DNA of 64,000 bases, from positions 1,612,001-1,676,000 of the forward strand of contig NZ_CP014754.1 in NCBI RefSeq assembly GCF_001447155.2, written 5' to 3'. The DNA comes from Marinobacter sp. LQ44 (lineage in GTDB: Bacteria; Pseudomonadota; Gammaproteobacteria; Pseudomonadales; Oleiphilaceae). Shown in pieces: positions 1 through 64,000 of the stretch; positions within the stretch are counted from its first letter, which is position 1, and every line of letters begins with the position of its first letter. The notes under the pieces were generated by a model. That model was not told the origin of the DNA. It did no database searches and saw nothing but the letters and a program-made list of their open reading frames with translations. The translations under genes and the position numbers were made by a program.

Positions 1-1
1 C

Positions 2-697
2 CAGGCCGGCGAACTGGTGCGCATTGCGGCGGCTTCGGATTTGCGTTACGCCCTGGATGACATCATTGAGCTGTATCGCGAAGCCAACCCGGCCGCCAAT
101 GTTCAGGTGGTGTATGGTTCCTCCGGCAAAATGACCACGCAGATCATTAACGGTGCGCCCTACGATATTTTCTTTTCGGCCGACATTGCGTTTCCCAAGC
201 GGCTAGAGCAGGAGGGGCTGACGGCTACCCCGCCAGCGGTCTACGCCATTGGCCGCATTGTGCTCTGGAGCAACACCCTGGACGCCGGCAGCCTGACCCT
301 CAACGATCTGACTTCGGATTCCATTACCCGCATCGCCATCGCCCAGCCGGCCCACGCACCTTATGGCCTGCGCGCCAGGGAAGCCATGCAGGCGGTCGGC
401 GTATGGGAGGCCGTGCAACCCAAGCTGGTGTTTGGTGAGAACATTGCCCACGCGGCGCAGATGGCCGCGTCCGGTGCCGCTCAGGTGGGTGTGATTGCAC
501 TGTCTCTGGCGAAGTTTCCGGAACTGGCCACCCACAACCACTACCTGATCGACGACAACCTGCACAACCCACTGACCCAGGGCTATGTGGTTACCCGGCG
601 TGGCGGCAATAAGCCAGAGGCCATGCACTTTGCTGATTTCATGGCCACCGAGCAGGCACACTCTATAATGGAGCAATACGGATTTGTGATGCCCTGA
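2..697 (+). CDS. modA: Molybdate ABC transporter, periplasmic binding protein (5' partial)
   Basis: Binds molybdate (or tungstate) in the periplasm and delivers it to ModBC. The reading frame is open from the window edge, so the signal peptide and true start lie upstream; the first in-window GTG at 17 is inside the mature protein. The visible part begins near the mature N-terminus with the family motif AAASDL, followed by YGSSGK, both of which line the oxyanion pocket in ModA proteins. It ends in TGA 43 bases before modB and is the first gene of a modABC operon. Family assignment is firm; specificity for molybdate over tungstate or another oxyanion is inferred from the neighbours. Confidence 0.93.
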   Translation, partial: QAGELVRIAAASDLRYALDDIIELYREANPAANVQVVYGSSGKMTTQIINGAPYDIFFSADIAFPKRLEQEGLTATPPAVYAIGRIVLWSNTLDAGSLTLNDLTSDSITRIAIAQPAHAPYGLRAREAMQAVGVWEAVQPKLVFGENIAHAAQMAASGAAQVGVIALSLAKFPELATHNHYLIDDNLHNPLTQGYVVTRRGGNKPEAMHFADFMATEQAHSIMEQYGFVMP

Positions 698-739
698 CCG
701 GCGCACGGCCAACCGGCATCTTCACCTGAAAGGACCCCA

Positions 740-1426
740 ATGTTTCAACTCGGCCCCGCAGAGTGGCAGGCCATTGAAGTCACCTTCAAGCTCTGCCTGT
801 ACACCACCATCATTCTGTTATTGCTGGCCACACCTTTGTCCTGGTGGCTGGCGCAGGGGCGCACTCAATTTCGTACCGTTGTGCAGGCCATTGTGGCGCT
901 GCCATTGGTGCTGCCGCCCACCGTGCTGGGGTTCTATCTGCTGATCACTCTTGGGCCCCGGGGCGTAGTGGGTCAAACCCTTCAGGACTTGGGTTTTCAG
1001 CACCTGGCGTTTTCGTTTGAGGGGATTCTGATTGCCTCGGTTATCTATTCCATGCCCTTTGCCGTGCAACCGCTGACCGAAGCCTTTCGCAACCTGGGCC
1101 GGCGCCCGGTCGAGGTGGCCAGCAGCCTGGGCGCCGGCGCCTGGGACCGGTTCCGAACGGTGATCTTCCCCCTCAGTCGGGGCGGTTTTGTGGTGGCAGC
1201 CACCCTGACCTTCGCCCACACCCTGGGAGAGTTCGGCGTTATTTTGATGCTCGGCGGCAGCATTCCGGGTGAAACCAAGGTGCTGTCGGTTTTGATCTAC
1301 GATCACGCCGAGGCCATGAACTACGATGCCGCCCACAGCCTGTCGCTGATGTTATTAATCTTCGCCTTTGCCACTTTGTTTGTGGTGTACAGCATTAACC
1401 GCCGGTTCGAGGTCGCCAAGCTATGA
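740..1426 (+). CDS. modB: Molybdate ABC transporter permease
   Basis: Inner-membrane channel subunit of the ModABC importer. It has 228 residues, the usual ModB length, with about five or six hydrophobic spans; the region around residues 125-150 (EVASSLGAGAWDRF) is the EAA-type loop that docks on the ATPase. The ATG is preceded by AAAGGA at a normal distance. Its stop overlaps the modC start by four bases (ATGA), which points to translational coupling and equal subunit production. No promoter was seen between modA and modB, so the three genes are probably one transcript. Confidence 0.95.
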   Translation: MFQLGPAEWQAIEVTFKLCLYTTIILLLLATPLSWWLAQGRTQFRTVVQAIVALPLVLPPTVLGFYLLITLGPRGVVGQTLQDLGFQHLAFSFEGILIASVIYSMPFAVQPLTEAFRNLGRRPVEVASSLGAGAWDRFRTVIFPLSRGGFVVAATLTFAHTLGEFGVILMLGGSIPGETKVLSVLIYDHAEAMNYDAAHSLSLMLLIFAFATLFVVYSINRRFEVAKL

Positions 1427-2496
1427 CCCTGTACCTGCAGGGACACCTTCGCCACGGCAAGGACTTTGAGCTCAAGGTTAACCATGAGCTACCGCTGGAG
1501 GGTGTCACCGCGCTGTTTGGCCGCTCCGGTTGTGGCAAAACCACCCTGCTGCGCATTATCGCCGGCCTGGAACGGCCACGGGGTGCGGTGGTGCGCTTTG
1601 GCGGGCAGCACTGGCAACGGGGCCGGCAGTTTCTTCCCCTGCACAAGCGCAGGATTGGCCTGGTGTTTCAGGAACACAGCTTGCTCCCTCACCTGTCCGC
1701 TCGGGAAAACCTGCTTTACGGATACCAACGAACACCGACGGAGCAACGTCGGCTTCACCCGGATGAAGTAACCGCCATGCTGGGAATTGAGCACCTGCTG
1801 GACCGGCGGATTGATCAGCTCTCCGGGGGCCAGCGCCAGCGGTTTTCCCTTGGCCGTGCGTTGTTGATCAGCCCCCAGTTGCTGCTACTGGACGAACCTA
1901 TGGCGGCGCTGGATACCCAGACCAAACGGGAAATCATGCCGTTTCTGTCTCGCATGGCGGCGGAATCCGGGGTGCCGATTATCATGGTCAGCCATTCCCC
2001 GGATGAGGTCACCCGGCTGGCAGACCGGGTGGTGTTCATGCAGAACGGCCAGATTCAAAACGTGGAAACCTTGCGGGAGGCCCTGGCCCGGCCAGACTCC
2101 CCGTTGTTCGATGATGCGGGTGCGGCTTCAGTGCTGGAGGGAACTCTAGGTGAGGCGGGGGAAGACAACGCCCGGCCTTTTGGCCCGCCGGAGGCTCGGC
2201 TGTGGTTAACAAGTTCTGCGCCGGCAGCCGGGATGGACAGAACCCGGATTAGCATTCTTGCCCGGGACGTCAGTTTGTCTCTGGTAGACCCTCAACACAT
2301 CAGCATTCAGAACCACCTGCCGGTGACCATCGAACGCATAGACCCGCCCAGGGACAACCGTTGCGTGGTGGCCTGCCGAACGGCGGACGGTCAACTGCTG
2401 TTGGCGGAAATCACCGCCCGGGCTGTCCAGCAACTGGGGCTGGCAACGGGCAAGCAGGTGTACGCGCTGATCAAATCGGTGGCGTTGCTGGCCTGA
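1423..2496 (+). CDS. modC: Molybdate ABC transporter ATP-binding protein
   Basis: ATPase that powers molybdate import. The 357 residues contain Walker A GRSGCGKT at 33-40, the ABC signature LSGGQ at 133-137 and Walker B ending in Asp157-Glu158. The last ~65 residues form the C-terminal Mop/TOBE-type domain that in ModC proteins binds molybdate and allows trans-inhibition. The ATG lies inside the modB stop overlap. The gene ends 28 bases from the end of the convergent thioredoxin-like gene; no clear hairpin terminator is visible in that short gap. Confidence 0.95.
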   Translation: MTLYLQGHLRHGKDFELKVNHELPLEGVTALFGRSGCGKTTLLRIIAGLERPRGAVVRFGGQHWQRGRQFLPLHKRRIGLVFQEHSLLPHLSARENLLYGYQRTPTEQRRLHPDEVTAMLGIEHLLDRRIDQLSGGQRQRFSLGRALLISPQLLLLDEPMAALDTQTKREIMPFLSRMAAESGVPIIMVSHSPDEVTRLADRVVFMQNGQIQNVETLREALARPDSPLFDDAGAASVLEGTLGEAGEDNARPFGPPEARLWLTSSAPAAGMDRTRISILARDVSLSLVDPQHISIQNHLPVTIERIDPPRDNRCVVACRTADGQLLLAEITARAVQQLGLATGKQVYALIKSVALLA

Positions 2497-2524
2497 CGTT
2501 GACAGCCAGGCCTACCATCCGTTG

Positions 2525-3388
2525 TCAGTGCATCAGGGTGTAGAGTTTACGGCGGTAGGTACGCACATCCGGATTGTTGTTACCCAGCTTCTCGAACAGT
2601 TCCACCAGCGTAGTCTTGGCGACACCGTCTTTGTAGGTGCTGTCTGACTGCATCAGGCGAATCAGCAGATCCATGGCTTCGGCGTTTTTGTCCTGCAGTA
2701 CCTTGTGCAGGGACAATTGGTGCAGGGCTTCCGGGTCTTTCGGATTGGCTTCCAGCTTTGCCTCCAGTTCCGACTGCGCCGGCAGTTCACCGGACTGCTT
2801 CAAAAACTTCACCCGCGCTGCCAGCTGCTTGGCCTTGTGCTGCAGTTTCTCTTCCGGCGGCAGGCTGTTGAGCACCTGCTCGGCGGTGTCGAGATCGCCC
2901 TGCTCGGCTTTCAGCTGGGCCAGGTCGATCAGCACATCCAGGTTTTCCGGGTCTTTCTGGTTCATCTCGGTGAGGATGGCCAGGGCACCGTCTACATCAC
3001 CGGCTTCCCATAGGGCGTGGGCTTTCTCGTAAGGGTCTTCAGACGGCGCGTCGATGTGCTTTTCCAGCACCTTGCGGATCTCACTTTCCGGCAGGGCACC
3101 GTTAAAACCATCCACCGCCTGACCGTTCTTCACCAGAATCACCGTGGGCAGGCTGCGCACACCCAGGGAAGCCGTCAGCTCCTGCTGTTCGTCTGCATTT
3201 ACCTTGGCCAGCTGGAAATTCCCCTGATACTCCTCCGCCAGCTTCTGCAGAATCGGCATCAGCTGCTTGCAGGGAGCACACCATTCGGCCCACACGTCCA
3301 CCAGGATGGGGGTGGTGGCGGAGGCATCCATTACTTTCTGCTGAAAGTTGTCGGCGGTGGCGTCAAATATATGCGGCGAGTTGCTCAT
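2525..3388 (-). CDS. cnoX: Thioredoxin/TPR co-chaperone, CnoX (YbbN) family
   Basis: Family members combine redox rescue with holdase activity, protecting proteins from oxidative over-oxidation and passing them to GroEL or DnaK. The 287-residue product starts with a thioredoxin fold carrying WCAPC with Cys37 and Cys40, then has about 170 residues of helical TPR-like repeats, the YbbN layout. E. coli YbbN lacks a full CxxC, so this copy is of the redox-capable kind. The start was set at the ATG at 3388, where the family N-terminus begins; the frame stays open to 3487 without a family match. It is divergent from the Lon-family gene, a sensible pairing in protein quality control. Confidence 0.87.
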   Translation of the reverse strand: MSNSPHIFDATADNFQQKVMDASATTPILVDVWAEWCAPCKQLMPILQKLAEEYQGNFQLAKVNADEQQELTASLGVRSLPTVILVKNGQAVDGFNGALPESEIRKVLEKHIDAPSEDPYEKAHALWEAGDVDGALAILTEMNQKDPENLDVLIDLAQLKAEQGDLDTAEQVLNSLPPEEKLQHKAKQLAARVKFLKQSGELPAQSELEAKLEANPKDPEALHQLSLHKVLQDKNAEAMDLLIRLMQSDSTYKDGVAKTTLVELFEKLGNNNPDVRTYRRKLYTLMH

Positions 3389-3461
3389 AAGTTGGGAACC
3401 TGAACCATAATGAGTGAAATTGCCTCTAGATATGGCACCGGCTCCCGAAAAATCAAGCCAG

Positions 3462-3490
3462 CTTGAAAACCTGACTTTCGCCGTCACATA
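3462..3490 (+). promoter_or_regulatory. Possible sigma-32 (heat-shock) promoter of the Lon-family gene
   Basis: CTTGAAA at 3462-3468 exactly matches the sigma-32 -35 element. Sixteen bases later CACATA (3485-3490) is only a partial match to the CCCCATNT -10 element. The site lies 36-64 bases before the lon-like ATG, the right distance. The weak -10 keeps this tentative. Confidence 0.35.
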
Positions 3491-3525
3491 GGTCTTTAAC
3501 CACTCAGCCTTGAGAGCAACACGGT

Positions 3526-5976
3526 ATGAATGACGAGAACCGCAAAGACTCCCTGGAAGAATTTGAAGAAGATGTGACCGAGTACATCGGCAAAGACGAG
3601 AACAGCAAAAGCCTGGTCTTGCCTCAACAGGCCAGGCCGCGGCGTATGTATGTGTTGCCGGTGTCGAACCGGCCGTTCTTTCCGGCCCAGGTGCAGCCCG
3701 TGGTGGTGAACCAGGACCCCTGGCAGGAAACCCTGAAGCGGGTGGGCGAAACCGACCACAAGGTTCTGGGCATCTGCTTTGTGGAAGATCCGGAATCCGA
3801 CACCGGTATTCCCGCCAGCGACGAGCTGGAAACCATGGGGTGTGCGGTGAAGGTTCACCACGCCCAGAGCGAAGGCGGCAAGGTTCAGTTTATTGCCCAG
3901 GGCATGCAGCGGTTCCGAATCGTTCAGTGGCTGCGCCGCCGCCCACCCTACCTGGTGGAAGTGGAATACCCGGAGGAGCCGGAGGAGCCGGCGGATGAAC
4001 TCAAGGCTTACACGCTAGCCATCATCGCTGCCATCAAGGAACTGCTGCGCACCAACCCGCTGTATGGTGAGGAGGTGAAGCAGTATCTGTCCCGCTTTGG
4101 CCCGGAAGACAGCTCGCCACTGGCGGATTTCGGCGCCTCGATGACCAGCGCCCCGGGCCGGGAATTGCAGGATGTACTGGATACCGTCCCCCTGCTCCGG
4201 CGCATGGAGAAAGTCCTGCTGCTCATGCGAAAAGAGCTGGAGGTGGCCCGCCTGCAATCCGAGATCAACGAGGAAGTGAACGAGAAGGTGCAGAAGCACC
4301 AGCGCGAATTCTTCCTGCGTGAGCAGCTGAAAGTCATCCAGCGGGAGCTGGGCATTGCCAAGGATGACAAGACGGCGGACGTGGAACGCTTCGAAGAGCG
4401 AATGGCCAAACTGAATCCACCGGAAGCCGTGCAGGAGCGATTCAAAGATGAAATCCAGAAACTGCAGGTACTGGAACAGGGCTCGCCGGAGTATGGCGTT
4501 ACCCGCAATTACCTCGACTGGATTACCCAGGTGCCCTGGGGTGTGCATTCCGAAGACCATTTTGACCTGGCCGAAGCCCGCCGCATCCTCGATCGGGACC
4601 ACGACGGTCTGGACGATGTAAAAGACCGTATCATCGAGTTCCTGGCTGAAGGTACCTTCAAGGGCGAAGTGAGTGGTTCCATACTGCTGCTGGTCGGCCC
4701 GCCGGGGGTGGGCAAAACCTCCATCGGCCGCTCGGTGGCCGATGCCCTGGGCCGGGAGTTCTACCGTTTCAGCGTGGGCGGTATGCGCGATGAAGCCGAG
4801 ATCAAGGGCCACCGCCGCACCTACATCGGCGCCATGCCCGGCAAGTTCGTACAGGCCCTGAAAGACAGCAAGGTGGCCAACCCGGTGATCATGCTGGATG
4901 AGATCGACAAGATCGGCTCGTCCTATCAGGGTGACCCGGCCTCTGCCCTGCTGGAAACCCTGGACCCTGAACAGAACAAAGAGTTCCTGGACCACTACCT
5001 GGATGTGCGCATGGACCTGTCCAAGGTATTGTTTGTGTGTACCGCCAACCAGCTGGACACCATTCCCCGGCCGCTGCTGGACCGGATGGATGTGATTCGC
5101 CTGTCCGGCTACATCGCCGAAGAAAAACTGGCCATCGCCAAGCACCACCTGATGCCGCGGCTGCTGAAACGGGCGGGCCTGCTGAAGAAACAGCTCAACA
5201 TTACCGATGCCGCGCTCCGGCAGGTGATCGAAGGCTATGCCCGGGAAGCCGGCGTGCGGAACCTGGAAAAGCTACTGCACAAGATCATCCGCAAAGGCAT
5301 CGTAAAACTGCTGGAAAACCCGGACAAGCCGGTGAAAGTCGGCGTTGCAGACCTGCAGGACTATCTGGGACAGCCCGCGTTCCGCAAAGAGAAATCCATG
5401 AAGGGCACCGGCGTGGTCACCGGACTGGCCTGGACTGCCATGGGCGGCGCCACTCTGAGCATCGAGGCCTCACGCATCCACAGCAGCCAGCGGGGCTTCA
5501 AGCTCACCGGGCAGCTGGGGGATGTGATGAAGGAGTCGGCGGAAATCGCCTACAGTTACGTCTCCTCCAACCTGAAACGCTACAAGGGCGACCCGACCTT
5601 CTTCGACAAATCCTTCGTGCACCTGCACGTACCCGAAGGCGCAACGCCAAAAGACGGGCCGAGCGCCGGCATTACCATGGCCACCGCCCTGTTGTCCATT
5701 GCCCGCAAGGAAGCCCCGCAGCAGAACATTGCCATGACCGGGGAGCTGACCTTAACCGGGCAGGTGTTGCCGGTGGGAGGTATTCGGGAGAAGGTGATTG
5801 CTGCGCGCAGGCAGAAGATCAACAACCTGATACTGCCAGAGGCGAACCGGGGCGATTATGAGGAGCTGCCGGAGTATTTGAAGGAAGGGATATCGGTGAA
5901 TTTTGCCAAGCACTACAACGACGTGTTTCAGGTGTGTTTTGGGAATAAGCCGAGGCAGGGGTCTAGTGTGCATTAG
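3526..5976 (+). CDS. lon: ATP-dependent Lon-family serine protease
   Basis: AAA+ protease that unfolds and degrades damaged and regulatory proteins in the cytoplasm. The 816 residues comprise a ~300-residue N-terminal substrate domain, an ATPase with Walker A GPPGVGKT, and a C-terminal protease domain with Ser713 (KDGPSAG) and Lys756 (GIREKV). Their 43-residue spacing equals that of the E. coli Ser/Lys dyad. The N-terminus is acidic and longer than that of classical Lon, and it reads RRMYVLPVSNRPFFPAQ where classical Lon has an IPVLPLRDVVVYP-type strand. It may therefore be the second Lon paralogue seen in pseudomonads (AsrA-like). The TAG stop is followed at once by palindromic repeats. Confidence 0.88.
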   Translation: MNDENRKDSLEEFEEDVTEYIGKDENSKSLVLPQQARPRRMYVLPVSNRPFFPAQVQPVVVNQDPWQETLKRVGETDHKVLGICFVEDPESDTGIPASDELETMGCAVKVHHAQSEGGKVQFIAQGMQRFRIVQWLRRRPPYLVEVEYPEEPEEPADELKAYTLAIIAAIKELLRTNPLYGEEVKQYLSRFGPEDSSPLADFGASMTSAPGRELQDVLDTVPLLRRMEKVLLLMRKELEVARLQSEINEEVNEKVQKHQREFFLREQLKVIQRELGIAKDDKTADVERFEERMAKLNPPEAVQERFKDEIQKLQVLEQGSPEYGVTRNYLDWITQVPWGVHSEDHFDLAEARRILDRDHDGLDDVKDRIIEFLAEGTFKGEVSGSILLLVGPPGVGKTSIGRSVADALGREFYRFSVGGMRDEAEIKGHRRTYIGAMPGKFVQALKDSKVANPVIMLDEIDKIGSSYQGDPASALLETLDPEQNKEFLDHYLDVRMDLSKVLFVCTANQLDTIPRPLLDRMDVIRLSGYIAEEKLAIAKHHLMPRLLKRAGLLKKQLNITDAALRQVIEGYAREAGVRNLEKLLHKIIRKGIVKLLENPDKPVKVGVADLQDYLGQPAFRKEKSMKGTGVVTGLAWTAMGGATLSIEASRIHSSQRGFKLTGQLGDVMKESAEIAYSYVSSNLKRYKGDPTFFDKSFVHLHVPEGATPKDGPSAGITMATALLSIARKEAPQQNIAMTGELTLTGQVLPVGGIREKVIAARRQKINNLILPEANRGDYEELPEYLKEGISVNFAKHYNDVFQVCFGNKPRQGSSVH

Positions 5977-5994
5977 TAATAGGGTCTGTCCCAG

Positions 5995-6156
5995 GGGTCT
6001 GTCCCCAAAGGGGACTGACCCGCTTTTGCCCGTCTAAAGCACCCAACTAGAACCCATGGGTCCAAGATGGGTCAGTCCCCGTTCGGGGACAGACCCCTAA
6101 CCAAACTCAAACCCATTGGGTCCAAAATGGGTCAGTCCCCGTTCGGGGACAGACCC
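5995..6156. repeat. Cluster of three palindromic REP-like units
   Basis: Three hairpin units lie between the Lon-family gene and the marR-type gene. Unit 1 (5995-6021) has arms GGGTCTGTCCCC / GGGGACTGACCC around AAA. Units 2 (6069-6096) and 3 (6129-6156) are identical: GGGTCAGTCCCC, GTTC, GGGGACAGACCC. Units 2 and 3 sit inside a longer direct repeat of about 45 bases (from 6052 and from 6111) with a period near 60. Unit 1 is in the opposite orientation. None has a T-tract, so they are not simple terminators. A fourth copy is at 34300. Confidence 0.85.
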
Positions 6157-6172
6157 TTAGGACAAGCCCCAG

Positions 6173-6667
6173 TCAGGCTTTTTCCTTCCAGCCATCATCC
6201 TTGAGCACAGATCCAACGGTCAGCACCGGTGAGGCATCAATGTCGTCGGCATCCATCATGTTCGCTACTCGCTGCAATGAGGCCAGGATCATGGTCTGCT
6301 CCCATTCGGCCAGGCTCTGGAACTTGGCGATGAAGTCTTCCTGCAGCGGGTTGGGGGCGCGGGCGAGTATCTCGGCGCCTTGTTCGGTCAGGTGCGCGTG
6401 TACTTTGCGTTTGTCCTGGGTGCTGCGCACGCGGTATACCAGCTTGCGAAGTTCAAGGCGGTCCAGAATGGTGGTTACGGTGGCCTGGCTGAGGCTGACA
6501 TTTTCGGCGATGGTGCCGATGGTCACTTCCCCCATGTCCCGGATGGTGCGCATAATCAGCAGCTGCGGGCCGGTCAGTCCGGCGTGCTTGCTTAACCGCT
6601 TGGAATGAAGATCCGTTGCCCGGATAACCCGCCGAAGCGCTACCAACACCTGCTCGTAATTGTTCAC
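6173..6667 (-). CDS. MarR-family transcriptional regulator, CosR/EctR-like
   Basis: A winged-helix dimeric regulator of 164 residues. The N-terminal helix reads ALRRVIRATDLHSKRLSKH, then comes LTGPQLLIMRTIRD and the recognition region SLSQATVTTILDRLE. This N-terminal pattern resembles CosR/EctR regulators of ectoine and compatible-solute genes, but no such genes lie nearby, so the target is unknown. It starts at GTG 6667 with TGGAG upstream. A perfect 9-1-9 palindrome 32 bases before the start suggests autoregulation. Downstream it runs into the repeat cluster. Confidence 0.85.
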   Translation of the reverse strand: MNNYEQVLVALRRVIRATDLHSKRLSKHAGLTGPQLLIMRTIRDMGEVTIGTIAENVSLSQATVTTILDRLELRKLVYRVRSTQDKRKVHAHLTEQGAEILARAPNPLQEDFIAKFQSLAEWEQTMILASLQRVANMMDADDIDASPVLTVGSVLKDDGWKEKA

Positions 6668-6698
6668 ACCACTGCTCCAGAATCAACGCGTTGTTTAT

Positions 6699-6717
6699 AC
6701 CTCTAATAATTAGAGGT
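6699..6717. promoter_or_regulatory. Operator-like palindrome upstream of the marR-type gene
   Basis: ACCTCTAAT-A-ATTAGAGGT is a perfect inverted repeat with a single central base. It lies 32 bases upstream of the marR-type start in the divergent spacer. MarR dimers usually bind such 17-20 bp palindromes next to their own promoter, so this is the best candidate autoregulatory operator. Confidence 0.6.
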
Positions 6718-6867
6718 CTTTGCACTGGTAATTGCAAGTGGGCATTATCACCTAGCTTGCGTCCTATATTGCTCAGCATGCCGCGCACCAGGTATGCGGC
6801 ATTTTTTCTGGTGGCCATTATGCTATGGTCATCAGCTTGCCACTCACCCAGAAACGGATAACGGTTG

Positions 6868-7779
6868 ATGATCAGGTTTTTCCTCGCACTCGTTTTTGCC
6901 ATCACTTTCGCCAGCGCCTCCATGGCCCAACAGCAACCGGCTGAGTCGGCCCAGCAAGTGACGGACGAAGATGTTGAAGAGCGAATCGGTGAATTGGAAA
7001 GCCCCCTGTACAATCCATTCGTGGAGCGTTATCTGCTGGATGAGGTGAAAGCGTTGCGGCAGGAGATGCAGAACACCCGGGCCGAGTTAATTGAAAAAGT
7101 GGTCGACAAGGAGTTGTCGGTTGCCGACAAAACCATGTCCTACGCCACCGACACGGTCACCTACTTCTTCTACCTGATTGCCGGCGCCACCTCCATTCTG
7201 GTGGTGATTGGCTGGAACTCGATCCGCGACATGCGCAACCAGCTCACCAGCCTGGCCGAGAAACGTGTGAACGAACTGGTGGTGGAGTACGAACAGCGCC
7301 TGAAGGCCATTGAAGAGCAGCTGCAGCAGAAATCCGAGATCATTCATCAAAACCAGGCGGAGATCGAACGCACTAACGAGGTGCACGCGCTCTGGTTGAA
7401 GGCAAGTCAGGAGACCTCCCAGCAAAACAAGATCGCCGCCTACGACCAGATTCTGGACCTGCGTCCTGATGATGTGGAAGCTCTGAGCTACAAAGCCGAT
7501 GCCGTGCTGGAGATGCGCGAACCTCTCTGGGCCATCAGCTTGTGCCAACGGGCACTGAAGCTGGCTCCGGATAACGGCCATGCCCATTACCAGCTGGCCT
7601 GCGCCTACGCCGAGATTGGCCGCTGGGAAGACGCCGTCAGCACCCTGGAAAAGGCCATCGACATCTCAGAAGCCTACCGGGACGATGCCTCCGTCGACCC
7701 CAGTTTCGAGCCACTGCACGATCACGAAAGTTTCAGGGCTCTGGTCTTCACCGATCAGGACGACAGCACGGACGCATAA
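6868..7779 (+). CDS. Membrane-anchored TPR protein of unknown function
   Basis: The 303-residue product has an N-terminal signal peptide (hydrophobic core FFLALVFAITFASASMA), a transmembrane segment near residues 95-115 (FFYLIAGATSILVVIGW), a charged helical stretch likely to form a coiled coil (about 120-180), and at least two TPR motifs in the last 110 residues. The likely topology is a short periplasmic N-terminal part, one span and a cytoplasmic TPR tail, although which side the tail faces cannot be told. ATG 6868 is preferred over the TTG one codon before it. The gene lies 160 bases before livK; no specific role is known. Confidence 0.8.
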   Translation: MIRFFLALVFAITFASASMAQQQPAESAQQVTDEDVEERIGELESPLYNPFVERYLLDEVKALRQEMQNTRAELIEKVVDKELSVADKTMSYATDTVTYFFYLIAGATSILVVIGWNSIRDMRNQLTSLAEKRVNELVVEYEQRLKAIEEQLQQKSEIIHQNQAEIERTNEVHALWLKASQETSQQNKIAAYDQILDLRPDDVEALSYKADAVLEMREPLWAISLCQRALKLAPDNGHAHYQLACAYAEIGRWEDAVSTLEKAIDISEAYRDDASVDPSFEPLHDHESFRALVFTDQDDSTDA

Positions 7780-7862
7780 CATCACAGAGACCGGCACAGA
7801 GCTTGCTAATCCAAACGGAGAAAGCGACGCTGTGTTCCAGAGCAAACCCTGGCCCGATCTGC

Positions 7863-7891
7863 TTGACAAGCAGCTGGCTGTGGTGTTTGTT
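7863..7891 (+). promoter_or_regulatory. Candidate livK promoter
   Basis: A perfect -35 TTGACA at 7863-7868 is followed after 17 bases by TTTGTT (7886-7891), a weak -10; shifting by two bases gives TGTTAA. It lies about 50 bases upstream of the livK ATG. The good -35 with a poor -10 suggests an activated or regulated promoter. Confidence 0.4.
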
Positions 7892-7939
7892 AAAGTCTCT
7901 GAGAACATAACAATAACCCTGACAAACAGGAACATCACG

Positions 7940-9052
7940 ATGAAAATGTCCGTTAAGAAACTCGCTACCGCTGTAGGCGCTTCTGTTGCTCTGATGGCCG
8001 CCGGCCAGGCCGCCGCTGAAATCCGAATTGGTATTGCCGGCCCGATGACCGGCCCCGTTGCCCAGTATGGTGATATGCAGTTTTCTGGCGCCCGCATGGC
8101 CATTGAACGCATCAATGCTGCCGGCGGTGTTATGGGCGAACAACTGGTAGGCGTAGAGGTAGATGACGTGTGCGACCCCAAGCAGGCCGTCACCGTTGCC
8201 AACCGCCTGGTCAACCAGGGTGTTCAATACGTGGTGGGTCACCTGTGTTCCAGCTCTACCCAGCCGGCGTCTGATATCTATGAAGACGAAGGCATACTGA
8301 TGATTACCCCGGCCTCGACCAGCCCGGACATTACCCAGCGTGGTTATGAGCTGGTATTCCGTACCATCGGCCTGGACAGCATGCAGGGACCGGTCGCCGG
8401 TGAGTACATCGTCAGCCAGAACCCGAATAAGGTCGCCGTCATCCACGACAAACAGCAGTATGGTGAGGGCATTGCTACTGCGGTACGAGACACCCTGCGC
8501 AATGCCGGTGTGGAAGTGGCGATGTTTGAAGGTATCACCGCCGGTGACAAAGACTTCTCGTCACTGGTTACCAAGATCAAACAGGCCAACGTGGATTTCG
8601 TCTACTACGGCGGCTACCACCCGGAGCTTGGTTTGATCCTTCGCCAGGCACGCCAGGCAGACGTGAACGCGAAGTTCATGGGGCCTGAAGGCGTTGGCAA
8701 CAAAGACATCAACACTATTGCCGGCGAAGCCGCCGAAGGCCTGCTGGTTACCCTGCCGCCCAGCTTTGACGAGAAAGAAGAGAACCAGGATCTGGTAGCC
8801 GCCTTCGCTGACAAGGGTGAAGACCCATCCGGCCCATTTGTTCTCACCTCCTATACCGCTGTTCAGCTGGTTGCCGACGGCATCGAACAGGCCGGCACCA
8901 AAGATCCGTTTGAAGTGGCCAAGGCCCTGCGCTCCGGCACTTTCGAAACGCCCATCGGCACCGTTCAGTACAACCAGGCGGGCGATATGGAGTCCTTCGA
9001 GTTTGTCGTCTACGAATGGCACTCTGACGGCAGCAAGACTCCGGTCAACTGA
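7940..9052 (+). CDS. livK: Branched-chain amino acid ABC transporter, periplasmic binding protein
   Basis: Captures leucine, isoleucine, valine or related amino acids in the periplasm. It has 370 residues with a signal peptide cleaved near AAGQAAA-EIRIG. The mature start EIRIGIAGPMTGPVAQYGDM and the SSSTQPAS and PASTSPDIT stretches are typical of the Leu/Ile/Val-binding family. ATG 7940 is preceded by ACAGGA at eight bases; the frame is open further upstream but that part reads as non-coding. It is first in a livKHMGF operon and is separated from livH by a hairpin. Exact ligand preference cannot be read from the sequence. Confidence 0.93.
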   Translation: MKMSVKKLATAVGASVALMAAGQAAAEIRIGIAGPMTGPVAQYGDMQFSGARMAIERINAAGGVMGEQLVGVEVDDVCDPKQAVTVANRLVNQGVQYVVGHLCSSSTQPASDIYEDEGILMITPASTSPDITQRGYELVFRTIGLDSMQGPVAGEYIVSQNPNKVAVIHDKQQYGEGIATAVRDTLRNAGVEVAMFEGITAGDKDFSSLVTKIKQANVDFVYYGGYHPELGLILRQARQADVNAKFMGPEGVGNKDINTIAGEAAEGLLVTLPPSFDEKEENQDLVAAFADKGEDPSGPFVLTSYTAVQLVADGIEQAGTKDPFEVAKALRSGTFETPIGTVQYNQAGDMESFEFVVYEWHSDGSKTPVN

Positions 9053-9082
9053 GCCAACATCGTTTACAGACGGTCATTATGA

Positions 9083-9120
9083 GAACACCTTCCCGCCGTA
9101 ACCCGGGGGAAGGTGTTTTT
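9083..9120 (+). terminator. Hairpin between livK and livH (attenuator)
   Basis: GAACACCTTCC and its complement GGAAGGTGTT flank a short GC-rich loop, followed by a run of T. It lies 30 bases after the livK stop and about 90 before livH. This arrangement typically stops most transcripts after the binding-protein gene so that it is made in excess over the membrane and ATPase subunits; it may also stabilise the livK 3' end. Confidence 0.75.
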
Positions 9121-9211
9121 CTGGGCTTCTGCTGACCCGCTTTGCGACCAGGCGACCAACCCGTCAAAGGGACAAGGAGTGCGGGCAGCAGGCATTCGGA
9201 GTTCCACACAG

Positions 9212-10134
<923 letters not shown>

Positions 10135-10135
<1 letters not shown>

Positions 10136-11406
10136 TGGCAGCACACAACTTCAAACATGCCTTGTTCTGCGCGGTGGTCACCATGGTCATCGCCTTCCCC
10201 ATCCTGGGCCTTAACCTGGTGGCCCGGGGCACCCGGGTCGGCCTTGAAGGCGCTGATGCCAGCACCATTATTTCGGTGTTCGTAGCCGCCGCCATTGTGT
10301 TTTTCTTCCAGCTGTATCGCGACACCATCATGGGAAATCTCGGCAAACTGCCGGCACTGAATCCACTGGCAGGTCGTGAACCCATGCCCCAGGCCAAGCG
10401 GGTAAAACTGGAGTCCTGGGCGCTGACCGGCATCATTGTGCTGGCCCTGTTCTGGCCGTTCTTCGTGTCCAGGGGCTCGGTGGATCTGGCGACGCTGGTG
10501 CTGATCTACGTCATGCTGGCGCTGGGCTTGAACGTGGTCGTTGGCCTGGCCGGGCTGCTCGATCTTGGCTACGTCGCTTTCTACGCCGTGGGTGCCTATA
10601 CCTTTGCCCTGCTGTCCCAGTACATGGGCATTTCGTTCTGGATGGCCCTGCCCATCGGTGCCCTGCTCGCCGCCCTGTTCGGCCTGGTACTGGGTTTTCC
10701 CGTACTGCGATTGCGGGGCGATTACCTGGCCATCGTGACCCTTGGTTTCGGGGAAATTATCCGGATTCTGCTGAATAACTGGACCTCCATCACCGGCGGC
10801 CCAAATGGTATTGGTGGCATTCCCGAGCCCACTCTGTTCGGTATGGAATTCGGCCGGCGCGTTAAGGAAGAAGGCAATACCTCGTTCCACGAAACCTTTG
10901 GCATTGCCTACAGCGGCGAGCACAAAGTGATCTTCCTGTACCTGATAGCCCTGGTACTGGCGGTGATCACCGCTCTGGTGATTCGCCGCCTGATGCGCAT
11001 GCCAGTGGGCCGCGCCTGGGAAGCCCTGCGGGAAGATGAAATTGCCGCCCGCTCACTGGGCCTGAGCCGCACCGCGGTGAAGCTTTCAGCGTTCACCATC
11101 GGCGCGTTCTTTGCCGGCTTTGCCGGCACCGTGTTTGCCTCCAAGCAGGGCTTTATCAGCCCGGAGTCGTTCGTGTTCCTCGAATCCGCCATCATTCTGG
11201 CCATTGTGGTGCTCGGCGGTATGGGCTCGCAGATCGGCGTCATACTCGCCGCCATTGCGGTCACCATACTGCCGGAACTGGCCCGTGAGTTTGCCGACTA
11301 CCGTATGCTGGTGTTCGGTGCAGCCATGGTGTTGATGATGGTGTGGCGGCCACAGGGCCTGATGCCCATGCGTCGGATTCACATTGAACTGAAACGGCAG
11401 GAGTGA
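10135..11406 (+). CDS. livM: Branched-chain amino acid ABC transporter permease LivM
   Basis: Second permease subunit, 423 residues, close to E. coli LivM (425). It has an extra N-terminal hydrophobic region before the conserved core ([33 protein letters not shown] begins near residue 123) and the motif [18 protein letters not shown] that contacts the ATPase. It overlaps livH by one base and is followed by livG after an embedded ribosome binding site, consistent with tightly coupled translation. Confidence 0.95.
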
Positions 11407-11411
11407 CAGAT

Positions 11412-12167
11412 ATGCTGGATGTAAAAAATCTGTCCATGCGCTTCGGCGGCCTGCTGGCAGTCGATCAGGTCAGCCTGGATGTGCAGGAACACGAAATCGT
11501 TTCCATCATCGGGCCAAACGGTGCCGGCAAAACCACGGTGTTTAACTGCATCAGTGGGTTCTACAAACCCAGTGGTGGCAAGATCCTGTTCGAAGGCAAA
11601 GAGGTGCAAGGCAAGCCCGACTACAAAATCTCGCGGCTGGGCATGGTGCGGACCTTTCAGCACGTTCGCCTGTTCAACAAAATGACCGTGGTGGAAAACC
11701 TGCTGGTGGCCCAGCACCGGCACCTGAACACCAACCTGCTGTCCGGACTGATTAAAACCCCCAACTACCGATCACGGGAGCAGAAATCCCTGGACCGGGC
11801 AGCCTACTGGCTGGAGCGGGTGGGCCTGCTTGATCTTGCCAACCGGGATGCCGGCAATCTGGCCTACGGCCAGCAACGGCGCCTGGAGATTGCCCGCTGC
11901 ATGGTGACCGAGCCCAAACTGCTGATGCTGGATGAACCGGCCGCCGGCCTGAACCCGGCAGAAACCAAAGACCTCAATCAACTGATTGTCAGCCTCAAAG
12001 AGGACTATAACGTCTCGGTACTGTTGATCGAGCACGATATGAGCCTGGTGATGGACATCTCCGATCGGATTACCGTGATCAACCAGGGCCGTCCCCTGGC
12101 TGCAGGCACACCGGGCGAAGTGCGCCAGAACGATGACGTTATCAAAGCTTATCTGGGCGAGGCCTGA
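11412..12167 (+). CDS. livG: Branched-chain amino acid ABC transporter ATP-binding protein LivG
   Basis: One of the two ATPases of the Liv importer. The 251 residues include Walker A GPNGAGKT, the signature region LAYGQQRRLEIARC, and Walker B LLMLDEP. ATG 11412 was chosen because AGGAG at 11399-11403 lies eight bases before it. A GTG at 11403 overlaps the livM stop but would have no spaced ribosome binding site. The signature has Y in place of the usual SG, which is normal for LivG. Confidence 0.94.
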   Translation: MLDVKNLSMRFGGLLAVDQVSLDVQEHEIVSIIGPNGAGKTTVFNCISGFYKPSGGKILFEGKEVQGKPDYKISRLGMVRTFQHVRLFNKMTVVENLLVAQHRHLNTNLLSGLIKTPNYRSREQKSLDRAAYWLERVGLLDLANRDAGNLAYGQQRRLEIARCMVTEPKLLMLDEPAAGLNPAETKDLNQLIVSLKEDYNVSVLLIEHDMSLVMDISDRITVINQGRPLAAGTPGEVRQNDDVIKAYLGEA

Positions 12168-12176
12168 GGAAACACC

Positions 12177-12881
12177 ATGCTAGTACTGGAAAACGTGCAC
12201 ACCCACTACGGCAAGATCGAGGCCTTGCACGGGGTATCGGTTGAAGTGAACAAAGGCGAGATTGTCTCGCTGATCGGCGCCAACGGCGCGGGCAAAACCA
12301 CTCTGTTGATGACCGTCTGCGGCAACCCCCAGGCCAGCGCCGGGCGGGTGATCCTGGAAGGCCGGGATATTACCAATGAAGCCACCTCCAATATCATGCG
12401 CTCCGGTATCGCTATCGTGCCTGAGGGCCGGAGGGTCTTCTCCGGGCTGACCGTGGAAGAGAACCTGGCCATGGGTGGGTTCTTCAACACCAAGGCCGAG
12501 ATCCGTAAAAGCCAGGATCACGTGTACGAGCTGTTCCCCCGCCTGAAGGAGCGGGAACACCAGCGGGCCGGCACTATGTCTGGCGGCGAGCAACAAATGC
12601 TCGCCATCGGCCGGGCACTGATGAGCAAACCCCGGATGATCATCCTGGATGAGCCGTCACTGGGCCTGGCGCCGATCATCATCAAACAGATATTCGAGAT
12701 CATCGGCCACCTTCGGGAGGAAGGCATTACCGTGTTCCTGGTGGAACAGAACGCCCATCAGGCCCTGAACCTGGCCGACCGGGGTTATGTGCTGGAAACC
12801 GGGCGTATCCGCCTGCACGACACCGGCAAGAACCTGCTGGCCAATCCGGAAGTGCGGGAGGCGTACCTTGGGAGCGGCTAA
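12177..12881 (+). CDS. livF: Branched-chain amino acid ABC transporter ATP-binding protein LivF
   Basis: Second Liv ATPase, 234 residues, the usual LivF size. Seen are Walker A GANGAGKT, signature MSGGEQQMLAIGRAL and Walker B IILDEPSLGLAP. A GAGG ribosome binding site precedes ATG 12177, ten bases after livG. It ends the operon. No strong hairpin terminator is visible before the AT-rich region that starts right after it. Confidence 0.95.
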   Translation: MLVLENVHTHYGKIEALHGVSVEVNKGEIVSLIGANGAGKTTLLMTVCGNPQASAGRVILEGRDITNEATSNIMRSGIAIVPEGRRVFSGLTVEENLAMGGFFNTKAEIRKSQDHVYELFPRLKEREHQRAGTMSGGEQQMLAIGRALMSKPRMIILDEPSLGLAPIIIKQIFEIIGHLREEGITVFLVEQNAHQALNLADRGYVLETGRIRLHDTGKNLLANPEVREAYLGSG

Positions 12882-12973
12882 ATTCTCTTTCAATGGGCTG
12901 AAACAAAACATTTTTACTTGATTACATTACTTAGGTATGTAAAATCTGGTAGCTCTTTTATGAGGGATTTGAA

Positions 12974-13330
12974 ATGAAAAAGGTCACTGCAGTAGTAGCT
13001 TCGTTGGCGCTTATCTCTGGTTGCAGCACTGTTATCAAAGGTAACAATCAAGCTGTGACGTTCCAAAGTGAGCCATCAGGGGCAGCCATTTTTATTGACG
13101 GCGAAAGAATCGGCAACACACCAATGACTGTTAGATTGCCCAAAAACAAAAAAGATACCGTAATGATATCTAAAGATGGATACCACAGCGTCAGCAGGGA
13201 TCTAACAAAGCAGTATGACTCAGTAACCCTCTTAAACGTTTTCTGGGACCTGAGCACTACCGACATGATTACCGGCGCCGCTTTTGAATACGAGCCGAAT
13301 GCATACTTTTTTGAGCTTCAATCTAAATAG
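12974..13330 (+). CDS. PEGA-domain lipoprotein
   Basis: A 118-residue predicted lipoprotein: a lipobox ISGC puts the lipidated Cys at 17. Residues ~30-65 have the PEGA pattern (SEPSGAAIFIDGERIGNTP then MISKDGY), a small beta domain found in surface and envelope proteins. Ser18 after the Cys suggests outer-membrane sorting. It is the first gene of the AT-rich segment; a TTGATT/TATGTAAAAT-like promoter lies about 50 bases upstream. Function is unknown; similar small lipoproteins are annotated only by the domain. Confidence 0.75.
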   Translation: MKKVTAVVASLALISGCSTVIKGNNQAVTFQSEPSGAAIFIDGERIGNTPMTVRLPKNKKDTVMISKDGYHSVSRDLTKQYDSVTLLNVFWDLSTTDMITGAAFEYEPNAYFFELQSK

Positions 13331-13348
13331 CACTAAAAGAATATCAAG

Positions 13349-13651
13349 TTGCGTATAAAAGCATACCGATTATTCTTCATTCTGGCGTCCACAGTCATAT
13401 TGTGCGGCGCCAGTCTCGAAAAGGCCCCCAACAGTCAATTCTATAAGTGGAAAACCTTTATTTATATAAACTTCCAAGCGATGAAAGCTGACCCAGAAAA
13501 ATCCGATGAAAGCAGAGCGCTAAAAGACCTTCTTTGCATCAAGAAATTAGTAGGCTGCGAGAACTTTTCAGAAAAAATAATTAAAAGTCAAACACCCGGC
13601 GAATTGATAAAGGAGCTTAGTGGATTAACCTCAATAAACCATAATCGATAA
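13349..13651 (+). CDS. Small secreted protein of unknown function
   Basis: I do not recognise this 100-residue product. It starts at TTG 13349 with AAAAGA just upstream, has a hydrophobic N-terminal segment (YRLFFILASTVILCGAS) that would serve as a signal peptide, and then a polar region with two cysteines (Cys68 and Cys75) that could form a disulphide. It lies 18 bases after the PEGA lipoprotein and two bases before the DUF4105-type gene, so it is probably co-transcribed and may act with it. Codon use is AT-rich like its neighbours. Confidence 0.55.
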   Translation: MRIKAYRLFFILASTVILCGASLEKAPNSQFYKWKTFIYINFQAMKADPEKSDESRALKDLLCIKKLVGCENFSEKIIKSQTPGELIKELSGLTSINHNR

Positions 13652-13653
13652 CT

Positions 13654-15198
13654 ATGAAGATAATATTAATAGTCGTCTTTTGTTTTTTATCCCTCCCGTC
13701 CACGTTACTCGCAGCCAAATTAAACCTTGATACAATTACAGAGAGCCAGGCCCAAGAAATAGCGAGCTTACTTTATCTAGGTCCAAATCAAGACTCTAAA
13801 CCCAATTCGTTCTATCTGTCCGAAACTGCCGTATTGGATATAGAGCTTCAAGCTCTGTTCGAGCAAAACAGCACAGATTCTAGGTGCAAATTTCCAGCAA
13901 GATACTATTGGCTGTCATTGCAAGAAAATCTTACGGGGAACTTCTCGGTAGAGCATTGCTTTAATAATACAATAGCCAATCCATTCGCAGAGTCAGGCGT
14001 TGCGGCTACTGTGATTTTTGCAGATGCCAGTAATCGCTCGCCAATGTCATATTTTGGCCATATTTTGCTTGGATTTAGCTTTAACAGGGGCGCTCCATAC
14101 TTCGATCATGTAGTCACATTCACTGCTGATACCGGTGATAGCAAGTCCCCAATAGACACTATAACAAAGGGTGTTAATGGAGGCTTTGAGGGGCGATTTT
14201 CGGAACAGGTCTTTCATCCTATAATTGAACAATACACTAACATCGAAAATCGCTCACTTACTATTTTTGACCTTAACATTGAACATGAAAAGTCTATTCT
14301 TTTGTATCTACACACAAAAGAACTCCAAAAAACAACATACCCATACAAATTCTTTTCTTATAACTGCTCATCTGAAATCCTAAGAGCAATCCAAGCCGTT
14401 AAAATATTAGAAGACAACCAAGAGCACTTAAGAATTTACCCTATCGACATATTAAATCGGCTAGACAAAAAGGGCATTACCAACAAAAATAACGCTACAA
14501 CAATGCTTGCACTCAGCAAAAAGGATCCTACACCAGAGAATAAAAAACTTTTCAGATCGGTCATAACTTCGAATACTCAACCCATTTTCACTACCCCAAG
14601 GAAGATCAGTACCGGTGTTCAGAAATTTGGTGGAAAATATTATTCAGGTATCGGATTTAAACTTGGGTACAAAGGAATCGACTCGCCATTCTCCACCACA
14701 CTCAATGATAGAAATACATTCAACTTCTTAGATATTGAAGCTGTTGATATAAATGGGTCCCCAAAAATAAAAAAAATAAATATCATTGAGCTAGAGTCCT
14801 TAAATGCAAAATATATTTCCGAGAATACATCGATTGCCTGGTCTTACAAAACAGTCATAGATAGGCACTCAAATCAAGAAAATGAACTGTCAGATTCATC
14901 GTCAATCGGTGTTGGTATAGCTCATACAACCCCAAGAATTACTATCTCGTACTTGCCAGAAGTTGCGATTTCGATTCGAGAGAACTTTGCTACTCCCCGA
15001 ATCAAAGCTGAAGCCTTTCTCTACTCTCAGCCTTTCTTCTTTGGCATAAAGCATAAAACTCGTAGTTTTATTAATTCAAAGCTAACTAAACAGACTGAAA
15101 TCGTGGCAGCTATTCAACCCCTCAGTAACGTCCAGATCACCGCTCGACACGAGCTGGATTCCGACTCAAACTCTATACACTTAGAGTATTTTTTCTAA
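13654..15198 (+). CDS. DUF4105-type envelope protein, AT-rich divergent paralogue
   Basis: A 514-residue exported protein with a signal peptide ending near LLAA. It shares the layout of the GC-rich DUF4105 gene at 15844: SRCKFPARYYWL (there ARCRFPARDAWL), MSYFGHILLGF (there SMFGHTFLRL), and KFFSYNCSSEILRAI (there YYFFDENCAYRLLAL). The conserved His and Cys in the last two motifs suggest a papain-like or NlpC-like fold, an inference only. The C-terminal ~200 residues are rich in alternating hydrophobic strands and the protein ends in Phe-Phe, as outer-membrane beta-barrels do. Function is unknown. Confidence 0.7.
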   Translation: MKIILIVVFCFLSLPSTLLAAKLNLDTITESQAQEIASLLYLGPNQDSKPNSFYLSETAVLDIELQALFEQNSTDSRCKFPARYYWLSLQENLTGNFSVEHCFNNTIANPFAESGVAATVIFADASNRSPMSYFGHILLGFSFNRGAPYFDHVVTFTADTGDSKSPIDTITKGVNGGFEGRFSEQVFHPIIEQYTNIENRSLTIFDLNIEHEKSILLYLHTKELQKTTYPYKFFSYNCSSEILRAIQAVKILEDNQEHLRIYPIDILNRLDKKGITNKNNATTMLALSKKDPTPENKKLFRSVITSNTQPIFTTPRKISTGVQKFGGKYYSGIGFKLGYKGIDSPFSTTLNDRNTFNFLDIEAVDINGSPKIKKINIIELESLNAKYISENTSIAWSYKTVIDRHSNQENELSDSSSIGVGIAHTTPRITISYLPEVAISIRENFATPRIKAEAFLYSQPFFFGIKHKTRSFINSKLTKQTEIVAAIQPLSNVQITARHELDSDSNSIHLEYFF

Positions 15199-15301
15199 AA
15201 AAATCTTAGGTGCTCCTTCACAACCAAAATAATGTAACTACACTTGCTAGAAGGGTAGGCTGAGAACAGCCTTGCTCGAAAAGACCGCAAGGAGAGAAAA
15301 A

Positions 15302-15763
15302 ATGAAAAGAATCGTTTTAGGAGCCCTGCTAATATCAGCGTCTTCGATGGTGTTCGCCCAACCTGGCTGTGGTGTTGGCGCTATGATTTGGAAAGGACAG
15401 TCTGGCGTAATTCCTCACGTGTTAGGGGCAACCACCAACGGCATGGCTTCCCAAACTGTGAGTATGACGTTCGGGATTGTGGGCTGTAACACGAACCAGA
15501 GCGTACAATCGATGGCAATGCTGATTGATTCTCGCGGTTCAGCCGTAGCTGCAGATATTTCAAAGGGCAGCGGAGAGAATCTGGAGGCAATGGCCGTTAC
15601 TCTCGGTATCACACCCGATGAACGCCCAGCCTTCTATCATCTTTTACAATCTAATTTTGAAATAATTTTCCCCTCTCCAGAAGCAACAACAGGGCAAGCT
15701 GTTGACGCAATCGTAAGCCTCATGGAGCAGGATAAATCCCTACGGAAGTATGTAGTAGCTTGA
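15302..15763 (+). CDS. DUF3015-type exported protein
   Basis: A 153-residue protein with a clear signal peptide (IVLGALLISASSMVFA-QPGCG). The mature start with CGVGAMIWKGQ and the later GIVGCNTN is the pattern I associate with DUF3015, whose members are of unknown function and often lie beside DUF4105 genes. ATG 15302 has AAGGAGAG at a good distance; the frame is open ten codons further but lacks such a site. It sits between the two DUF4105-type genes and probably belongs with the downstream one. Confidence 0.75.
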   Translation: MKRIVLGALLISASSMVFAQPGCGVGAMIWKGQSGVIPHVLGATTNGMASQTVSMTFGIVGCNTNQSVQSMAMLIDSRGSAVAADISKGSGENLEAMAVTLGITPDERPAFYHLLQSNFEIIFPSPEATTGQAVDAIVSLMEQDKSLRKYVVA

Positions 15764-15786
15764 TAAATTAATAACTCAGACTGACT

Positions 15787-15804
15787 GGCGCCACGGATGG
15801 CGCC
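15787..15804 (+). other. Short hairpin upstream of the GC-rich DUF4105 gene
   Basis: GGCGCC, six bases, GGCGCC forms a short stem 24 bases after the DUF3015-type stop. There is no T-run, so it is a weak terminator or a transcript-stabilising hairpin at best. Confidence 0.3.
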
Positions 15805-15843
15805 CTCCTGCACCCAATCGCAATCCGGACTCTGATCTCCCCT

Positions 15844-17709
15844 ATGGGTAACATCTTGCGCCTCCGTCAGGCCGCTCTGTGGCTTGCATGCTCACTCTCG
15901 GCCCAGGCAGCCGTTGCCATCACACCTGATGAACTGCACCTTCACCCGGTATGGTTGACCCTTGGCCATTACCAGCCTGACCGATTTGGCGCCGGCTACA
16001 CCAGCCAGGCGGACGACTCTGCGTTTTTTCTGAGCGAGAACGGCAAAACCTCACCCAGGGAAGAACTGGAAGCAACGCTTGCCGCTATTCAGGAGCCAGG
16101 TGAAGGCAACGATCACGCCCGATGCCGCTTTCCGGCCCGGGATGCCTGGCTTCGGGAACAGCTCGACCTGCCCGCTGATCCTGTCGTTTGCCCCGCTTAT
16201 GACGAGTGGGCGGCCGAACTGAACACCGAGAAGGTCACACTGGTGTTCGCCGCCTCTTACCTGAACAGCCCATCGTCCATGTTCGGCCATACCTTCCTTC
16301 GACTGGACCCACCCCAGGAGGATGAAGAAGCCGACCTGCTGCTGGCCAATACCATTTCTTACGCAGCGGACGCCGCCGAGCACGACAGCGAGCTGCTGTT
16401 TGCCTACCGGGGTATTTTCGGCGGTTATCCCGGGATTACCTCCATCCGGCCCTATTACGAGATGATCCGGCTGTATAACGACATCGAACACCGGGACTTA
16501 TGGGAATACACCCTGAACCTGACCCAGCCAGAAGTAGACACCCTGCTGGCCCACACCTGGGAAATTCAGGACAAAAACTTCGATTACTACTTCTTTGACG
16601 AGAACTGTGCCTACCGCTTGCTGGCACTGATTGATGCCGCGCGCCCGGGCACCAACCTGCTGGGTGAAGTGAGCACTCACGCAATCCCCTCCGACACGGT
16701 ACGCTGGGTTCGGGATGCAGACCTTGTCGAGAGCATTCATTACCGGCCTTCGGCCGCCACAGCTGTTAGCCACAGCCTCGATACCCTGCCCCGTGACCAT
16801 CAAACCCTGGCCGCAGCCATCGCCAATGGTTACGTGCAGGTGGATGGCCCTGAGATGCAACAGCTCTCGACACAGGAAAGAGCCTGGGTACTGGACGCCA
16901 CCTACGATTACGTGCGCTACCAAAGCGAAGCCCGTGGCTGGCCAAGGGAATTTTCCGCCCCCCTGTCGCATCAGCTACTGATCTCACGCAGCCGGATAGA
17001 CGATGCGCAGGAGATACCTCCAGTACCGGAGCCTGCGGTTCGTGACGACCAGGGCCACGACACTTTTCGGGTAAGCCTCGGTAGTGGCCAACTGGACCAC
17101 GCCGAATTCACCCAGCTCACTCTGCGCCCCGCCTACCATGACGTACTGGACCCGCCAGAAGGTTATCGCTCCGGTGCCCAGCTACAGTTCCTGCGGCTGG
17201 ACGCGCGGCTCTACCATGACAATGACGAACTGCAGGTGGAACAAATTGTGGGCGTGGAAATTCGTTCCCTTAGCCCTCGCAACCAGTTCTTCTCTCCCAT
17301 TTCCTGGCAGGTAGGCTTCGGCGGGCGGCGCACAGACACCGGCACACAGCGAGTGCTCACGCCCTACCTGGAGGGCGGTGCCGGTGGGAGCTGGAGCCTG
17401 AATTACAACACCCAGGCCTTCGCCGTCGCCACCGCCGACCTGGAAATCGACGATGACATCCGCCGCGGCTACGACTTCGCCCCGGGCGCTGACCTGGGCC
17501 TGCTGCACCAGAACAACCGGTTCAGCCTTCTGGCCGGCGCCAAAACCAAGGCCTGGATCATCAGTAGCCAACACCGGCAAGACCAGCTGTACGTGAAAGG
17601 CAATCTGCATATCGGCCGGGAATTCAGCCTGTTTGCCGAATTCACCCGGGAAGACCACTTCAACAGGTACCAAAGCACATGGCAGGCTGGCATTCACGCG
17701 TATTTCTGA
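15844..17709 (+). CDS. DUF4105 envelope protein
   Basis: A 621-residue exported protein of unknown function. The signal peptide ends near AQAAVA. The central DUF4105 region holds CRFPARDAWL, SSMFGHTFLRLDPP and YYFFDENCAYRLL, with a conserved His and Cys that could be catalytic. The final ~200 residues show alternating beta-strand patterns and end in Tyr-Phe, the usual signal for outer-membrane barrel insertion, so I infer a periplasmic enzyme-like domain on a barrel. It overlaps the downstream lipoprotein hydrolase by one base, so the two are translationally coupled. Confidence 0.78.
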   Translation: MGNILRLRQAALWLACSLSAQAAVAITPDELHLHPVWLTLGHYQPDRFGAGYTSQADDSAFFLSENGKTSPREELEATLAAIQEPGEGNDHARCRFPARDAWLREQLDLPADPVVCPAYDEWAAELNTEKVTLVFAASYLNSPSSMFGHTFLRLDPPQEDEEADLLLANTISYAADAAEHDSELLFAYRGIFGGYPGITSIRPYYEMIRLYNDIEHRDLWEYTLNLTQPEVDTLLAHTWEIQDKNFDYYFFDENCAYRLLALIDAARPGTNLLGEVSTHAIPSDTVRWVRDADLVESIHYRPSAATAVSHSLDTLPRDHQTLAAAIANGYVQVDGPEMQQLSTQERAWVLDATYDYVRYQSEARGWPREFSAPLSHQLLISRSRIDDAQEIPPVPEPAVRDDQGHDTFRVSLGSGQLDHAEFTQLTLRPAYHDVLDPPEGYRSGAQLQFLRLDARLYHDNDELQVEQIVGVEIRSLSPRNQFFSPISWQVGFGGRRTDTGTQRVLTPYLEGGAGGSWSLNYNTQAFAVATADLEIDDDIRRGYDFAPGADLGLLHQNNRFSLLAGAKTKAWIISSQHRQDQLYVKGNLHIGREFSLFAEFTREDHFNRYQSTWQAGIHAYF

Positions 17710-18569
17710 TGAACTTCAGGCTGAGCAAACGTCCAACACAACTCATCCTGCTGGTCTTTATCGCCCTGCTGCAAACCGGCTGCAGCAGCGTGTTCTTCTA
17801 CCCGGACAAGGTAACCTACATCACCCCGGACCGCCTGAATCTGGAGTATGAAGACATCTACCTGGATACCGCCGATGGCGAAACCCTCCACGGCTGGTGG
17901 CTGCCCGCCCTCACAGAAGAACCCGCCAAAGGCACGGTCTATTACCTGCACGGCAACGCCCAGAACGTCAGCGCCCACATCCTCAACGTCGCCTGGTTGC
18001 CGGAGCAAGGCTACAACGTATTTGCCATAGACTACCGGGGCTACGGCCAATCCACCGGCGCGCCAGACATAGAAGGCGCCCTGCACGACACCGAAACCGG
18101 CCTGCGCTGGCTCGCAGAACGCCACCCCGAAAACGACCATCCCCTGTTCCTCCTCGGCCAAAGCCTCGGCGGCGGCCTCGGCATCGCCCTGGCCAGTGAA
18201 TGGGTACAGCGCAGCGAACAACCCCAGCTCAGCGGCGTGATCCTCGACGGCACCTTCTCCGGCTTCCGCCTGATCGCCCGTGAAAAACTCGGAGAATTCT
18301 GGCTAACCTGGCCGTTCCAAATCCCCCTGAGCTGGAGCATCACCGACGACTACGAAGGCGTGGACCGAATCGCCAACATCGCCCCGGTCCCCGTCAAAAT
18401 CATCCACAGCGCCCGAGATGGCATTATCCCGTTCCACCACGGCATGCGACTGTATGAAGCCGCAGAACAGCCCAAAGACTTCCTGAGGACCGACACACCC
18501 CATGGCGCGACGTTTGTTCTTCCGGCGTATCGGGAGGCGGTACTGGAGTTCATGGACGGGGCTTTTTAG
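17709..18569 (+). CDS. Lipoprotein alpha/beta hydrolase (BEM46/YfhR-like)
   Basis: A 286-residue serine hydrolase anchored by a lipobox (LLQTGC, Cys25) to the envelope. The fold is typical: oxyanion turn YYLHGNAQN, nucleophile Ser152 in GQSLGG, Asp237 in SARDGIIP and His265 in TPHGATF. The lid between ~190 and 225 is helical. The ATG at 17709 overlaps the stop of the DUF4105 gene. Substrate is unknown; family members are esterases or thioesterases. Its coupling to DUF4105 suggests a joint envelope role. The stop lies inside a CACGGAC-type repeat. Confidence 0.82.
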   Translation: MNFRLSKRPTQLILLVFIALLQTGCSSVFFYPDKVTYITPDRLNLEYEDIYLDTADGETLHGWWLPALTEEPAKGTVYYLHGNAQNVSAHILNVAWLPEQGYNVFAIDYRGYGQSTGAPDIEGALHDTETGLRWLAERHPENDHPLFLLGQSLGGGLGIALASEWVQRSEQPQLSGVILDGTFSGFRLIAREKLGEFWLTWPFQIPLSWSITDDYEGVDRIANIAPVPVKIIHSARDGIIPFHHGMRLYEAAEQPKDFLRTDTPHGATFVLPAYREAVLEFMDGAF

Positions 18570-18597
18570 CCACGGACGACACGGACACTCACGGACG
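18567..18597 (+). repeat. CACGGAC heptad repeat, copy 1
   Basis: TTAGCCACGGAC begins within the stop codon of the hydrolase gene and is followed by two further spaced CACGGAC units. A second copy with the same beginning lies just after yhbY at 34142, also directly behind a stop codon. This copy has no clear inverted partner. Confidence 0.6.
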
Positions 18598-18629
18598 AAA
18601 AGACACGAGACTCCCCGAACAATGTTTAA

Positions 18630-18739
18630 GCAGGGGTTGGGAGAGCCTTTTCAAAAGTCTTGAGGGCCATGGATGGCCCGAACGAAGCGCACAGGGACGT
18701 GCTCGTAGCGTCTTTTGAAAAGGCTCTCCCAACCCCTGC
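18630..18739. repeat. Long-stem hairpin repeat with conserved core, copy 1
   Basis: A perfect 28-base inverted repeat (18630-18657 with 18712-18739; the arm begins GCAGGGGTTGGGAGAGCC) encloses 54 bases. Read on the minus strand the interior begins ACGCTACGAGCAC and contains TGTGCGCTTCG and GGCCATCCATGGCC. The same elements in the same order occur in copy 2 at 39490-39679, with a different but again self-complementary stem. It sits between the convergent hydrolase and pnp genes. Confidence 0.9.
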
Positions 18740-18767
18740 AGGGCATCATAGTCCGAGGCCCAGAAAC

Positions 18768-18797
18768 GAGAAAACCCGCCAAAAGGCGGGTTTTCTC
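18768..18797 (-). terminator. Bidirectional terminator after pnp
   Basis: GAGAAAACCCGCC and GGCGGGTTTTCTC form a perfect 13-bp stem with an AAAA loop; both flanks supply T-runs, so it works on either strand. It lies 20 bases after the pnp stop and ends the large minus-strand translation operon. Confidence 0.9.
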
Positions 18798-18816
18798 AAT
18801 ACTGACTAACTGAAAA

Positions 18817-20937
18817 TCAGTCAGCGAAGTCAGTCGGCTGCTCGCCTTCCTTAACTTCCTTCATGGACAGCTTAACGCGACCACGGTTGTCCACATCCAG
18901 CACCTTCACCAGAACTTCCTGACCTTCGCTCAGCTCGTCAGTCACGTTCTCGATACGGCGCTCAGAGATCTGGGAAATGTGCACCAGACCATCCTTGCCA
19001 GGCAGGATGTTAACGAAGGCACCGAAGTCCACAATGCGCTCAACGCGGCCCTTGTAGATAGCGCCCACTTCGATCTCGGCAGTGATTTCCTTCACCCGAT
19101 TCACGGCAGCCTGTGCGGCCGCAGCGTTGTCGGCGTAGATCTTCACGTTGCCGTCGTCGTCCAGGTCAATAGACGCACCGGTCTCGTCACAGATAGAACG
19201 GATCACAGAACCGCCCTTACCGATAACGTCACGGATCTTGTCCGGATGGATCTTGATGGTGGTGATGCTCGGAGCGCGCTCAGAAAGCTCGGCACGGGGC
19301 TCGGCGATCACCTTGTTCATCTCGTCCAGGATGTGCAGACGCGCAGCGTTGGCCTGCTCCAGGGCGATTTCCATGATTTCGTCGGTAATACCCTGGATCT
19401 TGATGTCCATCTGCAGGGCAGTAACGCCGTCTTTGGTACCGGCAACCTTGAAATCCATGTCGCCCAGGTGGTCTTCGTCACCCAGGATGTCAGTCAGGAC
19501 CGCGAACTTGTCGCCTTCCTTGACCAGACCCATGGCGATACCGGCCACCGGAGCCTTCAGAGGCACACCGGCGTCCATCAGAGCCAGGGAAGAACCACAC
19601 ACGGAAGCCATGGAACTGGAACCGTTGGATTCAGTGATCTCGGATACCGCACGGATGGCATACGGGAATTCTTCGATAGTCGGCATAACCGCGGCTACAC
19701 CACGCTTGGCCAGGCGACCGTGACCGATTTCACGACGGCCCGGGGAGCCCATACGGCCCGCTTCACCTACGGAGTACGGAGGGAAGTTGTAGTGGAACAG
19801 GAACGGGTCCTTGCGCTCGCCTTCCAGGGCATCGATGATCTGCACGTCACGGGTGGTACCCAGGGTGGCGGTGACGATGGCCTGGGTCTCGCCACGGGTG
19901 AACAGGGCAGAACCGTGCACGGACGGCAGTACGCCAACTTCAACCTTGATCGGGCGAACGGTCTTGTTGTCACGGCCATCGATACGCGGCTTGCCTTCGA
20001 TAACCTGCAGACGAACCACAGACTTCTCAACCTTGCCGAAATACTTCTTCACTTCCTCTTCGGACGGCTGGCCTTCTTCTTCACCGGCCAGTTTTTCAAC
20101 GGCAGCGGATTTGATCTCGCCCAGACGCTCATAGCGAGCCATCTTGTCGCGGATTGCGTAGGCTTCTTCGATGGCACCGCCGAACTCGGCCTTGATGGCG
20201 TTCAGAAGTTCGGTGTTTTCAGCTTCAGGCTGCCATTCCCAGCGCGGCTTGCCGTTTTCAGCAGCAAATTCCTTGATCGCGGTGATGGCTGCCTGCATTT
20301 CCTGGTGGGCGTAGAGCACGCCGCCCAGCATCTGGTCTTCCGTCAGGCCCTTGGCCTCGGACTCAACCATCAGCACCGCTTCGTCGGTACCGGCCACAAC
20401 CATGTCCAGCAGGGAGCTACCCAGCTCTTCGAAGGTCGGGTTCAGGAAGTAGCCTTTCTCGTTGGTGTAACCCACACGGGCAGCACCAATCGGGCCGTCG
20501 AACGGGATACCGGAGATGGCCAGGGCTGCAGATGCAGCAATCATGGCAGCGATATCCGGATCGTGGTTCTTGCTGGCAGACATAACCGTCAGCACAACCT
20601 GAACTTCGTTCATGTAGCCGTTCGGGAACAGCGGGCGAATCGGACGGTCGATCAGGCGGGAGGTCAGCGTCTCTTTCTCGGACGGACGACCTTCACGCTT
20701 GAAAAAGCCGCCCGGAATTTTACCGGCGGCGTAGGTTTTTTCCTGGTAGTTCACAGTCAGGGGGAAGAAGCCCTGGCCCGGCTTGGGCTCTTTGGCGCCA
20801 ACAACGGTGCCCAGAACGGCAGTGTCGCCGGTGCTTACCAGTACCGCGCCGGTTGCCTGACGGGCAATACGACCGGTTTCCAGGGTGAAGGTTTCCCCAC
20901 CCATTTCAAATGTCTTGATACGTGGTTGCAGTTCCAC
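18817..20937 (-). CDS. pnp: Polyribonucleotide nucleotidyltransferase (PNPase)
   Basis: Phosphorolytic 3'-5' exoribonuclease and degradosome component. The 706 residues carry two RNase PH-like cores joined by an alpha-helical domain, then a KH domain ([17 protein letters not shown], ~555-615) and an S1 domain ([20 protein letters not shown], ~620-690). The start is GTG 20937 with AGGAG six bases upstream; a non-ATG start also occurs in E. coli pnp (TTG). It follows rpsO, separated by 363 bases that hold two hairpins likely to be involved in processing and autocontrol. Confidence 0.96.
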
Positions 20938-21059
20938 AATAAACTCCTGCTCTTTTCAACGGTTAATACCTGGCCGGGTGGCACTCACCCTTGCCAGGTT
21001 TTCTTTACCACCGCAGCAGTCTGATCTGTGAACCGAAAGGCAACCCGTCTGAAAGCTAA

Positions 21060-21129
21060 CAGGCTGTTGCAAAACCCCGGTGTGGCGAGCGGCCAACTGT
21101 GTGCGGCTCCCGGGCTTTTCAACAACCTG
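21060..21129. repeat. Imperfect inverted repeat between rpsO and pnp
   Basis: CAGGCTGTTGCAAAACCCCGG (21060-21080; last base G) and the near-complement at 21110-21129 form an ~20-bp stem with three differences, around a 29-base GC-rich loop. In the E. coli pnp leader a long hairpin cut by RNase III mediates PNPase autoregulation; this structure is in the same place, but its ends resemble dispersed hairpin repeats of this kind of genome, so it may be an inserted repeat that took that role. Confidence 0.6.
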
Positions 21130-21259
21130 CTATCAATATCGGCTTTCCATTAGACAGAGAAAATCCTTCGGTTTCACTGACAAATCAACTGCAGCATAAA
21201 CACCGTCTGGCATCCCCTGAGCGGGCACACACAGACAGTGGGAGAGAAGCGCGGCTGAA

Positions 21260-21275
21260 CCCGGGCAACCCCGGG
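21260..21275 (-). terminator. Hairpin after rpsO
   Basis: CCCGGG-CAAC-CCCGGG lies 25 bases past the rpsO stop, extended by AA/GCC flanks on the minus strand as GGCCCGGGG-TTG-CCCGGG. There is no T-tract, so it is more likely a partial terminator or an RNase processing site than a full stop. Confidence 0.45.
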
Positions 21276-21300
21276 CCAGCCTTCAGGTCGCTAAACCGGA

Positions 21301-21570
21301 TTAGCGACGCAGACCCAAGCGCTGGATGAGCTCCAGGTAACGGTCAGCGTTTTTACGCTTGAGGTAGTCCAGCAGCTTACGACGCTGGTTTACCATCCGG
21401 ATCAGGCCGCGGCGGGAATGGTGATCCTGCTTGTTGGCCTTGAAGTGATCCTGCAGCTTGTTGATGTTGGCGCTCAGCAGTGCAACCTGAACTTCAGGAG
21501 AACCGGTATCGCCTTCAACTTGCTGAAAATCCTTAACGATCTGAGCTTTCTCATTGGCAGACAGTGCCAT
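21301..21570 (-). CDS. rpsO: 30S ribosomal protein S15
   Basis: Primary 16S rRNA-binding protein of the small-subunit platform. It has 89 residues from MALSANEK, the universal S15 length; the start at 21570 has GAGGTG upstream. The conserved [23 protein letters not shown] and [19 protein letters not shown] stretches are present. It lies between truB and pnp, the standard order in gammaproteobacteria. Confidence 0.98.
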
Positions 21571-21648
21571 ATTACACCTCATGGTTTGCGATGCTGATAA
21601 ATCCGGCCGAACCGCGCATCTCTACAGCCCGGCTAATCAGCGGCGGTG

Positions 21649-22572
21649 TTACCCGCCACTGTTCTTTACCAGACGGCGCGGCACCAGTTTGGTGTCATCG
21701 CCCTCCGGCATAGCTTCTGCCAATCCCACGAAGTTACGATCGCCGTAGACACGCACGAAGCCTTCAAGGGACTGACCCGGTATTCTAACCGGTTGTCCGT
21801 TCAATATCGATACCAGTGCCGAGCCAGAAAGCCGGTACTCGGGAAACATCGTCAGCGCGCTTTCCGGCGTCAGCAGCAAGCCGTCCAGGCTCTCACCGCG
21901 CTCACGCATGGCTTCCAGGTCTTTGACATCGTGAGCATTTTCCAGCGTGTAGCCAGAGGCCAGGGTACGCCGAAGTGCACTGACATGGGCACCGCACCCC
22001 AGTACCGCACCGATATCTTCAACCAGTGAGCGTATATACGTACCCTTGGTACAGGTCACCGCCAGGTCAAGCTCCTGCTCGCGAACCGCCAACAGGGTCA
22101 ACTCATAGATGGTGACAGGACGCGCCGGGCGCTCGATCTCAATGCCTTCGCGGGCATACTCGTACAGTGGCCGGCCCTGGTGCTTGAGCGCAGAGTACAT
22201 GGACGGTACCTGCTGGATATCACCCCGGAACTGCTCCAGCACGGTTTCCACCTGCGCCTCAGTCAATGCAGGCACCGGTTTTTCTTCAACCACTGCGCCT
22301 TCGCTATCACCGGTTTCTGTCCGTATGCCCAACCGCGCGGTAGTGATATACGCCTTGTCACTGTCGAGCATGGTCTGGGAAAATTTGGTGGCTTCTCCAA
22401 AACACAGCGGCAAAACACCGGTGGCGAGCGGATCAAGCGCACCTGTGTGGCCCGCCTTAGCGGCGCCATACAGGCGCTTGACCTGCTGCAGAATCCCGTT
22501 GGAGGTGACACCCTGGGGCTTGTCGATCACCAGGATGCCATTTACGTCACGGCCTTTACGTCTTCGGCTCAA
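21649..22572 (-). CDS. truB: tRNA pseudouridine-55 synthase
   Basis: Makes pseudouridine 55 in the T-loop of tRNAs. It has 307 residues; Asp47 in [12 protein letters not shown] is the catalytic residue (48 in E. coli). A PUA-like C-terminal domain follows residue ~250. The start is TTG 22572, overlapping the rbfA stop by TTGA with GGAG ten bases upstream; the resulting N-terminus [20 protein letters not shown] agrees well with E. coli TruB, so the unusual codon is credible. Confidence 0.95.
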
Positions 22573-23000
22573 GCATCACGCTCCGGATTATCTGAAACCG
22601 GATCATCGTTATCATCGCGAGGAACAGCAGGCTGATCCCCAACGGCTTCTCGAATCAGACGGTCCATCTTGCGACTCTGGTTAAGCAGGCTGTCGAAGTG
22701 GAAACGCAGGTGGGGTACCACCCGCAGCTTCATCGCCCGCCCGACCTGACCTCGCAGGAATCCCGAGGACTTGTTGAGCACCGCCAGGGAATCCTGAACT
22801 TCCGGAGATTGCTCGGTAAGCTCTTCGGTCGACAACAGGGAAATGTAAATATCGGCATAGCCCAGATCACGGCTGACCTTGACGGCATTCACCGTGACCA
22901 TGCCAACGCGAGGGTCTTTGACCTCGCGCTGGATGAGCTGGGCCAGTTCACGTTGCATCTGATCGCCGATACGATCTATGCGACTGTATTCCCGCGCCAT
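22569..23000 (-). CDS. rbfA: Ribosome-binding factor A
   Basis: Late 30S assembly factor that binds pre-16S rRNA. The 143-residue product has the KH-like fold pattern ([21 protein letters not shown] at the start, [18 protein letters not shown] and LRFHFDSLL) plus a short acidic tail. It overlaps infB by one base and truB by four, so the three are coupled. Confidence 0.95.
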
Positions 23001-25540
23001 CAGGCCCCCGTTGATTCGAGCTGACGCTCAACGCGAACGCGATCGAACACCTCGATCTGATCGCCCACTTTCACGTCGTAGCCTTTAACACCGATACCAC
23101 ACTCCATACCGTTGCGGACTTCCGGTACGTCATCCTTGAAGCGACGCAGGGATTCCAGCTCGCCCTCGAAGATAACCACGTTGTCACGCAGTACGCGGAT
23201 CGGCTTGTTACGGTATACGGTACCCTCGGTCACCATACAGCCGGCCACCTGGCCAAACTTCGGTGAACGGAACACGTCCCGCACATCGGCGATACCCACG
23301 ATGTCTTCCCGGAATTCGGGCTTGAGCATACCAGTCAGGGCGGACTTAACATCATCAATCAGGTTATAGATGATGCTGTAGTAACGCAGATCCAGACCTT
23401 CCTGCTCCACCAGGCGCTTGGAAGCGGTATCCGCACGCACGTTGAAACCGAAGATAACCGCGTTGGTGGCCATGGCCAGGCTCACGTCTGTCTCGGCAAT
23501 ACCGCCAACACCAGACGAAACAATCTTGACCTGAACTTCCTCGTTACCCAGGTCCTGCAGGGCCTTGGTGATGGCCTCCAGGGAACCACGAACGTCGGTC
23601 TTGAGAACAACGTTAAGGGTTTTGACTTCGTCTTTACCCATGTTCTCAAACATATTCTCCAGCTTGGCGGCCTGCTGGCGCTGCAGACGCTGCTCGCGCT
23701 CGCGGGTCTGGCGGAATTCGGCCAGTTCTTTGGCTTTCTTCTCATCAGCCACGGCGAAGAACTCATCGCCAGCATCCGGTGTGCCATTCAGGCCAAGAAT
23801 TTCGACCGGAATGGACGGGCCAGCTTCCTTGACCTGCTTGCCGGCTTCGTCGGTCATCGCCCGAACCTTGCCGTAGAATGAGCCGGCCACGACCATGTCG
23901 CCCTGGCGCAGGGTGCCGTTCTGAACCAGAACGGTCGCAACAGAACCACGACCACGCTCCAGGCTGGACTCAACAACCACACCACGGGCGGAGGCATCCG
24001 GTGATGCTTCAAGTTCCAGAATCTCGGCCTGCAGCAGGACAGCTTCCAGCAGATCATCAATACCAAGACCGGTATGGGCCGACACAGGCACAAACTGCAC
24101 GTCGCCGCCCCAGTCTTCCGGAATCACATCCAGAGCAGACAGTTCGTTTTTGATGCGGTCCGGGTCGGCCTCTTCCTTGTCCATCTTGTTGATGGCGACC
24201 ACCAGGGGCACACCGGCAGAGCGTGCATGCTGAACCGCTTCCTTGGTTTGCGGCATAACACCGTCATCCGCAGCCACAACCAGGATAACGATATCCGTGC
24301 ACTGGGCACCGCGCGCGCGCATGGCGGTAAACGCTGCGTGGCCCGGGGTGTCCAGGAACGACACCATGCCGTGATCGGTTTCTACGTGGTAGGCGCCGAT
24401 GTGCTGGGTAATACCACCGGACTCACCCGCGGCCACCTTGGTGCGCCGAATGTAGTCCAGCAGGGATGTCTTACCGTGGTCAACGTGACCCATCACGCTC
24501 ACAACCGGGGCGCGCTTGATCTTTTCCTTGCCTTCATGCTGCACGGTAATCTCGCTCAGCACTTCTTCTTCAAAGGCATCTTCACTGACCGCTTTGGGCT
24601 TGTGGCCCAGCTCTTCGGTTACCAGAACGGCGGTTTCCTGATCCAGTGCCTGGTTGATGGTGGCCATAACGCCCATTCCCATCAGGGTTTTAATGACATC
24701 AGCGGCTTTGACAGCCATGCGCTGGGCAAGATCACCGACGGTGATGGTTTCCGGAATCTGTACTTCTCTAACCATTGGCTTTGTGGGCCTCTCGAAAGCA
24801 TGACGCTTTTCTTTCGGTTTCTTTTTAGCCCGCAGCTGCTTGCGAGGAACGGCTTCTTCCTCGTCTTCAGAAATCACCAGAGGTTCTTCAACCGGACGGC
24901 TGCGAGGGCCGCGATGGCCAGCCTGCTTCTTCTTCGGCTTGCCTTCTTCGATATCGTCGCCGCGCTCGCGTACCTTTTCTTTCTTTTTCTTTGGCTTGCG
25001 ATCCCGACCTTCGTCTTCAGGCGGAGGCATGGGAATGTCCTCCGGCGCTGTTTCCAGTTCGGGTTCGGACTTTTCTTCCTGAACAGGCTCAGCCGCTGCC
25101 GGCTCTGATGGAGCGGCGGTTTCTGCCGGCTGTTCTTGCGGCTGCTCTGCAGCCACTTTCGGTGCTTCATCGACCACCGGGGATTCAGCCACAGGCTGTT
25201 CCGCTACCTCTTCCGGCTTCGGTGCTTCAACCTCTGGTTCCGGCTGCAGTTCCGCACGCTTGATATAGGTGCGGCGCTTGCGCACTTCCACGTTCACGGT
25301 TTTTGCCTTACCGGCCTTCAGCGTGGTGGTGGTTTTACGCTTCAGGGTGATCTTGTTCGGCTCTGCCTGAGCTTCACCGTGGGTCTTTCTCAGATAGGTC
25401 AGCAACTGCTGCTTCTCATCACTGGTGACAGCGTCGTTCTCACTACGGGCTTTCAGGCCCGCTTCCACGATCTGCTTCAGCAAACGATCCACGGGAGCGC
25501 CTACATCTGCGGCCAGTTGTTTTACCGTTACATCAGCCAT
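23000..25540 (-). CDS. infB: Translation initiation factor IF-2
   Basis: GTPase that places fMet-tRNA on the 30S subunit and promotes subunit joining. The 846 residues include an N-terminal IF2N fold, a low-complexity region rich in Pro, Glu, Ala and Lys (~90-250), and the GTPase with GHVDHGKT at 351-358 and NKMD. Domains II-IV follow and end with the fMet-tRNA-binding C2 region. An internal start for a shorter IF-2 isoform is possible but not clear. Confidence 0.97.
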
Positions 25541-25560
25541 ACTGGTCCTCCTCTCCCGAA

Positions 25561-27054
25561 TCAGGCCTGGTCTTCAAACCAGGGGGCACGCGCGGTCATG
25601 ATCAGCTGACCAGCACGCTCTTCATCCATACCTTCAATTTCAAGCAGTTCGTCAATTGACTGCTCAGCCAGATCTTCCATCGTACGCACGCCCATACCGG
25701 CGAGTTTGAACGCCAGTGAACGGTCCATACCGTCCATGTTGAGAAGATCTTCTGCGGGCTCCGCGCCCTCCAGGGCCTCTTCACTCGCCAACGCCTGGTT
25801 CAACAGGACGTCTTTGGCACGACGGCGCAGCTCTGTGACGGTTTCTTCGTCAAAGCCATCGATAGCCAGCATTTCTTCCATCGGCACGTACGCCACTTCC
25901 TCAATCGAGGTAAAGCCTTCGTCGATCAGGACACCGGCAAATTCCTCGTCAACGTCCAGGTGCGCGGTAAAGTGCTCAACCAGGCGAGAGTATTCCTGCT
26001 CCTGGCGCTCGCCGGCTTCTTCCTCGGTCATTACGTTCAAAGTCCAGCCGGTCAGCTCGGTGGCCAGACGAACGTTCTGGCCGTTACGGCCGATGGCCTG
26101 GGCCAGATTGTCTTCGGCGACGGCAACATCCATGGTGTGGCGGTCTTCATCCATCACGATGGAGGCCACCTCGGCCGGCGCCATGGCGTTGATGACCAAC
26201 TGGGCCGGGTTGTCGTCCCACAGCACAATATCAACTCGCTCGCCGCCCAGCTCGTTGGACACGGCCTGGACCCGGGAGCCCCGCATGCCCACGCAGGCAC
26301 CCACCGGATCAATACGGCGGTCGTTGGTCTTCACGGCAATCTTGGCGCGGGAGCCGGGATCACGGGCTGCACCACGGATCTCAATCAGGTCCTCAGCAAT
26401 CTCCGGCACTTCAATGCGGAACAGCTCAATCAGCATCTGCGCGTCGGTACGGCTCAGGATCAGCTGCGGGCCGCGATGATCGGTGCGGATCTCCAGCAAC
26501 AGGGAACGCACGCGGTCGCCCATGCGGAAGGTTTCCCGGGGAATCAGATGCTCACGGGGCAGAAGTGCCTCAGCGTTGCCACCCAGATCCACAATCACGT
26601 TGTCCCGTGTCACCTTCTTGACCGTTCCGGAAACCAGCTCGCCAACGCGGTCGCGGTAGCTGTCGACGATCTTCATGCGCTCGGCTTCGCGAACCTTCTG
26701 GAAAATAATCTGCTTGGCAGCCTGGGCGCCGATACGGCCAAAGGCGACTGATTCCACTTTCTCTTCGTGGATGTCGCCCGGCTTCAGGTCTGGACTGATT
26801 TCTTCGGCTTCCTGCAAGGTCAGTTCTGTACCCAGCGCTGGAACGGCGTCGTTGTCCACTACCAACCAGCGGCGGAAGGTCTCGTACTCTCCGGTGCGGC
26901 GGTCAATGGCAACCCGGATGTCCGCTTCTTCGTCTTCATAACGCTTCTTGGCAGCGGTCGCGAGCGCCAGCTCGATCGCCTCGAAAATCACGTCTTTCTC
27001 GACACCTTTCTCGTTCGAGACGGATTCTACTACCAGCAAGATCTCTTTACTCAT
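25561..27054 (-). CDS. nusA: Transcription termination/antitermination factor NusA
   Basis: RNA polymerase-binding factor acting in pausing, termination and rRNA antitermination. The 497 residues show the N-terminal polymerase-binding domain, S1 domain ([18 protein letters not shown]), two KH domains ([20 protein letters not shown] and [18 protein letters not shown]) and two C-terminal acidic repeats, as in E. coli. It lies between rimP and infB, with ATG 27054. Confidence 0.97.
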
Positions 27055-27108
27055 TGGATTGCCCTGCCCTCAATATAATCGATGCATCCACAGTCTTGTT
27101 CGAATGGG

Positions 27109-27570
27109 TCATTCAAAAACCGGTACGATGTTGGCCTTTTCAATACTGTCAAAAGGCAACAGGTATTCGTGGTCATCAACAACCACGATGACTTCATCGC
27201 CCTCTATACCTTTGATCAGGCCTGTAAATTTGCGCCGGCCTTCAAACGCCATGCGCAGCTTGATCTGAACCTGATGGCCAACGAATTCCTGATACTGCTC
27301 GAGACGAAACAGCGGTCGGTCCATACCCGGCGACGACACCTCCAGGGTGTATTCACTCTGGATGGGGTCTTCCACATCCATCACGCCGCTTATCTGACGG
27401 CTGACTTTCTCGCAGTCTTCAATACTGATGCCATTTTCCGCATCATCAATAAACACCCGAAGCATGGACTGATAGCCCCGGGAACGGTATTCGATACCCC
27501 AGAATTCATACCCGAGCCCTTCCACTACCGGGCGCAGAATGTCTTCCAGTTGTTTAAGCTTGGCTGACAA
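27109..27570 (-). CDS. rimP: Ribosome maturation factor RimP
   Basis: 30S subunit assembly factor, 153 residues. The pattern [40 protein letters not shown] and the C-terminal SH3-like beta domain are typical. It starts at TTG 27570 with a strong GGAGG nine bases upstream. It is first of rimP-nusA-infB-rbfA-truB-rpsO-pnp; three hairpins separate it from the upstream tRNA-Leu. E. coli has a tRNA-Met gene in this spacer, which is missing here. Confidence 0.94.
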
Positions 27571-27611
27571 GTGTCGCCGCCTCCGTATTCAGATTTTCGG
27601 ACTACAAAAAC

Positions 27612-27640
27612 AAAAAAAGGGCTGTTGATCAGCCCTTTTT
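27612..27640. terminator. Bidirectional hairpin upstream of rimP
   Basis: AAAAAGGGCTG-TTGAT-CAGCCCTTTTT has an A/T-flanked stem with T-runs on both strands. It lies 42 bases before rimP on the minus strand, so any promoter further upstream would have to read through it; this suggests attenuation or antitermination control of rimP-nusA. Confidence 0.75.
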
Positions 27641-27674
27641 ATGCACCAGGGCCCTTTGCGCCAGGCCCCTTAAT

Positions 27675-27703
27675 CAAAAAGCCCCTATGAATGGGGCCTT
27701 TTG
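27675..27703. terminator. Second terminator-like hairpin in the rimP leader
   Basis: CAAAAAGCCCC-TATGAAT-GGGGCCTTTTG: a GGCCCC/GGGGC-type stem with A/T flanks usable on both strands, 35 bases from the first one. The region between here and tRNA-Leu holds the most likely place for a rimP promoter, but no clear -10/-35 pair was seen. Confidence 0.65.
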
Positions 27704-27843
27704 TTGCAAGAATTCGCAGAAAGCTAACCCAACTCTGCCCTCTGCCGACAGACACCTGGCCTGCCTGGACACTACAACGCCGTTGCAAGGTCCAATATCC
27801 GCCGGAGTATAGAGACGCCGCGCAGACTGGTCAAGGACTGACC

Positions 27844-27873
27844 AAAAAAAACGGCCTGGAACTTCCAAGCCGT
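27844..27873 (-). terminator. Terminator of tRNA-Leu / secG transcript
   Basis: Read on the minus strand, ACGGCTTGG-AAGTT-CCAGGCCGT is followed by eight T, thirteen bases after the tRNA 3' end. One G-T pair is in the stem. This is a standard intrinsic terminator. Confidence 0.9.
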
Positions 27874-27885
27874 CTTACTCAAATA

Positions 27886-27970
27886 TGGTGCCCGGGGCCG
27901 GACTCGAACCGGCACAGCTTTCGCTACCACCCCCTCAAGATGGCGTGTCTACCAGTTTCACCACCCGGGC
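27886..27970 (-). tRNA. leuU: tRNA-Leu (anticodon GAG)
   Basis: An 85-base class II tRNA with encoded CCA. Acceptor GCCCGGG pairs with CCCGGGC; the D arm is GGTGAAACTGGTAGACAC; the anticodon loop CTTGAGG gives GAG, reading CUC/CUU; a variable arm GGTAGCGAAAGCTGT and the T arm GCCGGTTCGAGTCCGGC follow. Its place between secG and rimP matches E. coli leuU. Confidence 0.97.
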
Positions 27971-27978
27971 AACATTCT

Positions 27979-28356
27979 TTACTCGAGGTCAGGGAGCTGA
28001 GACTCCCCACCCTCGGTTTCGCGACCTGCAGATTCTTCGATACCAGGCGCAGCTTCAGCCGGCGCCTGACGGGATTCCTGAACTGTCGGAATACCGGCCT
28101 CACCTGCCACTTCAGCACGCTGCTTGGCGAAGATTGCCAGCGAAAAACTTGTCACAAAAAACACAACCGCCATAAACGTGGTCAGACGGGTCAGAAAGCT
28201 ACCACTGCCCTGACTACCGAACACGGTCTGGGACGCACCGCCACCGAAAGCAGCACCGGCATCTGCACCCTTACCCTGCTGGATAAGGACCAGACCCACC
28301 AGAGCCACGGCGATCACGACGTGAACAACGACTACCAGTGTTTCCATCCAATCCAT
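27979..28356 (-). CDS. secG: Preprotein translocase subunit SecG
   Basis: Small membrane subunit of SecYEG. Two spans (VVVHVVIAVALVGLVLI and FMAVVFFVTSFSLAIFA) flank the conserved LIQQGKGADAGAAFGGGASQ and GSQGSGSFLTR loop. The 125 residues exceed E. coli's 110 because of a Glu/Ala/Pro-rich C-terminal tail. Start ATG 28356 or the Met three codons later are both possible. It is followed after eight bases by the tRNA gene. Confidence 0.93.
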   Translation of the reverse strand: MDWMETLVVVVHVVIAVALVGLVLIQQGKGADAGAAFGGGASQTVFGSQGSGSFLTRLTTFMAVVFFVTSFSLAIFAKQRAEVAGEAGIPTVQESRQAPAEAAPGIEESAGRETEGGESQLPDLE

Positions 28357-28380
28357 ACAGACTCTCGTAAACGTTTTGGC

Positions 28381-29139
28381 TTACGCACCCACCGGAAACG
28401 CGCGGCAGATACTTACAAAATCTTCAGCCTTAAGGGAAGCACCACCTATAAGACCGCCATCAATATCGGGCTCTGCAAACAGAGCGGCCGCATTATCCGC
28501 TTTTACACTGCCGCCGTAAAGTACTGAAATCGTCTCAGACGGCGCACCCATCTCTGCAAGCACCCGGCGAATGTCCGCGTGCATGGCCTGGGCATCTTCT
28601 GCGGTCGCCGTCTTTCCGGTACCTATTGCCCATACCGGCTCGTAGGCAACCACAATTTTCGACCACTGCTCACCAGCCACCGACGCCAGGCCTTGCTGAA
28701 CCTGGCTGGCCACTACCCGCTCAGCCGAACCGGCTTCGCGTTCTTCCAGAGTCTCACCGACGCAAAGTACTGCCGTCAGCCCGGACGCCAGAACACGCTC
28801 GATCTTCCTGACAACCACTTCGTCGGACTCACCAAACAACTGGCGACGCTCGGAATGACCAACGAGGGCGTACTGACACCCCAGATCTTTCGCCATATCA
28901 GAGGAGACTTCACCCGTGTAGGCACCCGACTGCCACTGACTGACGTTCTGCACGCCAGCAACCAATTCAGAGCCACAAAGCGCAACCACAGAGTCAACAT
29001 AAAGGGCAGGAGGTATGATAACCACCTCTGCCCTGGCATCAAGACTGGCAACCTGCTCGCGGACCTGACCGACCAGCTGCTGCACCAGGTCTTTCGACCC
29101 GTTCATCTTCCAGTTTCCAGCTACGATCTTGCGACGCAT
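28381..29139 (-). CDS. tpiA: Triosephosphate isomerase
   Basis: Interconverts dihydroxyacetone phosphate and glyceraldehyde 3-phosphate. It has 252 residues with the N-terminal RRKIVAGNWKMNG (catalytic Lys), His in LVGHSERRQ and the catalytic Glu in YEPVWAIGTGKTAT. The start was moved to ATG 29139; a longer frame exists without family support. Placed between glmM and secG, as in many gammaproteobacteria. Confidence 0.96.
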   Translation of the reverse strand: MRRKIVAGNWKMNGSKDLVQQLVGQVREQVASLDARAEVVIIPPALYVDSVVALCGSELVAGVQNVSQWQSGAYTGEVSSDMAKDLGCQYALVGHSERRQLFGESDEVVVRKIERVLASGLTAVLCVGETLEEREAGSAERVVASQVQQGLASVAGEQWSKIVVAYEPVWAIGTGKTATAEDAQAMHADIRRVLAEMGAPSETISVLYGGSVKADNAAALFAEPDIDGGLIGGASLKAEDFVSICRAFPVGA

Positions 29140-29223
29140 ACCAAATCTCAATCGTCCCGACCTGAGGGAGGGCGAACTATACAGCAGACATTTGTCTCGC
29201 ACAACCCGCCCTATTCCACAAAA

Positions 29224-30567
29224 TCAGGGTGTTGAACGCTCCACGACAAGGGCCAGCTGCTCGGCAACCCGGGCAATGTCATCGGCATTCTGACCTTCTG
29301 CCATCACCCGAATCAGGGGCTCCGTTCCCGACGCCCGCAACAGGATTCTGCCGGCCTCACCCAGATCCGCCTCTGCCCTGCGCATCGCCTCAACGATGTC
29401 TGACCGGCTGAGCGGATCAAATCGCTGGGCCACCCGCACATTCACCATCGTCTGGGGCAACTTGGCCATACCCTGACGCAGCTCTCCCAGGGGCTTGCCA
29501 GACCGGCGAACCGCCAACAGCACCTGCAACGCAGAGACAATACCGTCGCCGGTACTGGTACAGTCACGAATCACCATATGGCCGGAGCCTTCTCCGCCAA
29601 TAATCCAGTTATTGGCCAGCAGCCGCTCCATCACATAACGGTCACCCACATTGGCACGCTCGAATTCGATGCCAATCTCACGCAGCGCCAGTTCAACCCC
29701 CAGATTGGTCATCAGGGTTCCAACCACGCCACCGTTCAACTTACCTTCGGCATGGCGCTGGGAGGCCAGTATAAACAGCAATTCATCACCATCCACCTCT
29801 GAGCCGTCGCGGTCCACCATCAGCACGCGGTCGCCATCGCCATCGAAAGCAATACCCAGGTCAGCCCGCTTCTCAGAGACTGCCTGTTTCAGGGCATCCA
29901 AGTGGGTGGACCCCACGTTGAGATTGATATTTAGCCCGTCCGGTTCTGCGCCAATCACCGAAACCCTGGCTCCGAGCTCTTTGAACACCTTGGGGGCAAC
30001 GTGGTAGGTGGCGCCATGGGCACAGTCGAGTACGATATGCAGTCCATCGAGGGTAAACTCATTGGGCACAGTACTCTTGCAGAACTCCACGTACCGGCCC
30101 GGAGCATCGTCGACACGGCTCGCCTTGCCCAGCTCATTGGGTTCGCACACCTGAATCGGCTGCTCGAGCCAGCGCTCGATCTCAGCCTCCAGGGTGTCAT
30201 CGAGCTTGGTGCCGTTAGCCGAGAAGAACTTGATGCCGTTGTCGTGGTGCGGGTTATGAGAGGCGCTAATCACAATGCCTGCGGATGCCCGAAACGTTCG
30301 GGTCAGGTAGGCAATGGCCGGCGTCGGCATCGGGCCAAGCAACTTCACATCCACACCCGCAGCGGACAAACCCGCCTCAAGTGCGGATTCAAACATGTAA
30401 CCTGACAAGCGGGTATCCTTTCCAATCAGCACGCTGTTTCGCTGGCCCTGCCTCTTGAATGCCTGGCCTGCTGCCCACCCAAGGTGCAACATAAACTCCG
30501 GGGTAATCGGACTTTCGCCCACTCTCCCTCGGATTCCGTCGGTTCCAAAATACTTGCGCTGGGACAT
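29224..30567 (-). CDS. glmM: Phosphoglucosamine mutase
   Basis: Converts glucosamine-6-P to glucosamine-1-P for peptidoglycan and LPS precursors. It is 447 residues long; the phosphoserine loop SASHNP has Ser103, the metal site is [11 protein letters not shown] and the sugar loop GEGSGH. It overlaps folP by one base. Confidence 0.96.
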
Positions 30568-31397
30568 CAGATTGCCTCCTTAACTGCCGTCACGACCTTG
30601 ACGGCGTCCACCGTCTCCCGCACATCATGCACCCTGAGGATGCTTGCGCCTTTCATGGCGGATATTGTCGCGGCAGCGAGGCTTGCCGGCAACCTTTCGT
30701 TGACGTCTCGGCCAGTAATTGCTCCGAGCATGGATTTCCGGGACACCCCGATCAACAACGGATGGCCCAGCAAATGCAACTGTTCCAGAGTCGCCAACAA
30801 CTGGATGTTGTGGTCCACGGTTTTCCCGAAGCCAAATCCCGGGTCCAGGATGATGTTTTCCGGCCGCACGCCGGCCTTTTCGACCACTCGCATCCGTTCG
30901 GTCAGAAACGAACTGACGTCGCGCCGAACGTTATGGTATCGGGGGTTATTCTGCATGGTGTCCGGCTCACCCTGGATGTGCATAATGCAGACGGGCACGC
31001 CGGCTTTGGCCGCCACTTCCGGTGCACCCTCTCGCTGGAGCGCCCGCACATCGTTGATCAAACCGGCGCCGAGCCCGACCACTTCCTCCATCACGGCGGG
31101 GTTGCTGGTATCCACTGAAATCACGGTATCCAGCTCACGGGCAATGGCCTCTACCACGGGGCAAACCCGGTCCAGCTCTTCCTGGGTCGATACCGGCTCC
31201 GCTCCCGGCCGGGTCGATTCACCACCAACATCGATAAAGGATGCGCCGTCTTCCACCATGGTCCGGGCACGAACAAGCGCGGCATCGGCGGTCGTGAACC
31301 GGCCGCCATCTGAAAAGGAGTCGGGCGTAACGTTGAGAATCCCCATTACCTGGCACCGGGACAGATCCACCAAACGGCCAGCAAAATTCATTTTCAT
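30567..31397 (-). CDS. folP: Dihydropteroate synthase
   Basis: Joins p-aminobenzoate to the pterin diphosphate in folate synthesis; the sulfonamide target. The 276 residues begin MKMNFAG and carry [15 protein letters not shown] and the DPGFGFGKT motif. Either of the two Met codons at 31397/31391 may start it. A terminator-like hairpin separates it from ftsH, so both read-through and a separate promoter are possible. Confidence 0.96.
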
Positions 31398-31424
31398 AGC
31401 AGGTATTCCGAAATTTTCTGTTCA

Positions 31425-31464
31425 GGGATAACAAAAACAAACGCCGCCCGGAGGCCGGGCGGCG
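31425..31464 (-). terminator. Terminator between ftsH and folP
   Basis: CGCCGCCCGG-AGG-CCGGGCGGCG is a perfect 10-bp GC stem. On the minus strand it is followed by TTTGTTTTTG. It lies 30 bases after the ftsH stop and should reduce transcription into folP-glmM. Confidence 0.85.
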
Positions 31465-31493
31465 CTGTATTTGACTAGGTCTTGCGCGGGCGA

Positions 31494-33422
31494 TCAGTGC
31501 TCGCCGGCAGGCCTGCCTACTCCGGGCTGACGCCCGTCATCCGATGGCCGGGGCTCCGGAGCCGGCTCTTCAGCTTTCACTCCGCCGGTGGGACCACTAT
31601 CGCCCCAGTTTTTCGGGGGCCGCGGCTCTTTGCCTGCCATGATGTCATCGATCTGGTAGCGATCAATGGTCTCGTACTTCATCAGGGCCTCAGCCATCAG
31701 GTCCAGTTTGTCACGGTTCTCAATCAGGATCTGCTTGGCCGTGGCATAACACTCATCAATGATATTTCGAACTTCCTCATCAATCCGCTGGGCGGTCTCC
31801 GGAGAGTGATGGGAGTGCGATTGGCCAGCAGAACGACCCAGGAACGGCTCTTCGCTGTCGGTATCGTACTGCAGGGGACCCAACTTTTCCGACAACCCCC
31901 ATTTGGTGACCATGTTGCGGGCCAGGCTGGTGGCACGCTCGATGTCGTTGGAGGCACCGGTCGTCACACCGTCAAAGCCAAGCGTCAGTTCTTCGGCAAT
32001 TCGGCCACCGAACAGACTGCAGATTGAGCTGGTCAGGTAGCGCTTGGAGTGACTGTACTTATCCTCTTCCGGCAAGAACATGGTCACACCCAGGGCGCGC
32101 CCTCGGGGAATGATACTGACCTTGTAGACAGGATCATGTTCAGGCACGAGGCGACCAACAATGGCATGGCCAGACTCATGGTACGCGGTGTTCCACTTTT
32201 CTTTCTCGCTCATCACCATGGATTTGCGCTCGGCGCCCATCATGATCTTGTCTTTCGCCAGTTCCAGCTCTTCCATGGAAACCAGACGCTGGTTACGACG
32301 CGCCGCGAACAGGGCAGCCTCGTTTACCAGGTTAGCGAGGTCAGCACCGGAGAAGCCAGGCGTACCGCGAGCGATAACCGCCGGATCAATACCGTCGGCC
32401 AGGGGCACTTTCTTCATGTGCACCTTAAGAATCTGCTCTCGACCAAGAATGTCTGGCAGGCTCACCACCACCTGGCGGTCAAAGCGACCCGGACGCAGCA
32501 GCGCAGGGTCCAGAACGTCCGGACGGTTGGTAGCAGCGATCACGATGACGCCTTCGTTGCCTTCAAAGCCGTCCATCTCAACCAACAGCTGGTTCAGGGT
32601 CTGTTCACGCTCGTCATGGCCACCGCCCATGCCGGCGCCACGATGGCGACCGACCGCATCAATCTCATCGATAAAAATGATACAGGGGCTTTGCTTCTTG
32701 GCCTGCTCGAACATGTCACGAACACGGGAAGCACCCACGCCCACGAACATCTCTACAAAGTCAGAACCGGAGATGGAGAAAAACGGCACTTTCGCTTCAC
32801 CGGCGATGGCTTTTGCCAGCAGCGTCTTACCAGTGCCCGGCGGGCCCACCATCAACACGCCTTTCGGAATGCGGCCACCCAGACGCTGGAATTTACTCGG
32901 GTCACGCAGGAAGTCGACCAGCTCTTTAACGTCTTCCTTCGCTTCATCAACACCGGCGACGTCGCCAAAGGTGGTTTTGATCTGGTCTTCACTGAGCAGA
33001 CGCGCCTTGCTCTTGCCAAAGGACATGGGGCCTTTGCCGCCGCCACCGCCCTGCATCTGGCGCATGAAGAACACAAACAACGCGATAATGATCAGAATCG
33101 GGAACGCGGCCACCAGCAACTGCGTCCACAGGCTCTGGCGCTCAGGCTCCTTGCCGATCACTTCGACGTTATTGGCGAGCAGATCATCCATCAGCTTGTT
33201 GTCAGAGACCTGCGGGCGAATGGTCTGGAACTGGGACCCGTCACCACGGACACCCTGAACCTGGAGACCATCAATGGTCACCTGCCGGACCTGGCCCTGC
33301 TGGACCATCTCCACAAACTGGGAATAGTTGACTTGTTGGCCGGTGGTGGTGGGAGAGAAATTCTGAAACACCATCAACAGCACGGCGGCTATGATTAGCC
33401 AGAGAACCAGATTTTTTGCCAT
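31494..33422 (-). CDS. ftsH: ATP-dependent zinc metalloprotease FtsH
   Basis: Membrane-bound AAA+ protease that degrades sigma-32, LpxC and unassembled membrane proteins. It has 642 residues: a first span ([15 protein letters not shown]), periplasmic domain, second span ([14 protein letters not shown]), AAA module with GPPGTGKT, and protease with HESGH. ATG 33422 gives the family start MAKNL; a TTG three codons earlier has no ribosome binding site. The tail is Pro/Glu/Gly-rich. The usual upstream rlmE gene is absent. Confidence 0.97.
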
Positions 33423-33829
33423 ATCGTTCAAGGATCATCACCTGTGAATTGCGGGGCTGCAGCCATGTGGCCACCAACCCTTTTCCGACACCTTACACTA
33501 ATTGTACGCCTGTCCACCAGAAACGGCCCATCCGTATCGACCACAAACCCGCTGACTGACCCGGCAAAAACACAGTCTGAGGGCTGTAACCAGCACCCCT
33601 GGAGATTTCGTGAAACATTTGACCCTGACCGCACAGGAAGGTTCCAGCCGACAACCGACAGGGCGCCAGGACCCGTCATCCCGCTGTGCACCGCGCCAGT
33701 GAGCGCGATTGTAGGTGATTACGACCATTTTTAGCGGGATTCTATCTGTTACAATTGCGAAATTATACGACGTCGCCAGCCGTTTCGCCGCTGACCTTTT
33801 GTTAATTGCACCGATAAAGAGATTACATC
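33423..33829. other. Spacer between ftsH and yhbY lacking rlmE
   Basis: In most gammaproteobacteria this position holds rlmE (ftsJ), a ~206-residue 23S rRNA 2'-O-methyltransferase divergent from yhbY. The six frames here show no SAM-binding motif and no frame above 96 codons. A few short minus-strand frames exist but none resembles RlmE. An AT-rich stretch at ~33735-33775 (GTTACAATTGCGAAATTATACG) probably contains the yhbY promoter. Confidence 0.7.
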
Positions 33830-34138
33830 ATGAGTCTTTCACCGGAACAACGCCGGGAATACCGGGCGATTGCCCACAATCTGAAGCCCGTCATTATTGT
33901 TGGCGATAAAGGCCTGTCTGAGGGCTTGCAGGATGAGCTTGAGCGCGCCCTGAATGATCATGAGCTGATCAAGATCAAGGTGGCCAGCACTGATCGCGAA
34001 GCGCGCCAGGAAGCCATTCAGGCGCTGTGCGAGAGCTCCGGGGCCGAGCTGGTGCAGACGATTGGTAAGATTGCGGTGATTTTGCGGCGGGCTAAGAAGC
34101 CTAATCCGAAGTTGTCTAATCTGCTTAGAAATAAATGA
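33830..34138 (+). CDS. yhbY: CRM-domain RNA-binding protein YhbY
   Basis: Small ribosome-assembly protein that binds pre-50S particles. The 102 residues form one CRM domain: LSPEQRREYRAIAHNLKPV, VGDKGLSEGLQDELERAL, and ELIKIKV, with the GxxG loop written GDKG. A CACGGAC-type repeat begins within five bases of the TGA. Confidence 0.95.
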   Translation: MSLSPEQRREYRAIAHNLKPVIIVGDKGLSEGLQDELERALNDHELIKIKVASTDREARQEAIQALCESSGAELVQTIGKIAVILRRAKKPNPKLSNLLRNK

Positions 34139-34141
34139 TGA

Positions 34142-34226
34142 TTAGCCACGGACACTCACGGACGCGCACGGACAAAAGATAACCTTCTCATTGTTATCGG
34201 CCGTTTAAGTCCGTGAGGTTCCTTGG
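34142..34226. repeat. CACGGAC repeat, copy 2, with imperfect inverted partner
   Basis: TTAGCCACGGAC starts just after the yhbY stop and continues with two spaced CACGGAC units. CCACGGACACTCACGGAC (34146-34163) is nearly complementary to 34209-34226, giving an 18-base imperfect inverted repeat around 45 bases. Copy 1 lies at 18567, also directly behind a stop codon. Confidence 0.65.
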
Positions 34227-34236
34227 TTGATATCAT

Positions 34237-34273
34237 AGAAAGCCGCGCTGGGGAGTGCGGCTTTTTTGTTTTT
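34237..34273 (+). terminator. Terminator after yhbY
   Basis: AAAGCCGC, GCTGGGGAGT loop region, GCGGCTTTTTTG: a GCCGC/GCGGC stem followed by six T, some 100 bases after the yhbY stop. Its A-rich left flank would let it act in part on the minus strand for greA as well. Confidence 0.75.
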
Positions 34274-34299
34274 GGTTAGGAGATCGGCTTGGTAAAAGG

Positions 34300-34327
34300 G
34301 GGTCAGTCCCCGTTCGGGGACAGACCC
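34300..34327. repeat. Palindromic REP-like unit, single copy
   Basis: GGGTCAGTCCCC, GTTC, GGGGACAGACCC: identical over all 28 bases to the two units at 6069 and 6129. Degenerate half-units (GGACAGACCCG, GAGCAGACCC) follow it up to 34355, just before the greA stop. Confidence 0.85.
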
Positions 34328-34360
34328 GTTGGACAGACCCGTAGAGCAGACCCTTTGATG

Positions 34361-34840
34361 CTAGATGTATTCTACTTCGGAGATTTCGTATTCTACGGTG
34401 CCGGAGGGGATGCGGATGGCGACTACGTCGCCTTCGTTCTTGCCTACCAGCGCACGGGCAATCGGTGAGGATACGGACAGCTTGCCGGCCTTGATGTCGG
34501 CTTCGTCTTCGCCGACGATCTGGTATTTAACCTCTTCGTCGGTATCCATGTTCACCAGGTGTACCGTGGTGCCGAAGATCACCTTACCCGTGTTCTCCAT
34601 GGTGGTCACGTCGATGACCTGGGCGACCGACAACTTGCCTTCGATTTCCTGAATCCGGCCTTCGATGAAGCTTTGCTGCTCGCGAGCAGCGTGGTACTCG
34701 GCGTTTTCCTTGAGATCACCGTGCTCACGGGCGTCGGCGATTGCCTGAATCACCCGGGGACGATCTTCGGACTTCAGCTTTTTCAGCTCCTCGCGCAGGC
34801 GGGCTTCGCCCGCCTTGGTCATGGGTACTCTGTCAGCCAT
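34361..34840 (-). CDS. greA: Transcription elongation factor GreA
   Basis: Rescues backtracked RNA polymerase by stimulating transcript cleavage. It has 159 residues from MADRVPMTK; the N-terminal coiled coil carries the acidic tip [14 protein letters not shown] and the C-terminal FKBP-like domain ends [11 protein letters not shown]. Four bases separate it from carB. Confidence 0.96.
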
Positions 34841-34844
34841 AGTC

Positions 34845-37800
34845 TTACTTTCCTGCGTGTAGATCCTGGAGGCGACGTACTGTGCGCTCCGGGCCAAATT
34901 TGATGGCCCGACAGAAGGCTTCGCCGCCTGCCAGTGTGGTTGTGTAGGTCACCTTGGTCTGCAGGGCAGACTGGCGAATCTGGGCCGAGTCGGAAATCGC
35001 CTTGCGACCTTCAGTGGTATTGATAATCAGCTGGACCTGACCATTCTTGATGGCGTCAACAATGTGCGGGCGGCCCTCGCGAACCTTGTTTACCCGCTCC
35101 ACGGCAACACCTTCGGCTTCCAGCGCCTTGGCAGTGCCAGTGGTGGCAATCACCTTGAACCCGGCCTCAACCAGGTCACGAGCCACCTTCGCCGCACCGG
35201 GCTTGTCGACATCCCGCACAGACATGAACGCGGTACCCTGGGCAGGCAGGCGCTCACCGATGGCCAGAGCCGCCTTGGCAAAGGCTTCATCAAAGCTGTC
35301 GCCCAGCCCCATCACCTCACCGGTGGATTTCATTTCGGGCCCGAGGATCGGGTCCACAGCCGGGAACTTGTTGAACGGGAACACGGACTCTTTAACCGCG
35401 TAGTAGGTCGGCACGATTTCCTGAGTGAAGTTCAGTTCTTTCAGGCTTTTGCCAGACATAACCCGGGCCGCAACCGCGGCCAGAGACACGCCAATGGCCT
35501 TGGACACGAACGGCACGGTCCGGGAAGCCCGGGGGTTCACTTCGATCACGTAGATCTCGCCGTCCTGATAGGCCAGCTGCACGTTCATCAGGCCGATAAC
35601 GTCCAGCTCGATGGCCATTTTCTTCACGGCCTCACGCATGTCGTCCTGCACCTGCTTGCTCAGACTGTAGGGCGGCAGGGAGCAGGCGGAATCACCGGAG
35701 TGAACACCAGCCTGCTCAATGTGTTGCATGATACCGCCGATCACAACATCAGTGCCGTCACTGATGGCATCGATATCTACTTCGATGGCAGCATTCAGGA
35801 AGTGATCAAGCAGTACCGGGCTGTCATTGGAAACCAGCACCGCGTTACGCATGTAGCGCACCAGTTCAGTTTCGTCATAGACGATTTCCATGGCCCGGCC
35901 ACCCAGCACGTACGACGGGCGCACCACCAGCGGGTAGCCAATCTCGCGGGCCGCCACGATGCCTTCCTCGTGGCTACGCACAGTGGCGTTTTCCGGCTGC
36001 TTCAGACCCAGACGCTGGATCATCTGCTGGAAGCGCTCGCGGTCTTCGGCGCGGTCGATGGCGTCCGGGCTGGTACCGATGATAGGCACACCGGCGGCCT
36101 CCAGGCCACGGGCCAGTTTCAGCGGAGTCTGACCGCCATACTGGACAATCACGCCCTTGGGTTTCTCGACGTTGATGATTTCCAGGACGTCTTCCAGGGT
36201 GATCGGCTCAAAATACAACCGGTCGGAGGTGTCGTAATCGGTCGACACGGTCTCCGGGTTGCAGTTGATCATGATGGTTTCGTAGCCGTCCTCACGCATG
36301 GCCAGAGCCGCGTGCACGCAGCAGTAGTCAAACTCGATGCCCTGGCCGATACGGTTGGGGCCACCGCCGATGACCACAATCTTCTCGCGGTCGGACGGCT
36401 CCGCCTCGCACTCTTCCTCGTAAGTGGAGTACATATAGGCAGTGTCGGAGGCAAATTCAGCCGCACAGGTATCGACACGTTTGTACACCGGGCGGATGCC
36501 CAGATCGTGGCGCAGCTTGCGCAGGCTGACTTCGGAAATACCCAGCAGTTTGGCCAGGCGGGCATCGGAGAAGCCCTTGCGCTTGAGACGGAACAGGGTG
36601 GCCTTGTCGATATCGGCCTTACCGGCCGACTTGAGGGCCTGCTCTTCGCGCACGATGTCCTCGATCTGCACCAGATACCAGGGGTCTACCTTGGTGTGGC
36701 GGAACACTTCGTCCACGGTCATGCCGGCGCGGAACGCATCGCCGATGTACCAGATTCGCTCGGCACCGGGTACGTTCAGCTCCCGGGTCAGGGTTTCGCG
36801 GCTGTTCTCGGAGTCCAGCTCTTCCAGCTTTTCATCAAAACCTTCGGAACCCACTTCCAGGCCACGCAATGCCTTCTGCACCGACTCCTGGAAGGTCCGG
36901 CCAATGGCCATAACCTCACCGACAGACTTCATCTGGGTGGTCAGGCGGGCGTCGGCCTGGGGGAATTTCTCGAAGGTAAACCGGGGAATCTTGGTAACCA
37001 CGTAATCAATGGACGGCTCGAACGAGGCCGGGGTGACGCCGCCGGTGATTTCGTTCTGCAGTTCATCAAGGGTGTAACCCACGGCCAGCTTGGCCGCGAC
37101 CTTGGCGATCGGGAAGCCAGTGGCCTTGGACGCCAGCGCAGAGGAACGGGACACCCGCGGGTTCATTTCGATCACCACCATGCGGCCGGTGTCGGGGTTG
37201 ATGCCGAATTGCACGTTGGAACCGCCGGTTTCCACACCGATTTCACGCAGCACCGCCAGCGAGGCGTTCCGCATGATCTGGTATTCCTTGTCGGTGAGAG
37301 TCTGGGCGGGGGCCACGGTGATGGAGTCACCGGTGTGCACGCCCATGGCGTCGAAGTTCTCGATGGCGCAGACGATGATGCAGTTGTCGTTCTTGTCCCG
37401 AACAACTTCCATCTCGTACTCTTTCCAGCCAATCAGGGATTCGTCGATCAACAGCTCGTTGGTCGGGGACAGGTCGAGACCGCGAGTACAGATTTCCTCG
37501 AACTCGTCCTTGTTGTAGGCAATACCACCACCAGAACCACCCATGGTAAACGATGGACGGATGATGCACGGGAAGCCGATGTCTTCGGAGATCTTCCAGG
37601 CTTCGTCCATGGAATGAGCGATGGCCGCACGCGGGCACTCAAGGCCGATTTTCTTCATGGCCTTGTCAAAGCGGTCGCGGTCTTCGGCCTTGTCGATGGT
37701 GTCGGCGTTGGCGCCGATCATTTCAACGCCATGCTTTTCCAGCACGCCGTGTTTTTCCAGGTCCAGCGCACAGTTCAGTGCGGTCTGGCCACCCATGGTG

Positions 37801-38063
37801 GGTAGCAGGGCGTCCGGCTTTTCTTTCTCAATGATCTTTTCGACCGTCTTCCAGGTGATGGGCTCGATGTAGGTGGCATCGGCCATGGCCGGGTCGGTCA
37901 TGATGGTGGCCGGGTTAGAGTTCACCAGGATAACCCGGTAACCCTCTTCGCGCAGCGCCTTGCAGGCCTGGGCCCCGGAGTAATCGAATTCGCACGCCTG
38001 CCCGATCACAATGGGACCTGCGCCCAGGATCAGGATGCTTTGGATGTCTGTACGTTTTGGCAT
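34845..38063 (-). CDS. carB: Carbamoyl-phosphate synthase large subunit
   Basis: Makes carbamoyl phosphate for pyrimidines and arginine from bicarbonate, ammonia (from CarA) and two ATP. The 1072 residues (E. coli 1073) hold two ATP-grasp halves, an oligomerisation domain between them (~400-550) and a C-terminal MGS-like allosteric domain from ~935. Very long antisense frames here are composition artefacts. Confidence 0.98.
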
Positions 38064-38144
38064 GTCTCGGTAAACCTGTCAGCAACTTTTGAATTCTTTC
38101 AGCGCGTACGATGCGCCAGTGAGCTATCTGTGATGGCCTTGCCC

Positions 38145-39275
38145 TCAGGCAGATCGCGCTTCCATCAGCTGGATAAACTCGTCGAACAGGGGCGCCACAT
38201 CATGGGGGCCCGGGCTGGCTTCCGGGTGACCCTGGAAGCTGTAAGCCGGCTTGTCTGTGCGGCGAATACCCTGCAGAGTGCCGTCAAACAGCGACTTGTG
38301 GGTGGCTTCCACATTAGCCGGCAGGGTTGCTTCGTCTACCGCAAACCCATGGTTCTGGCTGGTAATCATCACGGTGCCTTTGGCAATATCCTGCACCGGG
38401 TGGTTGGCGCCGTGGTGGCCGTGGCCCATTTTCATGGTTTTGGCGCCACTGGCCAGAGCCAGCAACTGGTGACCGAGGCAGATGCCGAACACCGGGATTT
38501 CGGTTTCCAGCACTTGCTGGATAGCCGTGATGGCATAGTCGCAAGGCTCGGGGTCGCCGGGGCCGTTGGACAGGAAGATGCCGTCGGGATTCATGGCCAG
38601 CACTTCCGAGGCCGGGGTTTGCGCAGGCACCACGGTGATGTCGCAGCCACGGGCGGCGAGCATGCGCAGGATGTTGAACTTCACACCGTAGTCCCAGGCA
38701 ACGACCTTGAATTTGGCGGCGGCCTGGTCACCGTAACCGTCTGTGATATCCCACTCGGTCTGGCTCCACTGGTAGGCTTTGTCGCTGGTGACTTCTTTAG
38801 CCAGATCCATGCCCTTGAGGCCGGGGAAGGCTTTCGCCAGTTCCAGGGCGCGCTCGGCGGTGGCGTTCTCGCCAGCGATGATGGCGCCGTTCTGGGAGCC
38901 TTTATCGCGCAGGATGCGAGTCAGGCGGCGGGTGTCGATGTCAGCAATGCCAACAATGTTGTTGCTTCGCAGGTACTCGCCCAGGCTCTGTTGGTTACGC
39001 CAGCTGCTGGCGATCAGCGGTAGATCACGAATGATCAGGCCGGCGGCATGGATGCGGTCCGATTCTACGTCTTCTTCGTTTACACCGGTGTTGCCAATGT
39101 GCGGATACGTCAGGGTGACGATCTGGCGCGAGTAGGACGGGTCGGTCAGGATTTCCTGGTAGCCGGTCATGGCAGTATTGAATACTACCTCGCCGCTGGT
39201 TTCTCCATCTGCGCCGATGGCGGTGCCGTAGAAGAGGCTTCCGTCTGCGAGTGCAAGGATTGCTGGTGTGCTCAA
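38145..39275 (-). CDS. carA: Carbamoyl-phosphate synthase small subunit
   Basis: Glutamine amidotransferase subunit feeding ammonia to CarB. I place the start at TTG 39275: AGGA in ATGAGGATACAAGCC lies eight bases before it, and the resulting N-terminus (M)[12 protein letters not shown] lines up with pseudomonad CarA, giving 376 residues. The ATG at 39290 would consist mostly of this ribosome binding site. The nucleophile Cys is in [12 protein letters not shown]. carB follows after 81 bases. Confidence 0.96.
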
Positions 39276-39489
39276 GGCTTGTATCCTCATCGAGTGGCGT
39301 AAGTTCGTCACGAACAGGAACGCAAGCGCAAATTCAGGTTGCAAAAAAGCGAGACAAGGTAAAAACCCGGTCCCGCTTTCTTATAAACTTTTCAAAGGTA
39401 CGCTTGGTGCAGTCAAATCGCCTTATTGTAAGCTGTCTTGGCGTTTTCTGTCCACGTTGAATTCTTGCCGGGCGTAAGGCGGTTGTCCG
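39276..39489. other. carAB leader region
   Basis: About 215 AT-richer bases upstream of carA with no gene. On the minus strand a TTGACT and a TATAAG occur but 25 bases apart, so no promoter is called. carAB leaders often carry arginine- or pyrimidine-responsive sites; no clear one was recognised here. Confidence 0.4.
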
Positions 39490-39679
39490 GCAGGAGGGCT
39501 GGATCACCTTCCCGAAAAACGCTACGAGCACCCGCAGGCGGGTCCAGCCAGCAATCACAGATTGCTGTCGTTCGACTGCGCATGAAGCTTTGCTTCATAA
39601 ACGCTTGTCTCACCCATGTGCGCTTCGCTCCGGCCATCCATGGCCTCCGAGATTTTCGGGAAGGTGATCCAGCCCTCCT
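39490..39679. repeat. Long-stem hairpin repeat with conserved core, copy 2
   Basis: A perfect 27-base inverted repeat (39492-39518 with 39653-39679; arm begins AGGAGGGCTGGATCACC) encloses 134 bases. The interior starts ACGCTACGAGCAC and ends TGTGCGCTTCG, then GGCCATCCATGGCC, exactly as in copy 1 read on its minus strand. This copy has about 85 extra bases inside, containing two small hairpins (CAGCAATC/GATTGCTG and ATGAAGC/GCTTCAT). It lies between dapB and carA. Confidence 0.9.
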
Positions 39680-39737
39680 ACCTCAGAGCCCGCTGCTCAG
39701 AACTCTCTCGCTCGGGGTCAACTGTTCAAGAGCACAT

Positions 39738-41677
<1,940 letters not shown>

Positions 41678-41702
41678 GCTTAAAACCCTGTTGCTATAAC
41701 GC

Positions 41703-41732
41703 GGAAAACGCGGGGCTTACCCCCGCGTTTTC
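41703..41732 (-). terminator. Hairpin between dnaK and dnaJ
   Basis: GGAAAACGCGGGG-CTTA-CCCCGCGTTTTCC is a perfect ~13-bp stem 25 bases after the dnaK stop. Its A/T-rich outer part gives weak terminator character in both directions; it should lower dnaJ expression relative to dnaK or protect the dnaK 3' end. Confidence 0.75.
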
Positions 41733-41755
41733 CAACTACCTGATGTACTTAGGAT

Positions 41756-43681
41756 TTACTTCTTGTCGTCGTCTTTGACTTCTTCGAACTCGGCGTCCAC
41801 CGCATCGTCAGCCGCCTGGGACTGGGCACCTTCCTGCCCGCCAGCCTGCTGCGCCTGGTCTGCCTGATCCGCGTACATCTTCTGTGCCAGCTCGGAAGAC
41901 ACTTCGGTCAGTTTCTGAGTCTTGGTTTCGATGGCTTCCTTGTCAGAGCCGGTCAGGGCTTCTTCCAGATCCTTGATGGCCGCCTCGATAGACTCCTTTT
42001 CACTGCCAGAAACCTTGTCGCCGGCTTCGGTCAGCGTCTTGCGCACGGCGTGAACCATGGCATCACCCTGGTTGCGGACCTGAACCAGCTCTTCGAACTT
42101 GCGATCTTCCTCGGCGTTGGCCTCGGCATCACGAACCATCTTCTCGATCTCGTCATCGTTCAGGCCAGAAGAAGCCTTGATCACGATGGACTGCTCCTTG
42201 CCGGTCGCCTTGTCCTTGGCAGACACGTTCAGGATACCGTTGGCATCGATATCGAAGGTTACTTCGATCTGCGGCACACCGCGTGGCGCCGGCGGAATAT
42301 CCGCCAGGTCAAAGCGGCCCAGCGACTTGTTCTGGGAAGCCTGCTTACGCTCACCTTGAACCACGTGAATGGTTACGGCCGTCTGGTTGTCATCCGCTGT
42401 TGAGAACGTCTGCGACTTCTTGGTCGGGATGGTGGTGTTCTTGTCGATCAGCGGCGTTGCCACGCCACCCATGGTTTCAATACCCAGGGTCAGCGGGGTT
42501 ACGTCCAGCAGCAGCACGTCTTTCACGTCACCGGAAAGAACAGCCGCCTGGATGGCAGCACCCATGGCAACGGCTTCGTCCGGGTTCACGTCTTTACGGG
42601 CTTCTTTGCCGAAGAACTCTTTTACCTTTTCCTGCACCAGCGGCATACGGGTCTGACCACCCACCAGGATAACCTCGTCGATTTCAGACGCCTTCATGCC
42701 GGCGTCCTGCAGGGCGACTTTACAGGGCTCCAGGCTACGCTGAACCAGGTCTTCCACCAGGCTTTCCAGCTTGGCGCGAGTCAGCTTCACGTTCATGTGC
42801 TTGGGCCCAGACGCGTCTGCAGTGATGTACGGCAGGTTCACGTCTGTCTGCTGGCTGCTGGACAGCTCGATCTTCGCTTTCTCACCGGCTTCCTTCAGGC
42901 GCTGCATGGCCAGGGAATCGCCGCGCAGGTCGATGCCACTGTCTTTCTTGAACTGGTCTGCCAGGTACTCGATGACTTTCAGGTCGAAGTCTTCACCACC
43001 CAGGAAGGTGTCACCGTTGGTGGCCAGAACCTCGAACTGATGCTCGCCGTCGACATCGGCAATTTCAATAATGGAGAGGTCGAAAGTACCACCACCCAGA
43101 TCGTATACAGCAACTGTGCGGTCACCGCTCTTCTTGTCCAGGCCATAGGCCAGGGCAGCCGCGGTCGGCTCGTTGATGATCCGCTTCACTTCCAGACCGG
43201 CGATCTTGCCCGCATCTTTGGTGGCCTGGCGCTGGCTGTCATTGAAGTAAGCCGGCACGGTGATAACTGCTTCCGTTACCTTCTCGCCCAGGTAGTCTTC
43301 TGCCGTCTTCTTCATTTTCTTCAGAACTTCTGCAGAGATCTGGGGCGGTGCCATCTTCTGGCCCTTCACTTCAACCCAGGCGTCGCCGTTGTCGGCCTTG
43401 GTGATCTTGTAAGGCACCATCTTGATGTCTTTCTGAACCACATCGTCCTCAAAACGACGACCGATCAGACGCTTGATGGCGTACAGGGTGTTATGGGGGT
43501 TGGTGACCGCCTGGCGCTTGGCGGACTGACCAACCAGGGTCTCGTTATCGTCGGTGTACGCGATAATGGAGGGAGTCGTACGATCACCCTCAGCATTTTC
43601 AATAACCTTTACCTTGTCGCCATCCATGATGGCCACACAGGAGTTGGTGGTTCCCAGGTCGATACCAATAATCTTGCTCAT
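41756..43681 (-). CDS. dnaK: Chaperone protein DnaK
   Basis: Hsp70 with ATPase ([14 protein letters not shown], then [10 protein letters not shown]), beta-sandwich substrate domain and helical lid. The 641 residues end in [11 protein letters not shown], containing the conserved EEVKD. It lies between grpE and dnaJ in the heat-shock operon. Confidence 0.99.
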
Positions 43682-43773
43682 CGAATCACTCCAAATCTTT
43701 CTGAATGCTGTCCCAGGGAGGTTTGCCCTGACTGTCGCTGTTTAATCGCTATATTGGCGCTTTAATCGGCTTT

Positions 43774-44370
43774 TCAAGCCTGCTCGTCGATTTTTGGTGC
43801 ACCTTCCGCCTTGGCCACAACCACCATGGCGGGACGAACCACGCGACCGTTCAGCAGGTAGCCCTTCTGCACCACGGCAACTACACTGTTCGGCTCGGCA
43901 TCTGGCGCGGGCACCATAGACATCGCCTCGTGCTGTTGCGGATCGAACGGTTCACCCACCGGGTTCACCTGTTCAACGTTGAATTTCTTGAGGCCGTTCA
44001 TGAACAGGCCCAAAGTCATTTCCACACCTTCGCGAATGGAGCCAACCAGCTCCCCGGCGTTTTCATGACCTTCAGTACTTTCCACTGCCTTTTCAAGGCT
44101 GTCCGCCACCGGAAGGAGCTCTTTCACGAACTTTTCCAGGGCGAACTTGTGGGCCTTTTCCACATCAATTTCGGCACGACGACGCACATTCTGCATCTCA
44201 GCCTGGGCTCTCAGCGCCTGGTCCTGATATTCCTGCAACTGCGCCTTCAGCATTTCCAACTCGGAACCTTCTTCAGCTCCGGCGGTTTCTGCTTCGCCCT
44301 GCTCTTCTGTGGCGTTTACCGCCTCGTTCAGCTCGTCTACCTGTTCGTTACGCTTATCGTCAGCACTCAT
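43774..44370 (-). CDS. grpE: Nucleotide exchange factor GrpE
   Basis: Releases ADP from DnaK. It has 198 residues from [12 protein letters not shown]: an acidic Glu-rich N-terminus, long helix ([19 protein letters not shown]) and the C-terminal beta domain ([15 protein letters not shown]). The first gene of the heat-shock operon, with the sigma-32 promoter about 92 bases upstream. Confidence 0.97.
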
Positions 44371-44461
44371 GACAACTCCTGATGACTTTCCCTGGGCCCG
44401 AGGGCCTGCGGCTAAATGAGCCCCGCCTTGCACAGGCAGGAAAATACGACTTTGCGAACGA

Positions 44462-44489
44462 ATATGGGGCCCGCCCATCAGGTTTCAAC
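44462..44489 (-). promoter_or_regulatory. Sigma-32 promoter of grpE-dnaK-dnaJ
   Basis: On the minus strand GTTGAAA (44489-44483), 13 bases, CCCCATAT (44469-44462). The -10 is a perfect CCCCATNT and the -35 differs from CTTGAAA at one base. Position and orientation fit grpE. Confidence 0.85.
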
Positions 44490-44530
44490 CTCAAACGATG
44501 CATTCTTTCAGATTTTCACGATTCGATTGT

Positions 44531-44559
44531 TTGCAAACAGGAAAAACCCTGTATATATT
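44531..44559 (+). promoter_or_regulatory. recN promoter
   Basis: TTGCAA (44531-44536), 17 bases, TATATT (44554-44559). The -10 falls inside the first LexA box, so bound LexA would block it. Confidence 0.7.
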
Positions 44560-44583
44560 CACAGAAACTGTATAGATCAACAG
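44549..44583 (+). promoter_or_regulatory. Two tandem LexA (SOS) boxes before recN
   Basis: Box 1 at 44549-44564 is CTGT-ATATATTC-ACAG; box 2 at 44568-44583 is CTGT-ATAGATCA-ACAG. Both are perfect CTGT-N8-ACAG sites, 19 bases centre to centre, overlapping and following the -10. E. coli recN also has multiple boxes, giving tight repression and strong induction. Confidence 0.9.
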
Positions 44584-44633
44584 TGTTCAGACAATTTTCA
44601 GAGAGTCTCCAATCCTGAGCGGAGGTTATCGGC

Positions 44634-46313
44634 ATGCTCACACAACTTATGGTCTCCAACTACGCCATCGCTGAACGGGTCGACCTGCATTTCAGCAAAG
44701 GCATGACGGCCCTGACCGGTGAAACCGGCGCTGGCAAATCCATTGTTCTGGATGCGCTCAGCCTGGCCATGGGCGGCCGAGCGGATGCCGGTGCCGTGCG
44801 CCACGGCGCAAAACGAGCCGATATCACCGCCAGCTTCGACATCTCACGTATTCCGATTGCCCGACAATGGCTGGAAGAACACGAACTGGATGACAAAGAC
44901 GACTGCATCCTGCGCCGGACCATCAACAAAGATGGTCGTTCAAAAGCCTTTATTAATGGCCAGCCCTGCCCACTCTCCCAACTCAAGGACCTTGGCGGCC
45001 TGCTGATGGATATTCACAGCCAGCACCAACATCAGTCACTGCTGCAAAAAGACACTCATCGGAAGCTGCTGGACGAATTCTCCGGCGCCGAAGACCTGGC
45101 AGAGCAAACCCGGGATGCCTGGAAAGCCTGGCATAGAACCAGTCAGAAGCTGGAACAGCGGCGCCAGAACGCCGACGAGGCAGAGGCAAAACTGCAACTG
45201 CTCCGGTACCAGGCGGAAGAGCTGGACCGGCTTGCCCTGGGCGATGGCGAACAGGAAGCACTTGAACAGGAACAAGCGCAGCTGAGCCAGGCCGATGCGG
45301 TACTGCATAGCAGCCATCAGGCTGCCCTGCTGTGCACTGAGGACGAAACCAGTGCCGCCGACCTGGTGCGTCAGGCACTTCAGCAACTGGAGCAACTCCC
45401 AGTGGACGTTCCGGCACTGGCTGACACCATCCAGATGCTGACCGAAGCACAGATCCAGATTTCAGAAGCCGGGGACAACCTTCGGCACTTTGTTGAAGAC
45501 TACGAAGCAGACCCCGCAAGGCTGGCCGAGGTCGAGGAACGCCTGAGCGCCATTTATCAGATGGCTCGAAAGCACCGCATCACACCGGAGGAATTGCCGG
45601 AACTGCACCAACGCCTGTCGAACGAACTGGAAGAACTGGACGGCGGCGAAGGCAGCCTCGAGCAGCTTGAGGCAGAGCAGCAAGCCCTGCGCAAACGGTT
45701 TGATGAACTGGCCGGGCAATTAACGGCCAAGCGGGAGCAGGCAGCGGCGGAACTGGATCAGCGAATTGCTCAGGAGCTTGCACAGCTGAGCATGCCGGCC
45801 GTCCAGTTTGTTACCAAACTGGGCCGCAACAGCAATGACGAACCGCCCCCCCACGGTATGGAAGATATCGAGTTCCTGGTCAGCGCCAACCCGGGGCAAC
45901 CCGCACGCCCACTGGCCAAGGTGGCCTCCGGGGGCGAACTGTCTCGGATCAGCCTTGCCATTCAGGTAGTGGTCGCCCAGACCTCAACCACCCCTACCCT
46001 CGTATTTGATGAAGTGGACGTGGGTATTGGCGGCGGCACAGCCGAGGTGGTCGGGCGTTTACTCCGGTCTCTGGGCAGCAACGGCCAGGTGCTGTGTGTC
46101 ACTCATTTGCCCCAGGTGGCAGCTCAGTGCCACCAGCACCTGTTCGTCAGCAAATTCACCGAACAGGACGCAACCTATTCACGCATTGAAACGCTGGATG
46201 ACCAGGGAAGAATCAGCGAAGTGGCAAGAATGCTGGGCGGCGTAGACATGACAGAGCACACCATTGCCCACGCCCGGGAGATGTTCGTTAAGGGTCAGGC
46301 GACCCATCACTGA
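44634..46313 (+). CDS. recN: DNA repair protein RecN
   Basis: SMC-like ATPase that aids recombinational repair of double-strand breaks. The 559 residues have Walker A GETGAGKS at 29-36, a long coiled coil in the middle, and the C-terminal ABC half (ASGGELSRISLAIQV, VFDEVDVGIGG). ATG 44634 has GGAGG nine bases upstream. Controlled by the tandem LexA boxes. Confidence 0.97.
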   Translation: MLTQLMVSNYAIAERVDLHFSKGMTALTGETGAGKSIVLDALSLAMGGRADAGAVRHGAKRADITASFDISRIPIARQWLEEHELDDKDDCILRRTINKDGRSKAFINGQPCPLSQLKDLGGLLMDIHSQHQHQSLLQKDTHRKLLDEFSGAEDLAEQTRDAWKAWHRTSQKLEQRRQNADEAEAKLQLLRYQAEELDRLALGDGEQEALEQEQAQLSQADAVLHSSHQAALLCTEDETSAADLVRQALQQLEQLPVDVPALADTIQMLTEAQIQISEAGDNLRHFVEDYEADPARLAEVEERLSAIYQMARKHRITPEELPELHQRLSNELEELDGGEGSLEQLEAEQQALRKRFDELAGQLTAKREQAAAELDQRIAQELAQLSMPAVQFVTKLGRNSNDEPPPHGMEDIEFLVSANPGQPARPLAKVASGGELSRISLAIQVVVAQTSTTPTLVFDEVDVGIGGGTAEVVGRLLRSLGSNGQVLCVTHLPQVAAQCHQHLFVSKFTEQDATYSRIETLDDQGRISEVARMLGGVDMTEHTIAHAREMFVKGQATHH

Positions 46314-46341
46314 ATCCCCCCTCTCGATTCGGAGAGCTGTT

Positions 46342-46370
46342 GGGGCCGGCGCTTGCTGGCCCTTTTTTTT
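46342..46370 (+). terminator. recN terminator
   Basis: GGGCCGGC-GCTT-GCTGGCCC (one G-T pair) followed by eight or nine T, 28 bases after the recN stop. It lies directly against the end of the convergent fur gene. Confidence 0.9.
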
Positions 46371-46374
46371 TGAC

Positions 46375-46794
46375 TTATTTCTTGGAAGAGCCCAAAGGCT
46401 TAACGTAGAGGATCAGGCTGTGATCAACGATCTCATAGCCGTGCTCCTTGGCGATCTTCTGCTGGCGCTCTTCGATGATATCATCCACAAACTCGATCAC
46501 TTCCCCGGTTTGCGTGCATACCATGTGGTCATGGTGATCATCGCCCGCCATTTCGAAGACGGCGTGGCCACCCTCAAAGTTATGGCGCAACACCAGGCCT
46601 GCGGCCTCGAACTGAGTCAGTACCCGGTAGACGGTTGCCAGCCCCACGTCATCTCCCTGATCCAGCAGCTTCTTGTAAACATCCTCGGCACTCAGATGGT
46701 GCTCTTCGGCGTTCTCCAGAATATTGAAGATTTTGACTCTCGGGAGAGTAACCTTCAAACCGACCTTTCGTAATTCGGCGTTTTCAGATGACAT
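46375..46794 (-). CDS. fur: Ferric uptake regulator Fur
   Basis: Iron-responsive repressor. It has 139 residues from ATG 46794 (a GTG four codons earlier has no spaced ribosome binding site). The helix-turn-helix DDVGLATVYRVLTQFEAAGL and the metal site HHDHMVC are present. Where E. coli Fur has a structural CxxC the sequence is CTQT, so the second Cys is missing, as in pseudomonad Fur. It is divergent from bamE. Confidence 0.95.
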   Translation of the reverse strand: MSSENAELRKVGLKVTLPRVKIFNILENAEEHHLSAEDVYKKLLDQGDDVGLATVYRVLTQFEAAGLVLRHNFEGGHAVFEMAGDDHHDHMVCTQTGEVIEFVDDIIEERQQKIAKEHGYEIVDHSLILYVKPLGSSKK

Positions 46795-46809
46795 GTTACT
46801 ATTCACTCT

Positions 46810-46838
46810 TTGGTGTGCCTTACGGCTTCCGGTATGAT
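46810..46838 (+). promoter_or_regulatory. bamE promoter
   Basis: TTGGTG (46810-46815), 17 bases, TATGAT (46833-46838), about 80 bases before the bamE ATG in the fur-bamE divergent spacer. No obvious Fur box was recognised. Confidence 0.6.
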
Positions 46839-46916
46839 GAAGCCGCCGTTCAACGGACTACCCGTTTCACACCTGCTTGATGCAGGCGATTTCAAGATAG
46901 AGGATTTCCCCCGGCG

Positions 46917-47249
46917 ATGCAAAAGCTCACCGCTATCGTTCTTATTAGCATTTTATCCTTGTCCGGTTGCGCATTCCCTGGCGTTTACAAAATCAACGTG
47001 CAACAGGGGAATATCGTGACCGAAGACGACCTCAAGAGCCTCTCGCAAGGCATGGCCCGCAGTCAGGTTCATGCGGTTCTCGGGTCGCCGCTGATGCTCA
47101 ATCCGGTGGACCCCTCGCGCGAGTACTATGTGTACACCTTCCAGCGCCGGGGTGGGGATATCCAGGAGCAGCGCATAATCGTCTATTACGAAGGCGACGA
47201 GTTCAGCCATTACGACGCACGACTGCTGGAAGAAACGCCCGCTTACTGA
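46917..47249 (+). CDS. bamE: Outer membrane assembly lipoprotein BamE (OmlA)
   Basis: Accessory lipoprotein of the BAM complex that inserts outer-membrane barrels. The 110 residues have a lipobox LSGC with Cys18, followed by KINVQQGNIVTEDDLKSL and GMARSQVHAVLGSPL, the BamE fold. Its end is four bases from the convergent rnfH. Confidence 0.95.
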   Translation: MQKLTAIVLISILSLSGCAFPGVYKINVQQGNIVTEDDLKSLSQGMARSQVHAVLGSPLMLNPVDPSREYYVYTFQRRGGDIQEQRIIVYYEGDEFSHYDARLLEETPAY

Positions 47250-47253
47250 TTGT

Positions 47254-47532
47254 TCAGGCTTTCTTTTTGGCCCGGTTCAGCCGGGCCTGCTTGGGATCTA
47301 TCTTTAGCGGTCGGTATAGTTCAACCCGGTCTCCCTCGCGCAGCTCATGGCCCGCGGGGTCTTTAATGACTTTGCCAAACACGCCCATATCCGTTGCGTC
47401 CGGATCGATTTCCGGGAAAATATCCGTTATTCCAGACAGTTTCACGGCCTCGATGGCCGTGGTTCCCTCAGGCACTTCAATCGCCACAATTTGCTGCTTG
47501 TCTGGCCGGGCATACGCTACCTCTACCTGCAT
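47254..47532 (-). CDS. rnfH: RnfH/RatB ubiquitin-like family protein
   Basis: A 92-residue beta-grasp protein of unclear function; it is the usual partner of ratA. The family pattern EVAYARPDKQQIVAIEVPEGTTA and GDRVELYRPLKIDPK is present. ATG 47532 overlaps the ratA stop by one base, so translation is coupled. Confidence 0.92.
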   Translation of the reverse strand: MQVEVAYARPDKQQIVAIEVPEGTTAIEAVKLSGITDIFPEIDPDATDMGVFGKVIKDPAGHELREGDRVELYRPLKIDPKQARLNRAKKKA

Positions 47533-47978
47533 CAAACCGTCCCTCCCTGATAAATCTGGTCTGCCCGACGGCAAAACGCATCCACCATGGTATTGGCAGC
47601 CTGATTGAACACCGGACCAAAAGTCATTCGGGACAGTGAGCCCGAAAACTCAAACTCCAGGGTCAGGATCACCTTACAGGCCTGCTCGTTGAGCGCCTTG
47701 AAGTGCCACCGCCCCCGCAGATTTTTCAGTGGACCATCCACCAGGCTCATCTCGATCGCCTCGGGCATCAACAGCTGATTACGCGTGGTCAGGCGATGGC
47801 GCACACCGCCCTTGGCAATCTCCAGTGACGCCATGATCTCTGCATCCGTCTGTTCGTGCACCTCTGCCCCGGCGCACCAGGGCAGAAACTCGGGATACCG
47901 TGCAATATCATTGACCAGATGGAACATGCGCTCTGCGGAGTGCATGACCAATGCGGTCTTATCAATCTGATGCGCCAT
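47532..47978 (-). CDS. ratA: RatA, START/polyketide-cyclase-like toxin-family protein
   Basis: START-domain protein (148 residues); the E. coli member binds 50S subunits and blocks 70S formation, while eukaryotic relatives (Coq10) bind ubiquinone. MHSAERMFHLVNDIARYPEFLPWCAGAEV is characteristic. The start is ATG 47978, where the family begins. It normally lies divergent to smpB; here a transporter gene is between them. Confidence 0.93.
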   Translation of the reverse strand: MAHQIDKTALVMHSAERMFHLVNDIARYPEFLPWCAGAEVHEQTDAEIMASLEIAKGGVRHRLTTRNQLLMPEAIEMSLVDGPLKNLRGRWHFKALNEQACKVILTLEFEFSGSLSRMTFGPVFNQAANTMVDAFCRRADQIYQGGTV

Positions 47979-48038
47979 GAAAACCGGGATTCCTGCGTTT
48001 TTTACAACAAAAGAGCCTGACTGGCCCGCGAAGGCCAA

Positions 48039-49634
48039 CTACACACTATGATAAAGGATATCGTCCCCGTTGGGGGCGTTTTCCGCCGGCTGGCTTTCTG
48101 CGCCCTGACCAGACGCGTTACCTTCTGGCCCCGGGCCCTCACTTTGCGGGCTTACGGGCAAACCGTCACCGTCATCGTTTGCCGTCGCAGGCATCGGTTC
48201 TTTTGGCGCGTCATCTTGTGCGCACCAAATGGCGGCGCTGCCGTTATCACACAGGTTTGACAACGAGAATACTGTGTATTGTATGCCAATCCAGGCCACC
48301 AGAACCGGCAGGACAAGGCGCATAACCCAATACCAGATCTTGCGAATAGCCACCGGGGTGTTACCAAGAATCCTTGCGGCATAGCGCCGGGTCAGGCACC
48401 AACCGGCAAAGGTGGCAATCAGCAAGGCCACCAGCGGAATCAGGATGCCGCCCGTCGTCAGCTCCAGCCATCGGAACAGGGTGGCACCGGCAAACCGGTA
48501 GTCCGCCCAGAGATTGAAGGAGAATAGCGAACCCAGGCCGGCAGCCCACACGGCAACACCGGCAATAACCGCAGACCACCCTCTGGGTGCGCCAGTCCAC
48601 TCACGAAACCAGCCCACCACAGGCTCCAACAGCGATATGGCGGTCGCCCACACGATCATGAGCACCAGCAGGAACACCGCCGCAATGATCAACTGACTGT
48701 GGGGCAACTGGGCCAGCGTGACCGGCAGGGAGACAAACAACAGCCCGAAGCCTCGCTCACCATCAAGACTGGCACCATCCAGCGCCACCGAGAACATCAT
48801 CAGCCCCGCCAGGATGGCCACCAGAGTGTCCATCAACACCACCGCCAGCAATGACCGCTTCAACCGGGTATGTGACGTGCTGTAAGCGCCGAAGATCGCC
48901 CACACCCCCATCCCAAGGCCGAGGGTATAGAAAGCGTGAAAAAAGGCCGCCTTGACGCTATTTAAATCAACGTTGTCTGGCCGCAGCGCCAGGATGTGTT
49001 CAATACCCGAATCCAGCCGCCCATGACTGGCCGACAAGGCAAATAACCCCAGCATCAGCAGCAACGCTGCGGGCACCAGAAATCGCAGCGATCGCTCCAA
49101 CCCCTTCACAACGCCCTGGGCCGATACCCAGACCACGAGAACCATGAAGAACGCGTGCCAGGCCATAAACTCCCGATGCCCACCCGGCCTGGACACCAGA
49201 TCCGTCAGGATACCGGTCGCCGCCTCGGGCGTCGCTGCCCTGAAACTGTCTGCTGCCCCAAAGAAGACATAGGCCAGCACGATGCCACCGAACACCGCCG
49301 TGAATGACAACACCAGGAACGCGGCAAGCACACTCAAGGGGCCGGCCAGGCGCCACAGCGGCGAACAGCCTGCGTCTTTCACCATGCCGTCCATCGCCAG
49401 TACAATGCCATGGCGTGAGTGCCGCCCAAGCACCGCCTCAGTCACCATCAGCGGCAGGGTTACCAGCAGCAGGCAGGCGAGATACAGAAAGATGAACAAC
49501 CCGCCACCGTGAATACTGGCAAGGTATGGAAACTGCCACAGATTGGCCAGGCCCACGGTAGCGCCCACCGAGGCCCAAAAAAACGTGGATTTTCGGGTAA
49601 ATGACCCGATGGACGTGTGATACTTGTTCGCCAT
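48039..49634 (-). CDS. Sodium:neurotransmitter symporter (SLC6/NSS) family transporter
   Basis: Na+-coupled uptake of an amino acid or related amine. The 531 residues have about twelve spans. TM1 reads SVGATVGLANLWQFPYLASIHGGG with the unwound substrate and Na+ site, as in LeuT. The last ~50 residues are a polar Pro/Glu/Gly-rich tail. Substrate unknown. It lies between ratA and smpB, and is about 60 bases from ratA on the same strand. Confidence 0.9.
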   Translation of the reverse strand: MANKYHTSIGSFTRKSTFFWASVGATVGLANLWQFPYLASIHGGGLFIFLYLACLLLVTLPLMVTEAVLGRHSRHGIVLAMDGMVKDAGCSPLWRLAGPLSVLAAFLVLSFTAVFGGIVLAYVFFGAADSFRAATPEAATGILTDLVSRPGGHREFMAWHAFFMVLVVWVSAQGVVKGLERSLRFLVPAALLLMLGLFALSASHGRLDSGIEHILALRPDNVDLNSVKAAFFHAFYTLGLGMGVWAIFGAYSTSHTRLKRSLLAVVLMDTLVAILAGLMMFSVALDGASLDGERGFGLLFVSLPVTLAQLPHSQLIIAAVFLLVLMIVWATAISLLEPVVGWFREWTGAPRGWSAVIAGVAVWAAGLGSLFSFNLWADYRFAGATLFRWLELTTGGILIPLVALLIATFAGWCLTRRYAARILGNTPVAIRKIWYWVMRLVLPVLVAWIGIQYTVFSLSNLCDNGSAAIWCAQDDAPKEPMPATANDDGDGLPVSPQSEGPGPEGNASGQGAESQPAENAPNGDDILYHSV

Positions 49635-49815
49635 GGCGATCCCTGACAGTCAAATGCGCCCCATTGTAGCCGAAGGCGGCATCCCGGAACGACTGGATCT
49701 ACAAGCCCAGCGGTGAAATCGTGACCCGTCTGGCAGCCCTGGGCTACAATGTCCGATTTACCGGCCAACAGTCACCCGGCCGGCACACACATTCTTCCGT
49801 TCCCGGACAGGATTC

Positions 49816-50298
49816 ATGAGCAAGAAGAAAGCAAACGGACCAACCAGCAATACCATTGCCCTGAACAAAAAGGCAAAGCACGAATATCATATTGAAGAAC
49901 GCTTTGAAGCCGGCCTTGCCCTGCTGGGCTGGGAAGTGAAATCACTGCGAGCCGGCAAGGCTCAGCTGGTGGACGCCTACGTACTTCTGAAAAATGGCGA
50001 AGCCTGGTTGTTGGGCGCTCATATCACGCCGCTCAACACCGCCTCCACCCATGTGATCGCCGATCCGACCCGTACCCGCAAATTGCTGCTGCACGCAAAG
50101 GAAATTGCCAAGATCATCGGCCAGGTCAACCAGGCCGGGCATACCTGCATACCGCTCGCCCTGTACTGGAAAGGCAATAAAGTGAAATGCGAAATTGCCC
50201 TGGTGAAAGGCAAGAAGCTGTTCGACAAGCGTGCCACCGAAAAAGAGCGTGACTGGAACCGCCAGAAACAGAGAATCATGCGCGAGGCCAATACCTGA
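49816..50298 (+). CDS. smpB: SsrA-binding protein SmpB
   Basis: Partner of tmRNA in trans-translation. The 160 residues carry the barrel motifs [34 protein letters not shown] and the basic C-terminal tail [18 protein letters not shown] that mimics an mRNA codon. Its RNA partner ssrA lies 1.6 kb downstream on the same strand. Confidence 0.97.
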
Positions 50299-50352
50299 GC
50301 CTCGCTGGCACTGTCGCTTTTACCGCCTCTTTCCCGGCCTCGGAATCCCTCC

Positions 50353-50374
50353 TATACTCAGGTGTTCACACCTG
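50353..50374 (+). promoter_or_regulatory. Possible promoter -10 and operator of the wax ester synthase gene
   Basis: TATACT (50353-50358) is directly followed by CAGGTGT-TC-ACACCTG (50359-50374), a perfect 7-2-7 inverted repeat, 60-80 bases before the gene. The -35 position (TTTCCC) is poor. A repressor bound at the palindrome would cover the transcription start. Not matched to a known site. Confidence 0.4.
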
Positions 50375-50436
50375 CTCCGTCCCCACAGGCAGTACCTGGA
50401 GCCCCTGTTAGTTGGCAAACAGCAAAGGGAGGGCTT

Positions 50437-51855
50437 ATGTCATCTGAACGGACTGCAATGACGTCAGTCGACCGATCCTGGCTGCGTATGGACACCCCGG
50501 AGAATCCCATGATGATCTCCGCGGTGCTGATGTTTGAGCAACCGATTCCGATCAAACGGCTAAAACGCACACTCGAAGAACGATTTCTGAGATTCAGGCG
50601 ATTTCGCCAACGGGTGGTTGAGAAGGGCGACAAATGCTACTGGGAAGACGATCCCAACTTTGATCTCGACAACCACCTGCACCGCATTGCACTGCCAGGA
50701 CAAGCCAGCAAGAAAGAGCTGCAGGAACTGGCCAGCGATTTCAACAGCACGGCACTCGACTTTCGCCGACCACTCTGGCAAATCCACTACATCGATAACT
50801 TCAACGGCGGCTGCGCCCTGCTGATCCGCATTCACCACTGTATTGCCGATGGCATTTCACTGGTTCGGGTTCTGCTATCGCTCACCGACCGGACACCAGA
50901 ACCAAAACTGGAACGCATCGCCAAGAAAGTCGCCATTCCCAAACCCCAGGGCAACGCTGCCACGCGGTTTTTGCACCGTTTGGTGGACAGCAGCCAGGCC
51001 GGCTGGCAACAGGCGCAACTGTTCCTGGATTCCGTTCGGCAAGAGCCCAATTACACCCTGAAACTGGCGCGGACCGCCGGCGGCATCGCCATGGACCTGG
51101 CGAAACTCGGGCTGGCCCCGTTTGAGCCGAAAACCAGCCTGAAGAGCCAGTTGGTAGGCCGCAAGAAAGTGGCCTGGGCGGAGCCCCTGGCCCTGGATGA
51201 CGTAAAACACTGCGCCAGGACCCTGGGTGGAACGGTCAACGACGTATTGCTGTGCGCCGCCACCGGGGCCCTGAGCCGGCACTTTACCGAACACAAGCAA
51301 ACCATACCCGATTGCGGTATTCGCGTTGCAGTGCCGTTCAACCTTCGGCCCCTGGACCAACCCATAGAATCATTGGGCAACCAGTTTGGCCTGGTTCTGG
51401 TATGCCTGCCCGTGGAAGTCCATGACCCGTTGATGTGCTTCCGCCAGGTGCAGGAAAACATGAACAGGCTCAAACAGTCCTACCAGGCTCAGGTAACCTA
51501 CAGCCTGTTGGACCTGTTTGGCCGGGGCCCGGATATTCTTGAGCGTCGGGCCCTGGACCTGCTCAGTAACAAGGCCTCTGCAGTACTGACCAACGTGCCC
51601 GGCCCACGGCATCCGGTTTACCTGGCCGGCAGCAAACTGGTGCAACCCATGTTCTGGGTGCCCCAGAGCGGCAACATCGGCATTGGCATGAGCATTTTCA
51701 GTTACGCCGACACCGTCCAGTTCGGCATCACCGTCGACAAGGGCATACAGGCCGACCCGCAAGCAGTAATGAACTACTTCCGGGACAGCTTCCAGCACCT
51801 GTACGACGCGGCCATGTCTCACGCCCATGGCCTGCACATTGCACAGGCCTCGTGA
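50437..51855 (+). CDS. Wax ester synthase / diacylglycerol acyltransferase (WS/DGAT) family
   Basis: Joins acyl-CoA to a fatty alcohol (wax ester) or diacylglycerol (triacylglycerol), making storage lipid. The 472 residues have the active-site HHCIADG at 133-139, matching HHxxxDG, and the C-terminal NVPGP and GIGMSIFSYAD motifs. The start is ATG 50437 with AGGGAGG upstream; the frame is open 25 codons earlier without family match. Several paralogues are usual in Marinobacter, so which activity dominates here is open. It ends 70 bases before ssrA. Confidence 0.92.
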   Translation: MSSERTAMTSVDRSWLRMDTPENPMMISAVLMFEQPIPIKRLKRTLEERFLRFRRFRQRVVEKGDKCYWEDDPNFDLDNHLHRIALPGQASKKELQELASDFNSTALDFRRPLWQIHYIDNFNGGCALLIRIHHCIADGISLVRVLLSLTDRTPEPKLERIAKKVAIPKPQGNAATRFLHRLVDSSQAGWQQAQLFLDSVRQEPNYTLKLARTAGGIAMDLAKLGLAPFEPKTSLKSQLVGRKKVAWAEPLALDDVKHCARTLGGTVNDVLLCAATGALSRHFTEHKQTIPDCGIRVAVPFNLRPLDQPIESLGNQFGLVLVCLPVEVHDPLMCFRQVQENMNRLKQSYQAQVTYSLLDLFGRGPDILERRALDLLSNKASAVLTNVPGPRHPVYLAGSKLVQPMFWVPQSGNIGIGMSIFSYADTVQFGITVDKGIQADPQAVMNYFRDSFQHLYDAAMSHAHGLHIAQAS

Positions 51856-51887
51856 ACAGGATAAGTACAAATAGTGACAAACAAGCC

Positions 51888-51917
51888 TTGAAGTCCGGCA
51901 AACCGGACACATATACT
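51888..51917 (+). promoter_or_regulatory. ssrA promoter
   Basis: TTGAAG (51888-51893), 18 bases containing a CCGG-N3-CCGG motif, TATACT (51912-51917), nine bases before the mature 5' end of tmRNA. Confidence 0.75.
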
Positions 51918-51925
51918 GATCATAA

Positions 51926-52293
51926 GGGGACGACATGGCTTCGACGCTGGTGGCGAACCCTTGGGTGCATGTCGAGATGGCAGCCAATCTCGTTAATCCA
52001 AAGCTGCAACGCAATAGTCGCAAACGACGAAAACTACGCACTGGCGGCCTAAGGGCCTGCCAGTCGTCCTGGCCGGGATGCCTATAACCCGGTAGCAACA
52101 TCCCAGGACGTCATCGCTAATAGGCTGCTCCTTTAACCAGAGCTCACTGGCTAAAGGCTAAGATTTAAAGAGCTCGCCTCTTGCACCCTGGCCTTCGGGT
52201 CGCTTGAGGTTAAATCAATAGAAGGACACTAAGCATGTAGATCTCAAGGCCTAGTGCTGGCGGACGCGGGTTCAATTCCCGCCGTCTCCACCA
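51926..52293 (+). ncRNA. ssrA: tmRNA (SsrA)
   Basis: Rescues stalled ribosomes with SmpB and tags the product for ClpXP and Lon. The 368-base RNA starts GGGGACGACATGGCTTCGAC and ends in a tRNA-Ala-like half GACGCGGGTTCAATTCCCG-CCGTCTCCACCA with encoded CCA. The tag frame at 52020-52052 reads ANDENYALAA and stops TAA TAG-like after pseudoknot 1. Not permuted into two pieces. Confidence 0.97.
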
Positions 52294-52304
52294 ACTTCCA
52301 AGAG

Positions 52305-52333
52305 AAAGGCCCCTGATTTCAGGGGCTTTTTTT
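52305..52333 (+). terminator. ssrA terminator
   Basis: AAAGGCCCCTG-ATTT-CAGGGGC then seven T, 12 bases after the CCA end. Confidence 0.95.
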
Positions 52334-52436
52334 CGTTTTCACACCCCCGCCCCTTGCCAACCCTTCACCAATCCGTCATGCAATCCTCGCTCATTCCCGT
52401 TATGGTCGTGTCATTCCAAGCCACACAACCAACGCT

Positions 52437-53033
52437 ATGAACCAACCCAACGACCCAGACAACCTGCAGGAACTCATCGCCCGTATCCGCGACCACACAC
52501 GCGAGATGGACGAGGTGTCCGTGGGTGACTTGCTGTCAGCTGCAGGCGAGCGTTCTTTTGGTCCGGTGGTGCTGGTTGCCGGGCTTATCACACTGGCGCC
52601 GTTGATTGGCGATATTCCGGGTGTTCCCACGCTGCTGGGGCTTCTGGTACTGCTAACGCTGGGGCAGTTGCTGTTTCAGCGGGAGAGCATCTGGATTCCA
52701 GCGCGGCTTTCAGAACGGCGGATATCACGGGACAAACTGTTCGAGGGGCTGGACTGGATGGATAGGCCCGCACGCAAGCTGGATGACTGGACTCGCCGGC
52801 GGCTGAGCTTCCTGGTGCGCGGCCCAGGGCAGCTGGCCATGGCAGTGGTGTGCATGTTGGTGTCGCTGGCCATGCCGCTAATGGAATTCATCCCGTTCAG
52901 TGCCAATGGCGCCGGGCTGGCGCTGATGGCGTTCGGGCTGTCGATTATTGCCCGGGACGGCCTTCTCGCTCTGCTGGCACTGGCCTTCACTGGCGGTACC
53001 GCCTGGTTTGTGCTGACCAATCTGCCCGTTTGA
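52437..53033 (+). CDS. ExoD-family membrane protein
   Basis: A 198-residue inner-membrane protein with four or five hydrophobic stretches. The N-terminal SVGDLLSAAGERSFGPVVLVAGLITLAPLIGDIPGVPT is the ExoD pattern. In rhizobia ExoD affects exopolysaccharide and alkaline tolerance, but its biochemical role is unknown. It stands alone between ssrA and cheV. Confidence 0.85.
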   Translation: MNQPNDPDNLQELIARIRDHTREMDEVSVGDLLSAAGERSFGPVVLVAGLITLAPLIGDIPGVPTLLGLLVLLTLGQLLFQRESIWIPARLSERRISRDKLFEGLDWMDRPARKLDDWTRRRLSFLVRGPGQLAMAVVCMLVSLAMPLMEFIPFSANGAGLALMAFGLSIIARDGLLALLALAFTGGTAWFVLTNLPV

Positions 53034-53187
53034 AACGGCGTCCGTCGGCCCTCTGTCGTGATCACCAGCTTGTCACCAATTGATACAATTACCCTCACCT
53101 GCCCGTGCTGGGAAAACTGCTACTATAAAGACAGGTTATCGTTTGGCGCTCCAACTCGGGAGCATTTTTGTCTGTAAGGATGCATGC

Positions 53188-54075
53188 ATGTCCAGCAAAG
53201 CGAAGCAGTCCCAGAAACTCCTGCTGTTCCGCCTTTTCGGATCGCGCCTTTTTGGTCTGGGTACGCTCAAGATTCGGGAAATCCTGCCCTTTCAACGGCT
53301 GACCAAGTTGCCCCATAGTCATCACGCCGTCATTGGCACCGCTACGTTCCGGGGGTCGGCGGTTCCGGTTATTGATATGTCGGCTGCGGTTGGTTATCCG
53401 GCACTGACAAAAGAGGAGCAGGCCAAGGGCTCCATTATCGTGACCGACATTCAGCGCCAGGAGATCGGCTTTCTGGTGCGCAGCGTTCAGCAGATTATCG
53501 AGACCGACTGGAAAAGCGTGATGCCGCCACCCAAGGCTCTGGGTACCAATGCCTTCATCACGGGCCTGCTGGATGTGGAAGGCGACATCATTCAGCTTTT
53601 GGATGTGGAGCTGCTGCTGGCGAAGGTGTACCCAGAGTCCCTGGACACCGGCGATGTGGCGCTGTCAGACATTCAGAGCGAAACCCTGCGGTCCCTGAAC
53701 ATTCTGCTGGTGGATGATTCACAGGTCGCGCGCAAGCAGCTCAGCGATGTGTTGGACAGCAAAGACATCACCTACCATGTGACCGCTAATGGTGACGATG
53801 CCCTGCAGGTGCTGCTCAGTCAGGATGAGCGAGGTACTCCAATCGACATTCTGGTCAGCGATATCGAAATGCCGGGGCTGGATGGCTATGAACTGACGTT
53901 CAATGTTCGCGACAATAACGCCCTCAAACAGCCATACATTATTTTGCACACGTCCCTGAACAGCGAGATGAGCCTGAGCTACGCCAATCAGGTGGGTGCC
54001 AACGAAGCACTCACCAAGTTTGACGCCGAGGAGTTATTGCAGGCGATGCTCAGAGGAGCTGAGCAAGCCAGTTAA
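53188..54075 (+). CDS. cheV: Chemotaxis coupling protein CheV
   Basis: A CheW-like domain (~10-160) that links receptors to CheA, fused to a response-regulator receiver with phospho-acceptor Asp225 (DILVSDIEMPG), DDS and Lys in LTKFDAEEL. Length is 295. ATG 53188 has AAGGA eight bases upstream; a longer frame has no such site. It stands apart from other chemotaxis genes, as cheV often does. Its end overlaps the convergent lipoprotein gene by four bases. Confidence 0.93.
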   Translation: MSSKAKQSQKLLLFRLFGSRLFGLGTLKIREILPFQRLTKLPHSHHAVIGTATFRGSAVPVIDMSAAVGYPALTKEEQAKGSIIVTDIQRQEIGFLVRSVQQIIETDWKSVMPPPKALGTNAFITGLLDVEGDIIQLLDVELLLAKVYPESLDTGDVALSDIQSETLRSLNILLVDDSQVARKQLSDVLDSKDITYHVTANGDDALQVLLSQDERGTPIDILVSDIEMPGLDGYELTFNVRDNNALKQPYIILHTSLNSEMSLSYANQVGANEALTKFDAEELLQAMLRGAEQAS

Positions 54076-54935
54076 GGCCGAATGTCTTCGATGAAGGCTT
54101 CGGCATCGGCCCGCATTTCCGCGAGTTTTTCGTTCAGCTCTTCCTGATATCGGTTGAGTGTTTCCCGGCTGAGCCGGCTGAAGCGCTCAGCGGTTTCCGC
54201 AACAGTGCGGCTGGCGTTGGCCAGGGCCTCCATGGTGGGCTCGCTCAATTCGTCTGCCTGGCGCCTGAGGTCCCGCGCGGTCTGCTCCATGATGGCGCGG
54301 TCTTCGGCGGGTTCAGGTTGACCATCTTCCAGTGCCTCGTCCAGCGAATGCTCAAGGGCGCGCATGGACTCCTGCAACCGCCGGGCGAAATCCTCCATCG
54401 CGCTCTCAGCCCTTCGGCTCATCTCGTCAGAGTAGGTTTCCAGGTCTCTGGCCAACTGCTCCATCTTCTCTTCAAGCTCGCTGCTTGACGAAGAGAAGGT
54501 CGCACTGAGCCTCTGCCCCAGCCGGCTCAGCTCACCCATGATGTTACTGAATGGGGACGGGTTCAGTATGGCCTCCCCTGTGCGCTGGTAATCGACAAGC
54601 CACTGGTCCTGCTGCCGCACCAGATAGGTGGTCAGCTCAAGACGTTCTCCGCCGGAGCGCTCCTCCGCCGGCAGGCGGGTAACGATGGTTGCTTCACGCT
54701 CATCGATAACAACCCTGCCAAAGGAGGGAACGGCATTGGCCCAGCTTCGCTGGTAGCCGTCAACGTCGCGGGGGTCGTCCAGGGTGGAGAATCTCACCAC
54801 GTCACCTGCGTCGTTATCAGCCATGGCCTGCCAAAAGGCCGCTGCCACTTCCTGAGGTGTTTCAGGTTTGCTGCAGCCGATTATCGCCAACGCAACGAAC
54901 ACCATTAATAACCCACGAACACCAAGACGAATCAT
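54072..54935 (-). CDS. Coiled-coil lipoprotein of unknown function
   Basis: A 287-residue predicted lipoprotein (lipobox IIGC, Cys21). Residues ~25-120 look like a small alpha+beta domain of the DUF4878/NTF2-like sort (TPQEVAAAFWQAMADNDAGDVVRFS, LTTYLVRQQDQWLVDY); the rest is a long amphipathic helix region rich in Glu/Arg/Leu heptads, likely coiled coil. It follows the ThDP enzyme by 44 bases and is probably its operon partner, though a separate role is possible. Confidence 0.75.
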   Translation of the reverse strand: MIRLGVRGLLMVFVALAIIGCSKPETPQEVAAAFWQAMADNDAGDVVRFSTLDDPRDVDGYQRSWANAVPSFGRVVIDEREATIVTRLPAEERSGGERLELTTYLVRQQDQWLVDYQRTGEAILNPSPFSNIMGELSRLGQRLSATFSSSSSELEEKMEQLARDLETYSDEMSRRAESAMEDFARRLQESMRALEHSLDEALEDGQPEPAEDRAIMEQTARDLRRQADELSEPTMEALANASRTVAETAERFSRLSRETLNRYQEELNEKLAEMRADAEAFIEDIRP

Positions 54936-54979
54936 TCATCAGTACCTTGTATACAATACTTTCTCGCATCATACCCACG

Positions 54980-56650
54980 TCAGAGTCGACAGGTCAGTTC
55001 CGCCAGCTCCTCATCAAACACTCGCCGATTTTCGCTGTAATCCACCGGCACATCCACCAGGTGGACACCGCCCTCGGCCAGCGCACTTTTCAAGGTAGAG
55101 CGTAGGTCCTCTGTCCGGGTTATGCGGTGTCCTTTGGCGCCGTACGACTGGGCATAGGTGACAAAGTCCGGATTGCGGTAATCCAGACCATAATCGGCAT
55201 AGCCTTCCTGGCCCTGCTTCCACTTGATCATGCCATAGGCACTGTCATTGATAATCAGCACCACCAGGTTCAGTTTGAGGCGGACAGCAGTCTCCAGCTC
55301 CTGGCTGTTCATCATGAAGCCACCGTCCCCACAGATGGCCATCACTTTCAGGTGCGGGTACAGCATAGCGGCCATCATGCCGCTGGGCAGGCCGGCCCCC
55401 ATGGATGCCAGGGCGTTGTCCAACAGCACAGTGTTGTTATCGTAGGCCGGGTAGTTGCGGGCAAACCACAGTTTGTACATGCCGTTATCGAGGGTGATGA
55501 TGCCGTCGTCGGGCATCACCTGGCGCACATCGTGGACGATCCGCTGAGGAATCACCGGGAACCGGTCATCTTCCGCCCGCTCCTGCAAATGCGCATCCAC
55601 GGCCTTTTTGACCTCCATCAGGCCGGAGAAGTCATGGTTCGCGCACTGGCCACAGTGCTCGGCCAGATACTCGACGCTGTTAGCGATATCACCGACCACT
55701 TCATGCTGGGGAAAGTAAACCGGATCAACATCCGCGCCACTGAAATTCACGTGGATAACTTTCTTGCCACCCGGGGTCATGAAAAATGGCGGTTTTTCCA
55801 CCACATCGTGGCCCACATTGATCACCAGGTCAGCCCGGTCTATCGCGCAGTGCACAAAGTCACCGGCCGACAGCGCCGCGTTGCCCAGGTATCCGGGGTG
55901 ACGTTCGTCGACCACACCCTTGCCCATTTGGGTGGTGAAAAAGGGAATACCGGTTACGTTCACCAGGTGCAGCAAGGCCTGGGACACCCGTTTCCGGTTG
56001 GCGCCAGCGCCGATCATGATCAGTGGATGCCTGGCCTCGCGCAGCATATCGCAGGCCATTTCCAGGCTCTTCCGGCTGGCTGAGGGCCGGCGGGCGTCAC
56101 TGGGCTGGAAAATGTGGGTGTCGCGGGCCGGTTGCTCCGCGGCGATGTCCTCGGGCAACTCGAGATGAACCGCTCCCGGGCGCTCTTCCGAGGCCAAACG
56201 AAAGGCCTCCCGAACTTTCGCCGGAATGGTATTGGCATTGCTGATTTGCCGGGTGTATTTGGTCAGGGGACGCATCAAGTCCACCACGTCCAGAATCTGG
56301 AACAGGCCCTGTTTCGAGGATTTGATCGGCTTCTGCCCGGAGATCATCATCATCGGCATGCCACCCAGCTGGGCGTATGCAGCAGCGGTCACAAGGTTTG
56401 TGGCGCCAGGGCCAAGTGTGGACAGACAAACGCCCACCTGGCCAGTGAGTCGCCCATAGGTGGCCGCCATAAAGCCCGCAGCTTGCTCATGGCGGTTGAG
56501 CACCAGTTCGATGCTGGAGTTCCTGAGGGCATCCAGAAAGGCCAGATTTTCTTCACCGGGTACAGCAAAAATGTACTTAACGCCCTCGTTTTCCAAAGCG
56601 CGGATGAACAATTCGGCACCGTTACCACCCGTTCGTTGCTCTTCAGCCAT
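54980..56650 (-). CDS. Acetolactate-synthase-like ThDP enzyme
   Basis: A thiamine diphosphate-dependent enzyme of 556 residues. Activating Glu55 is in LNRHEQAAGF, and the ThDP/Mg motif begins GDGG with Asp442 and continues to an ND-type ending (VVLIINDSAYG). It resembles catabolic acetolactate synthases, which condense two pyruvates, and lacks a regulatory subunit gene nearby (no ilvH), so a biosynthetic ilvB role is unlikely. Other 2-oxo acid substrates are possible. It is the third gene of a minus-strand run with an ATP-grasp protein and a Cys-hydrolase-like protein, 30 bases after the latter. Confidence 0.85.
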   Translation of the reverse strand: MAEEQRTGGNGAELFIRALENEGVKYIFAVPGEENLAFLDALRNSSIELVLNRHEQAAGFMAATYGRLTGQVGVCLSTLGPGATNLVTAAAYAQLGGMPMMMISGQKPIKSSKQGLFQILDVVDLMRPLTKYTRQISNANTIPAKVREAFRLASEERPGAVHLELPEDIAAEQPARDTHIFQPSDARRPSASRKSLEMACDMLREARHPLIMIGAGANRKRVSQALLHLVNVTGIPFFTTQMGKGVVDERHPGYLGNAALSAGDFVHCAIDRADLVINVGHDVVEKPPFFMTPGGKKVIHVNFSGADVDPVYFPQHEVVGDIANSVEYLAEHCGQCANHDFSGLMEVKKAVDAHLQERAEDDRFPVIPQRIVHDVRQVMPDDGIITLDNGMYKLWFARNYPAYDNNTVLLDNALASMGAGLPSGMMAAMLYPHLKVMAICGDGGFMMNSQELETAVRLKLNLVVLIINDSAYGMIKWKQGQEGYADYGLDYRNPDFVTYAQSYGAKGHRITRTEDLRSTLKSALAEGGVHLVDVPVDYSENRRVFDEELAELTCRL

Positions 56651-56680
56651 GCTCGCCCTCGTGGTCCGTGAGTTTCTGGA

Positions 56681-58705
56681 TCAATCGGTTATCGGTGGTT
56701 CCGCCTGCAGGGTGTCTGCCGGTACCCGGTCTGCCCCCCAGCTGCGGTACACTCCGTCAATTACGCGACCAAGCTCATCATCGTTCACTTCGGCAGGCTC
56801 GCCGCGCTCCAGCGGATCATAATGGAAGATGTACAAACGCGAAGTGAACTGTTCAAACGGCAGTGAAGATTCACCGAAACGTTCACCGAAGCCAGAGGTA
56901 CTGACCTGCACACCGTCGCCCCAGTTCTGGCCGCTGTCGTTGTTTGGGTTGAAGAAATACACCCGCATCTCACCGTCCGGGTCCAGGGCGACCCGGAGAA
57001 CGGTAATCGCATGCCAGCCAATGAAGCGGGCAGCACTGTCGGTAACCGCGATACCGGCCGGCTGCGGGTGTATCAGTGGCTGGTTGCCGTTGTAATACGG
57101 GTGGTAGCTGGCATAGAAGTGGCGGATAAAGCCTTCCAGGTCGGTCAGGTTGCCGGTGGCCACGTCCACATTGATGGCAAACCCTCTGCCGGCGGACCAG
57201 CCATGAAACTCGGGGTTGACCCATTTGTGTGGATCGCCCTCGCGGTCGGCACACAGCCGACCCATTTCAGCGTAGATCCGGTCCAGATGCGGCACCACAA
57301 TCAGGGAGACAGGATCGAGGTCTAAGGTCACTTCTGCGGCCAGTCCGCCGGCACTGCGTGCCGAAGACACTGGGCGCCCCTCGAAATGCATGACAATTTC
57401 ATCGTCTCGGGCGGCCCAGGTAACCATTTGCAGAAGGTAATCAGGATCGTTGTAGGCCCACATAGACAAGGCCCGGGCAGACTGACAGGTAGGGTTATTA
57501 CCCTGTCCTACCCCCATCGGCTGGCCCAGCATGTTCAATACGCCCTGAATCAGCCAGGCTAAAGGGTTGGGCTGATAGCCGTAAGCAAACTGCAAACGCT
57601 CAATCGCTCGCGGGCACAGCGTCAGACGCACCTGGCGCCATAATGCCGGTGCCACCGGGGGCTGATAGAGTATCCCCCGCTCAAGCAACAAGGCCAGGCC
57701 ATAGAGGCCCTGGGCAGTTTCTGGGAACAGGGATTCCTGGATCAGCGTGTGCACCAGATCCCGGTAACACAACAGACAGTCGCGCCCCGTACTGGACAGC
57801 CCCAACGCCTCGCTCAGCAGGGAATCCTTGCCCTCCAGAACATGGCGGATAAAAACGGCGTGGTAGGGAGAAACCAATCCCGTATCGTGCATTGAACGGG
57901 CAAACCCGGTCGCTTCGTTCTGCAAGGCAGCTCCATCCATGGAATCCAGACGCTGCTGGTAGATCGCAATGCCTGGGTCTTCGCCACAGGCCCGCGTTGG
58001 CCCGTACAAGCTGGAAATCAGTCGGTCTGCCCCTCGGCCGGCCGTACCGAGATCAACCGTCGGATCGGCCCGGCAAATGGCAATCTGGGTAATCATCCTT
58101 CGCACATCACTGACACGGATCGGCCGCTGCTCCAGTATGCGCCAGATTTCCTCAATCAGGCTGTCGATCACGTGCTCGTAACCGATGTGCCGGGCCACAT
58201 ACTGGACCAGTTCCTGTGCAATGATCGCCAGTTTGCCTTGCTCTCGCTCGGCTTCGCCGGTCATGCCGAACAGCAACCCCAGGTTAATGGCCAGCACCTG
58301 GGTCAGGTAATGATGCGCCTGCTCAGCTGACACGCTGGGGTGTTGGTATTCGCCGCGCGCCACAGCCAACAGGCGCAGCTCACTCAGCGCCTCGATCACC
58401 ACGGTATCGGCGTTCGGACTTTGCAAGGAGTAGACGGTCAGGGAGGGCAGGAGAATGGATGGGTCGGCCCAATCGGTGCCCACAAAAACACCTGCCTCTT
58501 CCAATGATCGGGCACGAGCTCCGATTTCCTCACAACCACCGGGCTGGAGCAAGATTCGTCGGGCAAGATCAAACACTTTCGGGAGCTTGCCGGCCTTTGC
58601 AAAGGGCCGGCTCTCCGCCAGAGCTACAATGGATTCATCCAGTTTGTGCACCAGCTTGTCAATACTGACCGTTGGCGCCTGGCCGGCCGGTTGGTGATCG
58701 CTCAA
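56681..58705 (-). CDS. Uncharacterised protein with papain-like Cys/His/Asn arrangement
   Basis: I do not recognise this 674-residue soluble protein. The N-terminal ~380 residues are mostly helical. The C-terminal half has GQGNNPTCQSARALS (Cys407), FIGWHAITVLRV (His565) and YFFNPNNDSGQNWGDG (Asn586). This order, and a hydrophobic strand after the His leading to FxNP, resemble a papain-like or C39-like catalytic triad. That reading is inference. No signal peptide or span. It starts at TTG 58705 with TGAGGA nine bases upstream. It lies between an ATP-grasp ligase and a ThDP enzyme gene, with 52 and 30 bases between. Confidence 0.7.
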   Translation of the reverse strand: MSDHQPAGQAPTVSIDKLVHKLDESIVALAESRPFAKAGKLPKVFDLARRILLQPGGCEEIGARARSLEEAGVFVGTDWADPSILLPSLTVYSLQSPNADTVVIEALSELRLLAVARGEYQHPSVSAEQAHHYLTQVLAINLGLLFGMTGEAEREQGKLAIIAQELVQYVARHIGYEHVIDSLIEEIWRILEQRPIRVSDVRRMITQIAICRADPTVDLGTAGRGADRLISSLYGPTRACGEDPGIAIYQQRLDSMDGAALQNEATGFARSMHDTGLVSPYHAVFIRHVLEGKDSLLSEALGLSSTGRDCLLCYRDLVHTLIQESLFPETAQGLYGLALLLERGILYQPPVAPALWRQVRLTLCPRAIERLQFAYGYQPNPLAWLIQGVLNMLGQPMGVGQGNNPTCQSARALSMWAYNDPDYLLQMVTWAARDDEIVMHFEGRPVSSARSAGGLAAEVTLDLDPVSLIVVPHLDRIYAEMGRLCADREGDPHKWVNPEFHGWSAGRGFAINVDVATGNLTDLEGFIRHFYASYHPYYNGNQPLIHPQPAGIAVTDSAARFIGWHAITVLRVALDPDGEMRVYFFNPNNDSGQNWGDGVQVSTSGFGERFGESSLPFEQFTSRLYIFHYDPLERGEPAEVNDDELGRVIDGVYRSWGADRVPADTLQAEPPITD

Positions 58706-58757
58706 ACGAGTTTCCTCAGGGCCTGCATCAAACCCTTTCTGTTAATGCATACCTGGA

Positions 58758-59990
58758 TTATACATAGAAATCGAGCTCTTCCTGATGTTTGAGAAGATCC
58801 CGAAGAACATAGGGATCCTCCCCGAAGAAATACACCAAGCCCCAATGAGTACCAAACGCTGTCCTCTTGGTTACGGTTTCCTCCACTGGCGGCGTCAGTT
58901 CATGGGATTCAAAGTAATCGTGGTTTTCGGTCTCTTCCGGGATCTCCAGACGACTGACCACACGACGGCGCGGGTACACCCCAAAACAGCCGGCATAGCC
59001 CTTGGCGTCTACCACCTCTTTCGGGAAGAAAGACTTGATTTCCTCTTCGGTGGTTTTCGGATCAAACGCCAGGATCAGGCCCTGATAGGCATTGAAGCCG
59101 TAAGCACGCTCAAGCAACTCAAACACCTTGAAGCCCGGCGGACGATACGCTACCTCACCGAAATACATGGTGCCGTCGCTGGTGACAAAATACTCGGGAT
59201 GAACAAAGCCGAAATCGATATCAAAGGTTTTGATCAGCTTCTCAATTTCCGAGGTGATCTGTGCCCGGTATTTTTCCAAGTCCGGAGTGGCCGGAACGAA
59301 GACGGAATAACCGAGGGTGACGTATTCGGAAATATTGAGGAAACAGATCTTGCCATTATGGATCCAGGCCTCCACCGCAAACTCCCAGCCGTCCAGGTGG
59401 GATTCCATTAACACCGGAAATTCTTCATCAGGAATCGTGTCCACTTCATCCGGTGTGCGGATAACCCGATGGCCCAGGCAGCCGGCCTTGTCGAAGGCCT
59501 TGAGGTGGATCGGGTCGTTGGGATCGCCGTCCAGTTTCAGAAGGGTCTGGTTGACTCGTTTCAGGAAACGGACCACATCCTCCCGATCGTGGGCCTCCTC
59601 AAAGATACCAACACGAATGCCACCAAGCTGGGCCCGACGTTTCATCAGGGCCTTGTCGCGCAGCAGCATGGCCTGCCCGAAGAGCCGAGGATTCGCCATC
59701 AATACCGAGTTGATAGCACCGGCCCATTCTACCGTTTCCTCAAACAGGGGGATGGCAACATCCACCCCCATGTCTTTGAGCGTCTGGGCGATCTCAAACG
59801 AGCGATCGTTGAGGCGTTCGAAGTTCCAGGGGACATACGGAATATTGTGTTCCGTGCAATAGGCTTCTGCCCAATCCGGCGCCACCACCACGTAGCGGCG
59901 ATCGAATTTGTCGGCCGCTTCCACAGCATTCAGGCTCCAGCCAAGCAAGGCAACGTACCCTTTGTCGGGATTGTAGTTCTGTTCAGTCAC
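58758..59990 (-). CDS. ATP-grasp superfamily ligase
   Basis: Predicted to activate a carboxylate with ATP and join it to an amine or thiol. The 410 residues have a preATP-grasp N-terminal part, a lysine-containing strand LMESHLDGWEFAVEAWI, and the Mg site GEVAYRPPG, comparable to the ExNxRPGG of biotin carboxylase-type enzymes. GTG 59990 has GAGGAG seven bases upstream. It is the first gene of a four-gene minus-strand run and has its own leader. The substrate is unknown; neighbours do not identify a pathway. Confidence 0.8.
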   Translation of the reverse strand: MTEQNYNPDKGYVALLGWSLNAVEAADKFDRRYVVVAPDWAEAYCTEHNIPYVPWNFERLNDRSFEIAQTLKDMGVDVAIPLFEETVEWAGAINSVLMANPRLFGQAMLLRDKALMKRRAQLGGIRVGIFEEAHDREDVVRFLKRVNQTLLKLDGDPNDPIHLKAFDKAGCLGHRVIRTPDEVDTIPDEEFPVLMESHLDGWEFAVEAWIHNGKICFLNISEYVTLGYSVFVPATPDLEKYRAQITSEIEKLIKTFDIDFGFVHPEYFVTSDGTMYFGEVAYRPPGFKVFELLERAYGFNAYQGLILAFDPKTTEEEIKSFFPKEVVDAKGYAGCFGVYPRRRVVSRLEIPEETENHDYFESHELTPPVEETVTKRTAFGTHWGLVYFFGEDPYVLRDLLKHQEELDFYV

Positions 59991-60075
59991 AGCGCTTCTC
60001 CTCGTCAGGGTTGTCCTTCTACACTGAACCGATTGACTGCAAACTGCAACTTTTTGGACCCTTGCTGCCTGAACG

Positions 60076-60108
60076 AAAAACGGGCACTGGCTTATCGCAC
60101 AGTGCCCG
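60076..60108 (-). terminator. mqo terminator
   Basis: On the minus strand CGGGCACTG, ten-base loop, CAGTGCCCG then five T, about 35 bases past the mqo stop. It isolates mqo from the downstream ATP-grasp operon on the same strand. Confidence 0.9.
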
Positions 60109-60142
60109 CAGAGCCACGAACCAATTTAGCAGAAGTGCCGGC

Positions 60143-61624
60143 TCAGCCCAGTTTCAGGGTAGACAGGGTTCGCTCCCGTACCCGATTGAGCAGTTGCTCG
60201 TCGTTCACCAGAGATTGTCCGTAGGAGGGGACCAGTTCCTTCATTCGTTCCAGCCACTGCTGCGACTTCATGTTCTCCGGGAAACACCGCTCAAGTACAT
60301 TCAGCATGGCGTTGGCCGCTGTTGATGCACCAGGGGAAGCACCCAGCAGTGCCGCCAGCGTGCCATCTTTGGCAGCCACAATCTCAGTACCGAACTCAAG
60401 CTTGCCTCCGCCTTCCGGGGTTTGCTTGATGATTTGCACCCGCTGGCCCGCCATCTGCAGCCGCCAGTCTTCTTCGCGGGCATCCGGGAAGAAGTTACGC
60501 AGCGACTCTACCCGGTCGGTGTGAGACTGGAACACTTCACCAATCAGATAACGGGTCAGATCCATGTTGCTCTTGCTGACCGACAGCATTGGCCGCAGGT
60601 TAGTGGCGCGCACAGAACCGAACAGGTCAAACACCGAGCCCTGCTTCAGGAAACGGGTGGTAAAGCCTGCAAAGGGCCCGAACAGCAGTGCCGGCTCGCC
60701 GTTAATGATTCGGGTGTCCAGATGTGGCACCGACATAGGCGGTGCACCGATCGGCGCCTTGCCGTATACCTTGGAGTTGTGCGCTTGCACGATATCCGGC
60801 TTCTGGCACACCAGCCACTGACCACTCACCGGGAAGCCGCCGTAACCGCGCGCTTCATCAATGCCGGATTTTTGTAACAGCGGCAGGGCACCGCCACCGG
60901 CCCCCAGGAACACGAAACCGGCCTCCAGCTTGGTCAGCTCACCGGTTTTCTGGTTCTTCACCCGCAGCTTCCAGCGGCCATTGTCCCGCTGGTCGATGTA
61001 ATGCACCGGGCTGCTGAGCATCAACTCAAAGTTGGGCTGGGTTTCCAGCCACGCGACCATGCTACGGGTCAGGGAACCGAAATCCACATCAGAGCCATGC
61101 TTGATGCGGGTTGCAGCCACACGTTGCATCGGGTCGCGATGTTTGACCACCAGCGGCATCCACTCGGCCAGGTCGTTCGGGCTCTCGGTGTATTCCATCT
61201 CCCGGAACAGGTGATGGGCTTTCAGGCGCTCGAACCGGCGCTTGAGGAAAGCGACGTCTTTCTCACCCCAGACAAAGCTCTGGTGTGGCGTGCGGTTAAT
61301 AAACGTAGAAGGCTCTGGCAGAATGCCCTGCTCTACCAGGTACGACCAGAACTGCAGCGACACCTCAAACTGCGCATTGATTTGCAGAGCTCTGGCAATT
61401 TCAACGTCGCCATCGTCGGTTTCGGGGGTGTAGTTGAGTTCACAGTAGCCGGCGTGGCCGGTACCTGCGTTATTCCATCCGTCTGTGCTTTCATGGGCAA
61501 CGTGGTCTAAACGCTCCACCATGACGATATCCAGTGACGGGTCCAGCTGCCTGAGCATCATGCCGAGGGTTGCGCTCATGACGCCCCCACCGACCAGCAC
61601 TACGTCTGCCTGTCTAACGGCCAT
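60143..61624 (-). CDS. mqo: Malate:quinone oxidoreductase
   Basis: FAD-dependent, membrane-associated oxidation of malate to oxaloacetate, passing electrons to quinone. It has 493 residues with dinucleotide loop VGGGVMSATLG and the family sequence STDGWNNAGTGHAGYCELNYTPE. ATG 61624 has AGGG nine bases upstream. Single gene, with its own terminator. Confidence 0.95.
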   Translation of the reverse strand: MAVRQADVVLVGGGVMSATLGMMLRQLDPSLDIVMVERLDHVAHESTDGWNNAGTGHAGYCELNYTPETDDGDVEIARALQINAQFEVSLQFWSYLVEQGILPEPSTFINRTPHQSFVWGEKDVAFLKRRFERLKAHHLFREMEYTESPNDLAEWMPLVVKHRDPMQRVAATRIKHGSDVDFGSLTRSMVAWLETQPNFELMLSSPVHYIDQRDNGRWKLRVKNQKTGELTKLEAGFVFLGAGGGALPLLQKSGIDEARGYGGFPVSGQWLVCQKPDIVQAHNSKVYGKAPIGAPPMSVPHLDTRIINGEPALLFGPFAGFTTRFLKQGSVFDLFGSVRATNLRPMLSVSKSNMDLTRYLIGEVFQSHTDRVESLRNFFPDAREEDWRLQMAGQRVQIIKQTPEGGGKLEFGTEIVAAKDGTLAALLGASPGASTAANAMLNVLERCFPENMKSQQWLERMKELVPSYGQSLVNDEQLLNRVRERTLSTLKLG

Positions 61625-62028
61625 TGGTTTTCACCCTAGCTAGTGTTGAGCCTGTTGCCACTCCACGATCAGCGAAAGCGGCCTGTCGGAAGCCAGCGGG
61701 GCGCGAGGTAGACGGCGCTGCTGTGTGCCTCCGGTCTGAAATTGGGCGCATTATCCCGATTTTTGCCGGAATAATAAATTGCGATTGTCAATCGATGTGT
61801 GTCGGACTAACTATTATGGTTTGCCACGATTTTCGCGCGTTTTGTTAACAATATCAGCGCCACTTTAGTCTGATACCCTTTTCCTGATAGTGCGGATCAG
61901 TGCCGGAATCAAAAAGTTCGTCTCCGTCGGGGCTGACTTGAAACCTTGACTTGAGGTATCTTGTGCGCCACCTACTCCGCCGGCCGCCCAGTGCGGAGTT
62001 ACACCACATTCTGATTGAGGTCTGTTCT
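61625..62028. other. Divergent spacer between mqo and the antiporter gene
   Basis: No gene is supported here. The minus-strand leader of mqo has a perfect TTGACA but no clear -10. In the leader of the antiporter gene ACTCCGC (61974-61980) and GCGGAGT (61993-61999) form a 7-bp stem. Short minus-strand frames over the antiporter start are composition artefacts. Confidence 0.5.
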
Positions 62029-63015
62029 ATGTTGATTGCAATCGGTGCCATTCTTGCCGGTCTTGTCTTGCTGGTCTGGAGCGCTGACAAATTTGTTGAG
62101 GGCGCGGCAGCCACCGCCAAGCATCTGGGCATGCCGTCACTGCTGATTGGCATGGTGATTATCGGCTTCGGCACCTCGGCACCGGAGCTGGCAGTATCCG
62201 CCATGGCTGCCGCAGATGGCAATCCCGGGCTGGCACTGGGCAACGGCTACGGCTCCAACATTACCAATATTGCCCTGATCGTCGGTCTGACAGCACTCAT
62301 TGCCCCCATCGCCATGCACTCCCAGGTTATTCGCAAGGAGCTGCCGCTTCTGGTGGTGTTAACCCTGATCGCCGGGGCGCAATTAATTGATGGTGAATTA
62401 ACAAGATTGGATGGCTGGGTGTTGCTGGGAGTCTTCGCCGCCGTGATGGGATGGTCGATTTATCAGGGCATCAAAAACAAAGACGACCCGCTGGGCAGCG
62501 CGGCCGATGCCGAACTCATCGAACACCCAATGCCCATGAAAAGTGCCGTGATCTGGCTAATTATCGGTTTAATTCTTTTGATTGTCAGCTCCCGCCTGCT
62601 GGTCTGGGGTGCGGTCACCATTGCCCAGAGCCTTGGCGTTAGTGACCTGATTATCGGCTTGACCATCGTGGCTATCGGCACGTCGCTACCGGAACTGGCC
62701 TCGGCCATTGCCGCCGTTCGCAAAAACGAGCATGACCTGATTCTGGGCAACATCCTTGGCTCGGGTATTTTCAACACCCTGGCCGTGGTTGGCCTGGCTG
62801 CTGCGATTCAGCCGTTGTCTGTGGGTCCGGAAGTGTTGTATCGGGACTGGACCCTGATGCTTGCGCTGACTGTTGGCTTGCTGCTAATGGGCTTCGGCCT
62901 GACCGGCTGGCGCAAGCTGGTCTCGAGAGTGGATGGCGCGTTGCTGGTCACAGTGTATCTCGCTTACACCGGCTACCTTTTCTACACCGTCGTTGCCGCC
63001 AGCACGGGCGGTTAA
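62029..63015 (+). CDS. Ca2+/Na+ antiporter family (CaCA, YrbG-like) protein
   Basis: Cation/H+ or Na+/Ca2+ exchanger with ten or so spans. The 328 residues contain the two inverted alpha repeats GFGTSAPELAVSA (46-58) and AIGTSLPELASA, the ion-binding signature of the family. ATG 62029 has GAGG nine bases upstream; an in-frame extension to 61951 has no such site. Confidence 0.92.
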   Translation: MLIAIGAILAGLVLLVWSADKFVEGAAATAKHLGMPSLLIGMVIIGFGTSAPELAVSAMAAADGNPGLALGNGYGSNITNIALIVGLTALIAPIAMHSQVIRKELPLLVVLTLIAGAQLIDGELTRLDGWVLLGVFAAVMGWSIYQGIKNKDDPLGSAADAELIEHPMPMKSAVIWLIIGLILLIVSSRLLVWGAVTIAQSLGVSDLIIGLTIVAIGTSLPELASAIAAVRKNEHDLILGNILGSGIFNTLAVVGLAAAIQPLSVGPEVLYRDWTLMLALTVGLLLMGFGLTGWRKLVSRVDGALLVTVYLAYTGYLFYTVVAASTGG

Positions 63016-63032
63016 TCGGCAGAGAGCCCCCT

Positions 63033-63797
63033 CTATTCAGGCTCTCCGTCACCCAGCAGTTGTTCAAGGCTCTGGCGCACCTCCGCCATAATCTGCGCCA
63101 GGTCTTCCTTGCTTTTACCCGCCGTATCAATCGGCGAGCCAACCCGGACATCGACCGGCTGGCCGAGATTGATCTGAACGCTCCGGGCCGGCAAAACCTG
63201 GTGAATGCCACGAATGGCCACCGGTACAATGACCGCCTCGGTATCCAGTGCCAGGTGAAAACAGCCTTTCTTGAACGGCAACAGTGTGCCATCGGAGGAG
63301 CGGGTGCCCTCTGGAGCCGCCCAGAGCACAATACCGTTTTCCATCATCTGCTTTGCCCGCTCCAGGTCCCGGACGGCGCGGATACGATTAGACCGGTCGA
63401 TCGAGGGAAACTCTGCTGCCGCCATCGCCTGCCCCAGCAGGGGAATCCGGAACAGTTCCTTTTTGGCAAGCATCCGGATGGAGCCAGGCAAAGACACAAA
63501 ACTCACCGGAATATCATAGTGGCTGGCATGGGTACTCATAATGATGTAGCGACGCCCGTCATTGAAGTCCGGAACCTCGCCCCGCACCGTCAGGCTTGCC
63601 CGAACCAGCTTCAGCAGCGCGGCAGACCACTCCCGGCAGTATTTGTCGACAATCGGCCGATTCAAACGACCAAACAACGCCCTCAGTAGCACCAGCAAGG
63701 AGTAGATGGCGGTAAGCCCGACCGAGCCCAATACAACAGCGGCTCGTCTTAGCAGCGTCGCAGACTCCGTCAGGGGGCTCAAGTTCAATCGTTTCAT
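63033..63797 (-). CDS. 1-acyl-sn-glycerol-3-phosphate acyltransferase family protein
   Basis: PlsC-type enzyme that acylates lysophosphatidate or a similar lysolipid at the membrane. The 254 residues have a hydrophobic N-terminus, HxxxxD as His90-Asp95 (HASHYD) and the phosphate motif PEGTRS. ATG 63797 has AAGGA seven bases upstream. It may be the housekeeping PlsC or a specialised paralogue. Confidence 0.88.
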   Translation of the reverse strand: MKRLNLSPLTESATLLRRAAVVLGSVGLTAIYSLLVLLRALFGRLNRPIVDKYCREWSAALLKLVRASLTVRGEVPDFNDGRRYIIMSTHASHYDIPVSFVSLPGSIRMLAKKELFRIPLLGQAMAAAEFPSIDRSNRIRAVRDLERAKQMMENGIVLWAAPEGTRSSDGTLLPFKKGCFHLALDTEAVIVPVAIRGIHQVLPARSVQINLGQPVDVRVGSPIDTAGKSKEDLAQIMAEVRQSLEQLLGDGEPE

Positions 63798-63895
63798 GCA
63801 CACATCCTTCCGCTATGAGCCGGGCCACGATGGGACCGATGTAACTGGACCGAATTATAGCGGTTCGACCGCCCTCTGAATAACGGCCAAACGTA

Positions 63896-63924
63896 TTGCT
63901 CAACTCTTGACCATAGACTATAAG
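63896..63924 (+). promoter_or_regulatory. Candidate promoter of the gene starting at 63994
   Basis: TTGCTC (63896-63901), 17 bases, TATAAG (63919-63924), about 70 bases before the ATG at 63994. Confidence 0.45.
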
Positions 63925-63993
63925 TAATAAAGTTATAACCTGCCCATACGGGCAGTACACCGTCCAACGACAATCCCAACAAGGAGACGGAAC

Positions 63994-64000
63994 ATGAAAC
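63994..64000 (+). CDS. Start of a further gene (3' partial)
   Basis: ATGAAAC follows AAGGAG at an ideal distance, so a plus-strand gene very likely begins here. Only two codons (Met-Lys) are visible, so nothing can be said about its function. Confidence 0.55.

Follow-up and report, generated by a model that had tools for sequence, protein, structure and literature searches.

A conserved pair of a predicted ATP-grasp ligase and a candidate thiol enzyme in Marinobacter and other bacteria, with a possible role in salt adaptation

Described systems closest to the locus

A ligase encoded beside a hydrolase, with a link to osmotic stress, is the arrangement of the NAGGN osmolyte trio (asnO-ngg-glutamyl aminopeptidase; PA3459-PA3461; PMC8070244), which the locus described here may share. 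NAGGN is one of two neutral amide osmolytes whose enzymes were then unexplored according to a 2005 review (PMC1224877); it has been assigned since, and Ngg is described as acetylating one glutamine and making the peptide bond (PMC8070244). The proteins of the trio differ from those of our locus, a predicted ATP-grasp carboxylate-amine ligase (GRASP) and a 674-residue protein (C674). Ngg presumably contains an ATP-grasp domain, and a search of GRASP against NCBIfam gave no Ngg-type match.

The ATP-grasp dipeptide synthetases BL00235 (PDB 3vot) and 4wd3, both L-amino-acid ligases, are matched by a profile of 22 GRASP sequences (E 0.0013 and 0.0032), weakly and along some 115 positions only, all in the ATP-grasp half; GRASP keeps the H-x-E ... 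E-V-x-x-R-x-x-G pattern of BL00235. We know of no C674-like partner for these ligases. A literature search found no paper on the GRASP-C674 pair; an earlier mention may exist, most probably in the survey of amidoligases that Iyer and colleagues published in 2009.

Glutathionylspermidine synthetase/amidase, which includes an ATP-grasp part, is a parallel in the way it works, with an amide ligase and a thiol amidase acting on one product, but it is a single polypeptide whereas GRASP and C674 are encoded by two genes. Its amidase is a papain-like CHAP domain (PMC10318531). C674 has no CHAP match, and the Pfam matches of GRASP members do not include a glutathionylspermidine-synthetase family. More generally, C674 has the residue order Q-x5-C ... 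H ... N/D of the papain-like cysteine peptidases and amidases (clan CA), with no sequence match from C674 to clan CA families in Pfam or the PDB. The third catalytic residue of papain-like enzymes can be Asn, Gln, Asp or Glu (PMC10318531). Bacterial HDAC-like deacylases (PF00850) have been classified as well (PMC11532494); the subfamily that accompanies most of the pairs differs from them by some 45 N-terminal residues ahead of the PF00850 match and, among the genomes tested, is confined to those that carry the pair.

The locus and its conserved core

In the window, the stretch of 64,000 nucleotides from Marinobacter sp. LQ44 that we analysed, GRASP and C674 begin a run of four genes on one strand (Table 1). 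The gaps of 52, 30 and 44 bases reported in the first-pass annotation agree with the coordinates, and the end of the lipoprotein gene overlaps the end of cheV by 4 bases. No internal terminator is predicted in the run, in line with the first-pass annotation: none of the seven terminator-like sites on the minus strand falls in an intergenic gap, and the total of nine such sites is not above chance (shuffles, mean 7.0, sd 2.9).

Table 1. Genes and putative catalytic codons of the locus (positions in the window)
Feature	Position	Strand	Description
GRASP (core gene 1)	58758-59990	-	410 aa, GTG start; predicted ATP-grasp carboxylate-amine ligase
C674 (core gene 2)	56681-58705	-	674 aa, TTG start; conserved C-terminal half with Q401/C407/H565/N586
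Gln401 codon of C674 (putative oxyanion Gln)	57503-57505	-	kept in 360/360 proteins
Cys407 codon of C674 (putative nucleophile)	57485-57487	-	kept in 360/360 proteins
His565 codon of C674 (putative general base)	57011-57013	-	kept in 360/360 proteins
Asn586 codon of C674 (putative third residue)	56948-56950	-	Asn in 359/360, Asp in 1
ThDP enzyme	54980-56650	-	556 aa; NF006187 acetolactate synthase large-subunit family; genus-restricted neighbour, outside the conserved unit
Coiled-coil lipoprotein	54072-54935	-	287 aa; genus-restricted neighbour, outside the conserved unit
cheV	53080-54075	+	CheW and receiver domain
MQO	60143-61624	-	152 bases upstream of GRASP

The distributions of GRASP and C674 coincide genome by genome: both are present in 24 of 38 relatives, in 13 of 369 genomes of the class and in 11 of 398 genomes of the phylum. 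They adjoin in 74 of 80 loci (37 from Marinobacter, 43 others), with 15-261 bases between the matches, and 21 of the 40 loci in another set hold both, in several orientations. The two genes form one conserved unit, and they would also act as one. C674 belongs to a large and highly conserved family, with matches among 2751 of the 8000 candidates scored. We found no family model for it, and in the sampled genomes its members always come with ATP-grasp proteins of one kind.

The other two genes of the run do not belong to this unit. The ThDP enzyme was rightly called acetolactate-synthase-like; it scores 878.4 bits against NF006187 'acetolactate synthase large subunit' (cut-off 509), and its best PDB match is the acetolactate synthase 13bb_A. 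A pathway in which GRASP, C674 and this enzyme share one compound would suit the close spacing of the genes in the window and the presence of the ThDP gene near C674 in 24 of the 37 Marinobacter loci. However, the gene is near C674 in none of the 43 other loci (24/80 overall), a search for close ThDP orthologues (81% or more) came up empty in G004, G008, G011, G020 and G022, all of them Marinobacter genomes with the pair, and in G006 the orthologue (81%) lies about 133 kb away from the pair. Such a pathway, largely refuted by this distribution, is very improbable. The lipoprotein gene, near C674 in 18 of the 80 loci, is likewise a neighbour in Marinobacter only, and the proposed trio is therefore unsupported. 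The first-pass annotation had named its absence as a group from other genomes as grounds for refutation, and judged in this way the trio is not conserved. Of the joint function suggested in the first-pass annotation there stands the part in which GRASP and C674 belong together and fit amide chemistry, and the three- or four-gene pathway falls. MQO was left out of the unit because it is near C674 in Marinobacter loci only (37/37, against 0/43).

Other origins and roles were considered for the locus. A phage search gave no match, and a phage or plasmid origin of the pair was set aside; a role in defence was rejected with PADLOC models, which match none of GRASP, C674 and the ThDP enzyme. The same models gave 21 weak matches to the coiled-coil lipoprotein, mostly of the ZorA type. 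The label 'Zorya protein ZorC EH domain' on a distant homologue was discarded, as that protein is without a Pfam match.

Residues and family ties of GRASP and C674

The ATP-grasp call for GRASP is probably correct, though the likeness is remote. The window protein scores 23.6 bits against PF13535, below the Pfam cut-off of 27, all 22 orthologues match this family at E 0.1 or better, and a PDB profile search matched three chains labelled as ATP-grasp-type (4dim, 3vot and 4wd3). E266, E279 and R283 are invariant in the 22 sequences and align with HTE and EVGARIGG of BL00235; we take the two glutamates to be the acidic metal ligands and R283 to be the catalytic Arg. GRASP would use ATP to activate a carboxylate as an acyl phosphate and then join an amine to it, an ADP-forming reaction like that of the L-amino-acid ligases.

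Cys407, His565 and Asn586 of C674, put forward earlier as a triad, are at the positions given for them. Among 360 listed proteins of the C674 family, the window protein included, Q401, C407 and H565 are identical in all and N586 in 359, the one exception showing an Asn-to-Asp swap of the clan CA kind; this conservation lies well beyond chance. Gln401 stands six residues ahead of Cys407, presumably the spacing of Gln19 and Cys25 in papain. H473, H493, H501, D464 and D475 are likewise invariant in the same domain, and therefore invariance alone is no proof of the triad. Searches of C674 against Pfam, NCBIfam and the PDB gave no significant family match, and profiles of the whole protein and of residues 384-642 (20 of 41 sequences) found no papain-like family in Pfam and the PDB. 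From the order and spacing of these residues we infer that C674 may be a thiol enzyme with a papain-like fold around Cys407, His565 and Asn586. These residues would attack an amide of the kind that GRASP makes, giving an acyl-thioester that is then either hydrolysed or gives up its acyl group to an acceptor.

An ATP-grasp enzyme together with a Cys peptidase is also a known RiPP combination. In a graspetide-like system GRASP would crosslink a precursor peptide and C674 would be the leader peptidase, and PqqD-type matches in 4 of 41 C674 proteins point the same way, but they are weak and not significant (best E 0.008). Moreover, GRASP is 75-98% identical to the proteins of the 21 other loci, above the conservation that we would expect of RiPP enzymes, and no precursor was noticed by the pair in a search that covered the larger ORFs. 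We consider a system of this type extremely unlikely.

The HDAC-like partner, salt and the possible substrate

Most carriers of the pair also encode a subfamily of HDAC-like proteins, found in 34 of 42 pair-positive genomes (19/24 and 15/18, pooled) and in 0 of 72 pair-negative genomes (0/14 and 0/58; Fisher p ~1e-21). The genome of the window and seven other pair-positive genomes are without it. Other proteins of the HDAC type, more remote from this subfamily, are common also where the pair is absent (matches at E 1e-10 in 33/38 and 59/76 genomes). The partners are clear members of PF00850 (302-321 bits, six proteins scanned) and have HDAC6 chains as their best PDB matches. In 5 of 37 contexts their gene is no further than 122 bases from the core genes, and it ranks first in a systematic count of the neighbours that recur within 1.5 kb.

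Protein-modification cycles make use of ATP-grasp ligases and papain-like proteases, and the HDAC6 likeness would agree with such a cycle. GRASP would then attach an amino acid or a polyamine to carboxylates of proteins, C674 would be a thiol protease that reverses the conjugation, and lysines would be deacetylated by the HDAC-like enzyme. The long N-terminal half of C674 could bind a protein. On the other hand, the neighbour count, which covered ORFs of 100 aa and more, shows no recurrent small tag or substrate protein by the pair, and the closest solved relatives of GRASP are annotated as small-molecule enzymes. A cycle on proteins seems unlikely to us.

Instead we favour, tentatively and with somewhat less than even confidence, the making and breaking of an amide-linked small molecule by GRASP, C674 and, in most carriers, the HDAC-like enzyme in salt-adapted bacteria. 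The last of these, a predicted Zn amidohydrolase, would take an N-acyl group off the same compound. Some Marinobacter genomes have several copies of C674 per one to three copies of GRASP, and a plain cycle of synthesis and hydrolysis leaves these extra copies unexplained.

The compound could be a polyamine amide, with GRASP and C674 acting in the manner of glutathionylspermidine synthetase/amidase and the HDAC-like enzyme as an acetylpolyamine deacetylase. Genes encoding a putrescine-type ABC transporter lie by C674 paralogues in loci L050 and L058 (the names PotF, PotG and PotI are below the NCBI equivalog cut-offs; the ATPase passes TIGR01187, a model for the polyamine subfamily), and locus L083 has glutamine-synthetase-like and amino-acid-oxidase-like genes near C674, both below cut-offs. 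However, L050 and L058 are a single context without GRASP nearby, the other transporters near the pair are of the sulfate type or have solute-binding proteins of families 1 and 3, and ABC transporter genes are common anyway. Polyamine conjugation is in our view improbable.

A link of the small amide to salt is suggested by two associations. Ectoine synthase (PF06339) is encoded in 18 of 18 pair-positive and 11 of 58 pair-negative genomes, a test that, like the next, was chosen after the loci had been seen, and it may be that ectoine synthase, like the pair, is no more than a marker of saline habitats. Mechanosensitive-channel genes of the MscS type (PF00924) are no more than 0.9 kb away from the core genes in 4 of 37 contexts, well above the ~0.13 expected within 1.5 kb (P ~1e-5 within 1.5 kb and 0.0013 within 6 kb, uncorrected); the other 33 contexts have no such gene nearby. 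Common families recur by the pair as well, with ABC ATPases in 8 contexts within 6 kb and the GGDEF/EAL family in 7. The Ngg family (TIGR03103) passes its cut-off in none of the 18 pair-positive genomes and in 13 of the 58 pair-negative ones. Pair carriers that are not obviously halophilic include Rhodococcus, Pseudonocardiaceae and Polyangiaceae, together with MAGs of Dehalococcoidia and Thermoanaerobaculia.

Based on these associations, the compound might be a small amide- or peptide-like molecule of salt-adapted ('salt-out') bacteria that is made and removed as osmolarity changes. It is possible, though on balance we doubt it, that such bacteria have here a new module for osmoadaptation, made up of the pair and, in most carriers, the HDAC-like enzyme. 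A ligase of the ATP-grasp type and a thiol amidase or acyltransferase of a new family would build and recycle a novel amide-type compatible solute or osmotic signal, beside ectoine and in the place that NAGGN holds elsewhere. If the osmotic reading holds, these are genes of a so far unexplored side of salt adaptation in Halomonas, Marinobacter and their relatives, among which are industrial ectoine producers (PMC5924519); if it is wrong, the two-gene enzyme unit is still a tractable target.

Several individual loci illustrate these neighbourhoods. In G297, genes encoding C674, the HDAC-like protein, GRASP and EctC lie on one strand; EctC adjoins the pair in this genome alone. In the Halomonas-type context, another gene separates mscK from the pair, and mscK is encoded on the opposite strand. 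G197 (L070) encodes a protein of the mechanosensitive-channel type on the same strand as GRASP, C674 and a transporter of the BCCT family; this channel-like protein was kept out of the count above because it matches PF05552 only and not PF00924. One Halomonas plasmid record also carries the GRASP-C674 pair.

Pairing of the GRASP and C674 genes

The genes encoding a 410-aa ATP-grasp protein (GRASP) and a 674-aa protein (C674) almost certainly constitute one unit. Among the relatives, C674 was found in 24 of 38 genomes and a strong GRASP match in the same 24, an ATP-grasp match in genome G027 (22 bits, 29%) being excluded from the GRASP count. At presence thresholds of E 1e-20 for GRASP and E 0.001 for C674, both genes occur in the same 13 of 369 genomes of the class sample and the same 11 of 398 of the phylum sample. 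The three samples overlap and comprise 42 distinct pair-positive genomes in total. Of 553 loci that the C674 alignment search showed to encode a relative, the best 80 make up the named set. GRASP adjoins C674 in 74 of these 80, always upstream and on the same strand, and is missing from L104, L109, L111, L130, L131 and L142. L106 has GRASP as an in-frame split gene, and in L143 the contig ends within it. A further 40 loci, 18 of them picked for C674 paralogues at 51-57% identity, include 21 with GRASP, in upstream, downstream, divergent and convergent orientations. Because the pairing is kept across changed orientation, function is favoured over mere inherited gene order. Some genomes carry several C674 copies with one to three GRASP copies. 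Genomes G004 (L083) and G015 (L082) have short decayed GRASP pieces upstream of C674 and a second GRASP copy, 75-77% identical, elsewhere.

In Halomonas sp. PA16-9 a 1.8-Mb plasmid record, under which the gene table used lists no gene, carries the pair. In L050 and L058, putrescine-type ABC transporter genes (PotF, PotG and PotI relatives; L050 proteins were scanned) stand beside a C674 paralogue, and GRASP is not nearby.

The first-pass annotation described four minus-strand genes with gaps of 52, 30 and 44 bases, ending at cheV. The gene calls agree, and the lipoprotein gene abuts the end of cheV. The closest named proteins include those of M. excellens, M. alkaliphilus, M. shengliensis and M. 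nauticus, which places the window in Marinobacter. Terminator-like matches were not in excess over shuffled sequence and none of those on the minus strand fell in a gap; thus, a single transcript is plausible. The same annotation suggested a joint function for GRASP, C674 and the ThDP enzyme as a trio, and this trio did not hold as a conserved unit, given how the ThDP and lipoprotein genes are distributed. Across the named loci, the ThDP gene is near C674 in 24/37 from Marinobacter (2.4 kb off in L142) versus 0/43 others. No close ThDP orthologue was found in five pair-carrying genomes (G004, best match 66%; G008; G011; G020; G022), and in G006 the orthologue is ~133 kb from the pair. The lipoprotein gene is near C674 in 18 of the 80, exclusively in Marinobacter, and its product gave only sub-cut-off matches in the family-model scan.

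A malate:quinone oxidoreductase gene is close to C674 in all 37 Marinobacter loci and in 0/43 others (among L085-L164). A second, malate:quinone-oxidoreductase-like gene, 40% identical, occurs in L187.

Positions of the genes discussed and their relation to the core genes (GRASP and C674)
Feature	Location	Coordinates	Strand or orientation	Distance
GRASP gene	window	58758-59990	minus
C674 gene	window	56681-58705	minus
ThDP gene	window	54980-56650	minus
Coiled-coil lipoprotein gene	window	54072-54935	minus
Malate:quinone oxidoreductase gene	window	60143-61624	same strand	152 bases upstream of GRASP
Malate:quinone-oxidoreductase-like gene	L187	8676-10130	divergent	beside G022's GRASP copy
GRASP/C674 pair	Halomonas sp. 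PA16-9, NZ_CP040452.1	1212722-1215975
Putrescine-type ABC transporter genes	L050	533-4494		beside C674 paralogue
Putrescine-type ABC transporter genes	L058	7431-11458		beside C674 paralogue
EctC	L075 (G297)	4997-5437	same strand	~100 bases downstream of GRASP
DUF1538 gene, then two small ORFs	L182	2523-6665		beside G402 second GRASP copy
PF00924 gene	Marinimicrobium context		same as GRASP/C674 neighbour	45 bases
PF00924 gene	Ectothiorhodospiraceae context		same as GRASP/C674 neighbour	128 bases
PF00924 gene	G009 second GRASP copy		same as GRASP/C674 neighbour	307 bases
MscK-type PF00924 gene	Halomonas-type context (30/37 loci)		differs from neighbour's	nearest 839 bases

Predicted activities of the pair and an accessory protein

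GRASP is reasonably likely to be a small-molecule amide ligase. The window protein scores under the family cut-off of PF13535, and a profile of 22 GRASP sequences matched 4dim, 3vot (L-amino-acid ligase BL00235) and 4wd3 in the PDB, all weakly (E 0.00016 to 0.0032). The protein is strongly conserved: counterparts encoded in 21 other loci are 75-98% identical to the one in the window. The ThDP protein belongs to the acetolactate-synthase large-subunit family NF006187 (top PDB match 13bb_A), as its earlier acetolactate-synthase-like assignment had suggested.

Searches of Pfam, NCBIfam and the PDB with C674, either as a single sequence or as a profile, gave no significant match, and the family is described by none of these libraries. 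Its conservation is highest at approximately residues 406 to 630. In 360 family proteins (the 120 best from each of three homologue searches, window protein included), Q401, C407 and H565 never vary, and position 586 is occupied by Asn in 359 proteins and by Asp in the remaining one. Papain-like enzymes are expected to show the order Q/C/H/N, a six-residue Gln-Cys spacing and an Asn/Asp swap. C674 has the same order, spacing and swap, but several further His and Asp columns are invariant too. C674 is likely a thiol enzyme.

The best-supported reading of GRASP and C674 is a make-and-break pair. GRASP would use ATP to join a carboxylate and an amine into an amide, which C674 would open or transfer via a Cys-acyl intermediate. 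In carriers that have one, a histone-deacetylase (HDAC)-like enzyme would take off an N-acyl group. The NAGGN trio and glutathionylspermidine synthetase/amidase are likewise amide modules of a ligase and a hydrolase; by sequence, the pair is a member of neither. Two enzyme kinds in the module, the ATP-grasp ligase and the HDAC-like amidohydrolase, are already known. No published mention of the pair was found in a literature search that covered few subscription papers and did not include the 2009 amidoligase survey.

In 5 of 37 contexts (L069, L073/L191, L075, L118, L192) the gene for the HDAC-like protein (~366 residues, PF00850) is no more than 122 bases from GRASP or C674, and in L188 it lies at 3.1 kb. 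When recurrent neighbours were counted systematically among ORFs of at least 100 aa, it came first within 1.5 kb (5/43 contexts); at a range of 6 kb, ABC ATPases were commoner (8 contexts) and the GGDEF/EAL family (7) equally frequent. Its subfamily, delimited at ≥320 bits over near-full length (next match 229 bits; chosen after the gap was seen), occurs in 19/24 pair-positive versus 0/14 pair-negative relatives, and in 15/18 versus 0/58 further genomes. More distant HDAC-type proteins are frequent in pair-positive and pair-negative genomes alike. The best PDB matches were HDAC6 chains, followed by bacterial HDAC-like amidohydrolases. Since the subfamily is absent from the window genome, the protein is an accessory of the pair and no requirement.

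Possible association with salt adaptation

Most named C674 carriers belong to genera of presumably marine or saline habitats. From the C674 alignment search these are Marinobacter, Halomonas and relatives, Marinimicrobium, Aidingimonas, Ectothiorhodospiraceae and Oceanimonas. Homologue searches added Salinisphaera, Spectribacter, Nitrococcus, Pelagibius, Caenispirillum salinarum, Saccharospirillum and Arhodomonas. Other carriers are Rhodococcus, Pseudonocardiaceae, Polyangiaceae, and Dehalococcoidia and Thermoanaerobaculia MAGs.

Ectoine synthase (EctC, PF06339) is encoded in 18/18 pair-positive versus 11/58 pair-negative genomes (Fisher p ~3e-10); neither the window genome nor its nearest relatives were among those compared. 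The negatives came from the head of the listing: 20 genomes of the same order, 9 of which have EctC, and 38 of the same class, 2 of which do. TIGR03103, the NAGGN ligase family, scored above cut-off in 0/18 and 13/58, respectively. In G297 (L075), C674, the HDAC-like gene, GRASP and ectoine synthase follow one another in this order on one strand, and this EctC is the sole one found in that draft genome. Solitary ectC genes exist, according to PMC5924519. No EctC was found in the other 131 loci searched or in the window.

Four of the 37 contexts have a mechanosensitive-channel gene (PF00924) close to GRASP or C674. From 44 channel domains in ~36 Mb (nine pair-positive genomes), ~0.13 contexts are expected within 1.5 kb versus 4 seen (P(≥4) ~1e-5) and 0.46 within 6 kb (P 0.0013), for queries drawn from these same loci and a test picked after the loci were seen. 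Four consecutive same-strand genes of G197 encode, in order, a mechanosensitive-channel-type protein with PF05552 but no PF00924 domain, GRASP, C674 and a betaine-type BCCT transporter. Further BCCT genes lie 1.2 kb from C674 in L098 and, measured from GRASP, 2.6 kb away in L182 and 4.9 kb away in L184.

That the compound made by the pair serves osmoadaptation is a tentative but serious possibility; a bolder and much less probable reading makes it a new compatible solute or osmotic signal. As background, PMC7174268 reports for H. elongata that mscK expression falls with rising salinity and that in an excretion mutant ~80% of ectoine still exits by an unknown, channel-free route.

The BCCT transporter gene of L182 adjoins the DUF1538 gene and two small ORFs found there.
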